From Polynucleobacter sp. AM-26B4 (GTDB taxonomy: Bacteria > Pseudomonadota > Gammaproteobacteria > Burkholderiales > Burkholderiaceae): a stretch of DNA of 64,000 nucleotides. Position numbers and translations under genes: made by a program. Location of the stretch: NCBI RefSeq assembly GCF_018882285.1, contig NZ_JACVOT010000001.1, positions 434,001-498,000 on the forward strand, read 5' to 3'. Below, in pieces: positions 1 through 64,000 of the stretch; the stretch's first letter is position 1, and each line of letters starts with the position of its first letter. The notes beneath the pieces are model-generated. The model was not told the origin of the DNA, did not search any database, and saw nothing but the letters and a program-made list of their open reading frames with translations.

Positions 1-181
1 GATTGGCATCATGAGAGAAGGCTTGATGGCCTCAAAACAAGTCAAGAAAATTCAAGAATTCCATGGCGAGTTTTTAGCCATAGACCAAGCTTTATCTCAA
101 ATTGAAGCAGGCGACGTTTGCCTTATTTTGGTTGATCAGGTTGAAGAGTCTTTGGCCCACATCGCCAAAAATGTTCGCTGA
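1..181 (+). CDS. cphA: Cyanophycin synthetase, C-terminal end (partial)
   Basis: Only the last 59 codons are present, read in the frame starting at base 2 and ending with TGA at 179-181. The peptide contains IGIMREGLMAS and, near the end, GDVCLILVDQVEESLAHI. This resembles the C-terminal Mur-ligase-like part of betaproteobacterial CphA, the cytoplasmic enzyme that polymerises aspartate and arginine into the storage polymer cyanophycin. The gene converges on tcdA with 15 bases between the stops. Another Mur-ligase-family enzyme cannot be ruled out from so short a piece. Confidence 0.65.
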   Translation, partial: IGIMREGLMASKQVKKIQEFHGEFLAIDQALSQIEAGDVCLILVDQVEESLAHIAKNVR

Positions 182-196
182 CCAAAGCTCTAGGGG

Positions 197-1036
197 TCAT
201 CGCTTTTGAAGTAGCTTTAATACTTCAGCAGCGGCAACAAATCCAAAGGTGGCCGTGACAGTCACAGCAGAACCATATCCTGCGCAAGACAATCCTCCGC
301 TGGCCACACCTTGCCTCGGTTCATCAGAGTAAATCGCTGTCACACCCAACTTCTTCTTAGGATCATTGCTAAAGCCATATTCTTTACGCAATGAATATCT
401 AATTTTTGATAAGACTGGATCCTGGGTTGTTTTAGCCAAGTCAACTGCCTTGATACGACTTGGATCTAGCTTGCCACCAGCGCCACCGCAAATGATTAAC
501 GGAATTGTTAAAGACTTTTTACCATTATGTTTTGTGATTTCTTGTTCTTTTTGCTCAGCTAACCTAGCTCTACCAAGCTCGTCCCTGCCCTCACAATAGG
601 CCGCCAAGGCAATCTTCATCTTGACATCATCTGTGGCATCAAGCACTGCAAAATATGGGTTCTCAGCGTTCTTACGCAGATGAGCATCCAAATTGTCTGG
701 TGATAAAAATTCGTCGATGATATTAAGCTTGATCAGTGGATTGATCTGCCTGACTCGCTCGGCCATGGCTTCTGATTTTGACTTCCCGAAGTTATCTTCA
801 ATCGCATGCAACTGCCGATTCACATTGCTCACAGCAATGTGATCAAAGTCCATCAATGTCAGCTCACCAATGCCGCTTCTGGCCAGAGCTTCGACTGCCC
901 AAGAACCAACACCACCCAATCCAGCAATGAGCACGTGCGCCTTCTCAAAGGCCTGCAAACCAGTCTCGCCGTATAAACGAGCCACTCCTGCGAAGCGCCT
1001 ATTTTGATTTGTATCCTGATTTGTATCCATAGCCAT
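197..1036 (-). CDS. tcdA: tRNA threonylcarbamoyladenosine dehydratase
   Basis: A 279-residue protein of the ThiF/E1-like superfamily, matching TcdA (CsdL), which uses ATP to cyclise t6A37 in tRNA to ct6A. The nucleotide-binding motif GLGGVG is at residues 39-44, the acidic residue D63 ends the second strand, and NVNRQ (71-75) supplies the conserved Arg. A hydrophobic segment near the C-terminus (AVTVTATFGFVAAAEVL) fits the membrane-associating tail of the family. The frame is open upstream to 1102, but that stretch runs through an intrinsic terminator and lacks homology, so I start at the ATG at 1036 (MAMDTNQ). Confidence 0.9.
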   Translation of the reverse strand: MAMDTNQDTNQNRRFAGVARLYGETGLQAFEKAHVLIAGLGGVGSWAVEALARSGIGELTLMDFDHIAVSNVNRQLHAIEDNFGKSKSEAMAERVRQINPLIKLNIIDEFLSPDNLDAHLRKNAENPYFAVLDATDDVKMKIALAAYCEGRDELGRARLAEQKEQEITKHNGKKSLTIPLIICGGAGGKLDPSRIKAVDLAKTTQDPVLSKIRYSLRKEYGFSNDPKKKLGVTAIYSDEPRQGVASGGLSCAGYGSAVTVTATFGFVAAAEVLKLLQKR

Positions 1037-1044
1037 GACTATAT

Positions 1045-1077
1045 AAGAAAAAACCCGCCTCGAGAGGCGGGTTTTAA
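1045..1077 (-). terminator. Intrinsic terminator after the symporter gene
   Basis: The inverted repeat AACCCGCCTC / GAGGCGGGTT with a two-base loop is followed on the minus strand by TTTTTTC. It lies about 50 bases past the symporter stop and just before the tcdA start. It should end the symporter transcript and insulate tcdA. The A-run on the other side makes it weakly bidirectional. Confidence 0.85.
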
Positions 1078-1128
1078 TGTGAGCCCCGAAGGGCTTCACC
1101 AATGTTTCATCAATTAAGAATCAACTGA

Positions 1129-3243
1129 TTACTTCAAAGTTGGGTAACGTACGTGGTCGATCAAGTCTTGAACTTCTTTCTTCGGAGCTGGTGTTACCAA
1201 GCTAACCAAAATAATCAAAGCAAAACCAACCGGCACACCGAACACACCTGCTGAAATTGGTGCAATACCGTACCAAAGTTCAATTGGTGATGTCACGCCG
1301 AATACACCGCGCATCCATGGCTGAGTAGTAACCATATAGTAAATGGTAATACCAAGACCACCGATCATACCTGCTACTGCGCCCCACTTAGAAGCACGCT
1401 TCCAGAAAATACCCAATGTCAAAGCTGGGAAGAAAGCAGCAGCAGCGAATGAGAACGCAGCGCCAACCAAGAACAAAATGTCAGCTGGTTTCTGTGCAGC
1501 TACATAAGCAGCAGCAAGAGCAACGACCAACAACAATGCCTTAGAAATTGCTACACGACGACCTGTTGAAGCATTTGGATCGATCATCTTGTAGTACAAG
1601 TCATGAGACAAAGCGTTAGCGATTGTCAACAACAAGCCGTCAGCTGTAGACAACGCAGCAGCCAAACCACCCGCAGCAACCATGCCTGAAATAACGTATG
1701 GCAAGCCACCGATTTCTGGAGTTGCTAACACGATGATGTCGCCACCGATTCTCATCTCACCCAATTGGAAGATACCGTCTTTGTTAATGTCAGATACTGA
1801 CAACAAAGTTGGATCAACCGCTGCCCAGCTTGAAATCCATGCTGGTAGCTTATCGAATGGTGTGCCAACGAGAACGTTGAACACTTCATACTTAACAAGC
1901 ACTGCTAACGCAGGAGCTGTGAAGTACAACAAGAAGATGAAGAACAATGACCATGACACAGATTCACGAGCTTCTTTCACAGATGGTGTTGTGTAGAAAC
2001 GCATCAAAATGTGTGGCAATGCAGCTGTACCAACCATCAAACAGAAAATCAAGGCTAAGAAGTTACGACGTGATGTGTCGTAAGCAGTTTTTGCCTTTTC
2101 ATCGCCATTTGGATCGCCAGCGTACTGCGCTGCGTGACGAGGCATACCAGCCAAAGGCTTAGCTCTTGCTTCGTTTGCAGCTTTTGCTTTAGTCCAATCT
2201 GCTTTAGCAGCAGCTTCGTCCTTAGGAACAGCAGCCAATGCTTTTTCAGCAGCAGCCAAATCAGCAGCAGGAGCGTTAGCAGCTTTTAGATCAGCCACTT
2301 TCTTCTCTGCAGCAGCTTTGTCAGCAGCTAGAGCTGTTGGGATATCTTTAAGTTTTGCACCTAAAGCATCTGCACGCTCTTTGAAAATCGCAATAACTTC
2401 TAACTCTTTTGGATCCTTCATCAACTCTGCTTCACGAGCTGTCACTTTTTCAAGCTGATAGCCGTAAACGATTTGTGGGATTGGGAAACCAGTTTGTTTC
2501 ACTGACAACCAAACCACAGGAATCATGTAAGCAATGATCAAGATGATGTACTGAGCCACTTGAGTCCAAGTAACGGCTTTCATACCACCCAAGAATGAGC
2601 AAACCAAGATACCGCCCAAGCCCAAGAAGATGCCTAGCTCAAATGAAACACCTGTCAAACGTGTTGTGATCAAACCTACACCGTAGATTTGGGCAACAAC
2701 GTAAACAAATGAACACAAGATCGCAGCAACTACGCCTAGGAAGCGTGGCAAGTTACCTTCATAACGAGCACCTAAGAAGTCAGGAATTGTGAACTGACCA
2801 AACTTACGTAGATATGGTGCAAGGAACAAAGCAACTAAACAGTAACCGCCTGTCCAACCCATGATGAAGGCAAGACCGCTGTAACCTGTCAAGTAAAGAG
2901 TACCAGCCATACCGATAAAGGAAGCTGCAGACATCCAGTCAGCACCTGTCGCCATACCGTTATACATAGCAGGAACACGTCGACCCGCTACATAGTACTC
3001 AGCAGCATCGTTTGTACGACTCATAAAACCGATACCGGCATAGAGGAATACTGTTGCTGCAAGGAAGGCGTAACCGATGTATTGGCGAGTCAAGCCCATT
3101 TGTTCTAGGATTCCAAGAATCACAACAAATGAAACGAAACCACCAACGTACCAGGCGTAAACCTTGTTAAGTTGTTTTTTAAAAGCAGCGTTTGAACCGC
3201 CACCACTGAACGCGCTACCGCTATCAGGAGACATTCCAGCCAT
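1129..3243 (-). CDS. Sodium:solute symporter, large subunit (VC_2705-like subfamily)
   Basis: A 704-residue inner-membrane transporter of the SSS family with about 12-13 hydrophobic segments and family motifs such as DAAEYYVAGRRVP (79-91) and ADWMSAASFIG (101-111). Its partner is a DUF4212 small subunit two bases upstream, the hallmark of the VC_2705-type two-gene symporters (NCBIfam Na_symport_lg/sm as I recall them). The substrate is probably acetate or another small carboxylate, but this is not proven. A long soluble Ala/Lys/Glu-rich insertion, about residues 262-392, interrupts the membrane domain and makes the protein some 130 residues longer than typical ActP proteins. Confidence 0.88.
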   Translation of the reverse strand: MAGMSPDSGSAFSGGGSNAAFKKQLNKVYAWYVGGFVSFVVILGILEQMGLTRQYIGYAFLAATVFLYAGIGFMSRTNDAAEYYVAGRRVPAMYNGMATGADWMSAASFIGMAGTLYLTGYSGLAFIMGWTGGYCLVALFLAPYLRKFGQFTIPDFLGARYEGNLPRFLGVVAAILCSFVYVVAQIYGVGLITTRLTGVSFELGIFLGLGGILVCSFLGGMKAVTWTQVAQYIILIIAYMIPVVWLSVKQTGFPIPQIVYGYQLEKVTAREAELMKDPKELEVIAIFKERADALGAKLKDIPTALAADKAAAEKKVADLKAANAPAADLAAAEKALAAVPKDEAAAKADWTKAKAANEARAKPLAGMPRHAAQYAGDPNGDEKAKTAYDTSRRNFLALIFCLMVGTAALPHILMRFYTTPSVKEARESVSWSLFFIFLLYFTAPALAVLVKYEVFNVLVGTPFDKLPAWISSWAAVDPTLLSVSDINKDGIFQLGEMRIGGDIIVLATPEIGGLPYVISGMVAAGGLAAALSTADGLLLTIANALSHDLYYKMIDPNASTGRRVAISKALLLVVALAAAYVAAQKPADILFLVGAAFSFAAAAFFPALTLGIFWKRASKWGAVAGMIGGLGITIYYMVTTQPWMRGVFGVTSPIELWYGIAPISAGVFGVPVGFALIILVSLVTPAPKKEVQDLIDHVRYPTLK

Positions 3244-3245
3244 GA

Positions 3246-3509
3246 TTAGTCCTCCACTTCTTCAGCACAACCGTGCTCTTTGTCTAAATTGTTCATGTAA
3301 TGAGCATAGTAGACAATAATTAAAACGTAAGCGATCAATGATCCTTGCGCTCCCATCCAGAAGCTGAAAGGCCAGCCAAAGAATGTAAAGCTTAGGTCAC
3401 GAGCCATATAAGCGACCACGTACGTGACAACAAACCAAAGACCCAACAAAATGGCCGTGATTCTTAGGTTTTTTGCCCAATACTGGCGATGCGATTCCGT
3501 TAATTGCAT
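3246..3509 (-). CDS. DUF4212 symporter small subunit
   Basis: An 87-residue protein with two membrane segments (ITAILLGLWFVVTYVVAYMA and FWMGAQGSLIAYVLIIVYYA) and the motif FTFFGWPFSFWMGAQG typical of DUF4212. It is the small partner of the adjacent SSS symporter and presumably forms a complex with it in the inner membrane. GAGGAG sits eight bases before the ATG, a strong ribosome-binding site. The stop lies two bases before the large-subunit start, so the two are probably translated in coupled fashion. Confidence 0.88.
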   Translation of the reverse strand: MQLTESHRQYWAKNLRITAILLGLWFVVTYVVAYMARDLSFTFFGWPFSFWMGAQGSLIAYVLIIVYYAHYMNNLDKEHGCAEEVED

Positions 3510-3608
3510 AACAGTTTCTCCTCGTTGTTACTCTAAAACCAGGTTTCCCCGGAACCTTTTGCGATTCACCAGAGTTTTACCTCTGGCTTGCAACCGAACC
3601 GCGATTTG

Positions 3609-4187
3609 TCAAGAAGCTTTCACTTCAAGCCCAGTTTCCCGCTCTAATTGAGCGGCAAATTTAGGCTCAAACCCTTTGAGATGGCGAATGATCTTCACCG
3701 CCTCTTCAGGTTCCTGACGATCCACATGAACCCGCGCTAATTGATACCAAGCGTAAGGGCTCATAGGCTGCAATTGGGTGTTGCGCTTAAGGGCTTTGAT
3801 AGCCTCTTCAAAGCGCTGCTGTTGAATCAAGGTTAGACCCAAGCCGTACCAGGCTTGATCTAATTTCTCGTTTAATTCAAGAGCACGACGAAAGCTGAAT
3901 TCAGCGTCAGCAATCTGTTTGAGTTCTTCTTGGAGATAGCCAAGGTTGTACCAAGCAAATGCAGGAGCATCTGGCTTGGCAACTAGTTTTTTATACATAT
4001 CGACGGAGGCTTGCTTGTTACCCACCTCCGCATAAAGGTGAGCCAAGCTACCTAATGCATAAGCATCATTTGGATAGTCAGCCAACATATCTTCAAATGT
4101 TTCAATCGCCCAAGCCCTACGACCAAGCACAATGAATGTGATTGCTCGCCACTTGTGCAACTGCCATTTAAGATCAATTTTTATCAT
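3609..4187 (-). CDS. Tetratricopeptide repeat protein
   Basis: 192 residues with about four consecutive TPR units, recognisable by A-x-YNLGYLQEE, AWYGLGLTLIQQ and AWYQLARVHVD patterns spaced about 34 residues. No signal peptide or membrane segment is evident, so it is probably a cytoplasmic or membrane-associated scaffold. Its ATG overlaps the stop of the upstream small membrane protein by four bases (ATGA), so the two are translationally coupled. It lies directly before the DUF4212/symporter pair. No specific function can be assigned. Confidence 0.8.
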   Translation of the reverse strand: MIKIDLKWQLHKWRAITFIVLGRRAWAIETFEDMLADYPNDAYALGSLAHLYAEVGNKQASVDMYKKLVAKPDAPAFAWYNLGYLQEELKQIADAEFSFRRALELNEKLDQAWYGLGLTLIQQQRFEEAIKALKRNTQLQPMSPYAWYQLARVHVDRQEPEEAVKIIRHLKGFEPKFAAQLERETGLEVKAS

Positions 4188-4480
4188 CTGCAGCCAACCA
4201 TCCCTATCGATACGCAGTGCTCAATTTTTGCCAGAGTCACTGCGATGTATAAAACTGAAACAACACAAAAAGCTACAACTGGAATATGTCGCTCCGCAAC
4301 CATTTTTGGAGAAATTAACTTGGCAATAGCTGTCCAAGGTTTATTCAAGACCACAAACAATTGATAGAACATATTGGTTTCTCTTTTGTGACCGACAATC
4401 GCATAAAGAATCGCTTGACCCACTAAAGCCAAACCACCGATATACAAAACCAACTGCAACACATTCAAAAACTGAATCAA
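4184..4480 (-). CDS. Small membrane protein, unknown function
   Basis: 98 residues with two hydrophobic segments (about residues 5-27 and 67-86) joined by a basic loop containing NKPWTAIAKLISPK. I do not recognise a characterised family. The start is a TTG at 4480, supported by GAGGT seven bases upstream; no earlier ATG exists in frame. It overlaps the following TPR gene by four bases, so the pair is probably co-expressed. The 164-base A+T-rich gap before it (4481-4644) could hold its promoter. Confidence 0.7.
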   Translation of the reverse strand: MIQFLNVLQLVLYIGGLALVGQAILYAIVGHKRETNMFYQLFVVLNKPWTAIAKLISPKMVAERHIPVVAFCVVSVLYIAVTLAKIEHCVSIGMVGCR

Positions 4481-4644
4481 ATTCTTACCTCAAGGTTTAA
4501 ACCCCGAATTTGGGGATTTCTTACAACACACGAACTATGAATTTTTTTTGGCGATTCGAAAATAAGTAATTACCCTATTTATTTATCTATATAAATCAAA
4601 TAATTACTGCAATATTTCCCCTAAGGAAAATAAGGTATATATTC
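4481..4644. other. A+T-rich intergenic gap, possible promoter region
   Basis: This gap lies between the exonuclease stop and the small membrane protein. It is very A+T-rich. A short stem (ACCCC...GGGGAT) lies close to the TTG start. I could not settle on a specific promoter or terminator. Confidence 0.3.
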
Positions 4645-5283
4645 TCAATTTCGAGGTAACCAACGCGACTCTCGGGCCAATCTTTCCATTAAATCAATCG
4701 TTGGCGCTAATGGCTTGAGCTTAGGCCAAATTTGCAGTATTAGCTCAGCTGTGGCAAAGGTATCTGCGGCTGCTTGATGACGCACTGCACACTCAATTCC
4801 TAAATGTCCCATCCATTGATCTAAGGATCTCGCCTTGACCTCAGGGTAGGAAGCTGAAACGAGGGGCTCAACGTCAATCCAAGTATTTTTAAGCTTGTAT
4901 CCAAGCTGGTATTGATAGGCTCTTTGAATCATCGATTCATCAAAAGCCGCATGAAAAGCCAATAAAGGGGCATCCCCTGCCCAACGCTCGAAATTTCGCA
5001 ATACCTGTTGAGGGTCCTCCCCCATCATTTGTGCCTGAGCACCAATGCCATGCAACAAGATATTGTCTTTATCTGAAGCTAAGTCTTGTTTCAAGACAGC
5101 CTCAAAACTATCAAAAATATCTATTTTTAGACTTTGATCATCGTTCACATGAATGCACACAGCGGCAATGGCTAGCAAACGATCCTGCCGTGGATCCAGA
5201 CCGCTGGTTTCAACATCTAAAACAACCCAGCGATTTTGATTGATGACAGAGGCCTGCCCGAATAAGCGTTTTAACCAAAACAT
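4645..5283 (-). CDS. DnaQ-like 3'-5' exonuclease
   Basis: 212 residues with the DEDDh exonuclease fold. The ExoI motif is VLDVETSGLD (D23, E25), a second acidic site is AFHAAFDES, and ExoIII is VRHQAAADTFATAEL (His and Asp about four residues apart). These match the epsilon/DnaQ superfamily, but it is a stand-alone short protein, not the replicative epsilon subunit. It starts one base after the stop of the DUF294 gene. Exonucleases of this kind commonly accompany DUF294 proteins. The substrate is unknown. Confidence 0.85.
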   Translation of the reverse strand: MFWLKRLFGQASVINQNRWVVLDVETSGLDPRQDRLLAIAAVCIHVNDDQSLKIDIFDSFEAVLKQDLASDKDNILLHGIGAQAQMMGEDPQQVLRNFERWAGDAPLLAFHAAFDESMIQRAYQYQLGYKLKNTWIDVEPLVSASYPEVKARSLDQWMGHLGIECAVRHQAAADTFATAELILQIWPKLKPLAPTIDLMERLARESRWLPRN

Positions 5284-5284
5284 C

Positions 5285-7189
5285 TTAACGACCGTAATCT
5301 AATTCAATGCGCTGCTGCAAATCTCTGGTAGCTCTCAGAGACTCCTTGAGAATTCTGCGGTCAATGTTATTCAAACTACTCAACTCGAGCGCATTGAAAT
5401 TTCCACCAATCGCATGCGAATCAATTTGCACCGATAAACGCAACATTTGTAAAAATTCAAAAGCAGAAACCCAAGCCAAGTATTCACGCTCTGGAATATT
5501 CAAAGCAAGACCCACTGCAATCAATCGGTCTCTGGTGTTAGTGTCACCAATGCCATTTGCCAAGGAATAGATACGTGCAGCATCAACCAAAATGGCAGTG
5601 CCGTGAAGTTTTAAATCAATGCATTCTTTGTCTTCGAGCTTGATGGTATCAATACCACCATGCCAACTGATAGGCACTTTCATATTCAATGAGTTTTCAG
5701 CCAGCAACTTGATGAATCTCGGAATGGCTTTGGCTTTTTGCATCACGGTGTTTTTCATTTCTACCAGCAAATCAGGATTGCCTGCCACCAAGCGGAAATC
5801 AAAATAGATACTTGCATTCAACAGATCTTCAGGCGTGCCATGCTCAATCCACTGTGAGAATCGCTCCAACCACTCGGCTTCACTCAAGCAAATCTTTGGA
5901 TTACTTGCCATCACATTGCCTTTACACAAAGGGTAGCCACAAGCATCCAAGGCTTGATTCACATCAAGCGCGAATTTCAAATATTTATCCCTGACTGCAT
6001 CATTGGCTTGCCCAGAAAACACCAGGGCATTATCTTGATCAGTGGCAATCGTTTGCTCAGAACGCCCCTCTGAGCCCAAAGCAATCCAGGCGAACTCTTT
6101 CAAATCCAAGCCATGTTTCTTGGCATTGAGTTCAACCAATCTTTCACATACAACGTCATTCAAATAACTGATCAAAGTCGTGAGTTGTCTTGCCTGAACA
6201 CCTTGGCCAATCAAATTTTTCGCAAACTTTCTGATGTCTTTGGCGCAAACAATCATGTCCGATAAATCTGGGGCTGATCGGATAGAGGTACTGATGTTTT
6301 TCAAAGACAGACGTTGAGTGGCAAACAGATCTCGTTCAGAGATGATGTTCACAATCTCTTTGCCGTCAACCACTGGCACATGTCGAATACCAAACTTGGA
6401 CATCATCAAAGCAGCGTCCTGAGCTGTATGAGTGATGGTCAAAGCTTTAACGCCTGTGGTCATCACATCTTTGATCGGCGTATCAAGACTCATCTGCGGA
6501 ATAGTCACACGCCCCAAGATATCGTAGCGAGTCAATATACCCAATAAACCATCTTGTTGATTGCTCACCAAAATTGAGCCAACGCGACGCTCATGCATTT
6601 GAGTCAAAGCATCTTTGATCGGAGTGTCTGGCGAAACGAACAAAGGCTTCTTTCGCGGCAATTGCCCAAGAGGTGTTTCCAAGGATTGTTCGGAAAAAAT
6701 TTGTGATGCATACGTTCTTTGTAGAACTTGGCGAGACTGCTCTAAGAATTTCAAAATTCGCAAACTTAGGTAATCTGCAAACGGACTGGATAAGTTAGCC
6801 AACTCCTTCATGGTTTCGACTGAAATTCTCAGACAAAAACAATCCCCCAAGGCTGCATAGGTCGCAGTCACAGCACGACCTGCAACAGCTGCGCTCACAG
6901 GGAATAATTCACCTGCCTCAATCTCATGCGCACCACCCGCTTCATTTGCCATACCTCGTCTTGAAATAACGCTGCCCTGACGAATAAAAAATAATTGCTT
7001 AACTTCTCCATGAGCAGGTTCAAGAATGATTTCATCTGGACCGAAGTAATGTTCTTTAGCTGATTTGATGAAAAAATCAACGTGCTCTGCTTTCATCTCG
7101 GAAAAAGGAATCACCTGCATCAACTGCTGACGCAAATTCATCACCAAGCTTCTTGATGGGGTCACCTCTTTTGGCACTTCAATTGACAT
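5285..7189 (-). CDS. cNMP-binding/CBS/DUF294 nucleotidyltransferase-like protein
   Basis: 634 residues with an ordered set of domains: an N-terminal cyclic-nucleotide-binding-like domain (about 15-140), a CBS pair (about 180-300, with RRVGSILVSNQ and FGIRHVPVVDGKEI), a DUF294 nucleotidyltransferase-like domain with GSEGRSEQ from residue 372 and DQDNALVF after it, and a DUF294 C-terminal helical domain. Such proteins resemble GlnD-type nucleotidyltransferases and probably sense nucleotides to regulate a partner, possibly the nearby symporter (inference). The ATG at 7189 is preferred because AAAGGA lies eight bases upstream. The frame extends to 7231 without support. Confidence 0.85.
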   Translation of the reverse strand: MSIEVPKEVTPSRSLVMNLRQQLMQVIPFSEMKAEHVDFFIKSAKEHYFGPDEIILEPAHGEVKQLFFIRQGSVISRRGMANEAGGAHEIEAGELFPVSAAVAGRAVTATYAALGDCFCLRISVETMKELANLSSPFADYLSLRILKFLEQSRQVLQRTYASQIFSEQSLETPLGQLPRKKPLFVSPDTPIKDALTQMHERRVGSILVSNQQDGLLGILTRYDILGRVTIPQMSLDTPIKDVMTTGVKALTITHTAQDAALMMSKFGIRHVPVVDGKEIVNIISERDLFATQRLSLKNISTSIRSAPDLSDMIVCAKDIRKFAKNLIGQGVQARQLTTLISYLNDVVCERLVELNAKKHGLDLKEFAWIALGSEGRSEQTIATDQDNALVFSGQANDAVRDKYLKFALDVNQALDACGYPLCKGNVMASNPKICLSEAEWLERFSQWIEHGTPEDLLNASIYFDFRLVAGNPDLLVEMKNTVMQKAKAIPRFIKLLAENSLNMKVPISWHGGIDTIKLEDKECIDLKLHGTAILVDAARIYSLANGIGDTNTRDRLIAVGLALNIPEREYLAWVSAFEFLQMLRLSVQIDSHAIGGNFNALELSSLNNIDRRILKESLRATRDLQQRIELDYGR

Positions 7190-7254
7190 CAATTCATTCC
7201 TTTTAGTTCGAGCACAATCCAGCAAAGCCACAAAAGACTATATATACTTCTCTT

Positions 7255-7890
7255 ATGACAAAGCTAGCTGATCTCAGAAAATCGTACATGAAAGGCAGCC
7301 TCTCTGAAGAGGATGTTCAAGCCAACCCAGTTGATCAATTCAAGATTTGGTTTGATCAAGCTCAACATGCAGAATTACCTGAACCCAATGCTATGACAGT
7401 AGCATCGGTTGATGAAAATGGCAAACCCAGCGCCAGAATAGTTTTAATCAAAGAAGTGACTCAAGAAGGCTTTGTTTTTTTCACCAATTACGACAGCCGC
7501 AAAGGTCAAGCTTTATTGGCCAATCCTCACGCAGCCCTTTTGTTCTTTTGGCCAGAGCTAGAAAGACAGATTCGAATTGAAGGCAGCGTTGAAAAGATTT
7601 CTGAAAAAGAAAGTGATGAATACTTTGACTCAAGACCGCTAGACTCAAGAATTGGCGCATGGGCCTCACCACAAAGCAAAGTGATTTCTGGAAGAGGTGA
7701 ATTGGTTGCCAAAGCGGCAGAGTACGCTCTTAAGTTTGCCCTCAATCCACCGCGCCCACCTCACTGGGGAGGCTTTCGGGTCAGGCCCGAGGCTGCAGAG
7801 TTTTGGCAAGGCAGGCCTTCACGCTTACACGACAGAATTCGTTACACACTCGAGCAAAATACCTGGAAAATTGATCGCCTTGCTCCGTAA
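7255..7890 (+). CDS. pdxH: Pyridoxamine 5'-phosphate oxidase
   Basis: 211 residues, the usual length for PdxH, the FMN-dependent oxidase that makes pyridoxal 5'-phosphate. Visible family blocks are [34 protein letters not shown] and the C-terminal signature [20 protein letters not shown] followed by RLHDRI. The gene is divergent from the DUF294 gene with 65 bases between the starts and converges on msrA. No strong Shine-Dalgarno sequence precedes the ATG. Confidence 0.95.
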
Positions 7891-7904
7891 TTACTTTAGT
7901 TGAT

Positions 7905-8435
7905 TTACATCAAAAGATCTTTGAATTGCTCTCTGAATTTAGCCACTTTAGGGCTGACCACAAAAGCGCAATAACCCTGCTCAGGATGTAAGTTGAAATA
8001 ATTCTGGTGATACTCTTCCGCCGGATAGTAGATTGGCAAATCTGAAATTTCAGTGACAATCTTATTGCCAAAAATTCCAGATTCATCTAAATGCTTGACT
8101 AATTCCATAGCGGTGGTCTTTTGACTCTCATCATGAGTAAAAATGACTGAGCGATATTGTGAGCCCACATCATTGCCTTGGCGATTAAGCGTCGTTGGAT
8201 CATGAATGGCATAAAAAATTTCTAGCAATTGCTTAAAACTGATCACAGAAGAATCAAATTCCAAACGCACCACTTCTGCATGATCGGTTCTGCCACTGCA
8301 GACCGCATCGTAGTTGGCATCAGAAGCCTTGCCGCCAGCGTAACCAGACTCAACACGATGAACACCTCTCACGTGTTGATAAACAGCCTCCAAACACCAA
8401 AAACATCCACCGCCCAACGTTGCTTGTTGATTCAT
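7905..8435 (-). CDS. msrA: Peptide-methionine (S)-S-oxide reductase
   Basis: MsrA repairs oxidised methionine in proteins. The catalytic motif GCFWC is at residues 10-14 (nucleophile C11) of a 176-residue protein, with the conserved YAGG, HAEVV and YHQNYF blocks. An earlier in-frame ATG exists at 8444, but GAGG abuts it directly; it is nine bases before the ATG at 8435, which I therefore prefer. It converges with pdxH. The 157 bases upstream (8436-8592) hold nothing I recognise beyond room for promoters. Confidence 0.93.
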   Translation of the reverse strand: MNQQATLGGGCFWCLEAVYQHVRGVHRVESGYAGGKASDANYDAVCSGRTDHAEVVRLEFDSSVISFKQLLEIFYAIHDPTTLNRQGNDVGSQYRSVIFTHDESQKTTAMELVKHLDESGIFGNKIVTEISDLPIYYPAEEYHQNYFNLHPEQGYCAFVVSPKVAKFREQFKDLLM

Positions 8436-8592
8436 GATGCTCATCCTCTATATCAATGATGTCATCTTAATCCTCTGGGCATTAACCTGCTTGAAGCAAG
8501 GGCATTCAGTTAGCCCGTATTAGTCAAATCCCTGATTTTTTGTTCCAGCAATTCCCCATATACTTCTCACATTCACTTTTCTCCAATACCAA

Positions 8593-9984
8593 ATGAACGC
8601 TCTCCAATTACAACTTGAAGATTTGCAGCAAGCCTTTGCTCATGACCCATCACCCAGCTTTGCTGAACGCAAAGAACGAATTGAGCGTGTGATTGCAATG
8701 ATTGATAAATATGAAGAGAACTTGTGCAAGGTGGTTCATGCCGACTTTGGTAATCGCCACTACGTTGAAACACGCTTAACTGAACTAGCCATGGTGCGTC
8801 AGGCAGCCAAATACGCCATAAAACATCTCAAGTCTTGGATGAAGATGCGCGACATTTCTATGCCGATGCATCTAAAACCATCAAAAGCCTGGGTGCAAGC
8901 TCAGCCCAAAGGAGTGGTTGGCATCATCAGCCCTTGGAATTACCCGATTCAACTGGCCTTGATTCCTGCCATATCAGCCATAGCAGCTGGCAACAGAGTT
9001 TGGCTCAAGCTTTCAGAGCGCTCTCCCAGAACATCAGGCTACCTTGCCACCATCATCGGAGAATTCTTTCATCCTCTTGAGCTTTGCGTCACAACCGGTG
9101 GAGAAGACGTTGCTCGTGACTTTTCAGAATTAGCTTTTGATCATTTGTTTTTCACAGGCTCAACGGCCATTGGCAAGCGAGTGATGCGAGCTGCCGCAGA
9201 GAACCTCACGCCACTGACTTTAGAGCTAGGCGGTAAGTCGCCAGTGGTGATCAATCAAGATGCGAACTTAGCAGATGCGGCCACAAGAATCATTTACGGC
9301 AAATTGATCAATGGCGGACAAACCTGTGTTGCCCCAGATTACATTTTGATCAAGCATGAGTTAATTCCAGAACTTAAAAATGCTTTAGTTAAAGCTGCTG
9401 AAACTCTATTCAAAGATCCTTCTGAGTTGACTCATCCAATCGACCAGGAGCAACTATCACGTTGGCAACAACTCGTTTCTGATGCAACAAGCAAAGGCGC
9501 CCAAGTCAGCCCCCTTCTGCCCGAATCAGAAAACCGTCCTTTCACCCCAGTGATACTCACTCAAGTTGCACCCCACAGTTTAGTGATGCAAGAAGAAGTT
9601 TTTGGCCCCATCTTGCCAATCATCGGCGTGTCATCCCAAGAAGACGCGATTGAATTCATCAATTCAAAAGATCATCCACTGAGCATCTACTGGTTTGGTA
9701 AAGATAAAAAGGCATTAAGACATTTAATCTCAAAGACTCATTCAGGCAGTGTTACTGCCAATGACACGCTTCTTCAGGCGGGTATTGAACAAATACCTTT
9801 CGGCGGAATCGGCGCCAGTGGCATGGGTGCTTATCACGGTCAAGCTGGCTTTGATACTTTCAGCCATTTCAAGCCAACTCTTCAGGTTCGTGGCTTGCTT
9901 GGCATTAAAGCCTGGATGGGCAGCAAATTAGCTCACCCTCCTTACAATAAAACCACAGAACGATTATTGCGCTGGCTTAGCTAA
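8593..9984 (+). CDS. Aldehyde dehydrogenase (coniferyl-aldehyde-dehydrogenase-like)
   Basis: 463 residues of the NAD(P)-dependent aldehyde dehydrogenase superfamily. The catalytic Glu is E211 (LELGGKSP) and the catalytic Cys is C245 (NGGQTCVAP). The cofactor region shows ISPWNYPIQL and FTGSTAIGK. The overall sequence resembles the class-3-like enzymes annotated as coniferyl aldehyde dehydrogenase, with a hydrophobic, basic C-terminal tail that may touch the membrane. The true substrate may be a fatty or aromatic aldehyde. It converges on hemY with five bases between stops. Confidence 0.88.
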   Translation: MNALQLQLEDLQQAFAHDPSPSFAERKERIERVIAMIDKYEENLCKVVHADFGNRHYVETRLTELAMVRQAAKYAIKHLKSWMKMRDISMPMHLKPSKAWVQAQPKGVVGIISPWNYPIQLALIPAISAIAAGNRVWLKLSERSPRTSGYLATIIGEFFHPLELCVTTGGEDVARDFSELAFDHLFFTGSTAIGKRVMRAAAENLTPLTLELGGKSPVVINQDANLADAATRIIYGKLINGGQTCVAPDYILIKHELIPELKNALVKAAETLFKDPSELTHPIDQEQLSRWQQLVSDATSKGAQVSPLLPESENRPFTPVILTQVAPHSLVMQEEVFGPILPIIGVSSQEDAIEFINSKDHPLSIYWFGKDKKALRHLISKTHSGSVTANDTLLQAGIEQIPFGGIGASGMGAYHGQAGFDTFSHFKPTLQVRGLLGIKAWMGSKLAHPPYNKTTERLLRWLS

Positions 9985-9996
9985 ATCAGTTAGCTA
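9978..9996. repeat. Inverted repeat spanning two convergent stop codons
   Basis: TAGCTAA and TTAGCTA form a 7-bp stem with a five-base loop. The repeat includes the TAA of the aldehyde dehydrogenase and the stop of hemY. No T-run follows on either strand, so it is at best a weak terminator or an RNA 3'-end stabiliser. Confidence 0.4.
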
Positions 9997-11186
9997 GATG
10001 CGTAGATGTGCGCAGCTAATTGATAGTGAGTCGCGGCTTCATGAGGCTCTTCTAAAGCCTCATGCAGTTTGGCCATATTCATGTGCGCATTGGCTTTAAG
10101 CAAAGGTTTTGTTTTTGGATCTTTTATCACGCCTTGCAAACTTGATTTAGCTTTGCCCCACAACTTTTGAGCCAAACAAACTTTGGCCAAAGCCAAAGAA
10201 AGAGCTGGCTCACTCGGGTACTTCATCATCCAAGCCTCAATCTTCTGAACCAAGCTCAAGGTCGTCGATCCTGATGGCAAGCAATCTGGATAAATGGCAA
10301 TCAATGACTCATCCCACTGCTCATCTAAGGATTCCTCAATCAACCCACGAGCAATGTCTTGCTGACCGACTGCCAATAATCCTTTGGCCATCACCAAAGC
10401 AACTCTAGATGCTTTTCTATCAGCCTTTGGCAAATTCTTCCAAATAGCTAAAAGTGCTTGATGATCAGTTGATTTTTCTTGAACCAATTTCGACACAGCT
10501 TCTTGCACTGTTTTTTGAGCCAACACTGGATGAATGGCTTCGCGCTTACTCAAGCTATGACTCAACCTTAAGACTTCTTCCCAGCGCTTCAACTGTTGAT
10601 TTGCTTTGAGCGCAATCCGCTGAACCAATAATTGTCTGGCACCACCCTTTTGCAATTGCTCAATGGTGGCAAGTGCGCCGGCTGGATCATTCGAGTCCAT
10701 TTGCATATCTGCCATAGCTACCAAGCGAGCTTGCTGTTTATTGGCTGACTGTATTTTTGATAACCACTGATCTCTTAAATCAAAACGATTCAGGCGGTGC
10801 GCCGCTCTAGCCGCCAATAAAGCGGCCGTCTCTGATAATGCTTGATTAACACTGGCAGCCTCTGCTGCTTTAAGCGCCTTTGAAAAGCGCCCCGCAAAGA
10901 TATCTTCGACGGCTTCAGAGAGTAAAACAATCGCACGAGCTTCGCGCTGCTTGCGGCGGTACAAAGCCGCCTGCTTTGGCAAATCCAATACCGCAGCAAA
11001 GGTTCGCCAGGCCAACAAACTAACAATCAAGGCACCCAAAACCACCACAATGAAAAGATTGAGGCTGGTGTCCAAGCGATAAGGCGGGAAGTAAATGGTG
11101 ATATGACCAGCATTGCCACTGGCAAACAAAGCCAGCAAGACTGCTGCTGCAAATAAGAAAGCCAACCACAATGCGCCACGCATCAT
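9990..11186 (-). CDS. hemY: HemY-type haem biosynthesis membrane protein
   Basis: 398 residues with two N-terminal membrane helices (WLAFLFAAAVLLALFAS and FIVVVLGALIVSLLAW) and a TPR-rich region facing the other side. This is the proteobacterial HemY of the hemCDXY cluster, not protoporphyrinogen oxidase of Bacillus. Its exact role in haem supply is unclear. Candidate starts are GTG 11189, ATG 11186 and ATG 11183. I chose 11186 because AAGGG lies six bases upstream and it overlaps the hemX stop by one base (TGATG), implying coupling. Confidence 0.88.
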   Translation of the reverse strand: MMRGALWLAFLFAAAVLLALFASGNAGHITIYFPPYRLDTSLNLFIVVVLGALIVSLLAWRTFAAVLDLPKQAALYRRKQREARAIVLLSEAVEDIFAGRFSKALKAAEAASVNQALSETAALLAARAAHRLNRFDLRDQWLSKIQSANKQQARLVAMADMQMDSNDPAGALATIEQLQKGGARQLLVQRIALKANQQLKRWEEVLRLSHSLSKREAIHPVLAQKTVQEAVSKLVQEKSTDHQALLAIWKNLPKADRKASRVALVMAKGLLAVGQQDIARGLIEESLDEQWDESLIAIYPDCLPSGSTTLSLVQKIEAWMMKYPSEPALSLALAKVCLAQKLWGKAKSSLQGVIKDPKTKPLLKANAHMNMAKLHEALEEPHEAATHYQLAAHIYASS

Positions 11187-11893
11187 CACTGACCCTTGCC
11201 AATTGGAATTGTTTTAGATATTTCAACGCGCAGTTCGCTGATATTTTTTTGAACCTGGATCACCGAGCTCGCTTGCGCCTGAAAATGTTTTGCAATCAAT
11301 TGTTCTGCTTGGATTAAATCATCCCTACTTGCTTGGGGCAGTTGAGACAACCAAGCCAATCTTGCGCTCAAAAAATGCAATCTCAATTGCTGACGAATCA
11401 AATCTTGCGCAGCTGGGGTCATGGCAACATCCTTCACATCACCCACCACCTGAATACGCATCAACTGATCACCCAATCCCTGAATAGCTGCCATTACTTT
11501 TTGAATAATGGTTTGAGTTCCTGCATTAATTGCTACAGTTGGCGCCCCTGCCACAGGCAATGCATTCATTGGCAACTGAGCCACTTGGCTCAACAATTGA
11601 TTTAACTGATTGGCTACTGGAGCAAGATTTTTTTGATTTTCCAAAGAGCTTTTTAAAGCCAGATTGATTTCAGCTTCTTGCGTTAATACTTTGCTCAATT
11701 GAGTTTCTAATTCAACAACTCTGGCATCAAGCTGAGCTGGGCGATGATAAAGACGAAAGCCACCTTCAATCACTAGCCAAACCAGACAAATAGCAATGGC
11801 GATCCACAAAGCTCTCCATAAGCCCTTACCCAAAGCTTCCGACTGCAATTGTTTAGCAGTTTTGGTATTTACTTGATCGAGATCTGCAGCCAT
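11186..11893 (-). CDS. hemX: HemX-like membrane protein
   Basis: 235 residues with a cytoplasmic N-terminus, one membrane helix (about residues 28-45) and a coiled-coil/helical periplasmic region (LETQLSKVLTQEAEI). This is the HemX domain found between hemD and hemY. Family members are often labelled uroporphyrinogen-III C-methyltransferase, but no methyltransferase fold is visible here, so that label should not be used. It follows hemD by eight bases and is coupled to hemY. Confidence 0.85.
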   Translation of the reverse strand: MAADLDQVNTKTAKQLQSEALGKGLWRALWIAIAICLVWLVIEGGFRLYHRPAQLDARVVELETQLSKVLTQEAEINLALKSSLENQKNLAPVANQLNQLLSQVAQLPMNALPVAGAPTVAINAGTQTIIQKVMAAIQGLGDQLMRIQVVGDVKDVAMTPAAQDLIRQQLRLHFLSARLAWLSQLPQASRDDLIQAEQLIAKHFQAQASSVIQVQKNISELRVEISKTIPIGKGQ

Positions 11894-11901
11894 TTCAATT
11901 C

Positions 11902-12696
11902 CTAATTTTTATTGGTGTGCCATTGTTCAATTTTCACAAGCAATGAATCATCGCCTGGAGCACACCAATCTATATTTTTAAATCCAAGTTCATTGCATAC
12001 CTGAGCAATTCGCTCATGCGTACATAACATCATAGCTTCATTTAACCAAGACTCTGCCCATGATGAGTTTTCTTTTAAAAATTGAGCAAAATGGCGCGTG
12101 GCTTCAGAAGAAGTTAGAACGCATATTGAGTCATTGGGAAGTGATTTTTTTAAACCGAGCCAGGCTGGGGCATCGTCGGCCAAAGGCATTCTTTTATAAG
12201 TGGCCACTGAATGTATTTCAGCACCTTGCAATAAAAATTGCTCACCAAGCCAGGCTCTTCCACCAATGCCCTTGAGAAAGAGGATCTTCTTGCCAGACCA
12301 AGATGCTTGAGATTGATTCAAAATCTTCCACAATCCTTCTGAGTCCCATTCGCTTGGATTATTGGGTGCGTGAATGGTGTACCCATTCTCAGCCGTGATG
12401 CCATGATGGCTCAATGCTTCTAAACTGCCTCCGCCGACGACCGCTACAGGAAGGCTTTTTGGCCATGCCGCTTGCAACAAACGCATTGAACATTCAACCG
12501 CATTAGGGCTCACGAAAACTGCCAAATCGCTGACTGGCAAAAGTTCTTTTAAACGCTTGGCATCTGCAGGGTTTTCATTGGGAACAATCGACAGCAAAGG
12601 CAATTGAATTTGTTCCAGCATCGGAAACTTCCGATGCAATAACTCTCCCAATCTTAGAGACTGTCCTAGTGGGCGAGTCAGAACAATGTTGGGCAT
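11902..12696 (-). CDS. hemD: Uroporphyrinogen-III synthase
   Basis: 264 residues of the HemD fold, which closes hydroxymethylbilane to uroporphyrinogen III. The N-terminus VLTRPLGQS and the internal LAVFVSPNAVE and CVLTSSEATRHF blocks match the two-lobed family, whose sequences are poorly conserved. It lies 15 bases after hemC in the same direction and before hemX and hemY, the standard betaproteobacterial order. Confidence 0.9.
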   Translation of the reverse strand: MPNIVLTRPLGQSLRLGELLHRKFPMLEQIQLPLLSIVPNENPADAKRLKELLPVSDLAVFVSPNAVECSMRLLQAAWPKSLPVAVVGGGSLEALSHHGITAENGYTIHAPNNPSEWDSEGLWKILNQSQASWSGKKILFLKGIGGRAWLGEQFLLQGAEIHSVATYKRMPLADDAPAWLGLKKSLPNDSICVLTSSEATRHFAQFLKENSSWAESWLNEAMMLCTHERIAQVCNELGFKNIDWCAPGDDSLLVKIEQWHTNKN

Positions 12697-12711
12697 GAGT
12701 TTTGGTCTAGA

Positions 12712-13662
12712 TTATCTTGGGGGTAATAAATCTTTAGCACCCTGAGCAATCAACTCATCGGCCACTTGTAAACCCATCTTGTCTGCATGATCCATGCTGG
12801 CTATTGATAACTTCTTTTCAGATCGACAAATACTTTGCCCATCCGTGCTGGCCACAAAGGAACGAAGATACAAAGAATCAGTACCTTCCCAAATGGCATA
12901 GGCCGCCAAAGGAACGTCACAAGAACCACCAAGCGCTCTGGAAACAGCTCTTTCTGCTGTCACTGCCATCGCTGAAGGGGCGTGATTCAAAGGAGCCAGC
13001 CAGCTCTTCATCTCTGGTCTTCCTGATCTGATTTCAATGCCCAAAGCACCTTGACCAGCCGCTGGCAAACTGTCTTCAGGAGTCAATAAGCTGCGGATGC
13101 GTTCAGCCATCCCTAAGCGCTTAAGACCGGCAGCCGCCAAAATGATGGCAGCGTACTCGCCTTTATCTAATTTACCCAAACGAGTGTCCAAATTGCCTCG
13201 TAGGGGCTGGATATTCAAATGGGGATAGCGTGAACGCAATGAAGCCTCACGGCGCAAGCTAGCGGTTCCCACAACTGCTCCAGGAGGCAAATCAGCCAAA
13301 GTTGCATAGTTATTTGACACAAAGGCATCCCGGGCATCTTCACGCTCCATGATGCAAGCCAATTCAAAGCCAACCGGTAACTGCATCGGCACGTCCTTGA
13401 GGGAATGAACGGCCAAATCTGATCGCCCTTCTTCCAAGGCAACCTCTAATTCTTTGACAAAAAGCCCCTTACCGCCGACTTTAGACAGGGTTCTATCCAA
13501 AATCTGATCGCCCCGGGTGGTCATACCCAAAATACTGACATCGCACTCTGGGTAGAGCTTTTTCAAGCAATCACGAACATATTCAGCCTGCCACATCGCC
13601 AAACGGCTCTCTCGGGAGGCAATTACCAGCTTTTTAGGATAAGAAATTTGTGTCATAACCAT
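12712..13662 (-). CDS. hemC: Hydroxymethylbilane synthase (porphobilinogen deaminase)
   Basis: 316 residues. The cofactor-anchoring cysteine lies in [15 protein letters not shown] at about residue 248 and carries the dipyrromethane cofactor. Other family blocks are [21 protein letters not shown] and [11 protein letters not shown]. Starts at 13662 and 13656 are both ATG with no clear ribosome-binding site. First gene of hemCDXY. It is divergent from argH with only about 35 bases between the starts, so the promoters must overlap. Confidence 0.95.
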
Positions 13663-13697
13663 AAGGATAAGGCCTTTGAGGCAATATACTTATATTT

Positions 13698-15128
13698 ATG
13701 GCAGATTTAGATAAAAACAAGAATTCTTTAGACAACAAAGACCAAGCTTGGTCGGCTCGCTTTGCTGAGCCTGTGGCGGAACTCGTGCAGCGATATACCG
13801 CTTCTGTTGATTTTGATAAACGCATGGCCTTGGTTGATATCCAGGGCTCATTGGCTCACGCCGAAATGTTGACCGCACAGAAGATCATCAGTGCGGAAGA
13901 TTTCGCCGCGATCCAAAAAGGCATGGCAGAGATACGCTCTGAAATCGAAGCAGGTTCATTTGTTTGGGAACTCGCTCTTGAAGACGTTCATCTGAACATC
14001 GAAGCACGCCTGACCAAACTCATTGGTGATGCAGGTAAACGTCTTCACACTGGTCGCTCAAGAAACGATCAGGTGGCAACAGATATTCGCTTATGGTTGC
14101 GTGGCGCGATTGATGAGATTCAGTCAGAGCTCACGACTTTGCGTTCAGGCTTGCTTGGTCTAGCTGAGAAGCATGCTGAAACAATCATGCCTGGCTTCAC
14201 TCATTTACAAGTAGCCCAACCGATCACCTTTGGTCACCATGTGATGGCCTACGCGGAAATGTTCGCGCGTGATGCTGAACGTTTGGCTGATTGCCGCAAG
14301 CGTGTCAATCGTTTACCTCTGGGTGCTGCAGCTCTTGCAGGCACGAGCTATCCGATTGATCGTGAACGTGTTGCTAAAACCTTGGGTTTTGATGGCGTAT
14401 GCCGGAACTCTTTAGATGCGGTTTCGGATAGAGACTTTGCGATTGAGTTTTGCGCCACAGCCTCATTGGTGATGACACACATCTCACGCTTGTCAGAAGA
14501 GTTGATCATTTGGATGAGCCCAAGAGTTGGCTTTGTGGATCTGCCAGATCGCTTTTGCACAGGCAGCTCAATCATGCCGCAAAAGAAGAATCCTGATGTA
14601 CCAGAATTGGCAAGAGGCAAAACTGGTCGCGTGAACGGCAATCTCATTTCTTTATTGACCTTGATGAAAGGCCAACCTTTGGCCTACAACAAAGACAATC
14701 AAGAAGACAAAGAACCATTATTTGATTCAGCAGATACTTTGCGCGACACCTTGCGTATTTTTGCTGACATGGTGCCCCACATTCAAGTCAAAGCAGATGT
14801 GATGAGAGCCGCAGCACTTCAAGGTTTTGCAACAGCCACTGATTTAGCCGATTACTTGGTTAAAAAAGGTTTGGCCTTCCGTGACGCACATGAAGCTGTT
14901 GCTCATGCAGTGAAGGCATGCTCTAACAAAGGTTGCGACTTAGCAGACTTATCTTTAGCTGACTTAAGAGCAGCATGCGACCTTGGAGATAAAGCCAATC
15001 TGATTGGTGAGGATGCCTTCAAAGTCTTGACCCTTGAAGGATCTATCAACAGCCGCAACCATGTGGGCGGTACCGCTCCAGAGCAGGTAAAGAAAGCTAT
15101 TGCAGCTTATCGCAAGAACATGAAGTAA
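13698..15128 (+). CDS. argH: Argininosuccinate lyase
   Basis: 476 residues. The fumarase/aspartase superfamily signature [12 protein letters not shown] begins at residue 289 and contains the catalytic serine loop. Other blocks are [13 protein letters not shown] and [11 protein letters not shown]. It performs the last step of arginine synthesis, releasing fumarate. A bidirectional terminator follows. The upstream region shared with hemC is very short. Confidence 0.96.
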
Positions 15129-15175
15129 AAGACAAAGTAACACCCGAAGTAAAAGATAATGTAACAAACCAAATA

Positions 15176-15210
15176 AAAATGGGCTCACTGTTAGTGAGCC
15201 CATTTTTTTG
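15176..15210. terminator. Bidirectional intrinsic terminator between argH and the decarboxylase
   Basis: ATGGGCTCAC and GTGAGCCCAT form a perfect 10-bp stem with a five-base loop. TTTTTTT follows on the plus strand, and TTTTTATTT on the minus strand. It serves both convergent genes. Confidence 0.92.
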
Positions 15211-15257
15211 ACTAGGAAGATTCCGTTTTTAAATCAAATCTTGGATCAATCTTTCAA

Positions 15258-17507
15258 TCAGTCTTTAACGCAGTCAACGTAATACTCTTTGCGACCATTC
15301 AAATCACCTTTGACCAAACCATGAACATCGGTTTCAAAGCCAGGGAACTGCTCATTGAAGTCACGGGTGAAGCGCAAGTAATCAACGATACGCTTATTGA
15401 AACGTTCGCCTGGAATCAAAAGCGGAATGCCTGGTGGGTAAGGCGTTACCAACATTGCTGTGACACGACCTTCTAAGTCATCAATGACCACACGCTCAAT
15501 GTCACGGTGCGCCATTTTTGCCCATGCATCAGATGGCTTCATCGCAGGAATCATGTCTGACAAATACATCTCTGTTGTCATGCGTGCCACATCATTCTTT
15601 TTGTAGACTTGATGGATTTGCTGGCACAGATCTTTAAGACCAATGCGCTCGTATCGCGGGTACTTAGCAACAAACTCTGGAAGAACACGCCACAAAGGCT
15701 GATTCTTATCGTAGTCATCTTTAAACTGTTGCAAAGTCGTCACCATGGTGTTCCAACGACCCTTGGTGATACCGATGGTGAACATGATGAAGAAAGAATA
15801 AAGACCAGTCTTCTCAACAATCACACCGTGCTCAGATAAATACTTGGTCACAATGCTGGCTGGAATACCGGTATCTGCAAAGCTACCATCCATCTCCAAG
15901 CCTGGGGTGATGATGGTGGCCTTGATTGGATCGAGCATGTTGAAGCCCGCAGCCAACTTACCAAAATCGTGCCAACGTTCATCAGCTTGAAGCACCCAAT
16001 CATCTCTTTCGCCAATGCCTTCTTCGGCTAGGTACTCTGGGCCCCAAACCTTGAACCACCAGTCAGCGCCCCACTCCTCATCTACCTTGCGCATAGCGCG
16101 ACGGAAGTCCAACGACTCGGCGATTGATTCATGAACCAAGGCTGTACCACCTGGTGGCTCCATCATGGCGGCTGCCACATCGCAAGAAGCAATGATGGCG
16201 TACTGCGGGCTGGTGGATGTGTGCATCAAATATGATTCATTGAAGCAATCGTTGTCCAATTTATTGGACTCTGAGTCTTGCACCAAAATCTGGGAAGCCT
16301 GAGATAGACCTGCCAATAACTTGTGCGTTGATTGTGTTGAGAAGACCATGCTCTCTTTTGAACGTGGTCGGTCTTTACCAATCGCGTGCATATCTTTATA
16401 GAAGTCATGGAAAGTTGCATGAGGCAACCATGCTTCATCAAAGTGCAATGTGTCAACTTTGCCGTCCAACATCTCTTTGATCATTTCAACGTTGTACAAA
16501 ACACCATCGTAGGTACTTTGCGTGATCGTTAATACACGTGGCTTGGCATTTTTATCAGTGATGAATGGATTATTCTGAATTTTCTTCTGAATGGTTTTCC
16601 AGTCAAACTCTTCTTTTGGAATTGGGCCAATGATGCCGTAGTGATTGCGCGTTGGCATTAAGAAAACAGGCACAGCACCGGTCATCATGATGGCGTGCAA
16701 AATTGATTTGTGACAGTTACGATCCACAATCACGATGTCGCCAGGCGCCACTGTTGAGTGCCAAACGATTTTGTTCGATGTTGAAGTACCGTTCGTCACA
16801 AAGAACAAATGGTCCGCATTAAAGATGCGGGCCGCATTGCGCTCACTCGCAGCCACAGGGCCGGTGTGATCTAACAATTGGCCTAATTCATCAACGGCAT
16901 TACAAACGTCGGCACGCAGCATGTTCTCGCCAAAGAATTGGTGGAACATCTGACCCACGGGGCTTTTCAAGAAAGCCACGCCACCTGAGTGACCTGGACA
17001 ATGCCATGAGTAAGAACCATCAGAGGCATAGTGCGTCAATGCTTTAAAGAATGGAGGTGCCAATGAATCCAAATAAACCTTGGCTTCACGGATGATGTGA
17101 CGAGCCACAAACTCTGGCGTGTCTTCATTCATGTGAATGAAGCCATGCAACTCTCGCAATACATCATTAGGAATATGTCTTGAAGTTCTGGTTTCGCCGT
17201 ACAAGAAAATTGGAATTTCTTCATTGCGCTTGCGAACTTCCATCACAAAAGCGCGCAAACCTTCAAGCGCTGAATCAATCTCAGCAACTGAGCCTGTACC
17301 AAACTCTTCGTCGTCAATCGAAAGAATAAAACAAGAGGCTCTGGCAGCCTGCTGAGCAAATGAAGTTAAGTCTCCATAACTGGTCAAACCAAGAACTTCC
17401 ATACCTTCGGTTTCGATAGCAAGTGCCAATGCACGAGCGCCCGAACCTGAAATATTTTCAGTACGGAAATCCTCATCAATAATGACCACAGGAAAACGAA
17501 ATTTCAT
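15258..17507 (-). CDS. Arginine/lysine/ornithine decarboxylase (PLP, large inducible type)
   Basis: 749 residues with the three-part layout of the large basic amino-acid decarboxylases: an N-terminal receiver-like wing domain (about 1-130), the PLP fold-type-I core with STHKLL (cofactor Lys K396) and HFDEAWLPHATFHD, and a C-terminal domain. It should make agmatine, cadaverine or putrescine; arginine is most likely by family habit in this group, but the substrate cannot be read from sequence. GGGAG lies five bases before the ATG, and a stem-loop lies in the leader. Confidence 0.9.
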   Translation of the reverse strand: MKFRFPVVIIDEDFRTENISGSGARALALAIETEGMEVLGLTSYGDLTSFAQQAARASCFILSIDDEEFGTGSVAEIDSALEGLRAFVMEVRKRNEEIPIFLYGETRTSRHIPNDVLRELHGFIHMNEDTPEFVARHIIREAKVYLDSLAPPFFKALTHYASDGSYSWHCPGHSGGVAFLKSPVGQMFHQFFGENMLRADVCNAVDELGQLLDHTGPVAASERNAARIFNADHLFFVTNGTSTSNKIVWHSTVAPGDIVIVDRNCHKSILHAIMMTGAVPVFLMPTRNHYGIIGPIPKEEFDWKTIQKKIQNNPFITDKNAKPRVLTITQSTYDGVLYNVEMIKEMLDGKVDTLHFDEAWLPHATFHDFYKDMHAIGKDRPRSKESMVFSTQSTHKLLAGLSQASQILVQDSESNKLDNDCFNESYLMHTSTSPQYAIIASCDVAAAMMEPPGGTALVHESIAESLDFRRAMRKVDEEWGADWWFKVWGPEYLAEEGIGERDDWVLQADERWHDFGKLAAGFNMLDPIKATIITPGLEMDGSFADTGIPASIVTKYLSEHGVIVEKTGLYSFFIMFTIGITKGRWNTMVTTLQQFKDDYDKNQPLWRVLPEFVAKYPRYERIGLKDLCQQIHQVYKKNDVARMTTEMYLSDMIPAMKPSDAWAKMAHRDIERVVIDDLEGRVTAMLVTPYPPGIPLLIPGERFNKRIVDYLRFTRDFNEQFPGFETDVHGLVKGDLNGRKEYYVDCVKD

Positions 17508-17523
17508 AGCAACTCCCTACCTA

Positions 17524-17555
17524 GCAACCCCTCTGAAAGAAGGGGGTTTTTTCTT
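17524..17555 (+). terminator. Hairpin with T-run in the decarboxylase leader
   Basis: AACCCC-TCT-GAA-AGA-AG-GGGGTT followed by TTTTTCTT forms a terminator-like hairpin on the plus strand, although no plus-strand gene ends here. On the minus strand the same bases form a stem 15-40 bases before the decarboxylase ATG, without a T-run after it. It may stop antisense transcription or fold in the mRNA leader. Confidence 0.45.
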
Positions 17556-17661
17556 AAAAACGTGACTATATCGATAAAACCAATGTTTCGCTGAATTTAT
17601 TTCAACAAAAATAAGCCCCAGAGGGTTAGTTTAGCCATTCACACCTTGAATGGACAGAAAA

Positions 17662-17693
17662 ATCAATTAAAAAAGCACCTATTTAGGTGCTTT
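17662..17693 (-). terminator. Intrinsic terminator after dcd
   Basis: AAAGCACCT and AGGTGCTTT form a 9-bp stem with a four-base loop. On the minus strand it is followed by TTTAATT, extending the T-run that begins in the stem. It lies about 60 bases downstream of the dcd stop. Confidence 0.85.
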
Positions 17694-17751
17694 CAGTCCT
17701 GCTCATACTAAATAAGACTTTGCGGGCTTTTACACGCTTTATGTGGCCTAT

Positions 17752-18321
17752 TTAGGTTTTTGGGAGGGTTACGCCCACCTGACCTTGGTATTTGCCACCA
17801 CGGTCCTTGTAAGACACTTCACAAATTTCATCGCTCTCAAAGAATAAGACCTGAGCACAGCCTTCGCCTGCATAAATTTTTGCTGGCAATGGCGTTGTAT
17901 TTGAGAACTCCAAAGTCACATAACCTTCCCACTCTGGCTCAAAAGGAGTCACGTTCACAATGATGCCGCAGCGAGCGTAGGTGCTCTTACCCAAACAAAC
18001 TGTCAGAACACTTCTTGGAATCTTGAAATACTCAACCGTGCGCGCTAAGGCGAATGAGTTGGGAGGAATGATGCAAACATCGCCCTTGAAATCAACGAAG
18101 GATTTATCGTCAAAATTCTTTGGATCAACGATGGTGCTATTGATATTGGTGAAAATCTTAAATTCGTTTGCGCAACGAATGTCATAGCCATAACTTGATG
18201 TGCCATAACTCACGATTTTTTGCCCCTCAGGAGACTGGCGAACTTGGCCTGGCTCAAATGGGGAAATCATATCGTGCTCTTCGCACATGCGGCGGATCCA
18301 GCGGTCAGATTTAATAGTCAT
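17752..18321 (-). CDS. dcd: dCTP deaminase
   Basis: 189 residues, the usual size. It converts dCTP to dUTP for thymidylate synthesis. Family blocks are [48 protein letters not shown] and the C-terminal [14 protein letters not shown]. Its promoter should lie in the 88-base gap to the DsrE-like gene. It stands upstream of the large decarboxylase in the same direction but is separated from it by its own terminator. Confidence 0.96.
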
Positions 18322-18409
18322 AAGCTCTATTTTGACATATCTAAGTTGAATTGCCTGTTTTCAGATGCCCCGCCCAGTTCTTTATTAGACACCATCAATT
18401 GTCCTTGGT

Positions 18410-18784
18410 TTAATAAGTCAAAACGGTGGTATTTGAATCAGTGGCAAGGTCAATCATGGTCACCATGCCAATCACCTCACTAACCCCTTCAACCAAGTCA
18501 CCAAGCTCTAGCTGCCTGTCTCTTAGAGCGGTGCTGCAAACCTTGATTTTTACGCCCGTTCGAATGGCATCCTCAATGAAAGCAGATAAAGGTCGATTGG
18601 AGGGCGCAATGATTTGCTGATTCTTGGGATTGTCTTTGATGAATAAATCCACGGTAGAACCAATCACATGGATTTCAACGTCGATGCTCATGGCTGCCGC
18701 AGTACTGGCCATTAAAAATGGTGTTGCTGCAAGATTTGGCTGATCTGGGCTGGTGCGCCAAAGCTGCAAAATTAATCGCTTCAA
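18410..18784 (-). CDS. DsrE/DsrF-like protein
   Basis: 124 residues with the alternating strand/helix pattern of the DsrE fold: RLILQLW, then a small hydrophobic helix, VEIHVIGSTVDLFI, and VKIKVCSTALRDR, where the Cys sits at the position of the sulfur-carrying cysteine of some family members. The start is TTG at 18784 with AGGG seven bases upstream. It lies three bases after mobA in the fdhD-mobA block. A role in sulfur handling for the molybdenum cofactor is inference only. Confidence 0.65.
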   Translation of the reverse strand: MKRLILQLWRTSPDQPNLAATPFLMASTAAAMSIDVEIHVIGSTVDLFIKDNPKNQQIIAPSNRPLSAFIEDAIRTGVKIKVCSTALRDRQLELGDLVEGVSEVIGMVTMIDLATDSNTTVLTY

Positions 18785-18787
18785 CGC

Positions 18788-19384
18788 TTAGCCCTGAAGT
18801 GCTCGAAGCTCTTCCACGGTATTCACATTGGCAAAAGCAGCAACATCATCGAACACCACGTAATTTGTTTTCATGGCTTCAAACCACTTATCAATCTTTC
18901 TTCCACCATTTGATAAAAATGGCAACAAGCTATCAGTCACGGAAGATTTCATCAAGGCGAATACTGGGTGAGTTCTTAACTCTCCATTTTCCATCGTGGC
19001 GGCATAGGCTAAATCTAAATCCTGAATGATTAATGCCTCGGAAAGTTTTTCAACCAAATCCATCGGGAATCTTGGTGAATCACATGGGACTGTTACCAAA
19101 TAAGGATGTTCACAGTTTTCTAAACCCGCCTGAAAACCAGCCAAAGGACCTGCGAAATCACCAATCACATCTGGCAAAACTGAAACACCGAGTGATTCAT
19201 AAGCTGCCAAATTGCGATTGGCATTAATTTTCACAACATCTACCTGAGGCTCTAAACGCATGATGGTGTGCATCGCCATGGGTGCTCCTTTGAATTGCTG
19301 CAAGCCCTTGTCTGTACCGCCCATTCGACGACCTTGACCACCAGAGAGCACCAAGCCTGAAATCACATCACGCGGAATGAACAT
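18788..19384 (-). CDS. mobA: Molybdenum cofactor guanylyltransferase
   Basis: 198 residues. The nucleotidyltransferase signature LSGGQGRRMGGTDKGLQ begins at residue 13, and VPCDSPRFP marks the metal-binding aspartate. MobA attaches GMP to molybdopterin to give the guanine dinucleotide form used by FDH alpha subunits. It overlaps the end of fdhD by 17 bases. Together they supply the sulfurated bis-MGD cofactor for the FDH upstream. Confidence 0.93.
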   Translation of the reverse strand: MFIPRDVISGLVLSGGQGRRMGGTDKGLQQFKGAPMAMHTIMRLEPQVDVVKINANRNLAAYESLGVSVLPDVIGDFAGPLAGFQAGLENCEHPYLVTVPCDSPRFPMDLVEKLSEALIIQDLDLAYAATMENGELRTHPVFALMKSSVTDSLLPFLSNGGRKIDKWFEAMKTNYVVFDDVAAFANVNTVEELRALQG

Positions 19385-20201
19385 TTACTTCCTTTGTATT
19401 AAGACGATTAACGCCGCTATAAACCAAATAATGCTGGCCACTGCAGCGCCCGAATAATGTCATATTGACCTTGTTGGCCATTTCCAAACCCATTGCTGTC
19501 ACACCCGAGCGTGACAATAAAAATGGTATGCCCATTTGAGCTCCTTTGATCACCATCTCGGATGTTAATCTGCCAGTGGTATAAAAAATTAAATCTTCGC
19601 CAGACTGGTCATCAAGCCACATCAAACCAGCAATTGAATCAACGGCATTGTGACGACCCACATCTTCAATGAAATGCAATAACTCTACGCTTTGACCATT
19701 ATTTTTAAAAACAGCGCAGGCGTGAACGGATCCGGCCTGTTTATAAATTGATGATCTGGTTCTGATGTGGTCAACGATTTCATGAATAGCAGGTTGCGTG
19801 ATTTGAGCATTCTCTGGCAATTGAATCGAGTCAATGTCATCCATGATTCCGCCAAAGATAGTTCCTTGACCGCAACCTGTTGTTACTACCCTGCGACTAG
19901 TTTTTTCTTCAATATCAACCGTGTTTCCCTTGGTGGTAACAGCAGCTGATTCTGTGTCCCAGTCAACCTGAATGCTTTCAATGTAATCAATTGACGGGAC
20001 TAAGCGTTGATTACGCAAATAGCCCAAAATCAAAGCCTCTGGCGCACCCCCAAGAGTCATGAGAGTGACCAATTCTTTTTTATCAAGGTAGATCGTCAGT
20101 GGTCGCTCACCTGGAATATGAATTAGCTTCTCGCGGCCCTGCTCATCGATCACTTTGACTTCACTGATCAAGGGGGCGACGGCTTTGGATAATTTAACCA
20201 C
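19368..20201 (-). CDS. fdhD: Formate dehydrogenase accessory sulfurtransferase
   Basis: 277 residues. FdhD passes sulfur from IscS to the FDH molybdenum cofactor. The active loop reads VTTGCGQGTIFGG, with one Cys where E. coli has a CxxC pair. The C-terminus carries the FDVGRHNA-like block DVGRHNAVDS and FYTTGRLTSEM. The start is GTG at 20201, 14 bases after the T-run of a strong terminator, so this block needs read-through or its own promoter. Confidence 0.92.
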   Translation of the reverse strand: MVKLSKAVAPLISEVKVIDEQGREKLIHIPGERPLTIYLDKKELVTLMTLGGAPEALILGYLRNQRLVPSIDYIESIQVDWDTESAAVTTKGNTVDIEEKTSRRVVTTGCGQGTIFGGIMDDIDSIQLPENAQITQPAIHEIVDHIRTRSSIYKQAGSVHACAVFKNNGQSVELLHFIEDVGRHNAVDSIAGLMWLDDQSGEDLIFYTTGRLTSEMVIKGAQMGIPFLLSRSGVTAMGLEMANKVNMTLFGRCSGQHYLVYSGVNRLNTKEVNVHSA

Positions 20202-20211
20202 TGTTAGTTCT

Positions 20212-20253
20212 TTAAAAGAAAAAATCAGTAACTAAGATACCTTAGTTACTGAT
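20212..20253 (-). terminator. Strong intrinsic terminator between FDH structural genes and fdhD
   Basis: ATCAGTAACTAAG and CTTAGTTACTGAT form a perfect 13-bp stem with a four-base loop. TTTTTTCTTTT follows on the minus strand. It lies 17 bases after the stop of the small secreted protein and before fdhD. Confidence 0.92.
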
Positions 20254-20270
20254 TAGGATTTTAAAGCTGA

Positions 20271-20564
20271 TTACTTTTTAGCTGCTGGTGCAGCCGCTGG
20301 CGCTGGAGCCGGTGCAGCAGTAGGAGCAACAAATGGACCAGGATTTGTACAAGCTGCTGGCGCAGGAGCACCAGCCTTTTTGTACTTGTTAGCAACTTCG
20401 TTTTGTGACAAGCATAGTTTGTAAGCACCAACTTTATCACCGTGCGCTGTTCTGGCTTTAGCCAATTCAGCAGCAGCAGCTGCTTCAGGACTTGGAGCTG
20501 GCAACTTAGCAAACACGAAACCTGAGCTTAACAATGTGACCAATAGTAATGATAGTTTTTTCAT
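20271..20564 (-). CDS. Small exported Ala/Pro-rich protein of the FDH operon
   Basis: 97 residues. A Sec signal peptide is clear (MKKLSLLLVTLLSSGFVFA, cleavage before KLPAP). The mature part has a charged core with two cysteines (YKLCLSQN and PAACTNPG) and a low-complexity Ala/Pro tail ending in AAKK. It lies 18 bases after the cytochrome b subunit and just before a terminator, so it is the last gene of the structural operon. I do not know its function. The two cysteines may form a disulfide in the periplasm. Confidence 0.75.
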   Translation of the reverse strand: MKKLSLLLVTLLSSGFVFAKLPAPSPEAAAAAELAKARTAHGDKVGAYKLCLSQNEVANKYKKAGAPAPAACTNPGPFVAPTAAPAPAPAAAPAAKK

Positions 20565-20582
20565 GATTGTTCTTTCTTGGAT

Positions 20583-21626
20583 CTATGATTTTATTTTTCC
20601 AGATTTGATATCGTCGTACCAAAGTTCATGGTGCTCTTTACCCCAAGCTTCGTCAACGTAACCAGTCTTCATGCCTTGCAATGCGCCTTCCATGCCGATT
20701 GAACCAACATAGATATGACCCATGGCCATAACTGTCATCACAATTGCCGCAATACTGTGAATGATGTTAGCTAACTGCATTGTGCCGCGCCAGTATTCGA
20801 TACCCGGAATTGGAACAATCATATCCAAAACCCAACCAGATGCAGACACAACCAAACCAAGAACTGTTACACCACCCCAGAACCAAATCTTCTCACCAGC
20901 ATTGAAGCGGTGAGATGGGATGTGCTTACCTGACAATAAACCGCCAAATGAAGCTATCCAAGTTAAATCACCTTTATTCGGAATGTTGTCTTTAACGTAC
21001 AAGACGAAGAATAAAAGGATGCTAACTGTGAACAAAGGACCTGTGAAGTTGTGGATGTTCTTCATCACCAACAAGAATGTGCCGTACGCAGCGCCACCCA
21101 TGATAGGCAACAAGAAGAACTTGCCCCAAAGAATAAAGATGCCAGTGAATGCAAGCGCCAAGAAGCTGAACGCCATTAACCAATGTGAGAATCTTTCTAA
21201 ACCACTGAAACGCTTGATTAAGCGACCAGTCTTAGGTTCATGCAACTTGATTTGACCTTTGATCACAAACACAGTGGCGATCAAACCAGCCATGATCACC
21301 AACAACCAACCACCCCAAACAGTGATCACACCGTTACGGATAAGGCGCCATTGCTGACCAGACTTCTGAATCAACACACCCATTTCCTTGTTCGGGAAAT
21401 TAACTGAGTGAGCTACATCAGAATTAACATTTTTCCAAATTGGTTGGTTGCTACCAGGTTTGTTTTCACCGGCCTCACGCTGAGCCTGAACATCCTTACT
21501 TACTTCCAAGATGTTCACAGATTCAACTTGTGGCTTTGCGGCAGGAGCTGCCCCCTGCGCAAATGCCACTGAAGCTGTTACAGAAAGTACAACGCTGGCG
21601 AGTAAGTTTCTTATTGTAATTCTCAT
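20583..21626 (-). CDS. Formate dehydrogenase gamma subunit (cytochrome b)
   Basis: 347 residues of the FdnI/FdoI-type membrane cytochrome b, which takes electrons from the beta subunit to quinone. It has an N-terminal signal-like segment (ending AFAQG), a periplasmic stretch of about 75 residues, and four to five membrane helices. Candidate haem ligands are His in GLERFSHWLMAFSF, MKNIHNFTGP, NIIHSIAA and AMGHIYVGS. AGGAGACGGT precedes the ATG, a strong ribosome-binding site. The extended N-terminus is usual for FDH gamma subunits in this group. Confidence 0.92.
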   Translation of the reverse strand: MRITIRNLLASVVLSVTASVAFAQGAAPAAKPQVESVNILEVSKDVQAQREAGENKPGSNQPIWKNVNSDVAHSVNFPNKEMGVLIQKSGQQWRLIRNGVITVWGGWLLVIMAGLIATVFVIKGQIKLHEPKTGRLIKRFSGLERFSHWLMAFSFLALAFTGIFILWGKFFLLPIMGGAAYGTFLLVMKNIHNFTGPLFTVSILLFFVLYVKDNIPNKGDLTWIASFGGLLSGKHIPSHRFNAGEKIWFWGGVTVLGLVVSASGWVLDMIVPIPGIEYWRGTMQLANIIHSIAAIVMTVMAMGHIYVGSIGMEGALQGMKTGYVDEAWGKEHHELWYDDIKSGKIKS

Positions 21627-21652
21627 ACCGTCTCCTAAATTACTCGAGTAAC

Positions 21653-21886
21653 TTACTTAGCTTTAACGTAATCGTCTTGACCTAGGCTACGAGTTTTTAG
21701 CTGTTTTTCCCAGCTAACTTGATCACCCGAAGTCCAACCCTTTTCAACATATTTGTTGTCAGCAGCAACATAAGCTTTTTCATCGCCTTTTTTTGCTGCA
21801 ACCACAGTTTGAGGCACTTCAGAACATGCCCCAAGTGTGAATGTTGTTGCGATTAAAGCTGCAGTTAAAGAAATTCTTTTAATCAT
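21653..21886 (-). CDS. Small lipoprotein inside the FDH operon
   Basis: 77 residues with a lipoprotein signal peptide: MIKRISL, a hydrophobic run and the lipobox LGAC with the lipidated Cys at residue 21. The mature part is about 57 residues, charged, with no known domain. Its ATG overlaps the beta-subunit stop by four bases (ATGA), so translation is coupled to that of the beta subunit. It probably sits in the periplasm close to the FDH complex. Function unknown. Confidence 0.8.
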   Translation of the reverse strand: MIKRISLTAALIATTFTLGACSEVPQTVVAAKKGDEKAYVAADNKYVEKGWTSGDQVSWEKQLKTRSLGQDDYVKAK

Positions 21887-22512
21887 GATTTTTTTCCTGG
21901 AGCTTGTTGTGGTTTACCGTAAGCAGTGCCCCAACCGAATACGTTGGCACCAGCTGCTTTACCATTTGATTGACGCTTAACAACACGATTGCGGAAAATA
22001 TCTGCAACCACATCGCCATCACCACCAATCAATGCTTTGGTAGAACACATTTCAGCACAGGCTGGTAACTTGCCTTCTGATAAACGGTTACGTCCATACT
22101 TCTCAAACTCTGCTTGAGTACCGTTCTTCTCTGGACCACCAGCACAGAATGTGCACTTGTCCATCTTGCCACGAAGGCCGAATGTACCAGCGCTTGGGAA
22201 CTGTGGCGCGCCGAATGGGCATGCATATGAACAGTAGCCACAACCGATACAGATATCTTTATCGTGAAGCACTACACCTTCATCAGTTCTATAGAAGCAA
22301 TCTACTGGACATACAGCCATACATGGTGCATCTGAACAATGCATACATGCTACTGAGATTGATTTTTCAGCGCCAATTTGACCGTCATTAATTGTTACAA
22401 CACGACGGCGATTAACGCCCCAAGGTACCTCATGCTCATTCTTACACGCTGTCACACAACCATTACACTCAATGCAGCGCTCTGAATCGCAGATAAATTT
22501 CATTCTTGCCAT
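21883..22512 (-). CDS. Formate dehydrogenase beta subunit (4Fe-4S)
   Basis: 209 residues with four groups of cysteines for four [4Fe-4S] clusters: CIECNGCVTACKNE near the N-terminus, CMHCSDAPCMAVCPV, CIGCGYCSYACPF and a CTFC...CAEMC set. It wires the molybdenum site to the cytochrome b subunit. It lacks the C-terminal membrane anchor of E. coli FdnH (294 residues), so it is the short FDH3-type beta subunit. AGGAGACGAT precedes the ATG. Confidence 0.94.
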   Translation of the reverse strand: MARMKFICDSERCIECNGCVTACKNEHEVPWGVNRRRVVTINDGQIGAEKSISVACMHCSDAPCMAVCPVDCFYRTDEGVVLHDKDICIGCGYCSYACPFGAPQFPSAGTFGLRGKMDKCTFCAGGPEKNGTQAEFEKYGRNRLSEGKLPACAEMCSTKALIGGDGDVVADIFRNRVVKRQSNGKAAGANVFGWGTAYGKPQQAPGKKS

Positions 22513-22537
22513 TATCGTCTCCTAAATTCCGCCGCTA

Positions 22538-25519
22538 TTAAGCGAACTTCTCAATCTGACAAATTGTTGTCTTGGTTTCCTGCATCATGGTCACGCTGTC
22601 GTAACCATAAGTTGTTGCAGTGTTCACAGCTTCACCACGTACGATCGGTGCAGCACCTTTTGGATAAGCATCCAACATATCTTTACCTTGCCACCATCCA
22701 GAGAAGTGGAACGGTATGAATGCTGTATCTGCAGCAACACGCTCAGTCACCAAAGCTTTCACCTTGATCTTTGCGCCTGTAGGAGATTTAACCCATACAT
22801 ATTCACCATTGCGAATGCCACGCTTGTTAGCAGCCGCTGGGTTGATTTCAACAAAGTTATCTTGTTGCAACTCAGCCAACCATGGGTTTGAACGAGTCTC
22901 TTCACCACCACCCTCGTACTCCACCAAACGACCTGAAGTAAGGATGATTGGGAACTTCTCATACAACTTGTCTTCAACGTTCTTCTGTTGAATTGACTTG
23001 TAAAGCGTTGGCATACGCCAGAAAGCTTTCTTGTCATCATGAGTTGGGTACTTAGCAACCAAGTCAGGACGTGTGCCATACAAAGGCTCACGGTGCTGTG
23101 GAATTGGATCAGGGAAGTTCCAAACTACTGCACGTGCCTTAGCGTTACCGAACGGATGACAACCGTGGTTCTTCATGATCACACGGATCAAACCACCAGA
23201 AACGTCCGTCTTCCAGTTTTTACCTTCAGCAGCTTTTTTCTCTGCATCAGTCAACTCATCCCACCAGCCAAGTTTCTTAACTAGAGCATGGTCAAACTCT
23301 GGGTAACCAGTCTTGATGTCAGCGCCCTTAGAGTAAGAACCGTTTTCAGCCAATAGTGTTTTGCCATCTCTTTCCACACCAAAGTTAGCGCGGAAGTTAC
23401 CACCACCATCCATCACGTGCTTGCTGGTGTCATAAAGATTTGGGCTACCTGGGTGTTTCATTTCAGGTGAACCGTAGCAAGGCCATGGCAAACCGAAATA
23501 ATCACCAGTTGTATCGTAACCAGTCACTGGGTCTTTACCACCCTTAGACTTCAACGTCTTCACATCAAACACGTGCATCATGCGCATGTGAGCTTTTAGA
23601 CGCTCTGGTGAGTGACCTGAGTAACCAATTGTCCATACTGACTTGTTGATTTCACGCAAGATGGATTCAACTTCTGGTTCTTTCCATTCTTTACCAGCAA
23701 ACTTGCTCTTCAACATCTTGTAGTTCTTTGACAACTCATTGCCAAAGCCAAGCTTGTCAGCCATTGCTTGCATGATCACGTGGTCAGGTACTGACTCGAA
23801 CAACGGATCAATAACTTTTTCACGCCACTGAATTGAACGGTTAGAAGCTGTGGCAGAACCACTTGTTTCAAACTGTGTTGCAGCAGGCAATAAGTAAACT
23901 GCACGATCCTTATTAACCTGAGCGCCTTCAACTTGCATAGCAGCCATCGCAGCAGTCGCACTTGGGTATGGATCAACCACAACCAATAGCTCTAACTTGT
24001 CCATGGCTTTCTTCATGTCAAGACCGCGAGTCTGTGAGTTTGGAGCATGACCCCAGAAGAACACACCCTTCACGTTATTGTCTTGATCAACAAGATCATT
24101 TTTCTCAAGCACAGCATCCACCCAACGTGAAACTGTTGTACCTGATTTCTCCATCATGTTTGGCGCGTATTGAGCTTTGATCCACTCGTAGTCAACACCC
24201 CATACTCCAGCGAAGTGTTTCCATGAACCAGCTGCTAGGCCATAGTAACCTGGCAATGAGTCTGGGTTAGGACCTACGTCAGTAGCACCTTGAACGTTGT
24301 CGTGACCGCGGAAAATGTTTGTACCGCCACCAGTCTTACCAACGTTACCTAATGCCAACTGCAAGATACATGAGGCACGAACCATCGCGTTACCAATCGT
24401 GTGTTGAGTCTGACCCATACACCAAACGATTGTTCCTGGACGGTTCTCATGAAGAGTCTTAGCAACTTGGAATACTTCTGCTTCAGTTGCACCGCAAGCT
24501 TCTTCAACTTTTGCAGGTGTCCACTTTTCAAGCACATCCTTCTTAACATCTTCCATACCGTAAACACGGTCATTAAGATATTTCTTATCTTCCCAACCAT
24601 TTTTGAAGATGTGATAAAGCACACCGAACAAGAATGGAATGTCTGAACCAGAACGAATACGCACATATTGATCAGCCTTAGCTGCTGTACGTGTGTAACG
24701 TGGATCAACCACAATCATTTTGCAACCGGCTTCTTTAGCGTGCAACATGTGCAACATTGAAACTGGGTGAGCTTCAGCAGCGTTTGAACCAATGTAGATA
24801 GCAGCTTTAGAGTTCTGCATATCGTTGTAGCTGTTGGTCATCGCGCCGTAACCCCAAGTATTCGCTACACCAGCCACTGTTGTTGAGTGACAGATACGCG
24901 CTTGGTGGTCAGTGTTGTTTGTACCGTAGAAAGAAACGAACTTACGTAGCAAGTAAGCTTGCTCGTTGTTGTACTTTGATGAACCGATGAAGAATACTGA
25001 ATCTGGGCCTGAAGTCTTCTTCAAGCTCTTCATTTTTGCAGTGATTTCGTCAAGTGCTTGATCCCAGCTGATTTTTTCGTACTTGCCATTCACAAGCTTC
25101 ATTGGGTACTTCAAGCGGAACTCACCGTGACCGTGTTCACGAATCGCCGCACCCTTGGCACAGTGTGCGCCCAAGTTGATTGGTGAATCAAACACTGGCT
25201 CTTGACGAGTCCAAACGCCGTTTTCAACTACTGCATCAATGGCGCAGCCAACTGAACAGTGTGTACAAACAGTACGTTTAACTTCAATTTTGCCCTTACC
25301 GTCAACCTTTGCTCCCGCAGAAGCTTTGGCTTTTTGTACCAAGGTTAGTTGAGATGCGGCTAAACCCACACCCACACCAACGCCTGAGCGCTTAAGGAAA
25401 GTACGACGATCCATCATTGGGATCGCGGATTGCAAACTGCGCGCTAAGCTGCCAACCATTTGGGCAGAGTGACGAGAAGCAGCAACTGCTTGTTGTGATG
25501 TTTTACGAATCAGACTCAT
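22538..25519 (-). CDS. Formate dehydrogenase alpha subunit (Mo-bisMGD, cysteine type)
   Basis: 993 residues of the DMSO reductase superfamily. The twin-arginine motif DRRTFLKRSG (R38-R39) marks export by the Tat system. A [4Fe-4S] cluster is bound by C85, C88, C92 and C120. The metal ligand is cysteine C210 in ARICHST, not selenocysteine, and the following His is conserved. The enzyme oxidises formate to CO2. GAGGG lies seven bases before the ATG. An intrinsic terminator stands between it and the TAT-target gene upstream. Confidence 0.95.
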   Translation of the reverse strand: MSLIRKTSQQAVAASRHSAQMVGSLARSLQSAIPMMDRRTFLKRSGVGVGVGLAASQLTLVQKAKASAGAKVDGKGKIEVKRTVCTHCSVGCAIDAVVENGVWTRQEPVFDSPINLGAHCAKGAAIREHGHGEFRLKYPMKLVNGKYEKISWDQALDEITAKMKSLKKTSGPDSVFFIGSSKYNNEQAYLLRKFVSFYGTNNTDHQARICHSTTVAGVANTWGYGAMTNSYNDMQNSKAAIYIGSNAAEAHPVSMLHMLHAKEAGCKMIVVDPRYTRTAAKADQYVRIRSGSDIPFLFGVLYHIFKNGWEDKKYLNDRVYGMEDVKKDVLEKWTPAKVEEACGATEAEVFQVAKTLHENRPGTIVWCMGQTQHTIGNAMVRASCILQLALGNVGKTGGGTNIFRGHDNVQGATDVGPNPDSLPGYYGLAAGSWKHFAGVWGVDYEWIKAQYAPNMMEKSGTTVSRWVDAVLEKNDLVDQDNNVKGVFFWGHAPNSQTRGLDMKKAMDKLELLVVVDPYPSATAAMAAMQVEGAQVNKDRAVYLLPAATQFETSGSATASNRSIQWREKVIDPLFESVPDHVIMQAMADKLGFGNELSKNYKMLKSKFAGKEWKEPEVESILREINKSVWTIGYSGHSPERLKAHMRMMHVFDVKTLKSKGGKDPVTGYDTTGDYFGLPWPCYGSPEMKHPGSPNLYDTSKHVMDGGGNFRANFGVERDGKTLLAENGSYSKGADIKTGYPEFDHALVKKLGWWDELTDAEKKAAEGKNWKTDVSGGLIRVIMKNHGCHPFGNAKARAVVWNFPDPIPQHREPLYGTRPDLVAKYPTHDDKKAFWRMPTLYKSIQQKNVEDKLYEKFPIILTSGRLVEYEGGGEETRSNPWLAELQQDNFVEINPAAANKRGIRNGEYVWVKSPTGAKIKVKALVTERVAADTAFIPFHFSGWWQGKDMLDAYPKGAAPIVRGEAVNTATTYGYDSVTMMQETKTTICQIEKFA

Positions 25520-25544
25520 GGATAAACCCTCAAAGATTCAAGAG

Positions 25545-25581
25545 AAATAAAAAAACACTCGTTTAAAAATTAAACGAGTGT
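25545..25581 (-). terminator. Intrinsic terminator overlapping the TAT-target stop codon
   Basis: On the minus strand ACACTCGTTTA-ATTTT-TAAACGAGTGT is followed by TTTTTTTATTT: a perfect 11-bp stem, five-base loop and T-run. The first arm encodes the last codons ACA CTC GTT and the TAA stop of the TAT-target gene. The FDH alpha gene begins about 35 bases further on, so this is an internal terminator of the FDH operon. Confidence 0.9.
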
Positions 25582-25767
25582 AGTTTTGTAATATTTACGG
25601 ACATGATCAGATAACTTGTAACCCTTGCTATCTTCCATCATGGTAGAGGCTTGCTCAGCAATCGCTGTTCCCAATGGGGTTTGAGACACAACAGCTACTG
25701 CACCTGCAGTAACACCTGCTGTAACAAAGAATTTTCTGCGCGAATCTTTGTGTTTGTTTTCACTCAT
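25570..25767 (-). CDS. Formate dehydrogenase region TAT-target small protein
   Basis: 65 residues. It has a twin-arginine motif (DSRRKFFVTAG), a hydrophobic stretch and a short mature part ending in SDHVRKYYKTTLV. It matches the small family known as formate dehydrogenase region TAT target. The role is unknown; it may help Tat export or assembly of the alpha subunit encoded next. AGGAGATAGTT precedes the ATG. Its last three sense codons and stop form one arm of a terminator. Confidence 0.88.
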   Translation of the reverse strand: MSENKHKDSRRKFFVTAGVTAGAVAVVSQTPLGTAIAEQASTMMEDSKGYKLSDHVRKYYKTTLV

Positions 25768-25883
25768 AACTATCTCCTATTAATTCTTAACAATCTGCCA
25801 CTAAATTACAAAAGTAACACTTGCATTTATGGTCTAACTATAAACCTTTATTATTTTTTTTGCACACGACAAATCAAATACTT

Positions 25884-25904
25884 GACTAGGGGTTTCCCTA
25901 AGTC
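25884..25904. promoter_or_regulatory. Operator-like imperfect palindrome upstream of the FDH structural operon
   Basis: GACTAGGG-GTTT-CCCTAAGTC is a near-perfect inverted repeat with one bulged base. It lies between the torD terminator and the TAT-target start, about 120 bases upstream of that gene. It could be a regulator site or part of the terminator flank. No matching known operator comes to mind. Confidence 0.35.
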
Positions 25905-25941
25905 AAAAAGGCTTGCTGAGTCTGAATCAACAAGCCTTTTT
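25905..25941 (-). terminator. Intrinsic terminator after torD
   Basis: AAAAAGGCTTG and CAAGCCTTTTT form a stem with a 15-base loop, followed by a T-run on the minus strand. It lies 41 bases after the torD stop, ending the maturation block and insulating the FDH structural promoter. It could also work on the plus strand. Confidence 0.85.
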
Positions 25942-25982
25942 CGATAACGCTTAAGTTAAAAATAGATTGAATTTTTATAACT

Positions 25983-26639
25983 TTATTCAACCATGTCCAT
26001 GGCATAAGCCTCTACCTCAAAAAAGGCTTTAGCGAGCATGGCAACTGACCTGTAATGATTGGCCAAAGGGTGTACATCTGTTGCATCGCACAATTCTTGT
26101 ACCCAAGAACGCAAATGCTCATCAAAAAACTTTTTTTGCTGTGTTAGATTGGCAATTGCCAAATCATCACCGGCGATCAAATAACGCATCACCTCACACA
26201 AGGAGGAAATGTGATCTTCACTCTCAGTGATGTTTTCAGCAGCTTCAAGGCCCAACTCTTGCAAAGAATCACGCAAGCGCACGAGTGGCTTTTCATTCAT
26301 GAAGCCTGACTGGTAATAAGACCCATACAAAAATACTTCTGGCTTACCAATGCCAATGAAAAGCTCCTGATACTCATCTGCCCACTCTTTGGCAGATGAA
26401 GATGAAGCAACGCGTACCAACTCATCCCAGGCTTGAGTCAAGGCTGCGTTATCAGGTGCTTCAGACCCTGTGCCATAAGCAGCAGAAGCTGCAATACGAT
26501 GTAATAAATCATCATCAGGCGCTTGGTAGAAGAGCGCTGCCAACAAACCATAAAGATCTGCGCGAGCTACGTCCTCTTCTAGTCCATCAGTACTTAAAGA
26601 AGTGACTTCTTCATCTAATTTTTTTTCCATATCACTCAT
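25983..26639 (-). CDS. TorD-family chaperone for the FDH alpha subunit
   Basis: 218 residues, all helical, with the TorD/DmsD family pattern: an N-terminal R-x-DLYGLLAALFYQAPDDDLL block, then YQELFIGIGKPEVFLYGSYY and a central H-x-SSLCEVMRYLI helix. Such chaperones bind the twin-arginine signal of molybdoenzymes until the cofactor is in. It overlaps the polyferredoxin stop by one base (TGATG), so expression is coupled. The FDH alpha subunit is its likely client. Confidence 0.88.
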   Translation of the reverse strand: MSDMEKKLDEEVTSLSTDGLEEDVARADLYGLLAALFYQAPDDDLLHRIAASAAYGTGSEAPDNAALTQAWDELVRVASSSSAKEWADEYQELFIGIGKPEVFLYGSYYQSGFMNEKPLVRLRDSLQELGLEAAENITESEDHISSLCEVMRYLIAGDDLAIANLTQQKKFFDEHLRSWVQELCDATDVHPLANHYRSVAMLAKAFFEVEAYAMDMVE

Positions 26640-28750
26640 CAGACCACATCGTTATCGTTAGGTTTATTCATCATGTCAATCACGCGACAGTCGCTGCACA
26701 TCTTGAGACGCTCAGTGGCCGCACCCGAGAACGCAGCGTGCAATGACAACTTGCCAACCATCAACTCAACCATTTTCAGCGTACCAAATGCTTTGCCACA
26801 ACTGATGCAGTGGAATGGCTTTGTTTCATTAAGAACAACAGTCTTTTTTCTGATCTCAGTGGTTTGCAAACGCGGCGCCAGAGTCAAAGCATTTTCAGGG
26901 CAGGTTTGAACACACAAACCACATTGCACGCAGTTGCGCTCAATCATTGATAGCTGTGGCGCATCTGGGTTATCGCGCAAAGCACTTTCAGGGCAGGCGC
27001 CCACACAAGACATACACAAAGTACAAGCATCTTGATTAACAAGCACACCACCAATGGGAGAGCCAGCCGCTAAAAGCAAAGGCTTCTCATTTGTGACCTT
27101 GATTGATCCATGCAACATCAAATGCTCTAAAGCAGCCTCTAATGTTTCACGCTTTTCATTAGCAAATGCAAAAGTTGCTGCTGGACATAACGCTGCTTTT
27201 GCAGGCAATGCAGCAGTTTGTTTTTCTAATGCTTGAGCACTATCAGCTTGCAACAAGACAATACTGTCTTTCGCGTAACCCAAACCTTCGAGCATGGATT
27301 GAGCAACAGTCACTTGAGTGCTCAAAGCTTGCTGGTATTCAGGAGCTTCCTCGCCACTCAACAAAATGGCCACTTGGCCAAAACCATGAGCCAAACTACC
27401 TAACCACAAGTCCATGCCGGTTGATGCACTGTGATGCAAACCAAATGGAATTAGATGAGCAGGCAAGCCTTTGAAATTAGTTTTGTTTGTTGCTGCAAGA
27501 CGACCCAAAGATTGAATCAACTCCTGACCCTTGCCATTGCTGTGCAATAACAAGCTAGGCGCAAGTTTTGCACCAGCAGCTTGATAAGCTTTGGCCATCA
27601 CTTTGATCTGCTGACCTTGGTAAGGAACACTTGGGTAGTTGTAACGCATCGCCCCCGATGGGCACACCGTCGCGCAAGCACCACAACCCATACAAAGATT
27701 TGGATTGACCTTGACCGTGCCTTTGCCATCTCTGAATTGAGATTCAATGGCCTTCGTTGAACAAACATCAACACAGGCAGAACAACCTACTTTGCCATTG
27801 CGTCCATGAGCACACACTTTTTCGTTATAGGCAAAAAACTTAGGCTTTTCGAATTCACCAACCATGCCCATCAACTCGGATGCTGCGATTGCTTGATCTA
27901 ATGGATCTGCCTTGGGAGCGTAATAACCTTGCGGTGGTTGGCTCATCTTCAAGATTGGATCTTTTGATAAATCAAAAATCAAATCCCATGATTCAGTTCG
28001 GCTTGTATCAACACGGTCAAAATTAATGGCGCCGATTGCAGAACAAGCTTTCACGCAAGAGCGATGGCTCTTACATTTATTCAAGTCAATTTGATAGCTG
28101 AGATCGATTGCATTCTCTGGGCAAGCATCCACACAAGCGCCACAGCGAGTACACAACTCAAGATCAATTGGATTCTCCTGAGCCCACTCAACAGAGAATG
28201 CGCCGAGATAACCTTTGAGGTTTTTGATCTTGCCGCTGTAAACAGGAAACTCGCGAAGCTGTGGCAAAGAACCCTTCTCAGTGCAAAGCACCCCAACGCT
28301 CATGTTTTTTGATAAGCGCTCAGCCCATTGAATAGCAACATCTCCTGGACCAACCACCAATACGCGACCACCACTTTGATAGCTGACTGTATTAACTGGC
28401 TCGGGCTCAGGCAATGAGGCCATGGCCAATAAAGCAGCAATCTTTGGCATCGCATTTTTTGCATCTGCCGACCATCCGCCAGTTTCTCGGATGTTCACAA
28501 ATTTAATTGGGGCAATCAGTGGCTTTTCTTGTTCGCTGGCAACTTCATCAAACAAACGTTTTTCTTGAGTACAAGCCAACACAATCTCATCCGAACCCTG
28601 AGAGGCCGCAATGAAAGTTCCCACCTCTTGGCGACACAAGGCATTATTGAGTGAGATATTTTTGCTGTCGACCCCCATACCCTTAGCTATCTGCACGATA
28701 TCTATGGGCATGGTTTGATTACAGCTACAAACGAGCGTCTTCTTTGTCAT
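26639..28750 (-). CDS. Large polyferredoxin of the FDH cluster
   Basis: 703 residues with at least six ferredoxin-type cysteine motifs: CTRCGACVDACP and CKSHRSCVKAC near residue 200-240, CSACVDVC and CMGCGACATVCP around 330-365, and CTLCMSCVGACP with CVQCGLCVQTCP around 575-625. The N-terminal part starts with an extra CSCNQ motif. A C-terminal zinc-ribbon-like pair (FHCISCGK and MCSDCR) follows. No signal peptide, so it is cytoplasmic. It is a standard companion of betaproteobacterial FDH clusters; its role in electron supply or cofactor assembly is unproven. Confidence 0.85.
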   Translation of the reverse strand: MTKKTLVCSCNQTMPIDIVQIAKGMGVDSKNISLNNALCRQEVGTFIAASQGSDEIVLACTQEKRLFDEVASEQEKPLIAPIKFVNIRETGGWSADAKNAMPKIAALLAMASLPEPEPVNTVSYQSGGRVLVVGPGDVAIQWAERLSKNMSVGVLCTEKGSLPQLREFPVYSGKIKNLKGYLGAFSVEWAQENPIDLELCTRCGACVDACPENAIDLSYQIDLNKCKSHRSCVKACSAIGAINFDRVDTSRTESWDLIFDLSKDPILKMSQPPQGYYAPKADPLDQAIAASELMGMVGEFEKPKFFAYNEKVCAHGRNGKVGCSACVDVCSTKAIESQFRDGKGTVKVNPNLCMGCGACATVCPSGAMRYNYPSVPYQGQQIKVMAKAYQAAGAKLAPSLLLHSNGKGQELIQSLGRLAATNKTNFKGLPAHLIPFGLHHSASTGMDLWLGSLAHGFGQVAILLSGEEAPEYQQALSTQVTVAQSMLEGLGYAKDSIVLLQADSAQALEKQTAALPAKAALCPAATFAFANEKRETLEAALEHLMLHGSIKVTNEKPLLLAAGSPIGGVLVNQDACTLCMSCVGACPESALRDNPDAPQLSMIERNCVQCGLCVQTCPENALTLAPRLQTTEIRKKTVVLNETKPFHCISCGKAFGTLKMVELMVGKLSLHAAFSGAATERLKMCSDCRVIDMMNKPNDNDVV

Positions 28751-28799
28751 CCTCTACCTTCAGCCATTTAATCAATACACCTGGCTTTTTATATTCAAT

Positions 28800-28819
28800 A
28801 ACCAGGCCCAGACCTGGTT
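28800..28819 (-). repeat. Short stem-loop between DUF3306 gene and polyferredoxin gene
   Basis: AACCAGG and CCTGGTT form a 7-bp stem with a six-base loop in the 80-base gap. No T-run follows, so it is not a clear terminator. It may stabilise or process the mRNA. Confidence 0.4.
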
Positions 28820-28830
28820 CGATTAACTAA

Positions 28831-29511
28831 TTATGTTTTTGTTTGAGTCTTTACTTCTGCTTTCACCACTGGAACTTCTGTTGACTCTTGAGAATCAGTC
28901 AATTCTGGTGATTTTGCCGAATTTTCGTCATTTATAGCACTAGGGCTTACATCAGTCCGTGAATTTTCGTCTGACAGGGCTTTTAGATCTGCAGCTTCTT
29001 TGTCTTCCAAAACCTTCAAACGCTCGTGATATTCAGCTCTTTCAATGCGCTCAGCTTCATCATCCGCCAGCTTTTCTTCAGGCGTTTTAAATAAACCAAG
29101 CATTTGCGATTGATTCATTCTCTTGAGCATCTCCAAAGGAATTGGATCGGGCTTTGAATAATCATCAATGTAAATATCCAAGCCATCCATGATGTTGTAG
29201 CGAGGATCGGAAAATAGCTTTTGCATTGCCGCTTTTTGCACTTCAGGATCAATGCCTGGCTTGACGTATGCGGAGAAATCAGAATCTTTGGTGAGCTTGA
29301 GAACATCTTCAAGCGTTGGCGCAACTTCCTGCGCTTGAGCAGCGCCAGCCACTGGCTCTAAATTTTTCTCGGATGATTGCTCACCCAATACAGGATCTTT
29401 TGAACCTTTTGAATCTTGCGCAGGCGATTGTTTCTCAGCCAATTCTGAAGTCGACAACTCAGGCTCTACACCCAATTTCTTTTTCGACCAACGATTTAAA
29501 AAACCAGCCAT
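28831..29511 (-). CDS. DUF3306 family protein
   Basis: 226 residues beginning MAGFLNRWSKKKLGVE, the usual DUF3306 start. A conserved middle block (DFSAYVKPGIDPEVQKAAMQKLF and FNIMDGLDIYIDDYSKPDP-like) is flanked by long acidic low-complexity stretches rich in Ser, Glu and Lys. No catalytic motif is visible. It starts one base inside the DUF3305 stop. The DUF3305/DUF3306 pair is confined to FDH clusters as far as I know, so an assembly role is likely, but its nature is unknown. Confidence 0.85.
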   Translation of the reverse strand: MAGFLNRWSKKKLGVEPELSTSELAEKQSPAQDSKGSKDPVLGEQSSEKNLEPVAGAAQAQEVAPTLEDVLKLTKDSDFSAYVKPGIDPEVQKAAMQKLFSDPRYNIMDGLDIYIDDYSKPDPIPLEMLKRMNQSQMLGLFKTPEEKLADDEAERIERAEYHERLKVLEDKEAADLKALSDENSRTDVSPSAINDENSAKSPELTDSQESTEVPVVKAEVKTQTKT

Positions 29512-30032
29512 TAACTCGCCTCATCTTTTGGTCTATGCGCACCCTTGAATGAAACTGGGCGAGCGCGTTTTTTAGGCTCAGGCTTGTAGTTTTCTGCAAC
29601 AAAATTAGCCAACCATCCTGCAGTATCAGGATCTAAAGGAACATTCTCAACCGTCTCGCCACCATCGAGCAAACGACCTGCTTCGTAGTAACTGATGCTC
29701 AAGAAGTGAGGAACCGCGATTGGATCACCACCCTCTGGATGGTCTTCAAGACGCCACATCACAAACCATGCTGGATTTGTTGATGTTGAGTTTAAGTAAT
29801 AGCCCTCTGCTTCATCCTTGTACAACTGGATTTCAAAGCCGGTGTACAACCATCGCTCAGTTTTCTCATCGCTTCGCATACAAATTGCAGGGCGATCAGA
29901 AAGAACATGATCAGGGGTTTTGTGTGCGAACTGGCCGACGTCATACACAACTTCATCCAAAACCCAGCGGTAAGACTGCCATGGGTTATCCATGAAATCT
30001 TTGCGCATGACAACGGCAAGTTTCAACTTCAT
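29511..30032 (-). CDS. DUF3305 family protein
   Basis: 173 residues with the DUF3305 pattern: an N-terminal LAVVMRKDFMDNPWQSYRW block, a W-rich middle (TNPAWFVMWRLED) and a basic tail (KKRARPVSF). It is cytoplasmic by sequence. Its ATG lies three bases after the apbC stop, so it is probably in one transcript with apbC, DUF3306, the polyferredoxin and torD. Function unknown. Confidence 0.87.
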   Translation of the reverse strand: MKLKLAVVMRKDFMDNPWQSYRWVLDEVVYDVGQFAHKTPDHVLSDRPAICMRSDEKTERWLYTGFEIQLYKDEAEGYYLNSTSTNPAWFVMWRLEDHPEGGDPIAVPHFLSISYYEAGRLLDGGETVENVPLDPDTAGWLANFVAENYKPEPKKRARPVSFKGAHRPKDEAS

Positions 30033-30035
30033 GAT

Positions 30036-31124
30036 TTAGGTGTTCTGCACAACAATGCTTGGGAACTTACTGCTCATATCCTTGGACATCTCTGCTACTT
30101 GAATCGCGATTTTGCGAGCAATTCCTTTGTAGATAGCACTGATGGCGCCATCAGGATCAGCCACCACAGTTGGGCGACCAGAGTCAGCTTGTTCACGGAT
30201 CGATAAGTTCAAAGGCAAACTGCCTAAGAAATCAATGCCGTAGTCAGTACACATTTTTTGACCACCGCCTTGACCAAAGATATGTTCTTGATGATCACAG
30301 TTAGGGCAGACATAAATGCTCATGTTTTCAACAACGCCAATGATTGGAATACCCACCTTCTCAAACATCTTGAGACCCTTGCGAGCATCCAATAGAGCGA
30401 TGTCTTGTGGGGTTGTCACAATCACAGCACCCGTGACAGGCACTTTTTGAGATAAGGTCAATTGAATGTCACCAGTGCCTGGTGGCATATCAACAATCAA
30501 ATAATCCACATCACGCCAATTGGTTTGACGAAGTAACTGCTCAAGCGCAGATGTGACCATCGGACCACGCCAAACCATTGGACTGTCTGGATCAATCAAA
30601 AAGCCAATGGAGCTTGCTTGTAAGCCATGGCCTTCCATAGGCTCAATAGTGTTCTCAGCAATTGATTCAGGGCGACCAGTGATACCCAACATCATTGGCT
30701 GACTTGGGCCATAGATATCAGCATCCAAAATGCCAACCGTGGCGCCCTCTGCAGCCAAAGCTAAAGCCAAATTAACAGCCGTGGTGGATTTACCCACACC
30801 ACCTTTACCACTGGATACTGCGATGATATTTTTCACATTTGGCAATAATTTCACGCCACGTTGCACCGTGTGGGCCACGATGTTCATGGTCACATTGGTG
30901 CTGACGTTTTTAACCCCAGGCACTTCACGCAAGGCAGTAATAACCAACTTTCGTATAAGGTCAATCTGACTCTTGGCTGGATAGGCCAAAACCACGTCCA
31001 AACTCACATCAGAGCCATCAACCTTGATATTTTTAGCAGATTTAGAAGAAATTAAATCTTTGCCAGTATTAGGATCTATAACGCTTTTAAGCGCATTTTG
31101 TATGTTTTCTACCGTAACCGTCAC
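30036..31124 (-). CDS. apbC: Fe-S cluster carrier ATPase (Mrp/ApbC)
   Basis: 362 residues. An N-terminal MIP18/DUF59-like domain (about 1-85) precedes a P-loop ATPase with the deviant Walker [11 protein letters not shown] and the metal-binding [12 protein letters not shown] (CxxC). It carries [4Fe-4S] clusters to target enzymes in the cytoplasm. Here it heads the FDH maturation block, which suggests a link to the Fe-S-rich FDH subunits. It is divergent from metG with 62 bases between starts. TAGGAGATAAG precedes the ATG. Confidence 0.92.
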
Positions 31125-31186
31125 TCTTATCTCCTAGTGCTTTTTTTGTTTTTTCAGCTCTCAACTATATCCGCAGACTAAAATCT

Positions 31187-32854
31187 ATGCCTATGCGCCA
31201 AATTTTAGTCACTTCAGCCCTCCCTTATGCCAATGGTCAAATCCATATTGGTCACTTGGTGGAATACATTCAAACCGACATTTGGGTGCGATTCCAGAGA
31301 ATGCGCGGGCACGAAGTTCACTACGTAGGCGCTGATGATACGCATGGTACTCCCATCATGCTACGCGCTGAGAAAGAAGGCATCACGCCCAAAGAGCTGA
31401 TTGCCAATGTTTGGAAAGAGCATAAAAGAGATTTTGATGATTTCTTGGTCTCTTTTGATAACTACTACTCAACAGACAGCGCTGAGAACAAAACACTTTC
31501 TGAAGAAATTTATATCAAGCTGCGTGAAGCTGGCTTGATTGAGAAGCGTGCCATTGAACAAGCCTATGACCCCGTCAAAGAAATGTTCTTGCCGGATCGC
31601 TTCATCAAAGGCGAGTGCCCGAAGTGTGGCGCCAAAGATCAATATGGCGATTCTTGCGAAAAGTGTGGCGCGACTTACGCCCCCACAGATCTAAAGAACC
31701 CATTCTCTGTGGTCAGTGGCGCAACACCGATTCGCAAAGTATCCGATCACTACTTCTTCAAGCTATCTGATCCACGTTGCGAAAGCTTCCTCAGAGAGTG
31801 GACTCAAGTTAAAACTCCGCTGCAAGCTGAAGCTCGCAACAAAATGAAAGAATGGGTCGGCGAGCCAGGTGAGAGCCAACTAGGTGATTGGGATATCTCC
31901 AGAGATGCCCCTTACTTTGGCTTTGAGATTCCAGATGCGCCAGGCAAGTATTTCTATGTGTGGCTAGATGCACCGATTGGCTACTACGCCAGCTTCTTAA
32001 ATTTATGTCAACAAAAAGGTTTGGACTTTAACGAATGGACCAAACCAGACACGACCACTGAGCAATACCACTTCATTGGTAAAGATATTTTGTATTTCCA
32101 TACTTTGTTCTGGCCAGCGACTTTGCATTTCTCTGGCTACCGCACACCGACCAATGTTTTTGCTCATGGCTTCTTGACGGTTGATGGCGAAAAAATGAGT
32201 AAGTCACGCGGTACATTCATCACCGCGCACAGCGTGATTGAATGTGGCTTGAACCCAGAGTGGTTGCGCTATTACTTTGCAGCCAAGCTGAATGCCAGCA
32301 TGGAAGATTTGGATTTGAACTTACAAGACTTCACTGCTCGCGTGAACAGTGATTTATTAGGCAAATACATCAACATCGCGAGTCGCAGTGCTGGATTCTT
32401 AGTGAAGCGCTTTGGCGGCATCGTTGATGATGCAGCAATGAATCATCCACTGCTCGGTCAGTTGGCAGATGCCAAAGATGAAATCGCAGATTTATACGAA
32501 ACCCGTGAATACGCCAAAGCTTTGCGTCGCGTGATGGAATTGGCAGACTTGGTCAACGGATTTGTTGATAGCAACAAGCCATGGGAAATCGCTAAGGACC
32601 CTAGCAAAGAACAAGAACTACAAACTATTTGCAGCATCACTTTAGAAGCGTTCAGACGTTTGACCTTGTACCTCAAGCCCGTGGTTCCTAATGTGGCTGC
32701 AGGCGTTGAAAAATTCTTCAACATCCCAGCGATGTCTTGGGATGATGTGAACAAATCTCTATCCTCCAAGCAAGCGATCAATCCTTATCAGCACTTGATG
32801 ACTCGCATTGATCCTGTGATGATAGAAAAACTCATTGAGGCCAATCAGCAATGA
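31187..32854 (+). CDS. metG: Methionyl-tRNA synthetase, short form
   Basis: 555 residues. The class I signature is HIGH (in [12 protein letters not shown]) and the KMSKS loop is [11 protein letters not shown]. The zinc knuckle CPKCGAKD...CEKCGA is present. The protein stops just after the anticodon-binding helices (ending [10 protein letters not shown]) and lacks the C-terminal OB-fold tRNA-binding/dimerisation domain of the about 670-residue E. coli type. The ATG at 31187 or 31193 could be the start. It overlaps the SulP gene by four bases (ATGA). Confidence 0.95.
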
Positions 32855-34578
32855 TGAACTTAGCGCATTTTCGACCCAAAATCGTCAATGCCGCTAAAGG
32901 CTATAACAGCCAAACATTTGTCAGAGATTTAAGCAGCGGCATCACCGTTGGTGTCATTGCCCTCCCATTAGCGATTGCATTTGCGATTGCCTCCGGACTT
33001 AAACCTGAAGCGGGCCTAATTTCTGCAGTGATTGGTGGTTTTTTAATTTCAGTCTTTGGCGGCAGCAAAGTTCAAATTGGTGGTCCTGCAGGCGCCTTTG
33101 TCGTGATTGTTTACGCGATTGTTGAACGCTATGGCGTTCCCAACTTAATACTCTCAACATTCTTTGCCGGAGTCTTATTGTTCACCATGGGTTTGTTTCG
33201 CGTGGGCAATTTGATTCGCTTCATTCCTGTGGCCATCATCATTGGTTTCACCAGTGGCATCGCAGTATTGATTGGCCTGTCTCAAATCAAAGATGCCTTT
33301 GGTTTACAAATTGAGAAATTGCCGGCTGATTTCTTTTCTCAAATTCATGCGTTTTATCAATACGCCAACACCGCCAATTTATATGCCTTGATGATTGCTT
33401 TGAGTACGTTGGTATTGATCATTGTGTGGCCCAAAGTCAGCAGCTTAATCGCCCGTGCTTGGCATCCGATCAGCTTTGTTCCTGGCATCATCGTCGCCCT
33501 TCTGTCGATCACTATCTTGGTTTACATACTGGACATACCTGTAGAGACCATTGGCAGTCGCTTTGGCGAACTTCCCAATCAAATACCAAGCCCCAAGATG
33601 CCAGCCTTGAACTGGGAAACAGCCAAACAACTGTTTGCACCAACACTTACGATTGCCATTCTTGGAGCAATTGAATCTTTGCTTTGTGCTCGCGTTGCAG
33701 ATAACTTGAGTGACGACAAACATGATCCTAATCAAGAGTTGATGGGACAAGGCATTGCGAACATGGTGGTGCCATTTTTTGGTGGACTTCCTGTGACAGG
33801 AACCATTGCCAGAACTGCGACCAATGCCAAAGCTGGAGCAAAAACACCCGTGTCAGGGGTGATTCATGCTGTGGTGATTTTATTGATCATGATCATTGCT
33901 GCACCTTTTGCCAGCCATATTCCTATGCCATGCTTAGCAGGCATCTTGATCTACATTGCTTGGAATATGTTTGATCGCACTGAGTTCAAACGCTTAAAAC
34001 AATTCCACATCACCTACCAATTGATTTTGTTAGGTACATTTTTCTTAACGATTATTTTTGATCTGACTGTGGCAGTGCAAGTTGGCCTAGTGTTAGCGTG
34101 CATTTTCTTTATCTACAGAATTTCATCATTGACTCGCATTGAAAAACTTGAGCTTCCAGAATCTTTTACCCATGAAGATGATTTGCCACTGAATGATTCA
34201 TTTGATTTAAAAAACAGTGTTGAAGCTTATGGCATTTATGGTTCTTTATTTTTTGGAGCGGTTGATAAAGTTGAAGACTTATTTAATCCTCAAGATCCAA
34301 ATCGCTTAAAACCCAAAGTAATTATTTTAGAAATGCATCAATTGATCAATATCGATACCAGCGGCATTGATGCATTAAAAGCCTTGAGTAAATCCCTCAA
34401 CAAGCATGGCGGCCAACTCTTGGTTTGCTGTGCTAATAGCCAACCATCATCATTGATGGTGCGCAGTGGCTTCATTGATGAAATTGGTCCGGAGAATAGT
34501 CTAGAAACCCTGGAGACGGCCTTTGAACGAGCTAAAAAGCTGAGTGCTGAGGCCTGTAAGGTAAATGTAGGTAGTTGA
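32851..34578 (+). CDS. SulP-family anion transporter with STAS domain
   Basis: 575 residues. A membrane domain of 10-14 helices (about 25-425) starts with the SulP pattern [20 protein letters not shown] and includes [12 protein letters not shown] and [23 protein letters not shown] cytoplasmic STAS domain follows (about 455-560), containing [12 protein letters not shown]. The substrate could be sulfate or bicarbonate; no carbonic anhydrase gene is adjacent. It is translationally coupled to metG, an unusual partner. Confidence 0.92.
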
Positions 34579-34607
34579 TTCAGCTAAATCGCTACAATTG
34601 ACAAACT

Positions 34608-34790
34608 ATGGCCCAATACAAATCAAATATCACCCATTTTTTGGAAGAGCTAAAAGCTCAAAACCCTCAGCTAGAGCAGGCTCAGCAAGAGGGGCGTGCC
34701 CTTTTATGGGATAAAGCCCCAATCAGCCCAGAAGAGCAAGAGCGTCAAAAAGCAGCTCGTGTGAAGCAAAAAGCGTACGTTTATCAATGA
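34608..34790 (+). CDS. DUF3460 family protein
   Basis: 60 residues with the DUF3460 pattern: YKSNITHFLEELK, a Gln/Glu-rich helix and GRALLWDKAP, ending in a basic helix. It is a small helical cytoplasmic protein of unknown function found before scpA in betaproteobacteria. Its stop overlaps the scpA start by four bases (ATGA), so the two are coupled. Confidence 0.85.
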   Translation: MAQYKSNITHFLEELKAQNPQLEQAQQEGRALLWDKAPISPEEQERQKAARVKQKAYVYQ

Positions 34791-35623
34791 GCGATTTAAT
34801 TACTGCCATTCCTGATGTCACTGATGGCATGTCAGAGTCTTTTGCGAGACTCTATGGGGAGCCTTTATTTCAGCTTCCCTCTGATCTATATATTCCACCG
34901 GATGCTCTAGAAGTTTTCTTAGAGGCCTTTGAAGGTCCTCTGGATCTTTTGCTTTATTTGATCCGTAAACAGAATTTCAACGTTTTAGATATTCCAATGG
35001 CCGAGGTTACCAAGCAGTACCTTGGCTACATTGAACAAATTCGTCACACCAACCTAGAACTTGCCGCAGAGTATTTATTGATGGCTGCCATGCTGATTGA
35101 AATCAAATCACGCATGCTCTTGCCAATGAAAAAAGCGGACAGTGATGAAGAGGTTGAAGATCCTCGCGCAGAATTGGTGAGACGCTTGCTCGAATATGAG
35201 CGCATGAAATTAGCAGCTCAAGAGCTCGATAAGATGCCAGTACTGGGTCGTGACTTTTATAAAGCCAGCGGTCACGTTGACACCACTGTGGCGGTTACTT
35301 GGCCTGACATCAATCCAAACGACATCCAAGCGGCTTGGAGAGATGTTCTTTATCGCGCCAAACTCAATCAACATCACACCATCACGCGCGAGCAATTATC
35401 TGTGCGTGACTTCATGACGCGTATTTTGCGACGCTTGCAAGGTGAGCGCTTCATTGAATTTACTGATTTATTTGAAGATGCGATTGCCACCGGTCAAGGT
35501 GCACCAATGGTGGTTGTTAACTTCATTGCGATGCTAGAGCTCTCCAGAGAGTCTTTGATTGAAATCACTCAAGCAGAACCCTACGCCCCTATTTATGTGC
35601 GTTTGGCATATTCGCCTAACTAA
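34787..35623 (+). CDS. scpA: Segregation and condensation protein A
   Basis: 278 residues. The kleisin ScpA joins SMC heads with ScpB in chromosome condensation. The N-terminal kleisin block FEGPLDLLLYLIRKQ and the VTKQYLGYIEQIR helix are clear, as is AAMLIEIKSRMLLP. The C-terminal winged-helix region follows (FMTRILRRLQGERFIEF). The gene is followed after 25 bases by panC. Confidence 0.94.
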   Translation: MSDLITAIPDVTDGMSESFARLYGEPLFQLPSDLYIPPDALEVFLEAFEGPLDLLLYLIRKQNFNVLDIPMAEVTKQYLGYIEQIRHTNLELAAEYLLMAAMLIEIKSRMLLPMKKADSDEEVEDPRAELVRRLLEYERMKLAAQELDKMPVLGRDFYKASGHVDTTVAVTWPDINPNDIQAAWRDVLYRAKLNQHHTITREQLSVRDFMTRILRRLQGERFIEFTDLFEDAIATGQGAPMVVVNFIAMLELSRESLIEITQAEPYAPIYVRLAYSPN

Positions 35624-35636
35624 CACCGTCCTCTAA

Positions 35637-36497
<861 letters not shown>

Positions 36498-36502
36498 TCA
36501 AG

Positions 36503-37411
36503 ATGCGCTCAAAAGGCTTTTCAATTGCATTGATTGCCTCTCAAATACTGCTTGGCATCTCATTAAGTTTTAGCAGTCATGACAGCTTTGCCAAACAAGA
36601 TCGCTACACCCAACCTTACCCCCAGCGCATCATCACACTGGCACCACACTTGAGTGAGCTTGTGGATTCAGCCGGAAGCTCTGATCGGCTCGTGGGCGTT
36701 AGTGCTTTTAGCAACCACCCGGCATCTGTCAAACAATTACCTATTACCAGCGATGCAAGATCAATTGATCTTGAAAAAATGAAATCACTTCGCCCAGATT
36801 TGATTATTTACTGGCGAGGTGGCACCTCTGAATCTCAGATTCAATCAATCAAAAAGACATTCAATAAGGATGTGCAATTCATTGCTGTGGAGCCAAAAAA
36901 GCTATCGGACATTGCCACTGATATTGAATCCATTGGCAAAGCCTTAGGCACTGACCTAATTGCCAAAAAGAATGCTGATGGTCTTAGACTCAAAATAACA
37001 GAGCTAAGAAATCAGGAAAATAATCAAACCAAGAAAAAAAATATCAGTCAAAGAAAAGTCAGGGTGTTTTATCAAGTCTGGGCACAACCCCTGATGACAC
37101 TCAATCAAGATCACATCATCAGTGACATCATTCAACTATGTGGTGGCGAGCAATTATTTGCCAATGAAAAAGTTCTGGTCCCAACAGTCAGCAGAGAAGC
37201 TGTCATCAAAGCCAACCCAGAAATTATTTTTACCGCAGTAGACAATCAAAAAATGAGCAGTGATTGGTCGATGTGGACTTCCTTCCCACAGCTTGCTGCG
37301 ACCAAAAACAAAGCATTTATTGATCTTGATGGCGACATCATCAGCAGACCATCACCTCGAATCATGCAAGGCGCCCAAAAGATTTGCGCTGAAATCAATC
37401 GACTTCGCTAA
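36503..37411 (+). CDS. btuF: Periplasmic cobalamin-binding protein (BtuF-like)
   Basis: 302 residues. An N-terminal signal peptide (SIALIASQILLGISLSFS) is followed by a class III solute-binding fold: RIITLAPHLSELV, then DRLVGVSAFSNHPASV, and SLRPDLIIYWRGG. These match BtuF of the vitamin B12 ABC importer better than siderophore-binding proteins. It converges on btuD. Unlike btuB-C-D it is not behind the riboswitch but at the end of the scpA-panC transcript. Confidence 0.85.
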   Translation: MRSKGFSIALIASQILLGISLSFSSHDSFAKQDRYTQPYPQRIITLAPHLSELVDSAGSSDRLVGVSAFSNHPASVKQLPITSDARSIDLEKMKSLRPDLIIYWRGGTSESQIQSIKKTFNKDVQFIAVEPKKLSDIATDIESIGKALGTDLIAKKNADGLRLKITELRNQENNQTKKKNISQRKVRVFYQVWAQPLMTLNQDHIISDIIQLCGGEQLFANEKVLVPTVSREAVIKANPEIIFTAVDNQKMSSDWSMWTSFPQLAATKNKAFIDLDGDIISRPSPRIMQGAQKICAEINRLR

Positions 37412-37427
37412 GCCATTAACCAAGTAA

Positions 37428-38219
37428 TTAAGCTGGGATGTAAACGACTTGACCCTCAACTGTTTGAGCAGTTGCAATTGGGTGATCCAATGATTTTTCC
37501 AAATTAATCGGATTGATCACTTCTGATAAAGACCCAGCCAAATAAGAGCCATCATTCATGAGCAAGAGTGCGTGTGTGAAGCCTCGATGAATCAAACCAA
37601 TCTCATGCAAGCTTGCGATGATGGTTTGATGACATGACTGACTTCTTTCAGTCAGTGTTTTTAATAGGCTCACTTGATGACCAATATCTAAATGAGATGT
37701 AGGTTCATCCAAAAGAATGGCTTGGGTATTTTGCGCAAAACACGCTGCTAAAGATACTCTTTGACGCTCACCCCCTGATAGGGTTTGCCACTGGGCGTTT
37801 TCTAAGTGAGCAACATCACACGCACGCAAAGCCGCTTGGGCTTGGTGCATCTCATCGGCAAAATCAAGATGCCATGGCCATTGGGCTGCCAAGACCATAT
37901 CAATGGCTCTTAAGCCCACACCACCTAAAGGGAACTGTTCCGCATAAGCCCGAATCCTTGCAAGTTCTTCTGGCTTATAACTGAGTAGTGCTTGACCCAA
38001 CCAATTGATTTCACCAGCAGAAGTATTGGCTTGAACGCCTGCAATGATTCTTAGTAATGTTGATTTACCCGCGCCATTGCGACCGATCAAACACCAGCGC
38101 TCACCTTTTTTCACTTGCCAATTTAAATCTTTGATCAAGCTTCGCCCTGGAACATCAACATCCAAATGTTTTGCTTCTAGAACGATATTTGCATCTTCTA
38201 CAGAATGAGTAGTCATCAT
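37428..38219 (-). CDS. btuD: Cobalamin ABC transporter ATP-binding protein
   Basis: 263 residues of the FecE/BtuD type. Walker A is GRNGAGKSTLL, the signature is LSGGERQRVSLA, and Walker B is AILLDEPTSHLD. The frame is open to a TTG at 38228, but the ATG at 38219 overlaps the permease stop by four bases (ATGA), so I chose that one; 38216 is another ATG. It energises B12 uptake through the BtuC permease. Confidence 0.88.
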   Translation of the reverse strand: MMTTHSVEDANIVLEAKHLDVDVPGRSLIKDLNWQVKKGERWCLIGRNGAGKSTLLRIIAGVQANTSAGEINWLGQALLSYKPEELARIRAYAEQFPLGGVGLRAIDMVLAAQWPWHLDFADEMHQAQAALRACDVAHLENAQWQTLSGGERQRVSLAACFAQNTQAILLDEPTSHLDIGHQVSLLKTLTERSQSCHQTIIASLHEIGLIHRGFTHALLLMNDGSYLAGSLSEVINPINLEKSLDHPIATAQTVEGQVVYIPA

Positions 38220-39175
38220 GTATTCCAATGCCTAAAACGAGACAAGATCCATAAGAAACTCGGCACTCCGATCAATGCGGTAATGATGCCTACTGGTAAC
38301 TGAGACGGAGCAATGATGGTTCTAGCAAACATATCAGCCAAAACTAAAAAAGTACCGCCCAATAAAGCAGAGGCAGGCAATAAGAACCTTTGATCAGGGC
38401 CGTGTTTTTTAATGATGCACGCTCGCAGAAGATGAGGGACCAATAATCCAACGAATCCAATCGATCCTGCGATTGACACAGCTGCGGCTGCAGATAAAGC
38501 AGACAGCAACACCATCATCCATTGGACGTAAGAGACATCAACACCCAAGGTCAAAGCCTTATCACTGCCCAATTGAAGCAAATGGATTTTTGGAGAAAGC
38601 TTCCAAACCAAAATCAACACAGATATCCAAACACCCAATATGGCGCCCACAGCTTCAAGGCTGATGACCGAGTCCAAATCACCCATCAGCCAATGAATCA
38701 TCCCAGGCATCGCCACATTTGAAGCGAAGGTGATCATGAGAGTACTGATTGCACCGCAAGCAGTGGCAATCATGACGCCCGCCAACAACATCCGTGATGG
38801 ATGAGCAGAGTAACCACCAACCAGTAACCACAACAGGAGCATCACAACGATCGCCCCCATCCAAGCACTGCCAGCAACCCAAATAGTTCCGGCACCACCC
38901 ATCATCAAGACAGCCAAAGCACCCACAGATGCTCCACCTGACACACCCAGGACAGATGGTTCAGCCAAAGGATTGCGAGTCAAGACCTGCAAAAGACTGC
39001 CAGACATTGCCAATAAACCGCCCACAGCAAATGCTGCCAACACTCTGGGTAAGCGCAATTGGTAAATGATGGCAGCGTCTGCATTAGAGACACTGCCAAT
39101 GGATAGCGCCAAAGCCACCGCTGCCAGTGATGCAATCACCAGCAAAACAAAAAGAGTGGTTTTGGATGAGGTCAT
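38216..39175 (-). CDS. btuC: Cobalamin ABC transporter permease (FecCD family)
   Basis: 319 residues with about ten membrane helices. FecCD family blocks RLPRVLAAFAVGGLLAMSG, NPLAEPSVLGVSGGAS and GFVGLLVPHLLR are clear. Substrate assignment to B12 rests on the riboswitch-controlled operon with btuB and btuD and on nearby btuF. It starts one base inside the btuB stop. Confidence 0.88.
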   Translation of the reverse strand: MTSSKTTLFVLLVIASLAAVALALSIGSVSNADAAIIYQLRLPRVLAAFAVGGLLAMSGSLLQVLTRNPLAEPSVLGVSGGASVGALAVLMMGGAGTIWVAGSAWMGAIVVMLLLWLLVGGYSAHPSRMLLAGVMIATACGAISTLMITFASNVAMPGMIHWLMGDLDSVISLEAVGAILGVWISVLILVWKLSPKIHLLQLGSDKALTLGVDVSYVQWMMVLLSALSAAAAVSIAGSIGFVGLLVPHLLRACIIKKHGPDQRFLLPASALLGGTFLVLADMFARTIIAPSQLPVGIITALIGVPSFLWILSRFRHWNT

Positions 39176-41181
39176 TATTTAAAGGTGTACCTTGTCGTTA
39201 TAAAAATAGCCCTAGGGTCTGCTGGGTAATAGTAATAGCTATTTCCATAATTATTTCCAGGCGCCAAATGAACAAATCCATACCCGCCATAATTGGCATA
39301 TCTCTTATCAAAAATATTTTTTAGCCGCAGTGCAGATTCCCAAGAACCATATTTATACGTTGCAGAGAGATCAACCGTAGCAAATGATGGTACTTTATTT
39401 TTCGTATTACTCTCATCACCCTCATAGTATTGAGATCCAACATAATTTAGATAAGTTGTATAGGTTGTATGAGATTTAGGCTTATACGCTAACCCAATTG
39501 AAGACGTAACTTTTGGCACTAATGCAACACTCTTACCATCAAATGATCCAGCTGTATATTTTGCTGATTGCAAATTAATTTTGGGGGACATTGTCCAATT
39601 TTTTGCAAGGAGAAGATCAGCATTTGCAGTTACCCCATACCTTCTAATATCAGCAGAATTGATATTTATCCCAGTAGCATGGTCATATCTAATTTCATTT
39701 GAACTATTCATTTGATAGACGGATGCTCCAAACTTTTGATTACCCGTCAAAAGCCAATCACCGCCTAGCTCTAGAGTGGTATTTTTTTGAGGGGAAAGAA
39801 TGCCTGAGAACACCCGATCATAAGTCACAGGATCCCAACCCCAATACTCATCAATATTCGCAAATCTATATGAGTTATTAGTTCTTACAAATACTTTGTT
39901 CATGTCTGAAGGACCATATTTGTAGTTAAGAGCTATATCACTTGCATTAGCTGATTGCTCTTTATTAGCATTTCTTGAAGCACCACTTACTAAATCATAT
40001 GCAGCCGCATCTTGAGTTTGCCTTCTAAATCCACCCAACAAATCTAGCTGTCTTGATAATGGCACTCTATGTGTCAAATAATATGATTGATTTATTAAAT
40101 TTGCTTTTTGAATATTGCCTGTATTTGTTACAAATGAACCCATGGCTTGAGAGTAATCAAAACCAAAAACTGATTCACCAAGATCCTGCCAGGATTTTTT
40201 AAGCCTTGGGTTTAAGTTGTAGCTCCATTTGTCATAGTTTGTTGTTTTAGCTGATAGGTTTGGCGTGTACTGGGTAGCGCCAGAATCTCTGTAATTGAAA
40301 TCAACCTCAAACAAACTTTGACTATCAATTGATTTAACAATCCCAATCAAATGATTACTTCCGTTGGTGACAGTTTTATCACCCACATTGTTCCATTTTG
40401 TTGCACGTGGATTACCTTGCCCAACTTCACCCAGAACACCCCCAGGTGTGCCATAAGACTGAGAATTGAATGAGCTATTCAAAAATACCTTATCAATCTT
40501 ATTCAGGTAATGAGTTAAACCAACATTTGCTACGCCTTGACTGGCCTGACCGTTATCTCTCCATCCCTCACTATTTGACGCAGAAAAATTAACATCAAAT
40601 TTTGTATCGTTAAATTTTTTGCCATAGTTACCAGATGCGATTGCTGTTCCAAAGCTTCCTGCAGTCACTGAAATTGAAGGGGCAGAAACTCGATCAGATC
40701 GAGTAATGATATTTATAACCCCACCTACCGCTTTGTCGCCATACTGAACGCTACCACTGCCATTTAGAATTTCAATTCTTTCGATTGAATTCATGGGGAT
40801 TGATTCCCAACGAACTGAGCCGCTATCAATTGGGTTCATTCTTTGACCATCGACCAAGATCAAAGTATTGTCTTGAGCGCTTGCACCAAATCCGCGCATA
40901 TCGACAGTGGCGCCAACGCCTAGCTGCCCGCCATTTAAATTTCTAACATTTAAATTTCCAATTTGAGACAAGGCTTCTGGAATGCTAATTACGCCACTTT
41001 CTTTTATTTGCTCTTTTGTAATAACTTCAACGAGGGCTGGCACATCAATTGTTGATTGCTCAAATCGACTTGCCGATACCACCACCGGATTAAATTCTGA
41101 GTTAGTTTGCGCATGTACGACTGTGATGGCTGCAAAAATACCTGCGCAGGCGAGCGCAACCTTGCTTGGTTTTGTAAACAT
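39175..41181 (-). CDS. btuB: TonB-dependent vitamin B12 receptor
   Basis: About 668 residues. A signal peptide (VALACAGIFAAITVVHA) is followed by a plug domain containing PVVVSASRFEQS (TonB box region) and IERIEILNGSGSVQYGDKAVGGVINIIT. A long beta-barrel ends in aromatic FITTRYTFK. The frame is open to 41232, but the ATG at 41181 starts directly before the signal peptide. The cobalamin riboswitch lies 90-265 bases upstream. The barrel region is more A+T-rich than its neighbours, which may reflect faster divergence. Confidence 0.9.
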   Translation of the reverse strand: MFTKPSKVALACAGIFAAITVVHAQTNSEFNPVVVSASRFEQSTIDVPALVEVITKEQIKESGVISIPEALSQIGNLNVRNLNGGQLGVGATVDMRGFGASAQDNTLILVDGQRMNPIDSGSVRWESIPMNSIERIEILNGSGSVQYGDKAVGGVINIITRSDRVSAPSISVTAGSFGTAIASGNYGKKFNDTKFDVNFSASNSEGWRDNGQASQGVANVGLTHYLNKIDKVFLNSSFNSQSYGTPGGVLGEVGQGNPRATKWNNVGDKTVTNGSNHLIGIVKSIDSQSLFEVDFNYRDSGATQYTPNLSAKTTNYDKWSYNLNPRLKKSWQDLGESVFGFDYSQAMGSFVTNTGNIQKANLINQSYYLTHRVPLSRQLDLLGGFRRQTQDAAAYDLVSGASRNANKEQSANASDIALNYKYGPSDMNKVFVRTNNSYRFANIDEYWGWDPVTYDRVFSGILSPQKNTTLELGGDWLLTGNQKFGASVYQMNSSNEIRYDHATGININSADIRRYGVTANADLLLAKNWTMSPKINLQSAKYTAGSFDGKSVALVPKVTSSIGLAYKPKSHTTYTTYLNYVGSQYYEGDESNTKNKVPSFATVDLSATYKYGSWESALRLKNIFDKRYANYGGYGFVHLAPGNNYGNSYYYYPADPRAIFITTRYTFK

Positions 41182-41269
41182 AGGATGAACTTTCAAAAAA
41201 CAATGGTCGCTGGCTTGTTCCCCCGCAAGCACGGAACCTTCATAACCGAGTAACGTCCCCGTAACTCAA
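41182..41269 (-). promoter_or_regulatory. btuB leader between riboswitch and start codon
   Basis: This part of the leader can form GAGTTACG/CGTTACTC and GTTCC/GGAAC stems on the minus strand. It may form the expression platform of the riboswitch, since no clear Shine-Dalgarno sequence precedes the ATG. A T-run (TTTTTTG) lies 20-25 bases before the ATG. Confidence 0.5.
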
Positions 41270-41445
41270 TTAACCATTCCAGGCCGGTATCCGGGCTCAT
41301 GAAACTAACTCAATGACCTTCCCAGCCTAAGCCAGTGGTATATCGATTGAGCCGGCACTTGCGTGCGTTCACTTACCGTTGCGGGGGCAGCACAGGTTAT
41401 CCTTTAGCCTTAGACTAATAAGACCCCTGTTTCCCGTTTAACTTT
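41270..41445 (-). ncRNA. Cobalamin riboswitch
   Basis: On the minus strand the leader reads, in order, ACGGGAAACAGGGG, CCTGTGCTGCCCCCGCAACG, GCCGGC, CCACTGG, GGGAAGG and the B12-box-like GAGCCCGGATACCGGCC (at 41283-41299). This order and these blocks are characteristic of the adenosylcobalamin riboswitch. It should repress btuB-btuC-btuD when B12 is plentiful. Its 5' end is estimated. It takes up most of the 316 bases between btuB and the plus-strand coiled-coil gene. Confidence 0.95.
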
Positions 41446-41497
41446 GGTAGATTGTTATCTTCCAAGAGCACCTAAGAACGAGAGTAGTATATACAAT

Positions 41498-41740
41498 ATG
41501 CCTATGTCAGAACTTACAAACAATTCATATAGCCGTTTGCAAGACAGTCTAGAGCGCCTAGAGGGTAAAACCAAGGCTTTACTAGAAGCTGTGGAGCAAT
41601 CCCATAAAGAACGCTTGGCCCTAGAGACCAAGATTGAAGATGCTCAAGCACGCATTCAGCAGATCTTGGAAAAACTTCCAAGCCAAGCGGATACCGGCCA
41701 ATTAGACTTACTTTCTGTCCACCCTAAGGATATGCAATGA
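41498..41740 (+). CDS. ZapB-like coiled-coil protein
   Basis: 80 residues, mainly one long coiled coil (SRLQDSLERLEGKTKALLEA and on through LETKIEDAQARIQQILEKL). It precedes zapA with a four-base overlap (ATGA), the usual place of a ZapB-type or TIGR02449-like small protein that helps bundle FtsZ at the division site. The frame extends to 41444, but the ATG at 41498 (or 41504) is chosen since the longer form would start inside the riboswitch. No Shine-Dalgarno sequence is evident. Confidence 0.75.
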   Translation: MPMSELTNNSYSRLQDSLERLEGKTKALLEAVEQSHKERLALETKIEDAQARIQQILEKLPSQADTGQLDLLSVHPKDMQ

Positions 41741-42087
41741 GCCAACACCGCATTGAACTTACATTGGCAGGTCAAAAGTTTGCGTTTTCTACAACGCCAG
41801 AACATGAAACCAGCTTAAGAGCAGCAGCTGCGATTGTCGACGAGCAACTAGAAGCAGCTTTATCAGCTGGTAACCGCAGCATTGAACGCGCCGCCATCAT
41901 GACTGCTATCAAATTAGCGGGCGACCTTCAAGCAGCCAAAATGAATCTCAGCAACACAGAAAATCCTGGTGCAAGCCTTGATCAAATGACTGCCTTGCAG
42001 GGCAAAGTTGATCAAATTGAAGCATCCGTTGATTCTGCGCTGAAAATGCTTTCCCTACCTGGTGCGCCAAGGCCAATAGTTCCTTGA
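41737..42087 (+). CDS. zapA: Cell division protein ZapA
   Basis: 116 residues. ZapA binds FtsZ and stabilises the Z ring. The N-terminal beta-rich head (IELTLAGQKFAFSTTPEHE and LRAAAAIVDEQLEAA) is followed by a coiled coil. It begins four bases inside the upstream stop. Its last dozen codons (LSLPGAPRPIVP) coincide with the predicted 5' arm of the 6S RNA. Confidence 0.92.
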   Translation: MSQHRIELTLAGQKFAFSTTPEHETSLRAAAAIVDEQLEAALSAGNRSIERAAIMTAIKLAGDLQAAKMNLSNTENPGASLDQMTALQGKVDQIEASVDSALKMLSLPGAPRPIVP

Positions 42088-42268
42088 ACCGATGCGCAAG
42101 CATCAGGCGTGGGCCATATAGTGTGGGCGCGAGCGTCTCGTTACTCACAGAGTCAGCCTTTGGGTCATACTCTCCCTGAAAGACTTGATGCACCCGAAAC
42201 ATTATTGCCATGCCACCTTGAACCTACTGGGTTCAGGATGACGGCCTAGCGGCCAAGGTGGGGAATCT
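42050..42268 (+). ncRNA. ssrS: 6S RNA
   Basis: The 3' half reads CCACCTTGAACC, GGGTTCAGGATGACGGCC and GCGGCC, closely matching the E. coli 6S 3' half. The 5' half has CCTTGAACCGAT in the position of CCCCTGAGCCGAT. A closing stem pairs TTCCCTACCTGG (42051-42062) with CCAAGGTGGGGAA (42253-42265) with one bulge. 6S RNA mimics an open promoter and binds the sigma-70 RNA polymerase holoenzyme. Its usual neighbour is zapA. The predicted 5' end lies 37 bases inside zapA, and the total of about 217 nt is a little longer than usual. Confidence 0.85.
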
Positions 42269-42296
42269 TTAAAAAGAGCTTTAGAAGGAGATTGCG

Positions 42297-42608
42297 ATGT
42301 TTAAAAAATCCATCATCACAGCAAGTTTTTTAATTGCATCAACCACCATTGCATCACCAGCATTCTCTGCAGATGTGAATAATGGCAAAACCCTTCATCA
42401 AGCCAAATGCTATCAATGCCATGCTGAAAAATCAGGCTTGGGCAATGGCGACATCATCTACACCAGGGCTGATCGTAAAGTGCAAGACCCTGCTCGCCTC
42501 AAGTTCATGGTGAGTATGTGCAACACAGAATTACGCTTGGACCTATTCCCAGAAGATGAAGCTGATTTAGTGGCTTACCTCAATCAACAGTTTTATAAAT
42601 TTAAATAA
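42297..42608 (+). CDS. Periplasmic monohaem cytochrome c
   Basis: 103 residues. A signal peptide ending in AFSA is followed by a small cytochrome c with one haem site, CYQCH. The likely axial Met is in KFMVSM. The C-terminus DEADLVAYLNQQFYKF is the typical last helix. AGAAGGAG lies six bases before the ATG, a strong site. It stands 11 bases before the TauE/SafE gene, so the two are likely co-transcribed. Partner enzyme unknown. Confidence 0.88.
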   Translation: MFKKSIITASFLIASTTIASPAFSADVNNGKTLHQAKCYQCHAEKSGLGNGDIIYTRADRKVQDPARLKFMVSMCNTELRLDLFPEDEADLVAYLNQQFYKFK

Positions 42609-42619
42609 CTGAGTAATCA

Positions 42620-43441
42620 ATGACCCTTGTTCAAATCGGTGCACTGGCAGTTCTTGGCGGTTTCACAGGCTTTGCGGCCGGTTTATTAGGGATTGGTGGG
42701 GGCATGATCATGGTGCCCTTCCTGACCTTCTTATTCACACTCTATGGCTTTCCCCTTGAAGTGGTGGTTCACATAGCCATTGCCACATCAATGGCCACCA
42801 TCATCTTTACCTCTCTATCGTCCGTGAGAGCTCATCACAAGCGTGGCGCAGTTCGCTGGGACATCGTCATTCTTTTAGTGCCAGGCATCTTGATCGGCGC
42901 TCTTTTGGGTGGCGGTAAATTATTTGCCCTACTCAAAACATCTTGGCTATCCTTGATTTTTGCTTTATTCGTTGGCTTCTCAGGCTACCAAATGTTGGCC
43001 AATAAAAAACCTAAACCAAGTCGCACCATACCAGGCAAACTTGGCATGTTTGGTGCTGGCAGTTTCATTGGATTTTTATCCAGCTTGGTTGGTGCTGGCG
43101 GTGGCTTCATATCAGTCCCCTTCATGACATGGTGCAACGTCGCGATGCACAATGCTGTTGCCACTTCTGCTGCCCTGGGATTTCCAATCGCATTGGCCAG
43201 CGCGATTGCTTACATCATCAGTGGTTACGGCAACCCCAACCTTCCCAGTGGCTCGATTGGTTACATCTACGTGCCAGCCCTTATTTGTATTGCACTGGCC
43301 AGCGTAGTGACAGCACCTCTTGGCGCTAAAGTAGCTCACCAACTCAATGTGGCACAACTTAAAAAAGTCTTTGCCTTGGTGCTGTTCGCGCTATCAGCCT
43401 ATATGCTTAACAAAGGTCTGATTACTTTGGGTCTTTATTAA
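42620..43441 (+). CDS. TauE/SafE-family sulfite/anion exporter
   Basis: 273 residues with about eight membrane helices in two similar halves, each opening with a Gly-rich loop (LLGIGGGMIMVPFL and LVGAGGGFISVPFM). This is the TauE/SafE family, exporters of sulfite or organosulfur anions. Substrate is not known here. It is followed by a hairpin shared with the convergent malonate operon. Confidence 0.9.
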   Translation: MTLVQIGALAVLGGFTGFAAGLLGIGGGMIMVPFLTFLFTLYGFPLEVVVHIAIATSMATIIFTSLSSVRAHHKRGAVRWDIVILLVPGILIGALLGGGKLFALLKTSWLSLIFALFVGFSGYQMLANKKPKPSRTIPGKLGMFGAGSFIGFLSSLVGAGGGFISVPFMTWCNVAMHNAVATSAALGFPIALASAIAYIISGYGNPNLPSGSIGYIYVPALICIALASVVTAPLGAKVAHQLNVAQLKKVFALVLFALSAYMLNKGLITLGLY

Positions 43442-43447
43442 AAAGTG

Positions 43448-43483
43448 TTTATAAAAGAACAAGGCCTTCTTGCGAAGGCCTTG
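43448..43483 (-). terminator. Intrinsic terminator of the malonate operon
   Basis: CAAGGCCTTC and GAAGGCCTTG form a perfect 10-bp stem with a four-base loop, followed on the minus strand by TTCTTTTAT. It lies 39 bases past the matB stop. It may also act weakly for the plus-strand exporter gene, which ends about 20 bases away. Confidence 0.8.
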
Positions 43484-43521
43484 CATTGACTACTCTTACC
43501 GCTCAATCAAAAATCTAAGGT

Positions 43522-45042
43522 TTAAGCATAAGTTTGGCGCAGAACATTTTTCTGCACTTTACCCATCGCATTTCTAGGCAACTCAGAAACAACGATGATT
43601 TTCTTTGGTACCTTAAAGTTTGCAATCTTGCCTTTTAGATCAGCAATCATTGCATCTGCATTGAGCTTGGCACCTGGCTTAGCAACCACAACTGCCACCA
43701 CAGCCTCACCAAAGTCAGGATGAGGCACGCCAATCACAGCACTCTCATCAACACCAGCCATGTCATCAATAAAACTCTCAATTTCTTTTGGATACACGTT
43801 GTAACCACCAGAAATGATCAAGTCTTTACTTCTGCCAACGATGCAGAGATAGCTATCAGGAACCTTGCCAGCGCTGGTCTCACCGCCCCAACGTCCAACA
43901 TCGCCTGTTTTGAACCAGCCGTCTTTGGTGAACTCTTCTTTGGTTTTTTCAGGCATGCGCCAGTAACCTTTGAATACGTTCGGACCCTTGACTTCAACAC
44001 TGCCGATTTGATTGACGCCACATAGCTTACCGTCATCTGTTGTGATGCGAACCTTGGTTTTAGGCAAAGGTAAGCCCACTGAACCCCCCACACGAGCACC
44101 CTCATATGGATTAGAAACCAACATGACTGTTTCACTCATACCGTAACGCTCAAGAATCGTGTGACCTGTTCTTTCTTTGAAAAGATTGAAGGTCTCAGTC
44201 AACAACGGAGCAGAACCAGAAACAAACAAGCGCATGTTTTTAACTGTTTGCTTGGTGAATTCTTTATCTAGCAATAGGCGCACGTAAAACGTTGGCACGC
44301 CCATCATCACTGTTGATCTTGGCATGTGCTTGATGAGTTCTTTGGTATCCAAGCGTGGCAACCAGATCATCTTGCTACCATTGAGCAAGGCTCCATGGGA
44401 AGCAACAAATAAACCATGCACGTGGAAAATTGGTAAGGCATGCAATAGAACGTCGCCTTTTTTCCAACCCCAGAACTTCTTCAGCACTTCAGCATTGCTA
44501 CCCAAGTTACCGTGGGTCAGCATCGCGCCTTTACTTCTGCCAGTAGTACCAGAGGTATACAAGATGGCCGCAAGATCATCGTCATCACGTTTGACCGTTT
44601 TGAACTTATCCGATTGTGTGGCTGCACGATCTAGGAGTGTGCCAGTTCTATCGTCACCCAAGGTGAAGACATTTTTAGTGCCGGCTTTGAATGCTACCTT
44701 TGACACCCAAGAAAAGTTCTTAGGACTGCATACCATCACGGCTGGTTCAGCATTGCCAATAAAGTACTCAATCTCGGCAGCTTGATAAGCAGTATTCAAT
44801 GGCAAATAAACCAAACCTGCTTTTAATGTAGCCAAATATAAAAAGAGTGCTTCAGGAGACTTCTCAACCTGAACTGCAACCCTGGATCCCTGAGGTAAGC
44901 GCAAGCTCGCCAAAAGGTTGGCCATTTTTGATGTGGCCTTCTCTAAATCATCCCAGCTATAAAACAAACCATCATGCGTTTCAATTGCGCATGATGGTTT
45001 ATCTTTTGGAAAGCCGGATTCTAGTAACTGATATAAATTCAT
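43522..45042 (-). CDS. matB: Malonyl-CoA synthetase
   Basis: 506 residues of the acyl-adenylate-forming family. The ATP-binding loop is YTSGTTGRSKGAML. The MatB-like block ERYGMSET followed by SNPYEGARVGGSVGLPLP and the A8/A10 core motifs (GRSKDLIISGGYNVYPKEIE and NAMGKVQKN) are present. With a malonyl-CoA decarboxylase gene in the same operon, malonate plus CoA and ATP to malonyl-CoA is the most likely reaction. It is cytoplasmic and last in the operon. Confidence 0.9.
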   Translation of the reverse strand: MNLYQLLESGFPKDKPSCAIETHDGLFYSWDDLEKATSKMANLLASLRLPQGSRVAVQVEKSPEALFLYLATLKAGLVYLPLNTAYQAAEIEYFIGNAEPAVMVCSPKNFSWVSKVAFKAGTKNVFTLGDDRTGTLLDRAATQSDKFKTVKRDDDDLAAILYTSGTTGRSKGAMLTHGNLGSNAEVLKKFWGWKKGDVLLHALPIFHVHGLFVASHGALLNGSKMIWLPRLDTKELIKHMPRSTVMMGVPTFYVRLLLDKEFTKQTVKNMRLFVSGSAPLLTETFNLFKERTGHTILERYGMSETVMLVSNPYEGARVGGSVGLPLPKTKVRITTDDGKLCGVNQIGSVEVKGPNVFKGYWRMPEKTKEEFTKDGWFKTGDVGRWGGETSAGKVPDSYLCIVGRSKDLIISGGYNVYPKEIESFIDDMAGVDESAVIGVPHPDFGEAVVAVVVAKPGAKLNADAMIADLKGKIANFKVPKKIIVVSELPRNAMGKVQKNVLRQTYA

Positions 45043-45073
45043 CTGAATCTCAACTTAAATTGTTAAACGCGGA

Positions 45074-46078
45074 TTACATTTTCGCGCCAGAGGCTTTCAC
45101 AACTTGGTTCCAACGCTTGATTTCAGCATTAACGAACTTACCAAATGCATCACCAGTCAAAGTCGGAGTTTCTGAACCATTGTTAAGCCAAATTGTTTTT
45201 AGCTCAGGTGTGTTCATCGCTTTTGTTACTTCAGCTGTCATCTTGTCGATGATTGGCTGTGGTGTGCCTTTTGGCGCCCACAAGGCATACCAGCTACTAA
45301 CTTCATAACCAGGCAAACCTGCTTCTGTTGCTGTTGGAATGTTTGGGAAAGCAGGATTACGTTTGCTTGAAGCAACTGCAATCGCTTTGATCTTACCGCT
45401 TCTGATGTGCTGAGCAGATGAACCTAGACCGTCAAACATGATGTCTACTTGACCAGCCATCAAATCAACCAATGCTGGACCAGCACCACGGTAAGGAATG
45501 TGCGTGATAAATGTCTTGCTCATTTCTTTGAACTGCTCACCAGCCAAATGGTGTGATGTGCCATTACCTGCACTGCTGAAGTTCAACTTACCAGGATTCT
45601 TTTTGGCGTAATCAATCAAACCTTTTAAATCATTCACTGGCAATTTTGGGCTGGCCACAATAATTTGTGGTGGAGCTGCAACCAAAGCCACTGGTACAAA
45701 GCTCTTCTCAATATCGTAGTCTAGTTTTGGGTACATAGATGGGGCAATCGCATGGTGAACTGCACCCATGAAGAATGTGTAACCATCTGGAGCTGCTTTA
45801 GCAGCAACACCTGCGCCCAACGTACCACCCGCACCACCCTTGTAGTCCAAAATGAACTGTTTGTTCATCTGCTTATTCATCATGGTTGATAAAGGACGTG
45901 CGAAGGCATCAGTACCGCCACCGGCTGGGAATGGCACGATGATCGTGACTGGCTTATTAGGCCAATTAGGGTCAGCCATCACAGCTGTCGAGCCCATGGA
46001 CAAGCCCACTGCAGCAACCGCTGCTACTGCACCCACTATTGAGGTCAAGCGACCCACTACATTTACTGATTTTTTCAT
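45074..46078 (-). CDS. Bug-family (TctC) periplasmic binding protein
   Basis: 334 residues. A signal peptide (up to AVMADPNWP) is followed by the Bug fold: KPVTIIVPFPAGGGTDAFAR, YDIEKSFVPVALV and PYRGAGPALVDLMAGQVD. Bug proteins bind carboxylates for tripartite tricarboxylate transporters. In this operon malonate is the likely ligand. The ATG at 46078 has GAGGAG six bases upstream; the frame runs further to 46117 without such support. No TctA or TctB membrane genes are in the window. Confidence 0.9.
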   Translation of the reverse strand: MKKSVNVVGRLTSIVGAVAAVAAVGLSMGSTAVMADPNWPNKPVTIIVPFPAGGGTDAFARPLSTMMNKQMNKQFILDYKGGAGGTLGAGVAAKAAPDGYTFFMGAVHHAIAPSMYPKLDYDIEKSFVPVALVAAPPQIIVASPKLPVNDLKGLIDYAKKNPGKLNFSSAGNGTSHHLAGEQFKEMSKTFITHIPYRGAGPALVDLMAGQVDIMFDGLGSSAQHIRSGKIKAIAVASSKRNPAFPNIPTATEAGLPGYEVSSWYALWAPKGTPQPIIDKMTAEVTKAMNTPELKTIWLNNGSETPTLTGDAFGKFVNAEIKRWNQVVKASGAKM

Positions 46079-46143
46079 TTTGTCTCCTCGTACTCTAATT
46101 AAACTATCTAAAACCACTATTACTGATTACATCAAATTGAAAC

Positions 46144-47430
46144 TCATACCAACTGCGAAACTGCTCTCGAATAAATCACTTCACCATTCACAAATCGCTC
46201 ATGGTTATCCTCAACCTTATCGAGGTCGTAAAGGTAGTTCACCATCAAACCAGCTGACTGCTTGATACCTTTTTTAGATAAGTCTCCAGACCAATTGATT
46301 CGGTGCAATTTTGCACCATTTCCAAGATGAAACTTGGCCACAGAATTACCACCTCTTCGTGGTGAGTAATATAGCAAGTAAATCGCGCACAAAGCCATCA
46401 AGGCCTCTTTTTCCTTCAAGGAAGAAAGATCTGGATGCCACCCATTTTGCAAGCGATCATGCCAAGATTTGTCTTTTAAATTAAAGACTTTAATGGCCTC
46501 TTGGTACTTCTCAAGAACAGCAGGCTTCAAATGATCTAGGGGTAAGTCCGCATGTGAGCCCAACCACTCCATGAAGCCTGGAATCGGCGATAAAGTGCAA
46601 AAAGTCTTTAGCGAAGGGAATTCTTTTTTCAAACTCTCAGCCACTCGCTTGATCAAGAAGTTCCCCATAGAAACTCCGCGCAAGCCAGGTTGACAGTTAC
46701 TGATTGAATAGAAAATAGCGCACTTATATTGACTGCACTCCAATGCTGGAGATTTCTTATCCACCAATGGTGCAATCGATTCTGGAATATCAGGTAGCAG
46801 CGCCACTTCCACAAAGATCAATGGCTCATCTGGTAACTGCGGATGAAAGAAAGAAAAACAACGGCGATCTGGCTGTAAACGTCGACGCAAATCATCCCAA
46901 CCATCGATCTCATGAACAGCTTCATGTTGAATGATTTTTTCTAAAATATGCGCCGGCGACTTCCAATCGACCTGGTGCATTTTCAAGAAGCCTGGATTAA
47001 ACCAAGAATTCAATAAATGTTGCATGTCCGCATCAACCGCTTTCAACTCAGGCTTCTTCGGCAACAACTTCAGCACTTGTTGACGCATATTGATGATCAT
47101 GTGCGTGCCACCGGGGGCACGATTCAAGCGACGCAACAGTTCTTGTCTTGGCGACTCAGAAACCTTCATCAACCAAACAAAGTTATCAGCCGTTGGATCC
47201 TTTGCGTACAACTCAGCCGCACTCAAAACATCAGCGGGGCTTGGATTAAATTTTTCTGACAAATGTACAAAGTATTCTGATTTTTGTTCATCATCCAGCG
47301 TTTTAAAGTTTTCAATCAAATCACTGGCCATGCTCGCAGCGTTTGACTCTCCGCGTTCAGATAACAATTTTTTAGTGGCACTGATGGTTTTAGTCATGTG
47401 CCTGGCTCTGAGCATATTATCCAAAATCAT
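46144..47430 (-). CDS. matA: Malonyl-CoA decarboxylase
   Basis: 428 residues matching the MCD family, with an N-terminal helical domain and a C-terminal acetyltransferase-like catalytic domain. Blocks NRAPGGTHMIINMRQ, FVEVALLPDIPESI, GVSMGNFLIKRV and FCTLSPIPGFMEWL are clear. It releases CO2 from malonyl-CoA to give acetyl-CoA. Its ATG overlaps the stop of the GntR gene by four bases; later ATGs could also serve. Confidence 0.93.
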   Translation of the reverse strand: MILDNMLRARHMTKTISATKKLLSERGESNAASMASDLIENFKTLDDEQKSEYFVHLSEKFNPSPADVLSAAELYAKDPTADNFVWLMKVSESPRQELLRRLNRAPGGTHMIINMRQQVLKLLPKKPELKAVDADMQHLLNSWFNPGFLKMHQVDWKSPAHILEKIIQHEAVHEIDGWDDLRRRLQPDRRCFSFFHPQLPDEPLIFVEVALLPDIPESIAPLVDKKSPALECSQYKCAIFYSISNCQPGLRGVSMGNFLIKRVAESLKKEFPSLKTFCTLSPIPGFMEWLGSHADLPLDHLKPAVLEKYQEAIKVFNLKDKSWHDRLQNGWHPDLSSLKEKEALMALCAIYLLYYSPRRGGNSVAKFHLGNGAKLHRINWSGDLSKKGIKQSAGLMVNYLYDLDKVEDNHERFVNGEVIYSRAVSQLV

Positions 47431-48095
47431 GCTGTCAACCTCTGCTCAGACTTGAGCTGCCTTAGTGCTTCACGTTGATTTTGGATGTGATCTTTCATCA
47501 AGATCTCAGCCTTCTTGCCATCTCTTGCTTTGAGAGCCTCAAACACTGCCATGTGCTCTTTGCAAGACTCTTCAATTCTGCCGCGATGATGCAAGCTGCG
47601 ATGACGAGACAAGTTCAAGATTCTTCTCAAATCATGAACCATTTGCGTCAACCACTCATTACCAGCCAGGTGTTGAATCGCTAAATGGATTTCTCTATTG
47701 GTGGCGTAGTAGCGATCAATGTCTTTATCTTTGGCATACGCCTTGAGTTTTTTATGCAACATCTCTAAGGCATTTAAATCTTGATCACTGGCTTTGGAGG
47801 ATGCTTCAAATGCACAACGACCTTCAAGCATCGCCATCAAAGGAAAGATTTCGTCCAAATCTTTTTCAGTCAATTCGGTGACATAGCAGCCACGACGCGG
47901 TTCTATTCTTAGCAAGCCTTCCGATGCCAGAATTCTGATCGCCTCTCTGAAAGGAGTTCTAGAGACCCCTAGTTGCTCTGCTAATTTTTGCTCATCAATC
48001 CAAGTGCCTGGAGATAAAACACCGCCAGCGATCATCGAGCGCAATTGCTCGGTCACTTCGACATAGAGGGCTGTTTTAACTACTTTTAATGACAT
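47427..48095 (-). CDS. GntR-family regulator of malonate use (MatR-like)
   Basis: About 222 residues. An N-terminal winged helix (LAEQLGVSRTPFREAIRIL) is followed by an FCD-type helical effector domain with conserved metal-binding His residues. It is the first gene of the malonate operon and probably controls it, releasing DNA when malonate or malonyl-CoA is present. The ATG at 48095 (MSLKVVKTALYVEV) is preferred over the open extension to 48131, which would translate the operator repeats. Confidence 0.87.
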   Translation of the reverse strand: MSLKVVKTALYVEVTEQLRSMIAGGVLSPGTWIDEQKLAEQLGVSRTPFREAIRILASEGLLRIEPRRGCYVTELTEKDLDEIFPLMAMLEGRCAFEASSKASDQDLNALEMLHKKLKAYAKDKDIDRYYATNREIHLAIQHLAGNEWLTQMVHDLRRILNLSRHRSLHHRGRIEESCKEHMAVFEALKARDGKKAEILMKDHIQNQREALRQLKSEQRLTA

Positions 48096-48100
48096 GTGTT

Positions 48101-48132
48101 CAATATATTTTGTATACATTATTGAATACATT
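48101..48132. promoter_or_regulatory. Operator-like repeats before the malonate operon
   Basis: TGTATACATT at 48111-48120 and TGAATACATT at 48123-48132 are near-identical direct repeats 12 bases apart. TGTATACA is itself a perfect palindrome. They lie 16-37 bases upstream of the GntR-gene ATG. This resembles GntR/MatR sites in form, so autoregulation is likely (inference). Confidence 0.55.
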
Positions 48133-48188
48133 GGTAAATACCCTCGTAAAGGGAAATTACCTAGGGTTACAAGCAGTACCCGATGAGT

Positions 48189-48968
48189 TTATTGAGTCTT
48201 GCGACTGAGCAAATAAACACCAAAAGCAATCATTGGCAGAGATAACCACTGACCCATGGATAAACCCAAGCTCAAAAGTCCTAAGAAGCTATCAGGTTCA
48301 CGAGCAAACTCTGCTAAAAATCTAAAGAGGCCATAGCCCAAGAGGAATAAACCAGATACCTGACCAATTCTTCGAGCTTTACATGCATACCACCAAAGCA
48401 CAACGCCCAAAATGATGCCCTCACCCATGAATTGATACAGTTGCGATGGGTGTCTTGCCAACATATCACCAGCCTGCGGAAAAATCATGCCCCACGCCAT
48501 ATCTGTGGGTCTTCCCCATAACTCACCATTAATGAAGTTACCCAAACGTCCAAATGCAAGTCCAAATGGAATCAAAGGTGCAATCAAATCTGTTACTTCA
48601 AAGAATGTCTGCTTATTTCTTTTAGCAGCCCAAAGCATCGCAACCAACACACCTAAGAAGCCACCATGAAAAGACATACCACCTTCCCACACTTTTAGTG
48701 CATCCAAGGGATGACTTAAATAATGAGCCGGCATATAAAAAATCACATAACCCAAACGTCCACCCAAAATCACACCAATCACGCCTGCGAATAAAAGGTC
48801 TTCAATGTATTTGTAACTGAGGTGCTGATAGTGAGCTTGCTTGGTGCGCAATTTACCCAAAAGTAAAAATTGAGCAAATGCTAACAAGTACATCAAGCCA
48901 TACCAATGAACCGCAACAGGCCCTAGGCTGATAGCAATGGGATCGAACTGAGGGTGCATCAAAGCCAT
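48189..48968 (-). CDS. lgt: Prolipoprotein diacylglyceryl transferase
   Basis: 259 residues with about seven membrane helices. The Lgt signature [18 protein letters not shown] is present, as is [11 protein letters not shown]. It moves diacylglycerol from phosphatidylglycerol to the lipobox cysteine of prolipoproteins in the inner membrane, such as the FDH-operon lipoprotein in this window. It lies upstream of the malonate operon in the same direction but is functionally separate. Confidence 0.95.
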
Positions 48969-49026
48969 TTGAATGTTCTTAAAGTGTCAGGTGTTAAATG
49001 ATTGATAGGTATTCAGCTAAATACAG

Positions 49027-49491
49027 TTATTGGCCTGTTTGATCAAAGTTATGCAGCTCATGACCTTGATCACGATAAGCTTTATAACGTTGACGGCCCG
49101 CTTGACGATCTGCTTCATCGGTAGAAACAATTTCAACAATGCGTGGAAATCTTTGCGCAAGCGCTTCTACTGAAACAGGTAAATTCTGCCCCACATGGAT
49201 CAAGACATCACCATGAGGTAAATGATCCAACTCTGGCGACTCAAAACTCTCAACAAAGACAATCGGCGTTTCATTGGCAACATCATCTTTGCCCCAGGCA
49301 TGTGGCAAAAATTCTGTTGCGCTGAAAGACCAAAGTTGCTGATCAAGTTCTTTCAAAAAAGTAGAAGACCCCACCACCACGATATTTCTCATGGGTAAGT
49401 CTTCATGCTTACTTGACATGATTTTTCTGATCAAGCGACAACTGTACAGAGGCTTGTTGTCAACTTGACTGTGGAAATCGATTCTGGCCAT
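49027..49491 (-). CDS. holC: DNA polymerase III chi subunit
   Basis: 154 residues starting MARIDFHSQVDNK. The chi-fold pattern (ACRLIRK-like helix, LWSFSATEFLPH and ETPIVFVES) is clear. Chi links the clamp loader to single-strand-binding protein. It starts three bases after the pepA stop, the usual pepA-holC arrangement. Confidence 0.92.
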   Translation of the reverse strand: MARIDFHSQVDNKPLYSCRLIRKIMSSKHEDLPMRNIVVVGSSTFLKELDQQLWSFSATEFLPHAWGKDDVANETPIVFVESFESPELDHLPHGDVLIHVGQNLPVSVEALAQRFPRIVEIVSTDEADRQAGRQRYKAYRDQGHELHNFDQTGQ

Positions 49492-49494
49492 GAC

Positions 49495-51045
49495 TTATTT
49501 TGTCAAAAGATAGTTCACCAACAAAGGCACTGGTCGACCAGTAGAACCCTTGGCCGCACCGCTCTTCCAGGCTGTGCCAGCAATATCCAAATGTGCCCAT
49601 GAATATTTCTCAGTGTATCTGGCTAAGAAACAAGCGGCCGTCACACTACCCGCAGGACGTCCACCAATGTTGGCCATATCTGCAAAGTTAGATTTGAGTT
49701 GCTCTTGGTACGCGCTATCAAGAGGCATTCTCCAAACAGTGTCTTGTGATGTACGACCAGCACTGAGCAAACTCTCAGCCAATGCATCGTCATCGGAGAA
49801 CAAGCCTGAGTGAACTGCACCCAATGCAATCACACAAGCACCTGTCAAAGTTGCAATATCAATCACAGCTGCAGGTTTAAATCTCTCAACATAGGTCAAT
49901 GCATCACACAAAATGAGACGACCTTCTGCATCGGTATTCAAGATCTCAATGGTTTGACCAGACATGCTGGTGACAATGTCACCAGGACGAGTAGCTTGAC
50001 CTGAAGGCATGTTTTCGCAAGTTGGAATAACGCCGATCACGTTCTTCTTTAATTTGAGTTCGGCCACTGCGCGCATCGTGCCAATCACTGATGCAGCGCC
50101 ACACATGTCGTACTTCATTTCATCCATGCCTTCACCAGGCTTTAATGAAATACCGCCCGTATCAAATGTGATGCCCTTGCCGACCAACACAACTGGTGCA
50201 TCGGTGGCACGACCACCCTGATGACGGATCACAATGAACTGAGGAGGAGTCACAGAGCCTTGAGTGACCGCCAAAAATGCGCCCATCTTCAATGCTTCAA
50301 TTTCTTTACGACCTAAAACTTCAACCTTTAGACCAAGCTCTTTGCCCAATTTCTTGGCGCTTGTGGATAGATAGGTTGGATTGCAAATATTAGGAGGCAA
50401 GTTGCCAAGATCTTTTGCTAGATCCATACCGTTGGCAATCGCGCGACCTTCCGCAACGGCCTCAATCACGGCTTTGTTATTTTTTGCTTCACTGGCAATG
50501 ATTAATTTCTTGAGCGTTGGAGATTTTTCAACGGGCTTAGTTTTAAATTGAGGATGACGAGCACCAAATTTATACACTTGCTCACGCGCCAATTGAACCA
50601 AGAGACGCACTTGAGTCAAACCATCTTTGGCAGAAAAATCATCGAACACCCAAACCGCATCCTTGGCAGTGGTGGCAAGCAAAGACTTTAAGCCAGCAGC
50701 AATCCACTTAGAACAATTGTTACTGCCCTGTTTTGGTTTGGCCTTTTGTTCCTCACCACAGCAAACCAATAGCAATCTATCGGCTTTAAGACCTAATTTG
50801 GCCCATGCATCAGTTGCATTAAGCAAAAGAGTACTTCCAGATGTTGCATCAAGATCTTTGCTCTCAATCGCTCTAGCAATTGCCCCATGGGTAGCTGCGT
50901 TTAAGGCAGCTAAGCCACCAGATAACTTCTTGGCATTCTTGATATTGCTGGCAGGGAAAGCCCACACCAAGCAACCGGTGACAGCAGACATTTGAGCCTT
51001 TATTCCTAAAGAGCCCTCTCCATATACTTTCGTGCTACATTCCAT
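49495..51045 (-). CDS. pepA: Leucyl aminopeptidase (PepA, M17)
   Basis: 516 residues. The C-terminal catalytic domain carries [17 protein letters not shown] and the M17 signature [14 protein letters not shown] with its two-metal ligands. The N-terminal domain is variable. It trims N-terminal residues of peptides in the cytoplasm. The ATG at 51045 (MECSTKVYG) has AAAGGA about eight bases before; the frame runs to 51075. It is divergent from lptF, 74 bases apart. Confidence 0.95.
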
Positions 51046-51119
51046 GTGGATTTCCTTTGCTTTACCTTTGCTCAAGGCAAGTTTCTAATAACAACCATTA
51101 TCGCCCAGCTTCGCTTTTT

Positions 51120-52247
51120 ATGATCTTTAAAAGAGCCCTTCGCCAAGAACTCAATTTCACCACAGGTGTGGTGTTCATGGTTTTGGTCACGCTTGTTTTA
51201 ACCAATTTAATGATCAGGGTTTTGGGAAATGCCGCCAGCGGCTCGGCCAACCCGAAAGACGCACTGGTTTTAATTGGTCTTGGCATGATCAATTACCTGC
51301 CAATCCTATTAACCGCCTCGGTTTTTGTGGCTATCTTGATGGTCTTGACTCGTTGGTACAAAGACTCAGAAATGGTGATTTGGCAATCTGCCGGCATCAG
51401 CTTGTTAAAGATCTTGCGCCCCATCTTAAATTTCACAGCTCCCATAGCTGTAGCGATTGCGGTTTTATCAATTTTTGCCTCTCCTTGGGCCAGTGAAAAA
51501 TCTGCCACAATCAAACAGCGCTTTCAGCAACGTGATGATATTTCGATGTTAGCCCCTGGCCAGTTCCGAGAGTCCTCTGGCAACAATCGTGTGTTTTTTA
51601 TCGAGAGCATGAATCCAGAAACAGATGTGATCAAAAATGTTTTTGTCACTGATTTTGGTAAAGAGCGCCAATTAGTGGCTGTGGCCAAAGAAGGCTTTAT
51701 TCAAAATCTGCCCACTGGCGAAAAGCAACTGATTCTAGAAACTGGCAGACGCTACGAAGGAACTCCCGGCAACACAGATTTTAGAATCACCGAATTTGAT
51801 AAATACACCGTCAAGCTTGAAGACAAAGTGGTAGATCCCATCATCAATGGCCCAAGAACTATGCCTGCATGGGTTTTGATTCAAGATCTCAATAAAGCAC
51901 ATCTTGGTGAAATCCTTTGGCGCATCGGCTTACCTTTGATGGCCTTTGTTTTTGCCATCATCGCCATTCCACTGTCATACATGGATCCCCGCAGAGGTAG
52001 ATATACCGCGCTGATCATGGCTGTTTTGCTTTACTTCACTTACTCTAATTTGCTGAAATTAATGCAGGCATGGGTCAGCACAGGCAAGCTGTCATTCTCT
52101 ATCGGTTGGTGGCTGCTTCATGTGATGATTGCATTGATTGGTCTCACTTTGATTATTTATCGCCAAAATAGATCAATCACATTGTTTGGTCGCTATAAAA
52201 AATGGATGCTCAGTAAAAGCTCCCCTAAACAAAATGGGGGGAAATAA
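51120..52247 (+). CDS. lptF: LPS export ABC transporter permease LptF
   Basis: 375 residues. Starts MIFKRALRQELN, the standard LptF opening; the frame extends to 51057 without homology. Six membrane helices, three at each end, flank a periplasmic jellyroll domain (about 135-255). With LptG and LptB it extracts LPS from the inner membrane. The next gene, lptG, starts two bases later. Confidence 0.93.
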   Translation: MIFKRALRQELNFTTGVVFMVLVTLVLTNLMIRVLGNAASGSANPKDALVLIGLGMINYLPILLTASVFVAILMVLTRWYKDSEMVIWQSAGISLLKILRPILNFTAPIAVAIAVLSIFASPWASEKSATIKQRFQQRDDISMLAPGQFRESSGNNRVFFIESMNPETDVIKNVFVTDFGKERQLVAVAKEGFIQNLPTGEKQLILETGRRYEGTPGNTDFRITEFDKYTVKLEDKVVDPIINGPRTMPAWVLIQDLNKAHLGEILWRIGLPLMAFVFAIIAIPLSYMDPRRGRYTALIMAVLLYFTYSNLLKLMQAWVSTGKLSFSIGWWLLHVMIALIGLTLIIYRQNRSITLFGRYKKWMLSKSSPKQNGGK

Positions 52248-52249
52248 AT

Positions 52250-53410
52250 ATGTGGCATAAGCTCTTTCCACTCGTTTACGAACGTTATTTGGCAAAACAA
52301 ATTTATTTGGCGTTTGTTTTTATTTTGTTTGCCTTGATTTCATTGTTCATATTTTTTGATTTCATTGCTGAGATGGGTGACACCACCAACACCTACACAG
52401 TGTTATTAGCATTCATCACAGTTCTTCTCAGAGTGCCTAGTCGCCTGGTTGAAATCATGCCGATTGCGGGTTTGATTGCGGGCATCTACGTCATGGCCAA
52501 TATGGCTGCGCAATCTGAATACACCATCTTGCGTATTGCAGGTCTTGATACAAAAAAAGCTTTGGTCACTTTAATGAAGGTCGCAGTACCAATTGCTTTC
52601 TTGATCTTGTTGATGAGCGAAGTATTAGGCCCCTTGAGTGAAGGGGTCTCTAAGAATGTGCGGCTCAGCGCCCTTAATCAAGGCAAAGAAGTTTTGGAGT
52701 TCCGTTCAGGCGCTTGGATCAAAGATAAATTAAGGGGCGATGATGGTAAAGGCCAAGTCCAAAAAGGAATTCGCTATATCAATGTGGGTTCTTTAGAAAC
52801 CAATGAAATCATTCGCGGCTTTCGGATGTATGAATTTGACGGCGAATACCGTCTGTTATTGAGTCGCACGGCTGAAACAGTTCAGTTTGTGGGTAACGGT
52901 ATTTGGCGCTTAAATAAAGTGACCGAAACACGATTCACTGAAATTAACTCATCGAATCGCTTAGACCCAAGCTTTTCAACCACCATCAAACGTGCTGATT
53001 TACTGGATATTGAAACGGATGTCAGCCCAGAATTATTAGGTGCCTTGTTGATCAAGCCTGATCGCTTATCCATCATTAATTTGTTCAGTTACATCAACCA
53101 CCTTCAAGAAAACAAGCAAGACTATCAACGTTACGCGATTTCTTTCTGGAAAAAAGTCATATATCCATTCACGATCTTGGTGATGCTTGCATTGGCTTTG
53201 CCATTTGCCTACCTACAAACACGTTCTGGTGGCATTGGCTACAAAGTCTTCGGCGGAATCATGCTGGGCATCAGCTTCCAGTTGTTTAATAGTTTGTTCT
53301 CACACGCCGGCTTACTCGGAGCCTGGCCACCATTCTTGAGTGCTGTCATTCCGGCTCTCATTTACTTCATCTTGGCGATTGCTGGTATTCGTTGGGTGTC
53401 TAAGGTCTAA
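52250..53410 (+). CDS. lptG: LPS export ABC transporter permease LptG
   Basis: 386 residues with the same layout as LptF: three N-terminal helices (ERYLAKQIYLAFVFILFALISL), a jellyroll domain and three C-terminal helices. The coupling-helix region RVPSRLVEIMPIAGLIAG is typical. It begins two bases after lptF. The ATPase LptB is encoded elsewhere. Confidence 0.93.
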   Translation: MWHKLFPLVYERYLAKQIYLAFVFILFALISLFIFFDFIAEMGDTTNTYTVLLAFITVLLRVPSRLVEIMPIAGLIAGIYVMANMAAQSEYTILRIAGLDTKKALVTLMKVAVPIAFLILLMSEVLGPLSEGVSKNVRLSALNQGKEVLEFRSGAWIKDKLRGDDGKGQVQKGIRYINVGSLETNEIIRGFRMYEFDGEYRLLLSRTAETVQFVGNGIWRLNKVTETRFTEINSSNRLDPSFSTTIKRADLLDIETDVSPELLGALLIKPDRLSIINLFSYINHLQENKQDYQRYAISFWKKVIYPFTILVMLALALPFAYLQTRSGGIGYKVFGGIMLGISFQLFNSLFSHAGLLGAWPPFLSAVIPALIYFILAIAGIRWVSKV

Positions 53411-53490
53411 AAAGTCCTAGCGGTGCAAATAAAGCCCCTTAAAAAGAATAAGTAGCTCCAAAACCCCTTAATTTCTAAAAATAATATAGA

Positions 53491-53517
53491 ATGTATTTAA
53501 TATACGATTAAATACAT
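53491..53517. promoter_or_regulatory. Perfect 27-bp palindrome upstream of the CysB-type regulator
   Basis: ATGTATTTAAT-ATACG-ATTAAATACAT: two 11-base arms, fully complementary, around a five-base spacer. It ends 16 bases before the regulator ATG. The position and symmetry suggest an autoregulatory operator for the LysR-type protein. It could also form an RNA hairpin covering the leader; no T-run follows. Confidence 0.65.
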
Positions 53518-53533
53518 ATAAGGGTGGTCAGCC

Positions 53534-54475
53534 ATGAATCTTCATCAATTTAAGTTTGTCAGAGAAGCTGTCCGTCAGAACTTCAACCTGACTGAAGCTG
53601 CCAAAACCTTGTTCACCTCTCAACCCGGCGTATCCAAAGCGATTTTGGAGCTTGAAGACGAATTAGGCGTTGATATTTTCCGACGCCACGGCAAAAGGAT
53701 TAGAAATCTTACCGAACCAGGTAAGCGAATACTAACTTCAATAGAAAGAATCCTAGTAGAAGTTGAGAGTTTGAAGAGAGTTGGCAAAGATTTTGCCGCT
53801 CAAGACCAGGGTAACTTTGTGATTGCTACCACCCATACCCAAGCAAGGTATGCCTTACCCAAGGTGTTAACAGAATTCACCAAGCGTTTCCCCAAAGTCA
53901 GGGTCAGCATCCAACAGGGTAGCCCCCAGCAAATCGCAGACATGTTGCTACATGACCAAGCCGACATCGCGATTGCTACCGAGGGAGTCTCAGATGTTGA
54001 AGGTTTGCTCACACTGCCAGGCTATCAATGGCAACACGTGATCGCGGTTCAATCCGAGCATCCCCTGCTCTCAAAAAAGAACATCTCACTTGAAGACTTG
54101 GTGGAATATCCCATCATCACTTATGACAAAGCATTCGCTGGTCGCTCAAAAATAGATAAAGCATTTGATAGCAAACATTTAAAACCAGACGTAGTTTTAG
54201 AAGCAATTGACGCCGATGTAATCAAAACCTATGTTGAAACAGGCATGGGCATTGGTATTGTGGCGGGTGTTGCCTACGATGCAGAACGCGATAAAAATTT
54301 AAGAGCTATTCCGGCAGGACATTTATTTGGTAACAATGTGACAAAAATTGCACTTAAGCAAAATGCTTATCTGCGCTCTTTTGTTTACACATTCATAGAA
54401 TTATTTTCACCAAGCTTGACGCGCAAATTAGTGGATCAAGCCATGTTGGGTGAAAGCGTTGATTACCAAATCTAA
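53534..54475 (+). CDS. cysB: CysB-type LysR regulator
   Basis: 313 residues. The N-terminal winged helix reads NFNLTEAAKTLFTSQPGVSKAI, typical of CysB/Cbl (MNLHQFKFVREAVRQN at the start). The effector domain (about 90-300) has QGSPQQIADMLLHDQADIAIATEG. CysB proteins control cysteine and sulfonate genes and respond to O- or N-acetylserine. No sulfur-assimilation genes adjoin it. Its own promoter region carries the palindrome at 53491-53517. Confidence 0.92.
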   Translation: MNLHQFKFVREAVRQNFNLTEAAKTLFTSQPGVSKAILELEDELGVDIFRRHGKRIRNLTEPGKRILTSIERILVEVESLKRVGKDFAAQDQGNFVIATTHTQARYALPKVLTEFTKRFPKVRVSIQQGSPQQIADMLLHDQADIAIATEGVSDVEGLLTLPGYQWQHVIAVQSEHPLLSKKNISLEDLVEYPIITYDKAFAGRSKIDKAFDSKHLKPDVVLEAIDADVIKTYVETGMGIGIVAGVAYDAERDKNLRAIPAGHLFGNNVTKIALKQNAYLRSFVYTFIELFSPSLTRKLVDQAMLGESVDYQI

Positions 54476-54493
54476 AAGATTACGAACTCGAAG

Positions 54494-55321
54494 CTATGAA
54501 AGCTCGTAATGAGCGCCATCGAATTGGGCCAACGCATCCACAAGATAAGGCAAGATGTTTTGAAGTTTTTCTTTTAACACCCACGGTGGGTTGATCACAC
54601 ACAAACCACTACCCAACATGCCAAAGCCTCTATCATCAGGCTCTTGAACAGTGATTGAAACGTTCAAGGTTTTATCTGAAAGCGCTCTCATCGACTCTAC
54701 CAGTGGAATGTGATCACCCCTGGTCAGTATCGGATACCAAACCACATAAACTCCTTCAGCAAAGCGACTCAAGCCTTCTTCAAGAGCAGTGATCACCTTG
54801 GCGTAATCGCTTTTAATCTCATAGGGCGGATCCATAAAAATAAGACCGCGCTTGGTTGGTGGTGGCAATAAAGCCTTGAGTGCTCCAAAGCCGTCGCTCT
54901 TGAATATTTTTGCTTGGCGATCGCGATCAAAGTGTTCAGCAAGCAAATCATGATCGGTTGGATGAAGCTCAAATAAGCGCATTCGATCTTCTGCTCTGAT
55001 GGTGCGACGAATGATTTCAGGAGAACCAGGATACAAGGTCCACTCACCTTTGTTATTGCATGCCTTCACCAAGTCCAAATACTCTTGCAATACTGGCGGC
55101 AAATCATCACGACCTTGCAAGCGGGCCACACCATTGTGATATTCGCCTTTGGTGTTCGCATACTCTGACTCAAGTGAATACATGCCAGCTCCAGCATGAG
55201 TATCGATCACCCAATAGGGTTTATCTTTTTGATTCATGTAGAGCAAAATTTGCTGGAGCACGCAGTGCTTTAAAACATCAGCATGGTTACCAGCATGGAA
55301 GGCGTGACGGTATGCAAGCAT
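54494..55321 (-). CDS. rlmJ: 23S rRNA (adenine2030-N6)-methyltransferase
   Basis: 275 residues. It starts MLAYRHAFHAGNHADVLKH, the RlmJ signature. The methyltransferase motif DPPYEIKSDY and the VIDTHAGAGMY SAM-binding block are clear. It methylates A2030 of 23S rRNA. It converges with the CysB gene, 18 bases apart. Confidence 0.94.
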   Translation of the reverse strand: MLAYRHAFHAGNHADVLKHCVLQQILLYMNQKDKPYWVIDTHAGAGMYSLESEYANTKGEYHNGVARLQGRDDLPPVLQEYLDLVKACNNKGEWTLYPGSPEIIRRTIRAEDRMRLFELHPTDHDLLAEHFDRDRQAKIFKSDGFGALKALLPPPTKRGLIFMDPPYEIKSDYAKVITALEEGLSRFAEGVYVVWYPILTRGDHIPLVESMRALSDKTLNVSITVQEPDDRGFGMLGSGLCVINPPWVLKEKLQNILPYLVDALAQFDGAHYELS

Positions 55322-55357
55322 TGGATATTTGTAAATTAAATCGCTTGAAAGAACTTC

Positions 55358-55696
55358 TTACTTGGCAACAGTGGGCGAGATAGCAGAAAGTTCAGAATAT
55401 CTTTTCCAACCCAACTTGCTCAAATCAAGGTATTTGGTACGCGAGTCTTGCGCTGGAACTTGCACAATTAAATTTTTCACAATCAAGCGCTTCATTGCAG
55501 CATGCAAAGTCGCTGGAGAAGCAATTTTCTTTAAAGCCAGCGCTCCTGATACGGTTAAGCTGTCCTCGGCTAAAAGAGCTGTGGCAATTTCATTGAGGAG
55601 CTTGATCTCTGTGGCATCCAAATTGTATTTGGCATCTACTTCGTCACATTGCTTTAGATAAAGCAAATATTGGCGAATTTTCTGATTGAGATTCAT
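55358..55696 (-). CDS. Small winged-helix (MarR-like) protein
   Basis: 112 residues with a winged-helix pattern: EIKLLNEIATALL, a recognition-helix region SPATLHAAMKRLIVKNLI and a wing DSRTKYLDLSKLGWKRY. This looks like a MarR-type DNA-binding domain with short flanks. No effector pocket can be seen. It lies 36 bases before rlmJ in the same direction. Targets unknown. Confidence 0.7.
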   Translation of the reverse strand: MNLNQKIRQYLLYLKQCDEVDAKYNLDATEIKLLNEIATALLAEDSLTVSGALALKKIASPATLHAAMKRLIVKNLIVQVPAQDSRTKYLDLSKLGWKRYSELSAISPTVAK

Positions 55697-55806
55697 AGCT
55701 ATTCATTCTAACCCTCCCATGAAGCTAATTGAAAGAAAAAATCTCATCCTGTATAAACAAACTGAATGTTAGTATTAGGCTTTCAATTTATATAAAATAT
55801 AAATCA

Positions 55807-56028
55807 ATGGACGCGATGGACGATTTTTATACAAAAGCTGAGCGTCTTCTCGACTTGATCAGTCGGGTATCAGACCAATTGCCTGATAACGGCGAAGAAC
55901 TACCTCTCAAATTCCGTGAAGATGGTGAAATTGAATTTCATGATCAATTGCACGCCGAATTATCAAAGCCCGAAAATATCGACTTAAAAGAATGGGCAAT
56001 GGCTAACGCCAAAAAACTATTTGAGTAA
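55807..56028 (+). CDS. Small acidic protein, unknown
   Basis: 73 residues, acidic and mostly helical (MDDFYTKAERLLDLISRVSDQL, ending WAMANAKKLFE). No signal peptide. I do not recognise a characterised family. The frame is open to 55729 but the A+T-rich stretch before 55807 looks like a leader, so I start at the ATG at 55807. Divergent from the winged-helix gene, with 110 bases between starts, so it could be its target. Confidence 0.6.
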   Translation: MDAMDDFYTKAERLLDLISRVSDQLPDNGEELPLKFREDGEIEFHDQLHAELSKPENIDLKEWAMANAKKLFE

Positions 56029-56083
56029 TTAAGATTTGAGTGGCTTGAGTGTTTTGAGATTGCCAACTTAAGTAACTTAAGTT

Positions 56084-56169
56084 TGGTGCCGCGGGACGGA
56101 CTCGAACCGTCACACCTTTTGGGCGGGAGATTTTGAGTCTCCTGTGTCTACCAATTTCACCACCGCGGC
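56084..56169 (-). tRNA. tRNA-Leu (CAA)
   Basis: The minus strand folds as a class II tRNA. Acceptor stem GCCGCGG pairs with CCGCGGC; the D-loop contains AATTGGTAGAC; the anticodon stem GGAGA/TCTCC encloses loop CTCAAAA with anticodon CAA; a long variable arm follows; the T-arm has GGTTCGAGTCC. The 3' CCA is encoded. It reads UUG leucine codons. An open frame over this region is an artefact of the tRNA. Confidence 0.97.
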
Positions 56170-56219
56170 ATGTGTGTTGCTGCTCATCAATTTTCAATGA
56201 ATTGCAAACAAGACCGCTA

Positions 56220-57098
56220 TTATGCCTCAAGAACCTTCAGAAGTGAAGAAGTGTCATCGTAGCCCCACCCAGACTCCATCAATTTTTCTAGTTGCACAGC
56301 CACTGTTTGTAAGGCTGGCATGTCTAAATGGCTTTTTGTAGCAGCATCTTTTACCAAGAAAAAATCCTTGGCATGAAGCCTTGCCTCAATGCCCGCTTTA
56401 AAGTCTCTGGACACCATCTTAGGACCCATCAAATCAAGCATTCGGCTACCGGCCATGCCACCAGAAATCGCCTCAAATACTTTTTGTAAGTCTGCACCAT
56501 TCGCTTGGGCAAAACGTAAAGATTCAGCAACGCCCTGAATATTGATCACCTGAGCAATCTGATTACATAACTTTGCCACCTGGCCATGACCCACGCCACC
56601 AATGTGCGTGATGGTCTTGGCATAGTTCTTAACAATTTCTTTTACTTTGGCCACATCCTGATCAGAGCCACCCATCATCATCACCAAAGTGCCCTCTGTG
56701 GCTGCTTTCACGCCTCCACTCACAGGCGCATCCACATAAGTCACGCCTTTGCTGGCCATCACCGCAGCGATGTCTTTGGCACCCTGAGGGTCAATCGTGC
56801 TGTGATCAATGCAAATGGCTCCAGGCTTTGCTGTTTGAATAACTGCATCAGCGCCAGCATGTAAGACTTCTGCCACATCCTGGGTGCCCATCACATTGGT
56901 GATGATGAAATCAGCACCTTGCGCCGCTTCCGCAGGACTTGAACAAGCAACAGCGCCGGCTTCAATCAAATGTTTTGCTTCATTTTGAAAAACCTCAGGA
57001 CGTCTAGCGTAAATACGCAGTTGATGACCCGCTTTTAATAAAAAGCCGGCCATAGGACGTCCCATATTTCCTAATCCAATAAATGCAATCGTGCTCAT
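56220..57098 (-). CDS. Beta-hydroxyacid dehydrogenase (3-hydroxyisobutyrate/tartronate semialdehyde reductase family)
   Basis: 292 residues. The N-terminal Rossmann motif FIGLGNMGRPMAGFL is followed by the substrate loop DAPVSGGVKAA and the catalytic Lys in GQVAKLCNQ. These define the beta-hydroxyacid dehydrogenase family. Candidates are 3-hydroxyisobutyrate dehydrogenase and 2-hydroxy-3-oxopropionate reductase (GarR/GlxR). Context does not decide. It lies 36 bases after the quinone reductase gene in the same direction. Confidence 0.87.
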   Translation of the reverse strand: MSTIAFIGLGNMGRPMAGFLLKAGHQLRIYARRPEVFQNEAKHLIEAGAVACSSPAEAAQGADFIITNVMGTQDVAEVLHAGADAVIQTAKPGAICIDHSTIDPQGAKDIAAVMASKGVTYVDAPVSGGVKAATEGTLVMMMGGSDQDVAKVKEIVKNYAKTITHIGGVGHGQVAKLCNQIAQVINIQGVAESLRFAQANGADLQKVFEAISGGMAGSRMLDLMGPKMVSRDFKAGIEARLHAKDFFLVKDAATKSHLDMPALQTVAVQLEKLMESGWGYDDTSSLLKVLEA

Positions 57099-57134
57099 TT
57101 GATTTAAAACCTTTGTTGATGAATGAAGATATTT

Positions 57135-58124
57135 TTATCGAGGCAAAAAGATCGTTGACCCTGTGGTTTTACGATCTTCCAAATCACGATGAGCCTGAGC
57201 TGCATCTTGCAATTGATAGCGTTGATTGATTTCGATCTTAATTTTGCCGTTGATCACCTTGTCAAATAAATCAGCAGACATCGGTTCTAACAAGCTTCGA
57301 TCGTGGGCATAAGTCATCACAGTTGGACGAGTCAATTTCAATGAACCTTTAACACCCAAAATACCCACATCAATCGGTGGCACAGGACCAGAGGCATTGC
57401 CGTAGGTCACCATCATGCCGCGTGGCTTGATGCAGTCCAAAGATTGCATGAAGGTGTCTTTACCAATGGAGTCATACACAACATTCACACCTTTGCCATT
57501 GGTCAACTCTTTGGTGCGCGCCACAAAATCTTCTTTGGTGTACAAAATCGTGTGATCACAACCATATGATTTTGCTAAGGCTGCTTTTTCTTCTGAGCCC
57601 ACTGTACCAATCACTGTGGCACCCAATAGCTTCAACCACTGCATCGCAATCAAGCCAACGCCACCAGCAGCAGCGTGGAATAAAACTGTATCGCCTGCTT
57701 GCACTTTGTAGCTATCAGTCAACAAGTAATTAACCGTTAAGCCCTGCAACATCATGGCAGCGCCCATTTCAAAAGAAATCGCATCCGGCAACTTCACCAC
57801 GATTTCGGCTGGCATCACACGTACTTGAGAATAGGCGCCGGCTGGTTTACCTGCGTAAGCCACGCGATCACCAGCTTTGACATGTTTCACATTGGAGCCA
57901 ACAGATTCAATCACGCCCGAAGCTTCCATACCAAGCCAACCTGGCAATGGCTGTGGATAAACGCCTTTGCGGAAATAAACATCAATGAAATTCAGGCCAA
58001 TGGCTTCATGCACCACCCTGACTTCATCTGGGCCTGGGGCTGCAACCTCGATATCAACCCACTGCAAAACCTCTGGGCCACCCACTTGCATCATTTTGAT
58101 GGCTTTTGACTGAATCACACTCAT
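57135..58124 (-). CDS. Quinone oxidoreductase (zinc-independent MDR family)
   Basis: 329 residues. The MDR family N-terminus with GLNFIDVYFRKGVYP and GMEASGVIESVG is followed by the cofactor-binding motif AAAGGVGLIAMQ. No zinc-binding cysteines are present, as in NADPH:quinone reductase QorA. GGAGACAGTC precedes the ATG. It is divergent from yebC with 138 bases between starts. Confidence 0.88.
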   Translation of the reverse strand: MSVIQSKAIKMMQVGGPEVLQWVDIEVAAPGPDEVRVVHEAIGLNFIDVYFRKGVYPQPLPGWLGMEASGVIESVGSNVKHVKAGDRVAYAGKPAGAYSQVRVMPAEIVVKLPDAISFEMGAAMMLQGLTVNYLLTDSYKVQAGDTVLFHAAAGGVGLIAMQWLKLLGATVIGTVGSEEKAALAKSYGCDHTILYTKEDFVARTKELTNGKGVNVVYDSIGKDTFMQSLDCIKPRGMMVTYGNASGPVPPIDVGILGVKGSLKLTRPTVMTYAHDRSLLEPMSADLFDKVINGKIKIEINQRYQLQDAAQAHRDLEDRKTTGSTIFLPR

Positions 58125-58262
58125 GACTGTCTCCTGTTTTTATTTAGTAGTTTTTTGCTTAATTTTTGAGTTTTTTGGCTAATCAGGCGCTAATTTGCCT
58201 AAAATTACAATCTTAGCTAAATATATAGCAATTATTCAATAAAAGTTATTCAGGGAGTCTTT
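58125..58262. other. Divergent promoter region between quinone reductase and yebC
   Basis: This 138-base A+T-rich gap must hold both promoters. AGGGAG precedes the yebC start. No clear inverted repeats were found. Confidence 0.4.
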
Positions 58263-58985
58263 ATGGCCGGTCATTCCAAATGGGCCAATATTCAGCATCG
58301 CAAAGGACGCCAAGACGAGAAGCGCGGCAAAATTTGGACAAAATTGATCCGTGAAATCACAGTGGCTGCAAAAATGGGTGGCGGTGATATTGCAACAAAC
58401 CCTCGCTTGCGCTTGGCGATTGATAAAGCCAAAGACTCCAATATGCCCAACGACAACGTGCAGCGCGCTGTTCAACGTGGCACAGGATCACTAGAAGGTG
58501 TTAACTACGAAGAAATTCGTTATGAAGGCTACGGTCTCAATGGTGCTGCCGTGATCGTGGATGCTTTGACTGACAACAGAACCAGAACGGTGGCCGAAGT
58601 TCGTCATGCGTTTACCAAACATGGTGGTAATTTGGGCAGCGATGGCTCAGTTGCTTTTTTATTCAAGCATTGCGGTCGCATGTTCTTTGCACCAGGAACT
58701 TCTGAAGATGCTTTGATGGAAGCTGCGCTAGAAGCAGGTGCAGATGACGTGATTCCTCAGGAAGATGGCTCGATTGAAGTGGTGACGCCTCCTTATGAAT
58801 TCGCACAAATCAAAGATGCCTTGATTGCCAAAGGTTTTTCTCCAGAGATGGGTGAGGTAACGATGCGCCCTGATACTGAAACTGATCTATCAGGTGAGGA
58901 TGCTCTCAAAATGCAAAAACTATTGGATGCTCTTGAGTCATTGGATGACGTGCAAGAAGTGTTCACCAACGCATCCATGGAATAG
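58263..58985 (+). CDS. yebC: YebC/PmpR family regulator or translation factor
   Basis: 240 residues. It starts [18 protein letters not shown], the family signature, and contains [16 protein letters not shown] and [19 protein letters not shown]. Family members act as DNA-binding regulators or, as recently shown for some, help ribosomes at proline stretches. It heads a plus-strand run of housekeeping genes. Which role applies here is not clear. Confidence 0.95.
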
Positions 58986-59050
58986 CAATAACAAACAACA
59001 ACTCTTCAGCTTGATCGAGTCAATATTTAAATAGATTTTGAAAGTTTTTT

Positions 59051-60325
59051 ATGAAAATTTTAGTGATTGGTTCTGGTGGTCGTGAACATGCTCTTGCATG
59101 GAAGTTGGCTCAGTCTCCAAAAGTACAAAAAGTATTTGTGGCTCCAGGCAATGGTGGAACAGCAACAGCCGCCGCCAAAAACATGGGAATTGAGAACCTC
59201 AACATCACTGATCTAAATGCTTTGGCATCTTTTGCCAAAGACGAGCAAATATATATGACCGTGGTTGGCCCAGAAGCCCCATTGGCTGGTGGCATTGTGG
59301 ATATTTTCAGAAACCAAGGTTTGCGTATTTTTGGACCAACTCAAAAAGCCGCCCAACTCGAGTCTTCAAAAGATTTTGCAAAAGCGTTCATGAAACGCCA
59401 TCAAATTCCAACAGCCGAGTATCAAACCTTCTCAAACATCCAAGAAGCTCATGCCTACATTGATGCCAAAGGTGCACCAATTGTGATCAAGGCAGACGGC
59501 CTAGCTGCAGGCAAAGGCGTGGTCGTTGCCATGAGCCTAGAAGAAGCTCACGGTGCGATCGACATGATGTTGTCTGATAACAAATTGGGTGATGCTGGCG
59601 CAAGAGTGGTGATTGAAGAATTTTTACAGGGCGAAGAAGCCAGCTTCATCGTCATGGTCGATGGTAAAAATGTTTTGACCTTGGCAACCAGCCAAGACCA
59701 CAAGCGTTTGCTGGATGCCGATCAAGGTCCTAACACTGGTGGCATGGGTGCATATTCACCAGCACCCGTGGTCACCCCAGAAATACATGCACGCGCTCTA
59801 AGAGAGATCATCATGCCAACCGTTAAAGGCATGGCAGCTGATGGCATTCCATTCACAGGCTTCTTATATGCTGGATTGATGATTGATGGCAAAGGCCAAG
59901 TCAAAACTTTGGAATTTAATTGCCGCATGGGCGACCCTGAAACACAACCGATCATGGCTCGCCTGAAGAGCGACTTTTTGATTGCTTTAGATGCCGCAGT
60001 AGACGGCAAACTCGATCAAGTGGAATTAGATTGGGATGCCAGAATCGCTTTAGGCGTCGTGATGGCCGCACACAATTATCCAGAGACTCCGCGCAAAGGT
60101 GATGTGATCACAGGTATTCCTGCAGATGATGTGGATCATGTGACATTCCATGCTGGCACAACAATGGATAACGGCGTACTCAAAACATCGGGTGGTCGAG
60201 TCTTGTGCGTGGTGGGCTTAGACCACACCACAAAAGGTGCTCAACAAAAAGCTTATGCACACTTAGATCATATTAAATTTGATGGCGCACAGTTCCGTCG
60301 CGACATTGGTTATCGCGCACTTTAA
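59051..60325 (+). CDS. purD: Phosphoribosylamine-glycine ligase
   Basis: 424 residues of the ATP-grasp fold. GSGGREHALAWKLAQS opens the N-domain, FGPTQKAAQLESSKDFAKAF leads into ATP-grasp, and the GARS signature RMGDPETQP is clear. It makes glycinamide ribonucleotide in purine synthesis. It is followed after 13 bases by hemF. Confidence 0.96.
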   Translation: MKILVIGSGGREHALAWKLAQSPKVQKVFVAPGNGGTATAAAKNMGIENLNITDLNALASFAKDEQIYMTVVGPEAPLAGGIVDIFRNQGLRIFGPTQKAAQLESSKDFAKAFMKRHQIPTAEYQTFSNIQEAHAYIDAKGAPIVIKADGLAAGKGVVVAMSLEEAHGAIDMMLSDNKLGDAGARVVIEEFLQGEEASFIVMVDGKNVLTLATSQDHKRLLDADQGPNTGGMGAYSPAPVVTPEIHARALREIIMPTVKGMAADGIPFTGFLYAGLMIDGKGQVKTLEFNCRMGDPETQPIMARLKSDFLIALDAAVDGKLDQVELDWDARIALGVVMAAHNYPETPRKGDVITGIPADDVDHVTFHAGTTMDNGVLKTSGGRVLCVVGLDHTTKGAQQKAYAHLDHIKFDGAQFRRDIGYRAL

Positions 60326-60338
60326 TTAATTAAATCCT

Positions 60339-61268
60339 ATGTCAAACACAAGCATCAACGTCGATCAAATTCGTCAATACTTTTTAGGTTTACAAGAGCG
60401 CATCACCGCAGGCATGAGTGAGCTTGATGGCAAATCTTTTGCCACGGACTCTTGGACAAAACCAGCCGATGCCAAACTCAAGGGCGATGGTCGCTCAATG
60501 ATTCTTGAAGAAGGCAATATCTTGGAGCGCGGTGGCGTTGGGTTTTCTCACGTGCGTGGCGATTCAATGCCACCTTCAGCAACAGCTCACCGACCAGAGC
60601 TTGCCGGCAGAGCCTTTGAAGCCATGGGCGTATCACTGGTATTCCATCCACGCAATCCACACATTCCAACCGTTCACTTGAATGTTCGTTGTTTTATTGC
60701 TCAAGCAGAAGGCAAGGATCCTGTCTGGTGGTTTGGAGGCGGCATGGACTTAACTCCTTACTATGGTGATGAAGCTGATTGCAAACATTTTCATCAAACG
60801 TGTAAAAACGCATTAGATCCATACAAGCCAGAACTACACCCACGCTTTAAAAAATGGTGTGATGAATACTTTTATCTCAAGCACCGTGATGAACCACGCG
60901 GTATTGGTGGTATTTTTTATGATGATTTCAGCGAATTAGGCTTTGAGCAGAGTTTCGCCATGACTCGCTCAGTTGGAGATGCTTTCTTAGAAGCCTACTT
61001 GCCAATCGTTAAGAAACATCAACACGACCCTTACACAGAAAGCCAAAGAGAATTCCAAGCCTTCCGTCGAGGTCGCTACGTTGAATTTAATTTGGTCTTT
61101 GATAGAGGCACTTTGTTTGGCCTTCAATCTGGTGGGCGCACTGAATCAATCTTGATGTCTATGCCACCGATTGTTCGCTGGGGCTATGACTGGAAACCAG
61201 AAGCCAACAGTCCAGAGGCTCTGCTATATACCAATTTCTTAAAACCGATTGATTGGATTGCTCGCTGA
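60339..61268 (+). CDS. hemF: Oxygen-dependent coproporphyrinogen-III oxidase
   Basis: 309 residues. Family blocks [46 protein letters not shown] and [16 protein letters not shown] are all present. It decarboxylates two propionates with O2 to form protoporphyrinogen IX, so the cell needs oxygen or another enzyme for haem. It overlaps nadD by one base (TGATG). Confidence 0.96.
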
Positions 61269-61993
61269 TGGACAACATGAGCAACATGGATAACATGGCC
61301 AGCAAGAAACGTTTATCCGTCGGAATCTTGGGCGGCACGTTTGATCCGCCTCACTGGGGTCACTTGCGTCTGGCTGAGCATTTTTCAAGAGTGCTACAAC
61401 TCGATCACATCATCTGGATGCCTGCTGGACAACCATGGCAAAAAGGCAATGACATCACTTCCGCCAAGCATCGCTTGGCCATGAGCGAATATGCGATCGA
61501 AACCTTGCATGATTTATTTGTGGATCACCACATTTATACAAAAATTGACATCAGTACTCTAGAGATGTCTAGAGAAGGTCCTAGTTATGCGATTGATACT
61601 GCCAAAGAGCTGCGTGCACTTTATGGCGAACAGGCGTCAATCACCTGGATCATGGGTGCCGATAGCTGGGAAAACATCAAAACTTGGCATCAGTGGCCAG
61701 AATTACCTAACTACGTGCACATCGCGGTTGCCAGCCGTCCCAAGACTGCTAATCAGGCAGATCAAAGCCCAATTGGCAGCGTTTTTTCAGATAAACAGAC
61801 ACAAGACCCTCAGTTGTTACAATTGAGCCCACAGGGACATGTTTTGTTTGATCAAAGCCTGCAGATTAATCTTGCCTCCAATGAACTTCGTGATGGGTTT
61901 TACAACCACGCATCATGGGATGAATTGGCAGATGCAATACCACCCTTGGTACTCGAATACATCGAAACCAAAGGTCTTTATAGAAATAAATAA
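61268..61993 (+). CDS. nadD: Nicotinate-nucleotide adenylyltransferase
   Basis: 241 residues. The nucleotidyltransferase motif is GILGGTFDPPHWGHLRLAE, followed by IWMPAGQPWQK and MSREGPSYAIDT. The C-terminal ISSTxxR motif is altered to LASNELR. It makes deamido-NAD. The start is one of four in-frame ATGs (61268, 61277, 61286, 61295) within the repeated [10 protein letters not shown]; the first overlaps the hemF stop by one base. It overlaps rsfS by one base. Confidence 0.93.
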   Translation: MDNMSNMDNMASKKRLSVGILGGTFDPPHWGHLRLAEHFSRVLQLDHIIWMPAGQPWQKGNDITSAKHRLAMSEYAIETLHDLFVDHHIYTKIDISTLEMSREGPSYAIDTAKELRALYGEQASITWIMGADSWENIKTWHQWPELPNYVHIAVASRPKTANQADQSPIGSVFSDKQTQDPQLLQLSPQGHVLFDQSLQINLASNELRDGFYNHASWDELADAIPPLVLEYIETKGLYRNK

Positions 61994-62394
61994 TGGATAT
62001 TCCAAAATTACAACGCGTGATCATTGATGCTCTTGAAGATGTCAAAGCAGAAGACATTCGTGTTTTTGATACAACCAAGATCAGCGATCTATTTGATCGC
62101 GTGATCATCGCTACAGGTAATAGCAACCGTCAAACAAAATCTTTAGCGATGTCCGTCAAGGAATCAGTCAAAGAAAAAGGTGGTGACGTTATTTCTGTTG
62201 AAGGCATGGAAACTGGTGAATGGGTGTTGGTCGATTGTGGCGACATCATTGTTCACATCTTGCAACCGATGTTGCGCTCTTACTACCAACTCGAAGGTAT
62301 TTGGGGTGATAAGCCTGTGCGCGTCAAATTAGGCAGCAAGGCTAACAAGTCAAAACGTTTCGCTAGCGAACCTGAGGATGATGAGGACGACTAA
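61993..62394 (+). CDS. rsfS: Ribosomal silencing factor
   Basis: 133 residues of the RsfS/Iojap family, which binds L14 and blocks subunit joining. VFDTTKISDLFDRVIIATGNSNRQ and EWVLVDCGDIIVHI are the family blocks. It ends in an acidic tail. It lies between nadD and rlmH, the usual order in proteobacteria. Confidence 0.95.
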   Translation: MDIPKLQRVIIDALEDVKAEDIRVFDTTKISDLFDRVIIATGNSNRQTKSLAMSVKESVKEKGGDVISVEGMETGEWVLVDCGDIIVHILQPMLRSYYQLEGIWGDKPVRVKLGSKANKSKRFASEPEDDEDD

Positions 62395-62423
62395 ACCTCA
62401 GGTTTAAGACTCCTTTTTCAATC

Positions 62424-62867
62424 ATGAAACTTTGGGTCATTACAGTGGGTCACAAGATGCCCGCCTGGGCTGAAACTGCAACCCAAGATTATTTGAAACG
62501 CATGCCAGCAGATTGCGCGATTCAGATCAAAGAACTCAAACCAGACATCAGCCCTGCCAAAGAGGCAATCAAAATACGTGAAGCCCTGCCAAAGGGTGTT
62601 CATATCATTGCTTTGGATGAGCGAGGTAAAGATCTTTCCACTCAAGACCTAGCCAACCAACTCAGCACTTGGCGCCAAGATGGCAAAGACATTGCATTAT
62701 TGATTGGTGGTGCGGATGGCTTGGATGCTGAGCTTAAAAAAGAAGCTGCATCGATGATTCGACTCTCCAGCATGACCCTTCCACATGCCATGGCCAGAGT
62801 TTTATTGGTCGAACAACTTTACCGCGCATGGACCATCTTGCAAGGCCATCCCTATCATCGCGTTTAA
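62424..62867 (+). CDS. rlmH: 23S rRNA (pseudouridine1915-N3)-methyltransferase
   Basis: 147 residues of the SPOUT fold. IALDERGKDLSTQDLA and the knot region FLIGGADGLDAEL-like LLIGGADGLD and MTLPHAMARVLLVEQLYRAWTI match RlmH. It methylates pseudouridine 1915 in helix 69 on 70S ribosomes. It follows rsfS by 29 bases and precedes maf. Confidence 0.96.
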   Translation: MKLWVITVGHKMPAWAETATQDYLKRMPADCAIQIKELKPDISPAKEAIKIREALPKGVHIIALDERGKDLSTQDLANQLSTWRQDGKDIALLIGGADGLDAELKKEAASMIRLSSMTLPHAMARVLLVEQLYRAWTILQGHPYHRV

Positions 62868-62893
62868 GAGCGCCTCATTAAAAAGTAAGTGTG

Positions 62894-63538
62894 ATGCACT
62901 CATTGATTTATCTGGCCTCTCAAAGCCCTCGCCGCCAAGAACTTCTCAAGCAAATAGGCGTTAAGTTTCAATTACTCCTGGCCGATTCAAGTGAAGATGC
63001 CGAATCATTAGAGGCTCAATTATCCAATGAACCAGCTTTGGTTTATGTGAAGCGCGTCACTTTGGCAAAGCTATCAGCCGCCAAACAACGACTTCATGCC
63101 AGAGGATTAGATTCAGCACCCATCTTGTGCGCTGATACCACTGTGGCACTTATGCTGGAAGATGGCAAAGAAATCATTTTGGGTAAGCCTACTGATCGCA
63201 AGGATGCCAAAAGAATCTTGCAGCTCTTGAGCGGCAAAACACATCAAGTCCACACAGCGGTTGCTGTATTGGGAACGCCTCACATGAATGACGCTCAACC
63301 CAAACTTCTTGTCTCAAGCTCACAAGTAACTTTTAAGTCACTCAGTGATGCAGAAATTGATGCTTATATTTCCAGCAATGAGCCCATGGGCAAAGCCGGT
63401 GCCTATGGCATACAAGGCATTGGCGGCTGTCTGATTAGCAGTATCTCAGGCAGCTATAGCGGCATCATGGGCTTACCTCTTTTTGAGACCTCCCAACTCT
63501 TAAATGAAACTGGTGTACAGTTTTCTCTTAGGCCTTAA
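62894..63538 (+). CDS. Maf-family nucleotide pyrophosphatase
   Basis: 214 residues. The Maf motif ASQSPRRQELL opens the protein, ILCADTTVAL holds a catalytic acidic residue, and YGIQGIGGCLISSISGSYSGIMGLPL follows, which resembles the YhdE (dTTP/UTP) type. A GTG directly before the ATG could also start. It precedes the ribonuclease G gene, the usual order. Confidence 0.92.
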   Translation: MHSLIYLASQSPRRQELLKQIGVKFQLLLADSSEDAESLEAQLSNEPALVYVKRVTLAKLSAAKQRLHARGLDSAPILCADTTVALMLEDGKEIILGKPTDRKDAKRILQLLSGKTHQVHTAVAVLGTPHMNDAQPKLLVSSSQVTFKSLSDAEIDAYISSNEPMGKAGAYGIQGIGGCLISSISGSYSGIMGLPLFETSQLLNETGVQFSLRP

Positions 63539-63590
63539 AACTGATTTAAAACCCCTGCGCACTGACTCAATAGATTGATAAGTTTCAACC

Positions 63591-64000
63591 ATGATTGAAG
63601 AAATCCTCGTAAACATCACCCCTCAAGAAACCCGAGTAGCCATCATTGCTCAGGGAGTGGTGCAAGAGCTTCATATTGAAAGAAGCCAAAGTCGAGGCAT
63701 TGTTGGTAATGTCTATTTAGGTAAGGTAACGCGCGTGCTACCAGGTATGCAATCTGCATTTGTGGACATTGGTTTAGATAAGGCAGCATTTCTTCACGTG
63801 GCTGATTTATGGATGCCAAAAAATTCCAAGCCCGATAACACCCCCATTGAAAAACTAGTGTTCGATGGACAAACCATTTTGGTTCAAGTTCTCAAAGATC
63901 CACTGGGCACCAAAGGGGCTCGCTTGAGCACGCACATCAGTATTGCTGGTCGCAATTTAGTTTTCTTGCCACAAGAAGACAATGGCCAACAAGTGGCCAT
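63591..64000 (+). CDS. rng: Ribonuclease G, N-terminal part (partial)
   Basis: The first 136 codons are present and the gene runs off the window. It starts MIEEILVNITPQETRVAII and continues with the S1-like domain (RGIVGNVYLGKVTRVLPGMQSAFVDIG, then KAAFLHVADL). This matches the RNase E/G family; the compact start and the maf neighbour favour RNase G. It matures 16S rRNA 5' ends and decays mRNA. Confidence 0.92.
   Translation, partial: MIEEILVNITPQETRVAIIAQGVVQELHIERSQSRGIVGNVYLGKVTRVLPGMQSAFVDIGLDKAAFLHVADLWMPKNSKPDNTPIEKLVFDGQTILVQVLKDPLGTKGARLSTHISIAGRNLVFLPQEDNGQQVA

Follow-up and report, generated by a model that had tools for sequence, protein, structure and literature searches.

The signal sensed by the pyrBI attenuator of Escherichia coli is UTP-dependent pausing of RNA polymerase. 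In this system a translated frame, PyrL, enters an intrinsic terminator that precedes the enzyme genes, and termination is prevented by a ribosome close behind the polymerase (PMC4824070 and PMC5021804). The ribosome is not always able to prevent termination, since the latter study reports that the pyrL hairpin still lowered expression of a translated reporter about 18-fold. A terminator 5 bp past a stop codon in E. coli fell in efficiency from ∼90% to <10% and regained it when translation was absent (PMC4824070). The usual distance from stop codon to terminator in E. coli is 25 to 75 nt according to a term-seq study (PMC12207403), and a review describes short spacing as a mark of species whose polymerase outruns their ribosomes (PMC7858274). 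Here we describe a terminator-type hairpin in a formate dehydrogenase (FDH) operon of Polynucleobacter sp. AM-26B4 that includes the stop codon of a small first gene, and we consider whether translation of that gene may control it.

The window analyzed is a 64,000-nt stretch of contig NZ_JACVOT010000001.1 (positions 434,001 to 498,000), and the features of the locus are collected in Table 1. A first-pass annotation made from the sequence had proposed that a stem of 11 bp with a seven-base T run lies between a small TAT-target gene and FDH alpha, and that one arm of it encodes the last three codons and the stop of the small gene. Both statements held. The minus strand from 25581 to 25555 reads ACACTCGTTTAA-TTT-TTAAACGAGTGT and continues as TTTTTTATTT, a U-rich tract right behind the stem; the stem comprises 12 bp around a 3-nt loop, or 11 bp when the innermost A-T pair is taken as unpaired. 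The C-terminal end of the small-gene ORF is Lys-Thr-Thr-Leu-Val-stop, and the frame thus runs into the terminator stem, the left arm of which begins 186 nt into the gene and sets the start of the hairpin at −12 relative to the stop codon. The folding energy of the hairpin is −13.2 kcal/mol, and the fold of the surrounding 121-nt region has a z score of −2.83. In the 1.67-Mb genome the hairpin pattern has a single occurrence and its reversed control has none, which rules out a dispersed repeat. A search of positions 24500 to 27000 against Rfam, at E values up to 1, returned no match to a known RNA family or riboswitch, and a search for viral relatives found none.

Table 1. Features of the FDH locus (positions within the 64,000-nt window)
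Feature	Positions	Strand	Basis or remark
Possible operator upstream of the promoter, near-palindrome TTAGGGAAACCCCTA	25887..25902	minus	AGGGAAA invariant in 11/11
Terminator-like hairpin AAAAAGGCTTG...CAAGCCTTTTT, ending the unit of the upstream TorD-like gene	25905..25941	minus	Sequence reading
Proposed −10 element TATAGT ahead of the small gene	25837..25842	minus	Alignment of 11 clade-A upstream regions; promoter role putative
Small gene, 65 aa, Tat signal, TIGR02811-like; proposed "leader" of the gate	25570..25767	minus	ORF and family match
Terminator-type hairpin	25555..25581	minus	Structure, covariation, presence in 22 genomes
Hairpin left arm	25581-25570	minus	ACA CTC GTT TAA = Thr63 Leu64 Val65 stop
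Hairpin loop	25569-25567	minus	
Hairpin right arm	25566-25555	minus	
Seven-T run (U-tract) behind the stem	25549..25555	minus	Last stem base included; T-rich tail kept in relatives
Formate dehydrogenase alpha, 993 aa, first gene past the hairpin	22538..25519	minus	ORF and family match
Rest of structural operon	20271..22512	minus	ORFs and family matches
FDH3-type beta	22512-21883	minus	
Small protein, 77 aa	21886-21653	minus	Lipoprotein-like; overlaps end of beta gene by 4 nt
Gamma	21626-20583	minus	
ORF, 97 aa	20564-20271	minus	Ala/Pro-rich
Predicted terminator past the last ORF of the operon	20223..20254	minus	Stem of 14 bp, starting 16 nt after the stop

The label "TAT target" needs a correction. 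Residues 1 to 63 of the 65 in the small protein align with TIGR02811 ("formate dehydrogenase region TAT target," formate_TAT), and the score of 45.2 bits falls just below the curated cutoff for membership (48.45). Its gene stands directly before alpha, as it does in relatives from other genera. The alpha ATG lies at 25519, 50 nt beyond the small-gene stop, and is preceded by a Shine-Dalgarno-like GAGGG at 25531-25527. The 77- and 97-aa small proteins encoded farther along the operon had no match in NCBIfam.

Eleven upstream regions from clade A, one of two groups of hairpin carriers described below, have diverged apart from the invariant AGGGAAA, a TATAGT-like −10 element, and a shared CATAAATG(C/T)AAGT block. 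The conserved segment that holds the putative −10 element, GTTTATAGTTA ... CATAAATGCAAGT, extends to about 25819 (25819-25847), and the element itself is TATAGT in 10 of the 11 sequences and TATAGT then C in L048. The near-palindrome and the TATAGT...CATAAATGCAAGT block likely serve the fdh structural operon as its operator and promoter, respectively. We also observed that a leader block, AATGCAAGTGT at 25819-25831, could pair with left-arm positions 25573-25581, in some relatives though not in others. The terminator-like hairpin on the TorD side recurs in the upstream regions of three relatives (G070, G150, and G184). A separate promoter directly before alpha, the case that the first-pass annotation had set against its own reading, was rejected as a candidate: promoter prediction on the minus strand found no promoter-like site between the start of the small gene and alpha (25767-25519), and loci of other genera keep alpha close behind the small gene. 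Given the conserved promoter-like block, the hairpin closing the TorD-like gene, and the lack of a predicted site before alpha, the small gene most likely heads the transcription unit, and transcription of all that lies past the hairpin would depend on read-through.

To place the hairpin among the other terminators of this genome, we scanned an 864-kb sample (40 stretches plus the window) with a strict threshold for a hairpin followed by a T run, using crude gene calls (the longest nonoverlapping ORFs of 90 aa or more). The scan predicted 64 terminators, which begin a median distance of 41.5 nt beyond the stop codon, and none of them starts between −20 and +4. A single control span of the 791 placed inside genes reached the same threshold, a set that leaves out the 65-aa gene itself because of the length limit on gene calls; a looser scan gave 115 matches, 30 of them in control spans and 6 starting before the end of the stop codon. 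One other strict signal begins before the end of a stop codon (at −22, in L171:15835-16600), and it has a broken T run and a same-strand gene 74 nt farther on. Taken with the published spacing rule, terminators that keep away from stop codons make this lineage look transcription-translation coupled, a view of Polynucleobacter drawn from terminator spacing alone, and at −12 the fdh hairpin would sit where a ribosome masks it.

The small gene is present in 167 of 186 genomes of the genus (an earlier profile search of 61 genomes had detected the family in 41), and a covariance search with strict filters placed the hairpin at the same position in 22 of the 186. With E values up to 0.01 the covariance model matched 40 of the 186 genomes; 22 of these matches were strong (E of 1.2e-6 or better) and at the locus, three more (1.6e-5 to 2.6e-4) represent this hairpin read on the opposite strand, and the remainder (at least 3e-4) lay elsewhere. 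Downstream regions were read directly for 132 of the 167 gene-holding genomes (131 tree rows plus G087, L084) and the rest were covered by the covariance search; the strict rule recovered the hairpin in 21 of the 132, the 22nd carrier being G107, whose T tail is shorter. A search of named genomes gave 11 loci, all with the hairpin, which overlap the 22 and are not additional genomes; Polynucleobacter cosmopolitanus MWH-MoIso2 is a carrier whose small protein is 98% identical.

The carriers comprise 13 clade-A and 9 clade-B genomes, and in all of them the left arm falls within the last codons of the small gene, while the length of the loop and the spacer farther downstream differ freely from one carrier to another. 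In clade B, 3 nt are missing from the right arm, which puts the stop codon in the loop and not in the stem. All 13 members of clade A have the hairpin. In clade B the strict rule finds it in 8 of 10 members, G107 brings the number to 9, and G106 is without it. In a tree of 131 rows built from the small protein and the N terminus of alpha, the two clades stand apart and the hairpin label needs four changes; a tree constrained to hold the 21 strict carriers together as a clade had a p-AU of 0.0497 from few columns, which neither firmly rejects nor supports a single origin. Among 31 loci from other genera none has the hairpin, and in every one the small gene ends 9 to 32 nt before alpha, indicating that the two genes are old neighbors and that the hairpin is newer, in some Polynucleobacter. 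Its absence from most of the genus and from all 31 of these loci also indicates that the hairpin is not needed for FDH. The gap between the two genes is mostly 40 to 74 nt within the genus; three members belonging to its most distant branch have 24 to 26 nt. Translational coupling of the small gene to alpha was probably loosened before the hairpin arose.

The stem shows covariation in spite of its coding constraint. Across 15 distinct sequences and nine pairs, all 114 of 114 cells are paired, with no broken pair; the covariation score (0.154, versus 0.082 when shuffled) was reached by none of 500 shuffles, and the paired-cell count likewise exceeded all 500. Because only two stem pairs vary, the number of variable pairs (2 versus 1.1 shuffled, 119/500) and of pair types (3 versus 3.1, 433/500) are both unexceptional. 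The changes in the coding arm are synonymous and at third bases (Thr ACA/ACG and Leu CTC/CTT), and the noncoding arm follows them, with ACA facing TGT, ACG facing CGT, CTC facing GAG, and CTT facing AAG; one G-U intermediate occurs, in G201. An apparent change of the stop to TGA in G153 (L042) was left out of this count since the inner pairs shift there. We count about three independent compensating events, a modest number with no exception among them. Covariation and conservation in 22 genomes uphold the earlier proposal of a terminator-type hairpin built into the end of the gene before FDH alpha; the feature is almost certainly a selected hairpin of this type, and it very probably terminates transcription.

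The explanation that we cautiously favor for the locus as a whole is an intrinsic terminator placed under the control of the ribosome that finishes the small first gene. Transcription would start at the putative promoter that closely precedes the small gene, with a predicted start near 25830, and a ribosome close behind the polymerase would, on reaching the UAA, cover the hairpin from its left arm through the loop into part of the right arm. The masked hairpin would then be unable to fold while the polymerase crosses the T run, and FDH alpha, beta, and gamma would be transcribed. Were translation of the small gene weak or lagging, the hairpin would fold and transcription would end after about 280 nt, leaving the small-gene message alone. 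Judging from the position of the hairpin and the published E. coli work (PMC4824070), gating by the ribosome seems reasonably probable, and an effect on FDH output would presumably follow; the ribosome-dependent read-through raised in the first-pass annotation thus has indirect support, to which the distance of the other terminators from stop codons adds. The signal sensed could simply be inefficient initiation at the small gene or slowed translation during starvation. More tentatively, the accessory gene may also serve as sensor for a translation checkpoint, with its final codons forming a terminator arm so that metalloenzyme genes are transcribed only when translation keeps in step; two Polynucleobacter lineages would then have gained or kept the gate, each with its own slight variant of the hairpin, and the remainder of the genus would lack it.

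Other explanations of the hairpin are open to the same evidence. The standard form of the hairpin and T run and the apparent promoter-proximal position of the small gene would suit a fixed partial terminator, the other option named in the first-pass annotation, at which a constant share of polymerases stops and more small protein than enzyme is made with no special part for the ribosome. Such a terminator could, however, occupy any position from the end of the small gene to alpha, its placement over the stop codon is one that the other sampled terminators of the genome avoid, and PMC4824070 reports that translation represses a terminator so placed. We consider a fixed terminator unlikely on these grounds. 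Hairpins internal to operons that serve mRNA processing or stability are known, and this one lies between two genes of one operon, where it could guard the 3′ end of a cleaved small-gene message or space the two genes for translation; such a role seems improbable, as a stability hairpin does not need the T-rich tail that is kept here along with the stem.

A classical attenuator, in which the left arm pairs with the 5′ leader AATGCAAGTGT to form a regulated antiterminator, gains some support from folds of the left arm alone, which pairs upstream with a probability of 0.87 to 0.96 in L037, L039-L041, L045, and L046 (0 to 2 of 30 shuffles). This strong pairing is limited to 6 of 12 sequences, however, and is absent or weak in the other 6; L042, L043, L047, L048, and L066 are unexceptional (7 to 28 of 30 shuffles reach their values) and L044 is weak (3/30). 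With the right arm present the terminator dominates in 11 clade-A sequences (0.91 to 0.99), and conservation of the leader block may reflect promoter DNA. With upstream pairing divided evenly among the sequences, we consider regulated antitermination very unlikely. The restriction of the hairpin to two groups of one genus and its absence from G106 within clade B might be expected of a chance or decaying palindrome without function, but the 15 distinct sequences show compensating changes and not one broken pair, and a single gene-internal control span in 791 passes the same threshold, which leaves that idea scarcely credible.

Among the papers searched, a search by wording found none that couples a terminator hairpin or intrinsic terminator with stop-codon overlap under those phrasings, and nothing on regulation of this FDH operon came up among the entries listed. 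As proposed, the system is translation-gated termination with a protein-gene leader and not a new class. Like the stop-proximal terminators of Bacillus subtilis (Johnson et al. 2020, as described in PMC7858274), the fdh hairpin lies within a few nucleotides of a stop codon; in that species, where transcription runs away from translation, such spacing is frequent and does not impair termination, as polymerase outruns the ribosomes, whereas the other terminators sampled here keep their distance from the stop and the fdh site lies inside an operon. Ribosome masking would be expected as for the tR2 terminator set beside a stop codon (E. coli; Li et al. 2015, PMC4824070), although that case is synthetic, with the terminator 5 bp downstream of the stop, and the fdh hairpin is natural and carries the stop codon in its stem. 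Masking of a stop-adjacent terminator by the ribosome has so far been shown in engineered E. coli plasmids, and if our reading is correct, a natural, conserved operon with a protein-coding leader would make such masking into regulation. The closest likeness is to pyrBI, with a translated frame entering an intrinsic terminator ahead of enzyme genes and a close ribosome proposed to prevent termination, but the pyrBI leader is a short dedicated peptide, whereas the fdh frame is the gene of a conserved 65-aa Tat-signal protein and ends inside the left arm.
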